From Candidatus Hermodarchaeota archaeon (GTDB lineage: Archaea > Asgardarchaeota > Hermodarchaeia > Hermodarchaeales > Hermodarchaeaceae): a stretch of 12,281 nucleotides of DNA. Position numbers and translations under genes: made by a program. Positions 1 through 12,281 of this stretch are shown here, piece after piece (the stretch's first letter is position 1; the number at the start of each line of letters is the position of its first letter). The notes beneath the pieces are model-generated. The model was not told the origin of the DNA. It was given only the letters and a program-made list of their open reading frames with translations, and did not search any database. The DNA is taken from the NCBI GenBank assembly GCA_016840595.1, contig JAEOSA010000041.1, positions 1 through 12,281 of the forward strand. Reading direction: 5' to 3'.

Positions 1-19
1 GGGCATGGAGTTGATGTAA

Positions 20-766
20 ATGAACACATGGAAGTATTTTGACATTACACACAAGCATCATGTACTCTGTAATCCAATGAGTGAAGAGAAATTCGAACGT
101 TTCTGTCAACTTCTCAACCTTCCAAAAGATACTCGAATTCTTGATATCGCATGTGGAAAGGGAGAGGTCTTAGTCAGACTTGCAGAGAAATATGGAATTT
201 CAGGGGTGGGAGTTGACCTATCTCCATTTTGTATCAATGATTGTAAGAAGAAACATCTCGAGAGAGTTCCTGAATCCGATTTAACCTTCATTGAATTGGA
301 TGGTGCTAAGTATCGACCTGAATCTGGAGAACTGTTTGATGTTGCAATATGTTTGGGAGCAAGCTGGGTCTTTGATGATTATGCTGGAACATTGAAAGCA
401 CTCAAGCAGATGACAAAATCTGGAGGTCTTGTGATTGTTGGTGAACCTTTTTGGTTGAAGCAGCCTGATACCGAATATCTTGAGGCGACCAAAATGACTC
501 GTAATTCTTTTCGACCGCATGAAGATAATGTGTATCAAGGTGAAGAAATGGGACTCACTTGCCTCCATACATTTGTGTCTAACAGCGATGATTGGGACCA
601 CTATGAAACTCTACAGTGGTGGGCTGTTGACGATTATATTCAGTCGCATACGGATGATTCTGATAATCAGGAGCTTCTCAGGAAAACAAAGACTGCAAAA
701 GATATCTACCTAAAATGGGGTAGAGATACTATCAGCTGGGGAATATACATCTTCAGAAATCCGTGA
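20..766 (+). CDS. class I SAM-dependent methyltransferase
   Basis: A 248-residue soluble protein with a Rossmann-type methyltransferase core. Motif I is LDIACGKGE (residues 41-49), the glycine-rich SAM-binding loop. D66 in VGVDLS is the acidic residue at the end of strand 2 that normally holds the ribose hydroxyls. ELDGAKY (92-98) fits the adenine-contacting region, LGASWVF (112-118) fits motif IV, and GGLVIVGEPFW (135-145) fits the strand-5 region. The C-terminal third probably shapes substrate choice, but I cannot name the substrate. The ATG at 20 has GGAG at 7-10, nine bases upstream. A TAA at 17-19 directly precedes the ATG and may be the stop of an upstream gene, which would imply translational coupling. 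Family assignment is firm; function beyond methyl transfer is unknown. Confidence 0.9.
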   Translation: MNTWKYFDITHKHHVLCNPMSEEKFERFCQLLNLPKDTRILDIACGKGEVLVRLAEKYGISGVGVDLSPFCINDCKKKHLERVPESDLTFIELDGAKYRPESGELFDVAICLGASWVFDDYAGTLKALKQMTKSGGLVIVGEPFWLKQPDTEYLEATKMTRNSFRPHEDNVYQGEEMGLTCLHTFVSNSDDWDHYETLQWWAVDDYIQSHTDDSDNQELLRKTKTAKDIYLKWGRDTISWGIYIFRNP

Positions 767-774
767 AATCAAGA

Positions 775-807
775 TGGCGGGCCAGGCGAGATTTGAACTC
801 GCGACCA
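775..807 (-). tRNA. tRNA 3'-end fragment (T-arm, acceptor strand, CCA)
   Basis: On the minus strand the sequence reads as a perfect tRNA 3' end. The variable-region bases TGGTC (807-803) are followed by T-stem GCGAG (802-798), the classic T-loop TTCAAAT (797-791), T-stem CTCGC (790-786), acceptor strand CTGGCCC (785-779), discriminator G (778) and CCA (777-775). All five T-stem pairs are Watson-Crick. The matching acceptor 5' strand GGGCCAG, or a wobble version followed by a D-arm, is not found upstream within 1.2 kb on this strand, nor elsewhere in the window. This is therefore a fragment: a displaced 3' end left by integration, a decayed gene, or the 3' half of a split gene. A short minus-strand reading frame across it (SSNLAWPAI) is the usual spurious translation of a tRNA 3' end. 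Confidence 0.7.
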
Positions 808-985
808 ACAAGAGTCCATCCTTCACGTACACTTTTCCTGAATCTTTAGTTATTCGTGCCATTGCTATCCCTATGAGGGCTGAGTCGTTCGGCAAAGTGT
901 AAAGCTTACCAAAAAGATGTGGAAATTTCATCCGTTAGCTTAAAGAGAACTGTCTGCACCACTGTATTCCAGGGCGTGCTTTCAT

Positions 986-1606
986 ATGGGTGGAGTTGGT
1001 AAAAAATTTGTAGGTCTTGATGCTTTATGCGAATATTATCAAGGGCTTGGCATTAAAGCCTCTGTTTTACCGGATAAAAGCTCTGAGGCTGTGCAAAAGG
1101 GCATCATCAAACAGGATATAGGCTACATAAAAGTAACAGGGCGGAACTTTGATCTTGTGACAATAAGGATGAAGGGAACAACATCGGGTTCATACGATTT
1201 AGGCAAAGTTCATGGTGTCCCAATAGCATCCAAACAAAAGATTCCGTTTGAGTACCATCATATAGTACGAACTAATGTCGCTGACGAAAAAGCGTTAAAA
1301 GCGAAGCTTAAGAAGAAAACGAAGGGTGTTATCAGCAAAGAGGTCGTCGCTGTATCGTGGGAAGGGGGTCGCCTGGCAGCAACGTTAAATTCAAAGGTTG
1401 AACTCAATAAATCTATTGTAGCATTTATTACGTCTCCTGATGATCTTAGGGTTGAACCTGACAAGAAAAACAAGCTCATCAGGATAGTGTTCTCCAGACC
1501 TTCGGAGATTAAGAGCGGTTTAGTGTATGGCTTCAAGTTTAACAGAAACCTACTTCCAAAAGAAGCTGTAAATGCCATAGACAAAATCGCAGGTTTCATT
1601 CGATGA
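986..1606 (+). CDS. hypothetical protein, 206 aa
   Basis: I do not recognise a family. The product is a Lys-rich soluble protein without signal peptide or membrane segment. It alternates short hydrophobic strands with charged stretches, for example YIKVTGRNFDLVTIRMKG (about 107-124), then a very basic helix KALKAKLKKKTKG (about 140-152), then more strand-like segments. It has no cysteine cluster and no nucleotide-binding loop. ATG 986 is the only conventional start in frame after the TAA at 941-943. A weak TATA-like GCTTAAAG lies at 938-945, about 45 bases upstream. It sits alone between the tRNA fragment and the transporter operon, with no gene close enough to imply co-transcription. The charge suggests possible nucleic-acid contact, but that is only a guess. 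Confidence 0.7.
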   Translation: MGGVGKKFVGLDALCEYYQGLGIKASVLPDKSSEAVQKGIIKQDIGYIKVTGRNFDLVTIRMKGTTSGSYDLGKVHGVPIASKQKIPFEYHHIVRTNVADEKALKAKLKKKTKGVISKEVVAVSWEGGRLAATLNSKVELNKSIVAFITSPDDLRVEPDKKNKLIRIVFSRPSEIKSGLVYGFKFNRNLLPKEAVNAIDKIAGFIR

Positions 1607-1950
1607 CCTGTGAGCGTTACTCAGCTACTAGAGTGGATCAATTTAGCTAGGGAACACACTCTGGTGTTGCTCACTGAGTCGAACGGGTCCAACCATCTAT
1701 TAAATAGTGAAACAGCTTCAGAATAGTCTAGATATTTTCGATTTCTTATTTGCTTGATGAGAAGACGGAATATCCTGTTTGGTAAACCTATGTCCTTAAG
1801 TTTTATAGAGGATTTGTTTACTCGGTTTGAAATGTAAATTTATTTCCTAAAAGTTATGGCGAGTTGTGCATAATTAACTCAGACTGAACTTCTTAGTGAC
1901 TGATTTAAGGTGATACTTACTTTCACATGATTTGTGCCGATTGTGCAAAG
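1607..1950. other. intergenic region without a gene
   Basis: About 340 bases between the 206-aa gene and the dpp promoter. All frames are broken by frequent stops and I see no tRNA, riboswitch or repeat array. A T-rich stretch (about 1732-1749) could end transcription of the upstream gene. A small hairpin (AACAC/GTGTT, about 1651-1666) is too short to interpret. No substrate-binding protein gene or remnant is visible, although one is often found next to a Dpp-type operon. Confidence 0.6.
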
Positions 1951-1960
1951 CTTATAATAA
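1951..1960 (+). promoter_or_regulatory. TATA box of the dpp operon
   Basis: CTTATAATAA is a good archaeal TATA element with a purine-rich GCAAAG just upstream that could serve as BRE. Transcription would be expected to start about 25 bases downstream, near 1980. That fits the GTG start at 2012 with its own Shine-Dalgarno site, and argues against the upstream GTG at 1973, which would lie before the transcript begins. Confidence 0.5.
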
Positions 1961-1998
1961 ACGGTAACAGGAGTGCCAACGGCGTGCTTTGTAAGACT

Positions 1999-2003
1999 GG
2001 AGG
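1999..2003 (+). promoter_or_regulatory. Shine-Dalgarno site deciding the dppB start
   Basis: GGAGG lies eight bases before GTG 2012. The alternative in-frame GTG at 1973 has only a GGAG that runs into the start codon itself, so 2012 is preferred. Confidence 0.65.
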
Positions 2004-2011
2004 CATTACTG

Positions 2012-2980
2012 GTGGGCTTTCGCGAGTTCGTTCTACGACGAACCATTAATAGCTTCATTTTAGTCATTGCTGTAGTCATCTTTTGCTTCTTCGTCTTCCG
2101 CTTAATGCCTGGTGACGCATCCTCAATTCTCATTGGTGACTATTTTGACCCCCTCAGGGCTGAACAACTCCGAATGCTGTGGGGATTAGATCAGCCCCTC
2201 TTTGTTCAGTTTGGTCAATATATCATCAACATGTTCACTTTCAATTATGGCTACTCGTTCGTAGAAAGTCGACCAGTGATTGAAACTATTGTAGCCCGTC
2301 TTCCCAACACTCTCCTATTAACTGGTACTGCCGCTGTTATTACCATAATCCTTGGCATCGTTGCCGGCATCGCTGCTGCTACTCGACGAGGAAGCACAGC
2401 GGACAAAGGCATGGTGACAACGACTCTTGCCTTCTATTCAACACCTTCCTTTTGGTTAGGGATGATTTTCATACTTCTTTTTGCCACCTACCTTCCCCTC
2501 TTCCCAAAGAGAGGTACCGTCCATTCACCTGCTCCTGAAGATCCCCTCCTGTTTGCATTGTCCGTCGGTCATCATCTTATGTTGCCAGCATTTACTCTTG
2601 CCCTTGTTTCTTTTGGCGCGTACATGCTGGTAACACGGAACACACTTGTTGAAGTCATGTCAGAGGATTATATCCTCACAGCCCGTGCAAAGGGCGTGAA
2701 CGAAAACGCTGTTCTGTATAAGCACGCTATGCGGAATGCGATTCTTCCCCTGGTCTCTATGATTGCGTTAACCTTTGGGTTTCTCATAACTGGTGCAACG
2801 CTTACCGAGACGGTCTTTGACTGGTACGGAGTGGGACGACTCATTTTCGATTCCATCCAAGCTAGAGATTATCCCGTTCTACAAGCGATTTTCTTCATTC
2901 TCGCAATTGCGGTTATCATTGCCAACTTCATTGCTGATCTTCTCTATGGCTATCTTGATCCACGTGTCAGATTTGATTGA
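2012..2980 (+). CDS. dppB: Dpp/Opp-type ABC transporter permease, DppB subunit
   Basis: One of the two membrane subunits of a peptide- or oligosaccharide-type ABC importer. The 322 residues match normal family length. TM1 (about 10-31) is followed by the family hallmark RLMPGD (30-35). Further membrane segments lie near 100-124, 138-160, 188-208, 247-268 and 289-311. The cytoplasmic EAA loop (219-246, with ARAKG at 224-228 and ending ILP) couples to an ATPase. The C-terminus LDPRVRFD is typical of DppB. It is the first gene of a four-gene operon; the next start is 14 bases after its stop. The start is GTG 2012, chosen on Shine-Dalgarno and TATA spacing; in-frame GTG 1973 would add 13 residues. 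The substrate class cannot be read from sequence, since this family carries peptides, sugars and nickel. Confidence 0.92.
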   Translation: MGFREFVLRRTINSFILVIAVVIFCFFVFRLMPGDASSILIGDYFDPLRAEQLRMLWGLDQPLFVQFGQYIINMFTFNYGYSFVESRPVIETIVARLPNTLLLTGTAAVITIILGIVAGIAAATRRGSTADKGMVTTTLAFYSTPSFWLGMIFILLFATYLPLFPKRGTVHSPAPEDPLLFALSVGHHLMLPAFTLALVSFGAYMLVTRNTLVEVMSEDYILTARAKGVNENAVLYKHAMRNAILPLVSMIALTFGFLITGATLTETVFDWYGVGRLIFDSIQARDYPVLQAIFFILAIAVIIANFIADLLYGYLDPRVRFD

Positions 2981-2994
2981 AAACGGTGAAAAGC

Positions 2995-5070
2995 ATGACA
3001 AGAAGGGAAGAATATCGGCAACGGTTCTCGGGTTTCTGGAAAAAATATCGAAAAAACCGCAAGGGCATGGTTGGTCTCATTATCATCCTCTTTTTCCTGG
3101 CAATTGCACTGTTTGCACCACTCATCGCACCTTGGCCCGGTCCCGGATTTGCACCAGCCCTAGCCTTCCCCACCTGGCTGCTCCCATTACATCCAACAGG
3201 ATTTCAATCCATCCATCCGATAGAAAATTACCATTTCAACCAGGATGCAAATGGATGGCATTACAATGAGTCAGTTGACGGCATCGGGTATATCGTGGTG
3301 AACAATTCTCATTTCAATGATAATGCGGATGGTTGGGTATTTTCTGCTGATGGAGGTGGAGTATCAATTACAGATGCTTTTTACAGATCCACAACCGGTT
3401 CTGATCTCGTCGATGGGAGTGGTCCCGGTTGCTATACAATCCAATATTATGACTTACGTGACGATCTTGATTATGGACGTACAGATGCCTATTTTGATTA
3501 CAACTTCACCTTCGATGCAGATCGATATTCACCTGGATTGGCTAGCTTTTATCCCACCAGAGTATCCGTATCTTATAGCATCAGATTCATTATTGAAAAT
3601 AATGATATTATTCTTCCTGCGGCTAATGTCATTTTCAGCCTTGAAATAATAAATTCAAGTGGTCCACCAATTGAAATCTATTCCATTACATACCAAACCT
3701 CAGGAACTTTCGGATGGCATGCCAGAACAAAGAATATGCCTTCTGAAGATATTAGCTCCACTTTCACCACAACACAGAATATGACTCTACGATTCCATTT
3801 CGTTTTTCAAAATCACAATGCCGAAAACACCCCTTACATGAGGATTCACCTTGATGATCTCCAATGCAGCATCGAAAACTCATACACATACACAACCACA
3901 AATCCCCAAATTGAAGGGCAACACACAACACAGGATGGGAGCTATCTAACGGGTCCTGGAAGCTTCCGATTTTACTATACCGACACAGACAATTTATCAT
4001 ATTATATTTCGTCATCGGGTTGGATACAAACGAACATCACTTGGGACTACTATGACCGTCCCAAAACGGCTTATCTACGATATAATTACAAGATTGAAAA
4101 CCTGACTGCCTGGGGTGATGCAAAAATCCACATAATCCAAGAATGTTACGTTGAAGCGAATGGGTGGACCGAAGAGATCCTTCGCAGTGATGCCATCAAC
4201 GAAAACCGTGATTGGACCTCCTCTCCCGAATGGGCTTGGAACGATTTTATAATTTCAAATACTTTCGACCGGCGAGGAATCCTATGGATACGCCTTCGAA
4301 TCTTAATTACCGATCCAACACCAGAGGATACGCCCTCTTTCATCATTTTCCTTGATGATTGCACACTTGAGATTGTAGGGAATTATCATGGATTTCTCGG
4401 AGCAGGCCAAGAAGGGGAGGACATTTGGGCACAACTGCTCTGGGGTACACAAAATGCTTTTCGAGTCGCCATTATCGCAGCATTAATTGCCACCATTTCA
4501 GGACTTGTTGTTGGACTCATTGCGGGATACTATGGAGGAATAACAGACGAGATCTTATCGCGGCTTACTGATTTCTTCTTAATTATCCCGGGACTTGCCT
4601 TGATGATTGTATTAGCAGCAATTCTCCAACCCCGGTGGTGGAATATCGTCTGGATAATTGCGTTAATTGGGTGGACGAGTACAGCCCGTATAGTGCGATC
4701 CAAAGTCATTACCGAAAAACAACGGGCATATGTTGATGCCGCTCGTGCCATCGGAGCAAGCGATTTCTACATCATATCTAAACATATTCTTCCTATAGTA
4801 ATTCCCATTCTCTTCGCTCAATTCATTTTAGCTGCTGCCGGGGCACTACTTGCTGAGGCAGGTTTAGCATTCTTGGGTCTTACTCATCCATTAGATGTGA
4901 GTTGGGGTCGTATGTTAATGCAGGCGTTTCAATCAGGCGCTTCTTATATCGGCGCATGGTGGTATGTCTTCTTTCCTGGACTATGCATACTCTTTCTCGC
5001 ATTAGCCTTTACCCTCGTCGGTTACGCAATTGATGAAGTTCTCAATCTACCAGATCAAGTTCGGATTTAA
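2995..5070 (+). CDS. dppC: DppC-type ABC permease with giant extracytoplasmic insertion
   Basis: The second permease subunit, 691 residues against roughly 280-320 for the family. Order of parts: basic N-terminus typical of OppC_N; TM1 (about 25-46, ending APLIAPWP, the usual site before the outer loop); an inserted ectodomain (about 51-464); then the normal permease core resuming at HGFLGAGQEGEDIWAQLLWG (465-484), which corresponds to the usual GTDxxGRD loop. The remaining membrane segments follow, with an EAA loop at 578-600 (AARAIG, ending ILP). The insertion is in frame and free of stops, and the core on both sides is intact, so this is not a broken gene. It holds eight N-x-S/T sequons. 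I choose ATG 2995 because GGTGA lies five bases upstream; TTG 2977 would overlap dppB. The insertion may capture substrate or dock a binding protein, by analogy with the MalF P2 loop that contacts MalE. Confidence 0.9.
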   Translation: MTRREEYRQRFSGFWKKYRKNRKGMVGLIIILFFLAIALFAPLIAPWPGPGFAPALAFPTWLLPLHPTGFQSIHPIENYHFNQDANGWHYNESVDGIGYIVVNNSHFNDNADGWVFSADGGGVSITDAFYRSTTGSDLVDGSGPGCYTIQYYDLRDDLDYGRTDAYFDYNFTFDADRYSPGLASFYPTRVSVSYSIRFIIENNDIILPAANVIFSLEIINSSGPPIEIYSITYQTSGTFGWHARTKNMPSEDISSTFTTTQNMTLRFHFVFQNHNAENTPYMRIHLDDLQCSIENSYTYTTTNPQIEGQHTTQDGSYLTGPGSFRFYYTDTDNLSYYISSSGWIQTNITWDYYDRPKTAYLRYNYKIENLTAWGDAKIHIIQECYVEANGWTEEILRSDAINENRDWTSSPEWAWNDFIISNTFDRRGILWIRLRILITDPTPEDTPSFIIFLDDCTLEIVGNYHGFLGAGQEGEDIWAQLLWGTQNAFRVAIIAALIATISGLVVGLIAGYYGGITDEILSRLTDFFLIIPGLALMIVLAAILQPRWWNIVWIIALIGWTSTARIVRSKVITEKQRAYVDAARAIGASDFYIISKHILPIVIPILFAQFILAAAGALLAEAGLAFLGLTHPLDVSWGRMLMQAFQSGASYIGAWWYVFFPGLCILFLALAFTLVGYAIDEVLNLPDQVRI
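3232..3336 (+). repeat. short tandem protein repeat at the start of the ectodomain
   Basis: Residues 80-88 read HFNQDANGW and 106-114 read HFNDNADGW: six of nine identical, 26 residues apart. The second copy begins what looks like the first beta-sandwich module, so the first may be a partial duplication of a module start. Confidence 0.6.
3826..4386 (+). repeat. diverged module-end repeat in the DppC ectodomain
   Basis: The 20-residue segments at 278-297 (nucleotides 3826-3885) and 445-464 (4327-4386) share eight identical positions, with the core pattern TP-x4-I-x-LDD followed by I and a closing Y. Each would be the last strand of one module. The second ends exactly where the conserved permease core resumes, marking the insertion border. 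Confidence 0.6.
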
Positions 5071-5089
5071 TATGAAAAAGTGAAAACAG

Positions 5090-6067
5090 ATGGCAGTACT
5101 GGAGGTAAAAAATCTCAAAGCTTACTTTTTCAGTGAACGCGGTACTGTCAAAGCTGTTGACGACATCACCTTCGACTTGCAGCGTGGCGAAATCCTTGGC
5201 CTTGCCGGTGAATCGGGGTGTGGAAAATCCACTACAGCCTATGCCCTCCTCAATATTCTCCCAGAACCGGGACGCATTGTGGACGGATCGGTTGTCTTGG
5301 ATGGAGAGGATCTCACTCAGAAATCGCTCATTGAGTTACAGAAAATTCGCTGGGAAGAAATCTCAATGATTTTCCAGAACCCAAGAAGCGCTCTCAACCC
5401 CGTGTTACGGGTGGGCGACCAAATTGTGGAAGCAATTATGCTCCATGAAGACACAATCCCCGATGACGCCTGGAAACTCATGGAAGAACTCTTAGAAGTC
5501 GTCGGCATCGACCCCACCCTTGCCGTTAACTATCCTCATGAATTCACCACGGGTATGACCCAACGAATTATGATAGCGCTAGCCCTGGTCGCCAATCCAA
5601 AAATCCTCATCGCTGACGAACCAACCGCTAACCTTGATATTACAGTTGCAGTACAGCTCCTCCGACTTCTCAAAAATCTTCAAGAATACCTACGGCTTTC
5701 AATCATTCTCATAACAAATGACTTGGCAACTATAGCCGAAGCCTGTGACCGCGTCGCCATCATGTATGCTGGGCAAATCGTGGAACTTGCAGATGTTGAT
5801 ACCATATTCAAAGAGCAACTGCATCCATATACCGAGGGACTCATCCGTTCTATTCCTAGTTTACTAGGTTCTGAAGATCTGGTGTTCATTCCTGGATCAC
5901 CACCCGACCTGCTAACTCCACCATCAGGCTGTCGTTTTCATCCACGGTGTCCCATCGCTACCACTCTCTGCTCCAAAACACAACCCCAATATCGTGAGGT
6001 TAAAAAACGACATTTCATCGCCTGTCACCACGCCGACCAACTCTGGAGGAAAAACGTCTGGAAGTAA
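5090..6067 (+). CDS. dppD: Dpp/Opp-type ABC transporter ATPase, DppD subunit (atypical motifs)
   Basis: One of two cytoplasmic ATPases powering the importer; 325 residues, normal length. Walker A is GESGCGKST (40-48), the Q-loop is IFQNP with Q96, and Walker B is ILIADEP with catalytic E177. Two positions deviate. The signature, normally LSGGM, reads FTTGM (152-156), and the switch position, normally THD, reads TND (N210). The C-terminal oligopeptide domain has the conserved cysteines C281, C287, C294 and C312; in some Opp/Dpp ATPases this set is reported to hold an iron-sulfur cluster. ATG 5090 follows dppC by 19 bases and dppF follows by six, so the genes are one transcription unit. As the frame is clean and the protein full length, I read the changes as evolved rather than as decay. 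Confidence 0.92.
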   Translation: MAVLEVKNLKAYFFSERGTVKAVDDITFDLQRGEILGLAGESGCGKSTTAYALLNILPEPGRIVDGSVVLDGEDLTQKSLIELQKIRWEEISMIFQNPRSALNPVLRVGDQIVEAIMLHEDTIPDDAWKLMEELLEVVGIDPTLAVNYPHEFTTGMTQRIMIALALVANPKILIADEPTANLDITVAVQLLRLLKNLQEYLRLSIILITNDLATIAEACDRVAIMYAGQIVELADVDTIFKEQLHPYTEGLIRSIPSLLGSEDLVFIPGSPPDLLTPPSGCRFHPRCPIATTLCSKTQPQYREVKKRHFIACHHADQLWRKNVWK

Positions 6068-6073
6068 TCAACA

Positions 6074-7081
6074 ATGGTAGCGAAAGAGATTCTAATCAAA
6101 ATTCGTAACCTGAAAAAATACTTCCCTATCCCTCAGAGCCGTCTTTCATCACTGTTCCAACGTGAAAAATACTGGGTCCAATCGGTTGACGATATCTCCT
6201 TTGAAATCTATAAGAACGAGGTTTTCGTTCTCGCTGGTGAATCGGGATGCGGCAAAACCACCACTGGTCGTTTACTGCTCAACCTCATTCCACCAACTGA
6301 GGGGACGATTACATACGCTGGAAAGGCGTTAAACACACTCTCAGAGAAAGAAAAACATGAACTGCGTCCCAAACTCCAAATGGTCTACAAGGACCCATAC
6401 GATAGTCTGAATCCCCGAAAAAAGGTCTTTGATACTGTTGCTGAAGGTCTAAGAGTCCACAAATTAGTAGACAAAAAAGATGTGTTGTTTTTCAGAATTA
6501 GACAAGCCCTCGAGGATGTAAATCTCATCCCTCCCGAACACTTCTTCACGAAACTACCACATATGCTCAGTGGTGGACAACGGCAGCGTGTCGCCATTGC
6601 CCGGGCAATTTCCACACGACCAGAATTCCTCGTTACCGACGAGCCCGTCTCGATGCTCGACGCCTCAATTCGAATAGCCATCCTACAATTACTCAAAAAT
6701 CTCATTGACAAACACAATCTCACGTGCCTGTACATAACAGGGGACCTTGCATCCGCACGATACATAGGAGATCGGATTGCCATCATGTATCTTGGCAAAA
6801 TTGTCGAATATGGACCTGTTAGTCGTGTCATCGATAACCCCAAACACCAATATACCGCCCTGTTAATCTCCTCCGAGCCGATTCCTGATCCAACAATCGA
6901 CCATCTACGACAAACCCCTGTTGGTGAAGTACCCTTTCCTGTTTTTCCACCTGCTGGGTGCCGATTCCACACTCGATGCATAATGGCTGATGAAAGATGT
7001 CATATAGAAGAACCTTCTTTTGAAGAGGTTGAAAAAAATCATTTCGTTGCCTGCTGGCACTGGTTCGATTCCACTCAGTGA
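6074..7081 (+). CDS. dppF: Dpp/Opp-type ABC transporter ATPase, DppF subunit (atypical motifs)
   Basis: The partner ATPase, 335 residues. Walker A is GESGCGKTT (55-63), the signature is intact LSGGQ (165-169), and Walker B is FLVTDEP with E190. The Q-loop, usually FQDP, reads YKDP, so Lys106 replaces Gln. The switch position, usually SHD or THD, reads TGD, so Gly223 replaces His. The D-loop is SMLD rather than SALD. The C-terminal Cys set is present (C296, C302, C309, C327). Since each ATP site combines Walker A, Q and switch residues of one subunit with the signature of the other, the DppF Walker site pairs with the degenerate DppD signature and should hydrolyse poorly, while the DppD Walker site pairs with a normal LSGGQ. 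Last gene of the operon; ATG 6074 is the first good start after the dppD stop. Confidence 0.92.
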   Translation: MVAKEILIKIRNLKKYFPIPQSRLSSLFQREKYWVQSVDDISFEIYKNEVFVLAGESGCGKTTTGRLLLNLIPPTEGTITYAGKALNTLSEKEKHELRPKLQMVYKDPYDSLNPRKKVFDTVAEGLRVHKLVDKKDVLFFRIRQALEDVNLIPPEHFFTKLPHMLSGGQRQRVAIARAISTRPEFLVTDEPVSMLDASIRIAILQLLKNLIDKHNLTCLYITGDLASARYIGDRIAIMYLGKIVEYGPVSRVIDNPKHQYTALLISSEPIPDPTIDHLRQTPVGEVPFPVFPPAGCRFHTRCIMADERCHIEEPSFEEVEKNHFVACWHWFDSTQ

Positions 7082-7299
7082 GAAGTTGAATAGCTCCCAG
7101 TTATGTTTAAGAATCGCCTGTTCATGAAATTTTAATTACTTTTGAAGAGATTAAAAATACTCACAAGTACAGGTTTGGCATTGTCAGCATATTTGTCTTC
7201 GAAACCCAATAGAAAAGCAAATAACAGCAGGAAAAACGGCATGCTCGAACCTTAAGAAGCAACAGATTCGATTTGGTTAGGTCTTCAACATGTGAAAGA

Positions 7300-7725
7300 T
7301 CACAGATTTTCGACATGCTTTAGAATGCATTCTATAAACCGTTTGATATCTGTTAATTCCGTTTTTACGAATTCTAAAACTCGGACATTATCGACTTTCC
7401 CATAACTATGAACAAGCAAATTTCTAAATCGAGCCATGTCTGCCAGTTTTGCTGCGAGTTTAGAGGGAAGAAGTTTCTGTGTTGCAAGAATTTCAAAAAT
7501 CTCTGCATAGCTCTCTGCACGTTCGAAGTTTCTTGCAACCGAGATATGCGAAGCCAGGTCAATACACGCCTCAATAATTTCAAGCAATGAATACTTGACG
7601 GCCTGAACATCCTTGTAACTTTGAAGAAAATCCTTCTCGGTTATCTCCTTATATGCCGCAAGGAATTCTAAATTTCTCTCGATGATGTCCATTTTTCCTT
7701 GAATCATTGCCTTATCGATTGACAT
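7300..7725 (-). CDS. hepT: HepT-like HEPN toxin (DUF86 family)
   Basis: A 141-residue all-helical HEPN protein. The active-site motif RX4HXY is present as RNLLVHSY, with R101, H106 and Y108 near the C-terminus, as in HepT ribonuclease toxins. In characterised pairs the cognate MntA adds AMP to the tyrosine of this motif and so silences the toxin. The ATG at 7725 is preceded by GGAGGG six bases upstream, inside the end of the mntA frame, and the two genes overlap by 14 bases, so translation is probably coupled with the antitoxin made first. Residues look intact, so activity is plausible. Role (defence, persistence or plasmid-like stabilisation) is not decided by sequence. Confidence 0.88.
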   Translation of the reverse strand: MSIDKAMIQGKMDIIERNLEFLAAYKEITEKDFLQSYKDVQAVKYSLLEIIEACIDLASHISVARNFERAESYAEIFEILATQKLLPSKLAAKLADMARFRNLLVHSYGKVDNVRVLEFVKTELTDIKRFIECILKHVENL

Positions 7726-8113
7726 ATTGTGCCCTCCGGTGTTCCTCGAACAAGTCGTGGTATGGCTTGAAATCCATATATTGGGTCAAGATGCGTTGCT
7801 CAAATCTGATCCGGTGTTGTTCATCTCGCACAAAAACCACCCTAGCACCCTGTAGGATGTAAAAAAGGAAACGTAAAGAGCGGCCATTTAGAATCCGGAT
7901 ATCAAAGGACTTTCCCAACTCCTTCTCAAATTGCCCTGCCAGTCGAGCTTCATACAATGCATCTGGTGTAAAATTTTCTTCCAGTAACAGACCTATATCA
8001 ACATCATGGTAAATTTTACTTTTTAGGAATGACCCAAACACGTAAGCTACGCTGACCTCGGGGTGGTCTGTAAAAACCCGATCAGCTACATCCTGGATAT
8101 TTTTAATCATCAT
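7712..8113 (-). CDS. mntA: MntA-like nucleotidyltransferase antitoxin
   Basis: A 133-residue minimal nucleotidyltransferase of the pol-beta fold. The catalytic motif is GS (27-28), then D37-x-D39 in HDVDIGLL; D71 in FDIRIL fits the third carboxylate. The spacing between GS and DxD is eight residues, slightly shorter than the ten often quoted for MntA. In the family this enzyme AMPylates HepT. I take ATG 8113 (second choice GTG 8116) because the protein then has family length and a GAGGAG lies about 15 bases upstream. The open frame extends to 8239, but those extra residues look non-coding. It overlaps hepT by 14 bases, which supports a toxin-antitoxin operon. Confidence 0.85.
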   Translation of the reverse strand: MMIKNIQDVADRVFTDHPEVSVAYVFGSFLKSKIYHDVDIGLLLEENFTPDALYEARLAGQFEKELGKSFDIRILNGRSLRFLFYILQGARVVFVRDEQHRIRFEQRILTQYMDFKPYHDLFEEHRRAQYVNR

Positions 8114-8269
8114 CACGCAAGCATTCAACTCCTCACTTATAAACAGTATTCTTGAAATTATCAAGGTCTCTATATCCTGCCTAATAATTAGTTGAAAATT
8201 CCCTGTTCTGCAAAACAAACTTGTCTTCGACACTTGCATAGACTTGCAGATAACCCCAAAATATTTCTG

Positions 8270-8485
8270 CTACCTTATCATGCCCCACTCCACACGTTGG
8301 AAGACACGTTCTAAAGCATAGTAAAGAACGGTTTTTAGAAGATTAGCAATAAGAGTAATAATAATCGATGTTTCGATGCTTCCTGTAAAAAGCCATACAA
8401 TCAAATATGTGACAGCTAAGGCTATTACTCGCCAAATCGCTGCCTTGACTATTGAACGGGTACGTGTCTCTTTCAACTTTCCCAC
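8270..8485 (-). CDS. small DUF2061-type membrane protein
   Basis: 71 residues with the DUF2061 pattern: a basic N-terminus leading to RSIVKAAIWRVIA (about 10-22), a first membrane helix (about 16-34), the short turn TGSIETS, a second helix (about 39-58) and the closing YYALERVFQRV (about 55-65). Family function is unknown; members occur alone or attached to larger enzymes. The start is GTG 8485; TTG 8476 is possible because GGTGG lies between the two. A TATA box at 8528-8535 is well placed for a short leader. It lies 156 bases upstream of mntA on the same strand, too far to claim an operon. Confidence 0.82.
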   Translation of the reverse strand: MGKLKETRTRSIVKAAIWRVIALAVTYLIVWLFTGSIETSIIITLIANLLKTVLYYALERVFQRVEWGMIR

Positions 8486-8527
8486 CTAGCCCAAGATTAA
8501 ATCGGAATAAGGTTACACAGGCATTTG

Positions 8528-8535
8528 TATAAATA
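8528..8535 (-). promoter_or_regulatory. TATA box for the DUF2061 gene
   Basis: The minus strand reads TATTTATA within an AT-rich patch, about 45 bases before GTG 8485. Expected transcription start is near 8505, giving a leader of about 20 bases. Confidence 0.45.
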
Positions 8536-8630
8536 TGTGTCTAACAACACCGTCCACAAGTTGGTTACTTTTTTTGGTATATTTTTTCCCTTAGAGAAAA
8601 ATCACTTTTTTGTATATCAACTATCTAAGA

Positions 8631-8635
8631 AAAAC
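8631..8635 (-). terminator. possible T-run terminator after the winged-helix gene
   Basis: The minus strand has GTGTTTTTC about 30 bases beyond the stop at 8664. Archaeal termination often needs only such a T-run. The whole 8561-8660 stretch is AT-rich, so the signal is weak. Confidence 0.3.
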
Positions 8636-8663
8636 ACGAGTGAACTTTCTTATCCGCCTTTTC

Positions 8664-8918
8664 TTACCGGTTCATGCGGCGCTCCACGTGTCTCATGAAA
8701 AGGGTTTGTCGAAGGTCACTAAGATTAGGAACTCGAGAAATAGAGCCTTCTGAGACTAAACGCTTCAAAGCGTAACGAACCGTTCGTGGCGCTAAGTTCG
8801 TGGTTTCAACAATTTCCTTACTGGTCATTGGGCCATTTGCTTCTATAACACGAATGATTTTCGAAGCACTAGGCGGTTCCCTGTGGCTCCTAAACCATTT
8901 CACATTGCCACCCACCAT
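8664..8918 (-). CDS. small winged-helix DNA-binding protein
   Basis: 84 residues from ATG 8918 (TTG 8927 and GTG 8903 are also possible). Residues about 18-58 form a clear winged helix-turn-helix: SKIIRVIEANGPMTSKEI, then recognition helix LAPRTVRYALKRLVSEGSI, followed by a wing ending DLRQTLF (68-74). This resembles MarR/TrmB-like and HTH_24-type regulators. There is no ligand-binding or dimer domain, so it is a bare DNA-binding module. It is transcribed away from the membrane protein gene at 9223. A 10-base perfect palindrome at 8982-8991, about 65 bases before its start, is a candidate operator. Targets are unknown; autoregulation or control of the divergent gene is the simplest idea. Confidence 0.8.
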   Translation of the reverse strand: MVGGNVKWFRSHREPPSASKIIRVIEANGPMTSKEIVETTNLAPRTVRYALKRLVSEGSISRVPNLSDLRQTLFMRHVERRMNR

Positions 8919-8981
8919 GAATCTCAATCCCGTATTTTAAAGCGTTTCTATTACTGCATTACAGAAGATTAACGCTTGGTA

Positions 8982-8991
8982 TACTATAGTA
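8982..8991. promoter_or_regulatory. palindromic operator candidate
   Basis: TACTATAGTA is a perfect 10-base inverted repeat, set inside GGTA-x8-TACC. It lies between the winged-helix gene and the divergent membrane protein gene, where an autoregulatory site would be expected. Ten bases of palindrome can arise by chance in AT-rich DNA. Confidence 0.35.
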
Positions 8992-9036
8992 CCCTTTTTA
9001 AAATTGCCCTGATGGTGTGAAAAAAACCACTTCAAC

Positions 9037-9046
9037 CTATATAAAG
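9037..9046. promoter_or_regulatory. strong TATA-like element in the divergent region
   Basis: CTATATAAAG is the best TATA match in this intergenic stretch and reads acceptably on both strands. Rightward, transcription would begin near 9068, about 155 bases before GTG 9223. Leftward it would begin near 9012 and pass through the palindrome into the winged-helix gene. No small reading frame or RNA fold is evident just downstream. Confidence 0.4.
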
Positions 9047-9172
9047 GGTCAACAACTTCCATCCAAATGAACTAGAAGTAAAATTGAAGTTCAGTTCTAT
9101 TTTCTTCACACAGAATTTCTTTACGATAACGTTAATTGTCCCTGTTGAATTGGTTCCGCTCAAAACAAGCTC

Positions 9173-9180
9173 TTTTTAAT
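9173..9180 (+). promoter_or_regulatory. TATA-like element for the membrane protein gene
   Basis: TTTTTAAT, preceded by AAGCTC, lies about 45 bases before GTG 9223. That would place the transcript start near 9203 with a leader of about 20 bases. Confidence 0.4.
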
Positions 9181-9222
9181 GCCATAACTTAGGTAATATG
9201 AACCCTCATTTTGGTGGTTGTA

Positions 9223-9759
9223 GTGGCAAAACAATTTCGGCGCATTGGTTGGTTTCTAGCCACACATCTTTTTACTGGGCTTTTGACTTTCCTTGCGATG
9301 TACGGTGTTGCCAATATCGGCCTCGTGTTCCCAGTAACCCCTTTTGAGATGCTTCTAGTGTATTCTTGGGTATTGACCTTATTCATTCTACCAATTCAAG
9401 CCGGTATTCAGATCTGGAGTCTTCTCCGAATTGAACCTACACCATTTCTCATCGTCTACTATTTCCAGTACGATTCGACAACCAATCTCCCCCATCGATT
9501 CTTAGATCCCGTGGAAAGTCGAATTGGATTATTCACCATCATCCTATTGCTCATCGGTGGAATCGTAGCATGGCCCATCTACTCATTCTACGGGGCGTTC
9601 CTCCTGTTAGTAAGATTCGGACCACTTCTTTTTACGCTTGAATTTGTCATCTTGTTCATTCAGGGGCTAGCTGTCGGAGTTGCTGCTCTTTTTGTTACTT
9701 ACTTCATCCTTGCATCATTAGCCATTCTCATTCTTCAATGGCGTAGAAAACGTCGATGA
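9223..9759 (+). CDS. multi-spanning membrane protein of unknown function
   Basis: 178 residues with no family I recognise. Hydrophobic segments lie near 9-30, 41-63, 101-125 and 138-170, the last long enough for two helices. A polar loop (about 68-100, containing EPTP and DPVESR) lies between segments two and three. The tail RRKRR (174-178) should stay in the cytoplasm. I see no catalytic or metal-binding motif. GTG 9223 is chosen because GGTGG at 9213-9217 sits five bases upstream; TTG 9211 and GTG 9214 are also in frame. It converges on the aminotransferase gene with only 38 bases between them and diverges from the winged-helix gene, which could regulate it. Confidence 0.75.
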   Translation: MAKQFRRIGWFLATHLFTGLLTFLAMYGVANIGLVFPVTPFEMLLVYSWVLTLFILPIQAGIQIWSLLRIEPTPFLIVYYFQYDSTTNLPHRFLDPVESRIGLFTIILLLIGGIVAWPIYSFYGAFLLLVRFGPLLFTLEFVILFIQGLAVGVAALFVTYFILASLAILILQWRRKRR

Positions 9760-9797
9760 AATTCTTTGGTTTACCGAAAAATGGGTAAAGTAAGGGA

Positions 9798-11084
9798 CTA
9801 GGAAAGTGTGTCCTTTAGCAATCCACCTAGCTTGCGAACACCTGTATCAATCACATCAGCTGTCGTATACGAATAGCTAATCCGCATTGTGTTCAGCGAT
9901 CGTTCAACTGGCACTAAGTTCTTCTTTTCAGGACGATAACTAAGCCCCATCAAAGGATAGAAGGCAACTCCTGGAACGAAGATGATGTCATTAGGTAAAG
10001 CCACCGTTTCAAGGAATTGCTTAGCATCAAATGTCTTATCATCGCTCTCCCACCAGATGAAAAATCCGCCAGTTGGATCAGTACGTTTCCCTGCTGGGAA
10101 GGTTTCATCAATGGCCTTCCCCATTACACTAGCTCGTTTCTGATATGTTTTAAGGGCTTCTGGTAAAACCTTATCAATGTATTTCCGGTAATAAATGTCC
10201 AACATCCGCTGAACGATTGTTGGGCTTGCGAGATCTAAATAGCCTTTATCCTTGTTGACATGTTCACGGACCCTTGGGGGAAAGACACTGTAACCAATCC
10301 TTACAACAGCTGCCTCTTTACTCGATGTTCGTAGATATGCCACATACTTGTTCTCAGTATCCATAGCTTTGATAGGTGGTTCATGGGGACCTTTGAATTG
10401 AATCTCCCGATACGCTGCATCTTCAACAATCATGACATGATGTTCTTGGGCTATTTCGAAGAGTGCTTCTCGTCGTTTCTTTGGTATGGTCGTTCCTTTC
10501 GGGTTATCAGAATCAGGGACTACATAAATCATTTCAGGCTTCTTTCCTAGCTCCTTCTTACAGACCTTAATGGCTTCTTCGAAGTATTCAGGAATGCCAC
10601 CCTGCAAATCCGTGGGTACAGTAACAATCCGTGCTCCCAACTTAACGGCGGGCATTAAGAAACCCAGGTATGCAGGACTTGTTGTGAGAATCACATCATC
10701 CTGATCAATGCAAGTATCAATGATTGCATACAATGCTTGTTGGGAGCCAGTAGTAATCGTCACATCATCCTCAGGGTGTTCGGCATCTAATTGTATCCCG
10801 TCCTTCTCGATCAAACGCTTCGCAAGGGTCTTCCTGAGGAATGCTTTCCCCATCGTAGCTCCATAGTTCCAATCATCAATGGGGCGCTCCTCATTTCCTT
10901 TTTTAATCTCAGTTAGCTGTTCGTTTCCCAGTTCAATGAGAATTTTCGCCAGTGTTTCCAGAGGTAAAGCCCCTGGTTTTCCGCCCCCAAAATAGTAGGG
11001 AACGTTATATTTCAAGAGCCGACGAATCTCTGATTCAGGGATGAATTGCGTCCAAGCTGCAAAATCATATGGTTCCTTGGGCAT
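9798..11084 (-). CDS. fold-type I PLP-dependent aminotransferase
   Basis: 428 residues with the full class I/II aminotransferase set: GSQQAL (113-118) for the PLP phosphate, NPKG with N194, EDAAYREI with D222 and Y225, SSK with K256 as the Schiff-base lysine followed by RIGY, and R401 in NTMRISYS for the substrate carboxylate. The variant NPKG in place of NPTG and the early WNYGATMGKAFLR (72-84) resemble the LysN/Aro8-like and MocR-domain branch, which act on aromatic, 2-aminoadipate or branched-chain amino acids; I cannot choose among them. The N-terminus has no DNA-binding domain, so it is an enzyme only. ATG 11084 has only a weak TGAG upstream. It follows the GTPase gene on the same strand after an 88-base gap that holds its own TATA-like site. 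Confidence 0.92.
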   Translation of the reverse strand: MPKEPYDFAAWTQFIPESEIRRLLKYNVPYYFGGGKPGALPLETLAKILIELGNEQLTEIKKGNEERPIDDWNYGATMGKAFLRKTLAKRLIEKDGIQLDAEHPEDDVTITTGSQQALYAIIDTCIDQDDVILTTSPAYLGFLMPAVKLGARIVTVPTDLQGGIPEYFEEAIKVCKKELGKKPEMIYVVPDSDNPKGTTIPKKRREALFEIAQEHHVMIVEDAAYREIQFKGPHEPPIKAMDTENKYVAYLRTSSKEAAVVRIGYSVFPPRVREHVNKDKGYLDLASPTIVQRMLDIYYRKYIDKVLPEALKTYQKRASVMGKAIDETFPAGKRTDPTGGFFIWWESDDKTFDAKQFLETVALPNDIIFVPGVAFYPLMGLSYRPEKKNLVPVERSLNTMRISYSYTTADVIDTGVRKLGGLLKDTLS

Positions 11085-11157
11085 TGAAAATCAACTCAGG
11101 TAACAAGGTGCCTAATGTTGAAACCTGCTTCCTAATAGAGTTTATTACTTTATTGCG

Positions 11158-11167
11158 TATTTAAAAA
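11158..11167 (-). promoter_or_regulatory. TATA-like element for the aminotransferase gene
   Basis: The minus strand reads TTTTTAAATA just past the stop of the GTPase gene, about 75 bases before ATG 11084. The same T-run could also terminate the GTPase transcript. A second AT-rich patch at 11141-11154 is an alternative TATA site. Confidence 0.35.
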
Positions 11168-11172
11168 GCGGA

Positions 11173-11697
11173 CTAGAGTTCCAGTTTGTCAATGATGGCT
11201 TGGGTAATAGTTTCAAAAGCTTCGTCAATCCCTTCCCCATTCATTGCACTTGTTTCTACATATTTACATCCGTAGCGTTCAATCCATGATTCAATATCTG
11301 CTTCTTTCACTACCCGTTTCTTCTTGGCATCTGCCTTGTTGCCAACTAAAAGGACTACAACATCACCGGCGTTTTCTTTGACTTCACGCATCCATGCCTC
11401 AACGGCTTCGAGTGTATCAATTCGTGTTAGATCAAAAACGATCATGGCGCCATCAGTTTGTTTATAGAAACTAGATCGATAGGGTGCAAATCGCTCCTGA
11501 CTGGCAATATCCCAAATAATGAGTCGGCTTACCTTCTCTCCTACTTCAACGATTTTGTAAGCAAAATCGACACCAATAGAGGCTTTGTATTCCCTTTCAA
11601 ACCTGTTTTCGACATACTTGAGGATAATACTAGTCTTCCCGACGGCAGGGTCGCCGACAAGGAGAATCTTGAACTCATAGTAAGGTTGCTTTGCCAT
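11173..11697 (-). CDS. Ras/Rab-like small GTPase (eukaryote-like)
   Basis: 174 residues covering a complete small-GTPase fold. G1 is GDPAVGKT (15-22). Switch I is YKASIGVDF, with S40 at the position of the invariant Thr of Rab. G3 is WDIASQERF, with D63 and Q67 kept but Ser66 replacing the conserved Gly. G4 is NKAD (120-123) and G5 is ETSA (148-151). The order and wording (SIGVDF, WDxAxQERF, FDLT) are closest to the Rab/Ras branch of eukaryote-like GTPases that are abundant in Asgard archaea. There is no C-terminal Cys, so no prenyl anchor is expected. ATG 11697 has GGGTG seven bases upstream and a TATA box at 11734-11741. No GAP, GEF or roadblock gene is present nearby. Confidence 0.93.
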   Translation of the reverse strand: MAKQPYYEFKILLVGDPAVGKTSIILKYVENRFEREYKASIGVDFAYKIVEVGEKVSRLIIWDIASQERFAPYRSSFYKQTDGAMIVFDLTRIDTLEAVEAWMREVKENAGDVVVLLVGNKADAKKKRVVKEADIESWIERYGCKYVETSAMNGEGIDEAFETITQAIIDKLEL

Positions 11698-11733
11698 TGT
11701 TTCGCACCCGGCTAATTTACCTTGCTTTTTTTC

Positions 11734-11741
11734 TTATTAAA
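11734..11741 (-). promoter_or_regulatory. TATA box for the small GTPase gene
   Basis: The minus strand reads TTTAATAA in an AT-rich context. Spacing predicts a start near 11711 and a 14-base leader containing GGGTG (11709-11705) as ribosome binding site. Confidence 0.45.
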
Positions 11742-11813
11742 CTAGTCGTAACCCACTATCCTTTCCCCAAGGTTTTAAGAACACCTCGGAGTAGTGGATT
11801 TTCCTTCAACATC

Positions 11814-12281
11814 TTAATTCACGCCATCCTCTTCAGTTGACAATTCTTTCCAACCCTTAGTTCGGAAGAAGTCATAGAAACTTGCTTCAATAACGCTCAG
11901 TTCAATGGGCTCCCAATCCTGTTCTCGGAGCGCTTGAAGAAGATCAGGAAGTTGTTTGTGAGGTTCCTCCACAAAAACCTTGAGACTCCCCCGCCCTGAT
12001 CGAATTGTATTTTCTACAAATGGGATTGCATTCATTTGACGAATCATCTCTTCACTTAGCCGATTAAAAGTAACCTCGATGGCTTCGCCACCTCCAGTTA
12101 ACGATCGAACGAGCTCATCAGGATGACCCTGTAAGGAGATTTGACCTTTCTCTAGAAGAACAACCCGGCTACAATATTCAACCACTTCAAGATCATGTGA
12201 AATTAACACCATTGAAGTTCCATAGTGGAAGTTAAGCTGTTTGAGATAATTGAGGAGTTCATGTCGGAGATGGGCATCAAG
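11814..12281 (-). CDS. ABC transporter ATPase, C-terminal part (cut by window edge)
   Basis: The reading frame is open to the end of the window, giving the last 155 residues of an ATPase. The visible part begins in the D-loop (LDAHLRHEL), followed by the switch segment VLISHDLEVVEYCSRVVLLEKGQ with an intact His. A mixed alpha/beta tail follows, with IEVTFNRL and a closing ELSVIEASFYDFF, resembling the DUF4162-type C-terminal domain of ABC-2 (CcmA/NatA-like) exporters. Walker A, Walker B and the signature lie outside the window. The stop is TAA at 11816-11814. No permease gene follows on this strand before the GTPase gene, so its membrane partner is presumably upstream, beyond the edge. Confidence 0.88.
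   Translation of the reverse strand, partial: LDAHLRHELLNYLKQLNFHYGTSMVLISHDLEVVEYCSRVVLLEKGQISLQGHPDELVRSLTGGGEAIEVTFNRLSEEMIRQMNAIPFVENTIRSGRGSLKVFVEEPHKQLPDLLQALREQDWEPIELSVIEASFYDFFRTKGWKELSTEEDGVN

Follow-up and report, generated by a model that had tools for sequence, protein, structure and literature searches.

The window, as the whole stretch of DNA under analysis is called here (12,281 nucleotides), carries a dppB-dppC-dppD-dppF operon that spans positions 2012-7081 according to its open reading frame list and a Pfam scan. The genes of the operon and the parts of the dppC product are as follows.

2012..2980, + strand: dppB, permease subunit (BPD_transp_1, E 1e-43, and BPD_transp_1_N; open reading frame 1973-2980)
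2995..5070, + strand: dppC, permease subunit with a built-in ectodomain, 691 aa (open reading frame and Pfam)
3031..3138, + strand: OppC_N (PF12911), cytoplasmic basic stretch and TM1, residues 13-48 (hydropathy peak of 3.0 at residues 26-44)
3133..3201, + strand: conserved Pro/Trp-rich linker after TM1, approximately residues 47-69 (alignment; W61 in 35 of 35 rows)
3202..3888, + strand: ectodomain D1, predicted beta jelly-roll, approximately residues 70-298, with a compact fold from about residue 97 (predicted model)
3889..4392, + strand: ectodomain D2, predicted second beta jelly-roll and duplicate of D1, approximately residues 299-466 (profile comparison and fold match)
4501..5034, + strand: permease core BPD_transp_1, residues 503-680 (Pfam; Foldseek match to E. 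coli DppC 8z1w_B, E 2.4e-11)
5090..6067, + strand: dppD, ATPase (ABC_tran and oligo_HPY, Pfam)
6074..7081, + strand: dppF, ATPase (ABC_tran and oligo_HPY, Pfam)

From a GGAGG upstream and from relatives that begin M-G-x-REF, we infer that dppB starts at GTG 2012. The dppC gene starts at ATG 2995; its mechanically called frame begins at TTG 2977, and the gene is stop-free to 5070. With a B subunit and two oligo_HPY ATPases encoded in the same operon, the dppC product belongs to the Dpp/Opp-type C-subunit permeases. The minus strand of the window also holds a HepT-like (PF01934) and nucleotidyltransferase (Polbeta, PF18765) gene pair at 7300-8239, which we take to be of the kind found in HEPN-MNT toxin-antitoxin systems, and a Ras-family small GTPase (PF00071, 164 bits) at 11173-11697, a protein family usual in Asgard archaea. 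Window positions 1909-7204, the dppBCDF block, are 92.8% identical to positions 8780-14071 of the related locus L001, synteny breaks at both ends, and window 7194-8230 matches L001 19673-20720 at 83%.

Both permease domains of DppC exceed their Pfam cut-offs, OppC_N with 39.4 bits (cut-off 23.9) and BPD_transp_1 with 88.5 bits (cut-off 26.4), with no Pfam match between them at E ≤ 0.01; the Pfam residue numbers of DppC are off by one, the protein having been scanned without its first Met. No NCBIfam subtype (Opp4C, DppC, NikC, and others) is reached, the best being Opp4C at 203.9 bits against a cut-off of 350. In a phmmer comparison with E. coli DppC (8z1v_B), residues 13-61 correspond to 21-71, a stretch that is weak alone (i-E 0.009), and residues 465-683 correspond to 78-294. 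Because only six residues separate the two aligned stretches in the E. coli protein, DppC holds some 400 extra residues, a soluble insert of about 400-420 residues in place of a short loop. The 14 curated NCBIfam C-subunit models that match the DppC core are 236-341 positions long, and the C subunits matched in the PDB, five distinct sequences, have 287-302 residues as opposed to 691 here. No transmembrane segment is found within the insert, the highest 19-residue Kyte-Doolittle mean being 1.36, and GC3 is nearly equal in insert (0.39) and permease core (0.38). The original prediction, a DppC permease core on both sides of an in-frame, stop-free, soluble, and beta-rich ectodomain between TM1 and TM2, is therefore upheld, and the coordinates that it gave, 3145-4386 or residues 51-464, are right to within a few residues. 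The insert lies outside the cell by topology, since the N-terminus is basic and TM1 leads outward. Across 35 proteins the inserts contain 278 N-x-S/T sites compared with 153 in shuffles, at a density of 1.87 per 100 residues against 0.49 in the cores (core total 38), an enrichment that is taken to speak for the outside location.

The insert recurs widely. A search with the insert alone returned 15 proteins at E ≤ 4e-79, and a profile search returned 37 at E ≤ 2.1e-98. Of these, 34 have 672-720 aa, with 33-92% identity and 96-100% coverage, P0015 has 486 aa, and P0035 and P0037, of 304 and 279 aa, come from contigs with lengths of 1,081 and 2,243 bases. A permease-family Pfam domain is present in every match except P0037 (36 of 37), and no stand-alone form of the insert was seen among these matches, for which candidates were limited to 235-747 aa. 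Its position is the same throughout the 35 aligned proteins. Independent metagenome-assembled genomes (MAGs) carry it, and a search of genome contigs gave four loci, three titled Hermodarchaeum or Hermodarchaeota and one Hermod_104. In the closest of the four, L001, the insert is 91% identical, and the Asgard origin proposed earlier is borne out by a MAG under the name Candidatus Hermodarchaeum yapensis, whose insert shows 91% identity. Within the host phylum, 7 of 227 genomes carry a match (E ≤ 1e-5) in a search whose loose first look may miss more distant forms, and none of the seven has internal stops. The few organism names given by the sources are Hodarchaeota and Promethearchaeota for the 37-protein search and Hermodarchaeia for a paralogue search (7 matches). 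For the window and L001, a single pair, dN/dS is 0.21 in the insert and 0.06 in the core, and both look to be under purifying selection by this comparison, the insert more loosely. As an account of the long frame, a chimeric assembly or gene decay is practically out of the question. Nothing was found to favor it, and it is refuted already by 34 long homologues at 33-92% identity in independent MAGs and collections, by the dN/dS of the insert, and by seven stop-free genome matches. A homologue that lacks the loop, L079, groups elsewhere (see below), and many others keep it.

Structure prediction and a fold search, both of which had been proposed as checks, point to two jelly-rolls. An AlphaFold model of the full chain (35 sequences) has a mean pLDDT of 71.6, with the insert mostly at 80-92 and low confidence in residues 41-68, the linker after TM1; a model of the insert only is poor (pLDDT 55, from 5 sequences). 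The predicted secondary structure of the insert is all-beta, and profiles of D1 and D2 match one another with P 99.6 and E 7e-24, at 21% identity over 158 columns. Fold searching retrieved the tandem CBM22 structure 4xup_D (E 2.9e-8 over 408 columns), to which TM-scores are low (0.16 and 0.28, rmsd 17), and the best non-permease matches include the CBM22 tandem, CBM4-2, CBM61, CBM16, and CBM11. In the predicted model the ectodomain has the jelly-roll fold of CBM4, CBM9, and CBM22. Identity, fold, and duplication taken jointly, the ectodomain very probably consists of two tandem beta-jelly-rolls of CBM4/CBM22/MAM type that arose by internal duplication, as modeled, in place of the one single domain first envisaged. 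Having a jelly-roll fold in common with these modules gives no certainty as to the ligand. The jelly-rolls might be genuine carbohydrate-binding modules by which glycans, be they surface sugars, glycopeptides, or oligosaccharide substrates, are kept at the pore, a role compatible with these fold matches, with six aromatic residues of the insert that are identical in 35 of 35 rows (W88, W114, Y169, W350, Y363, and W407), and with a CBM_4_9 match that stays below threshold (16.1 bits, cut-off 25.9) in the loop of another Asgard DppC, L048. No CBM family is matched by the window DppC at E ≤ 0.01 (Pfam), or by seven family members at E ≤ 10 with filters that drop most weak matches. Glycan binding of this kind is considered unlikely.

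The TM1-TM2 loop was surveyed in 78 fetched Asgard genome regions with DppC-type genes, in which 91 ORFs were measured, including those of L001-L004, L035, L036, and the window, from the last TM segment before the core to the core. In 56 of the 91 a single TM segment precedes a soluble loop of 199-445 residues; the rows were picked by similarity and size, so that such shares are not population figures. Plain DppC rows have loops of 28-41 residues in 10 of 11 cases, the eleventh (L061) having 102. A tree built from 89 permease cores without the insert, some joins of which involve long branches, unites 8 rows with loops of 429-445 residues (100/99), which adjoin 26 rows with loops of 249-275 residues (joint support 99/91); with 11 further rows (222-323 residues) these form one Asgard clade of 45 rows (95/85) that includes the window DppC. 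Within it, L093 has extra TM segments before the loop and L100 is cut by a contig end. Profile comparison relates the 230-residue loop class to the insert of the window DppC with P 82-91, to the 260 class with P 94.7, and to L051, whose loop has 222 residues, with P 98.5. By sequence, one kind of loop ectodomain is spread over the whole subfamily and duplicated in Hermodarchaeia. Its gain in the ancestor of the 45-row clade would fit the position outside that clade of L079 (genome G008, 308 aa), whose loop has 29 residues and whose core is 54% identical to that of the window.

Soluble loops are also found elsewhere in the core tree, with 291-300 residues (4 rows), with 344-387 residues (4 rows), and in L105, L114, and L048. 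The four DppC proteins with loops of 344-387 residues are assigned an FG-GAP-type ectodomain.

L108:1581-3623: FG-GAP above the Pfam cut-off (39.9 and 39.5 bits)
L038:2137-4065: FG-GAP match below the Pfam cut-off
L039:3811-5736 and L109:36-1979: assigned by kinship only

An AU test speaks against a single origin of all 56 loop-bearing rows (45 and 11), which it rejects with p 4e-49, and no fewer than six changes of state are needed, or eight if four rows with both extra TM segments and a long loop count as loop-bearing. The loop has therefore been filled several times, and the window DppC is not the single oddity that it first seemed, belonging to a 45-row clade with a loop ectodomain while other Asgard DppC lineages gained others at the same loop. 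In certain other Asgard DppC proteins the length comes from additional TM segments, with 4-11 hydrophobic segments ahead of the core, and not from a soluble loop.

Extra-TM DppC: L106:1632-3671, L107:1616-3652, L040:1609-3879, L049:4420-5988, L063:3299-4858
Extra-TM DppC: L046:933-2522, L047:3228-4724, L070:956-2488, L054:3461-4801, L055:3312-4646

DppB and DppC are fused in a single chain of about 910-930 residues in L094:839-3574, which by Pfam has two BPD_transp_1 stretches, BPD_transp_1_N at its start, and a sub-threshold OppC_N in mid-chain, and also in L095, L096, and L097, judged by size and TM count only.

Neighboring genes were compared at seven loci. The hydantoinase/oxoprolinase genes hyuAB are present at five, the other two contigs ending too close, and large secreted subtilases are encoded downstream of the importer operon at L002:5950-10968 (1672 aa) and L067:14724-18119 (1131 aa or more, as the stretch ends within the gene). 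Neither hyuAB nor a subtilase lies within the 12-kb window; as neighbors they suit the use of peptides. A gene for a small membrane-anchored protein runs divergently from dppB at L067:7597-8130, L004:5498-6016, L064:1055-1639, L065:11366-12028, and L066:4094-4675; the L067 protein has a weak Lamin Tail Domain match (E 0.0035), and the small protein is a possible partner of the importer. These two genes, the subtilase at 2 of 7 loci and the membrane-anchored protein at 5 of 7, could be read as signs that the ectodomain anchors the importer to a cell surface coat or to a surface protease whose cleavage products reach the pore. The subtilase, however, was not found in the window or in the flanks fetched for the remaining five loci, of which two have contigs that stop inside the operon and a third has a contig that stops 1.8 kb beyond it, and an anchoring role is considered quite improbable.

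The substrate-binding protein of a complete Dpp/Opp importer, encoded by a cluster C PF00496 gene near the operon, is missing from this locus: no PF00496 gene occurs among the 13 window proteins scanned. In the seven genomes with a match to the insert, none of 51 PF00496 match rows falls on the contig of the insert-bearing dppC; all 51, often two per gene and 50 of them above the cut-off, lie elsewhere, and G001 alone holds about eight long PF00496 ORFs. Paralogues with 230-residue loops in G001, G002, and G003 are accompanied by PF00496 genes at distances of up to about 3.5 kb, which indicates that a related ectodomain coexists with a binding protein; the contig of a 222-residue-loop paralogue, G001:C58, has no PF00496 gene. 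In E. coli, according to an excerpt of PMC12136057, a scoop motif of DppB plugs the DppA cleft, and DppBCDF shows no activity when DppA is missing. The window DppB, aligned to that of E. coli, retains the TM1-TM2 scoop region, with D and Y at the positions of E41 and R42, so that the acidic residue is alike and the basic one is not, and the region is also retained, by eye, in DppB of six relatives. This retention speaks for the keeping of a binding protein.

An alternative is that the ectodomain acts as the substrate receptor in place of a binding protein, making this a type I importer that works without a separate one. Consistent with this are the lack of PF00496 from the window and the seven contigs, and the fusion of the insert at a single place in 35 of 35 aligned proteins. 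Several of those contigs (7-113 kb) are short, however, the predicted fold is all-beta and not that of a two-lobed binding protein, with no Pfam match to a binding-protein family in the inserts of the window DppC and seven family members, and the retained scoop, the 230-class versions near binding-protein genes, and the DppA dependence of the E. coli importer all argue against it. Replacement of the binding protein has a low probability. Lower still is that of the joint proposal that the double jelly-roll is such a receptor and that the TM1-TM2 loop of Asgard DppC is a general slot into which different receptor domains were repeatedly plugged.

The preferred explanation is that the ectodomain serves as a docking and capture arm. 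The loop emerges from the membrane at the pore's outer rim, in a subunit position mirroring the DppB scoop motif, and would hold a binding protein or its (glyco)peptide cargo beside the pore. Because the operon has no binding-protein gene, the binding protein may be supplied in trans, encoded elsewhere in the genome. The arm would work in the manner of the MalF P2 loop with MalE, and the import cycle would stay binding-protein-dependent as in E. coli Dpp. Such an arm is favored because the scoop is kept, all PF00496 rows are off-contig, and the 230-class paralogues lie near PF00496 genes, and it is supported by an intact DppB, DppC core, DppD, and DppF in one operon. A docking or capture function, as opposed to another role, is suggested tentatively, at slightly less than even odds; to the explanation as a whole, a genuine C-subunit permease with a double jelly-roll loop that acts as such an arm, a probability of roughly 0.5 is assigned.

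Binding-protein-dependent importers are usually taken as bare permeases with a separate receptor. In Asgard archaea a single loop of peptide-importer permeases bears large outer domains, which by sequence fall into at least three kinds (jelly-roll, FG-GAP type, and unnamed). How these peptide users, relatives of eukaryotes, capture peptides at their surface thereby becomes a testable question, and the loop is a place to seek receptor function hidden by the annotation 'ABC transporter permease'. An ectodomain-bearing DppC was not found described in the open literature as judged by listings, a scope outside which most subscription journals lie.

Among known systems, the DppABCDF and OppABCDF importers of E. 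coli and DppABCD and OppABCD of Mtb have solved C subunits less than half as long as the present one, whose operon is also without a binding protein. OpuA and GlnPQ hold an outer domain covalently by the permease, in their case a two-lobed binding domain at the end of the chain, and OpuA with its docked domain (7ahh) is among the fold-search matches. Covalent attachment is shared with DppC, but the DppC insert is internal and all-beta by prediction, and it has no match to a binding-protein family. CBM4, CBM9, CBM22, and MAM-type domains differ in that the ectodomain has no CBM-family sequence match at the thresholds used and lies inside a membrane protein. MalF P2, which has an activating role, is likewise a soluble outer domain built into the permease of a type I importer. 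An excerpt of PMC2246101 puts P2 at 180 aa between TM3 and TM4 and calls its function unknown, and one of PMC8134467 places it around MalE. As originally predicted, the site differs: P2 lies between TM3 and TM4 of an eight-TM permease, whereas the DppC insertion, a predicted double jelly-roll of about 420 aa in a different permease family, follows TM1. The architecture and fold are well supported. This DppC represents a variation on an importer type already known and does not define a separate kind of system.
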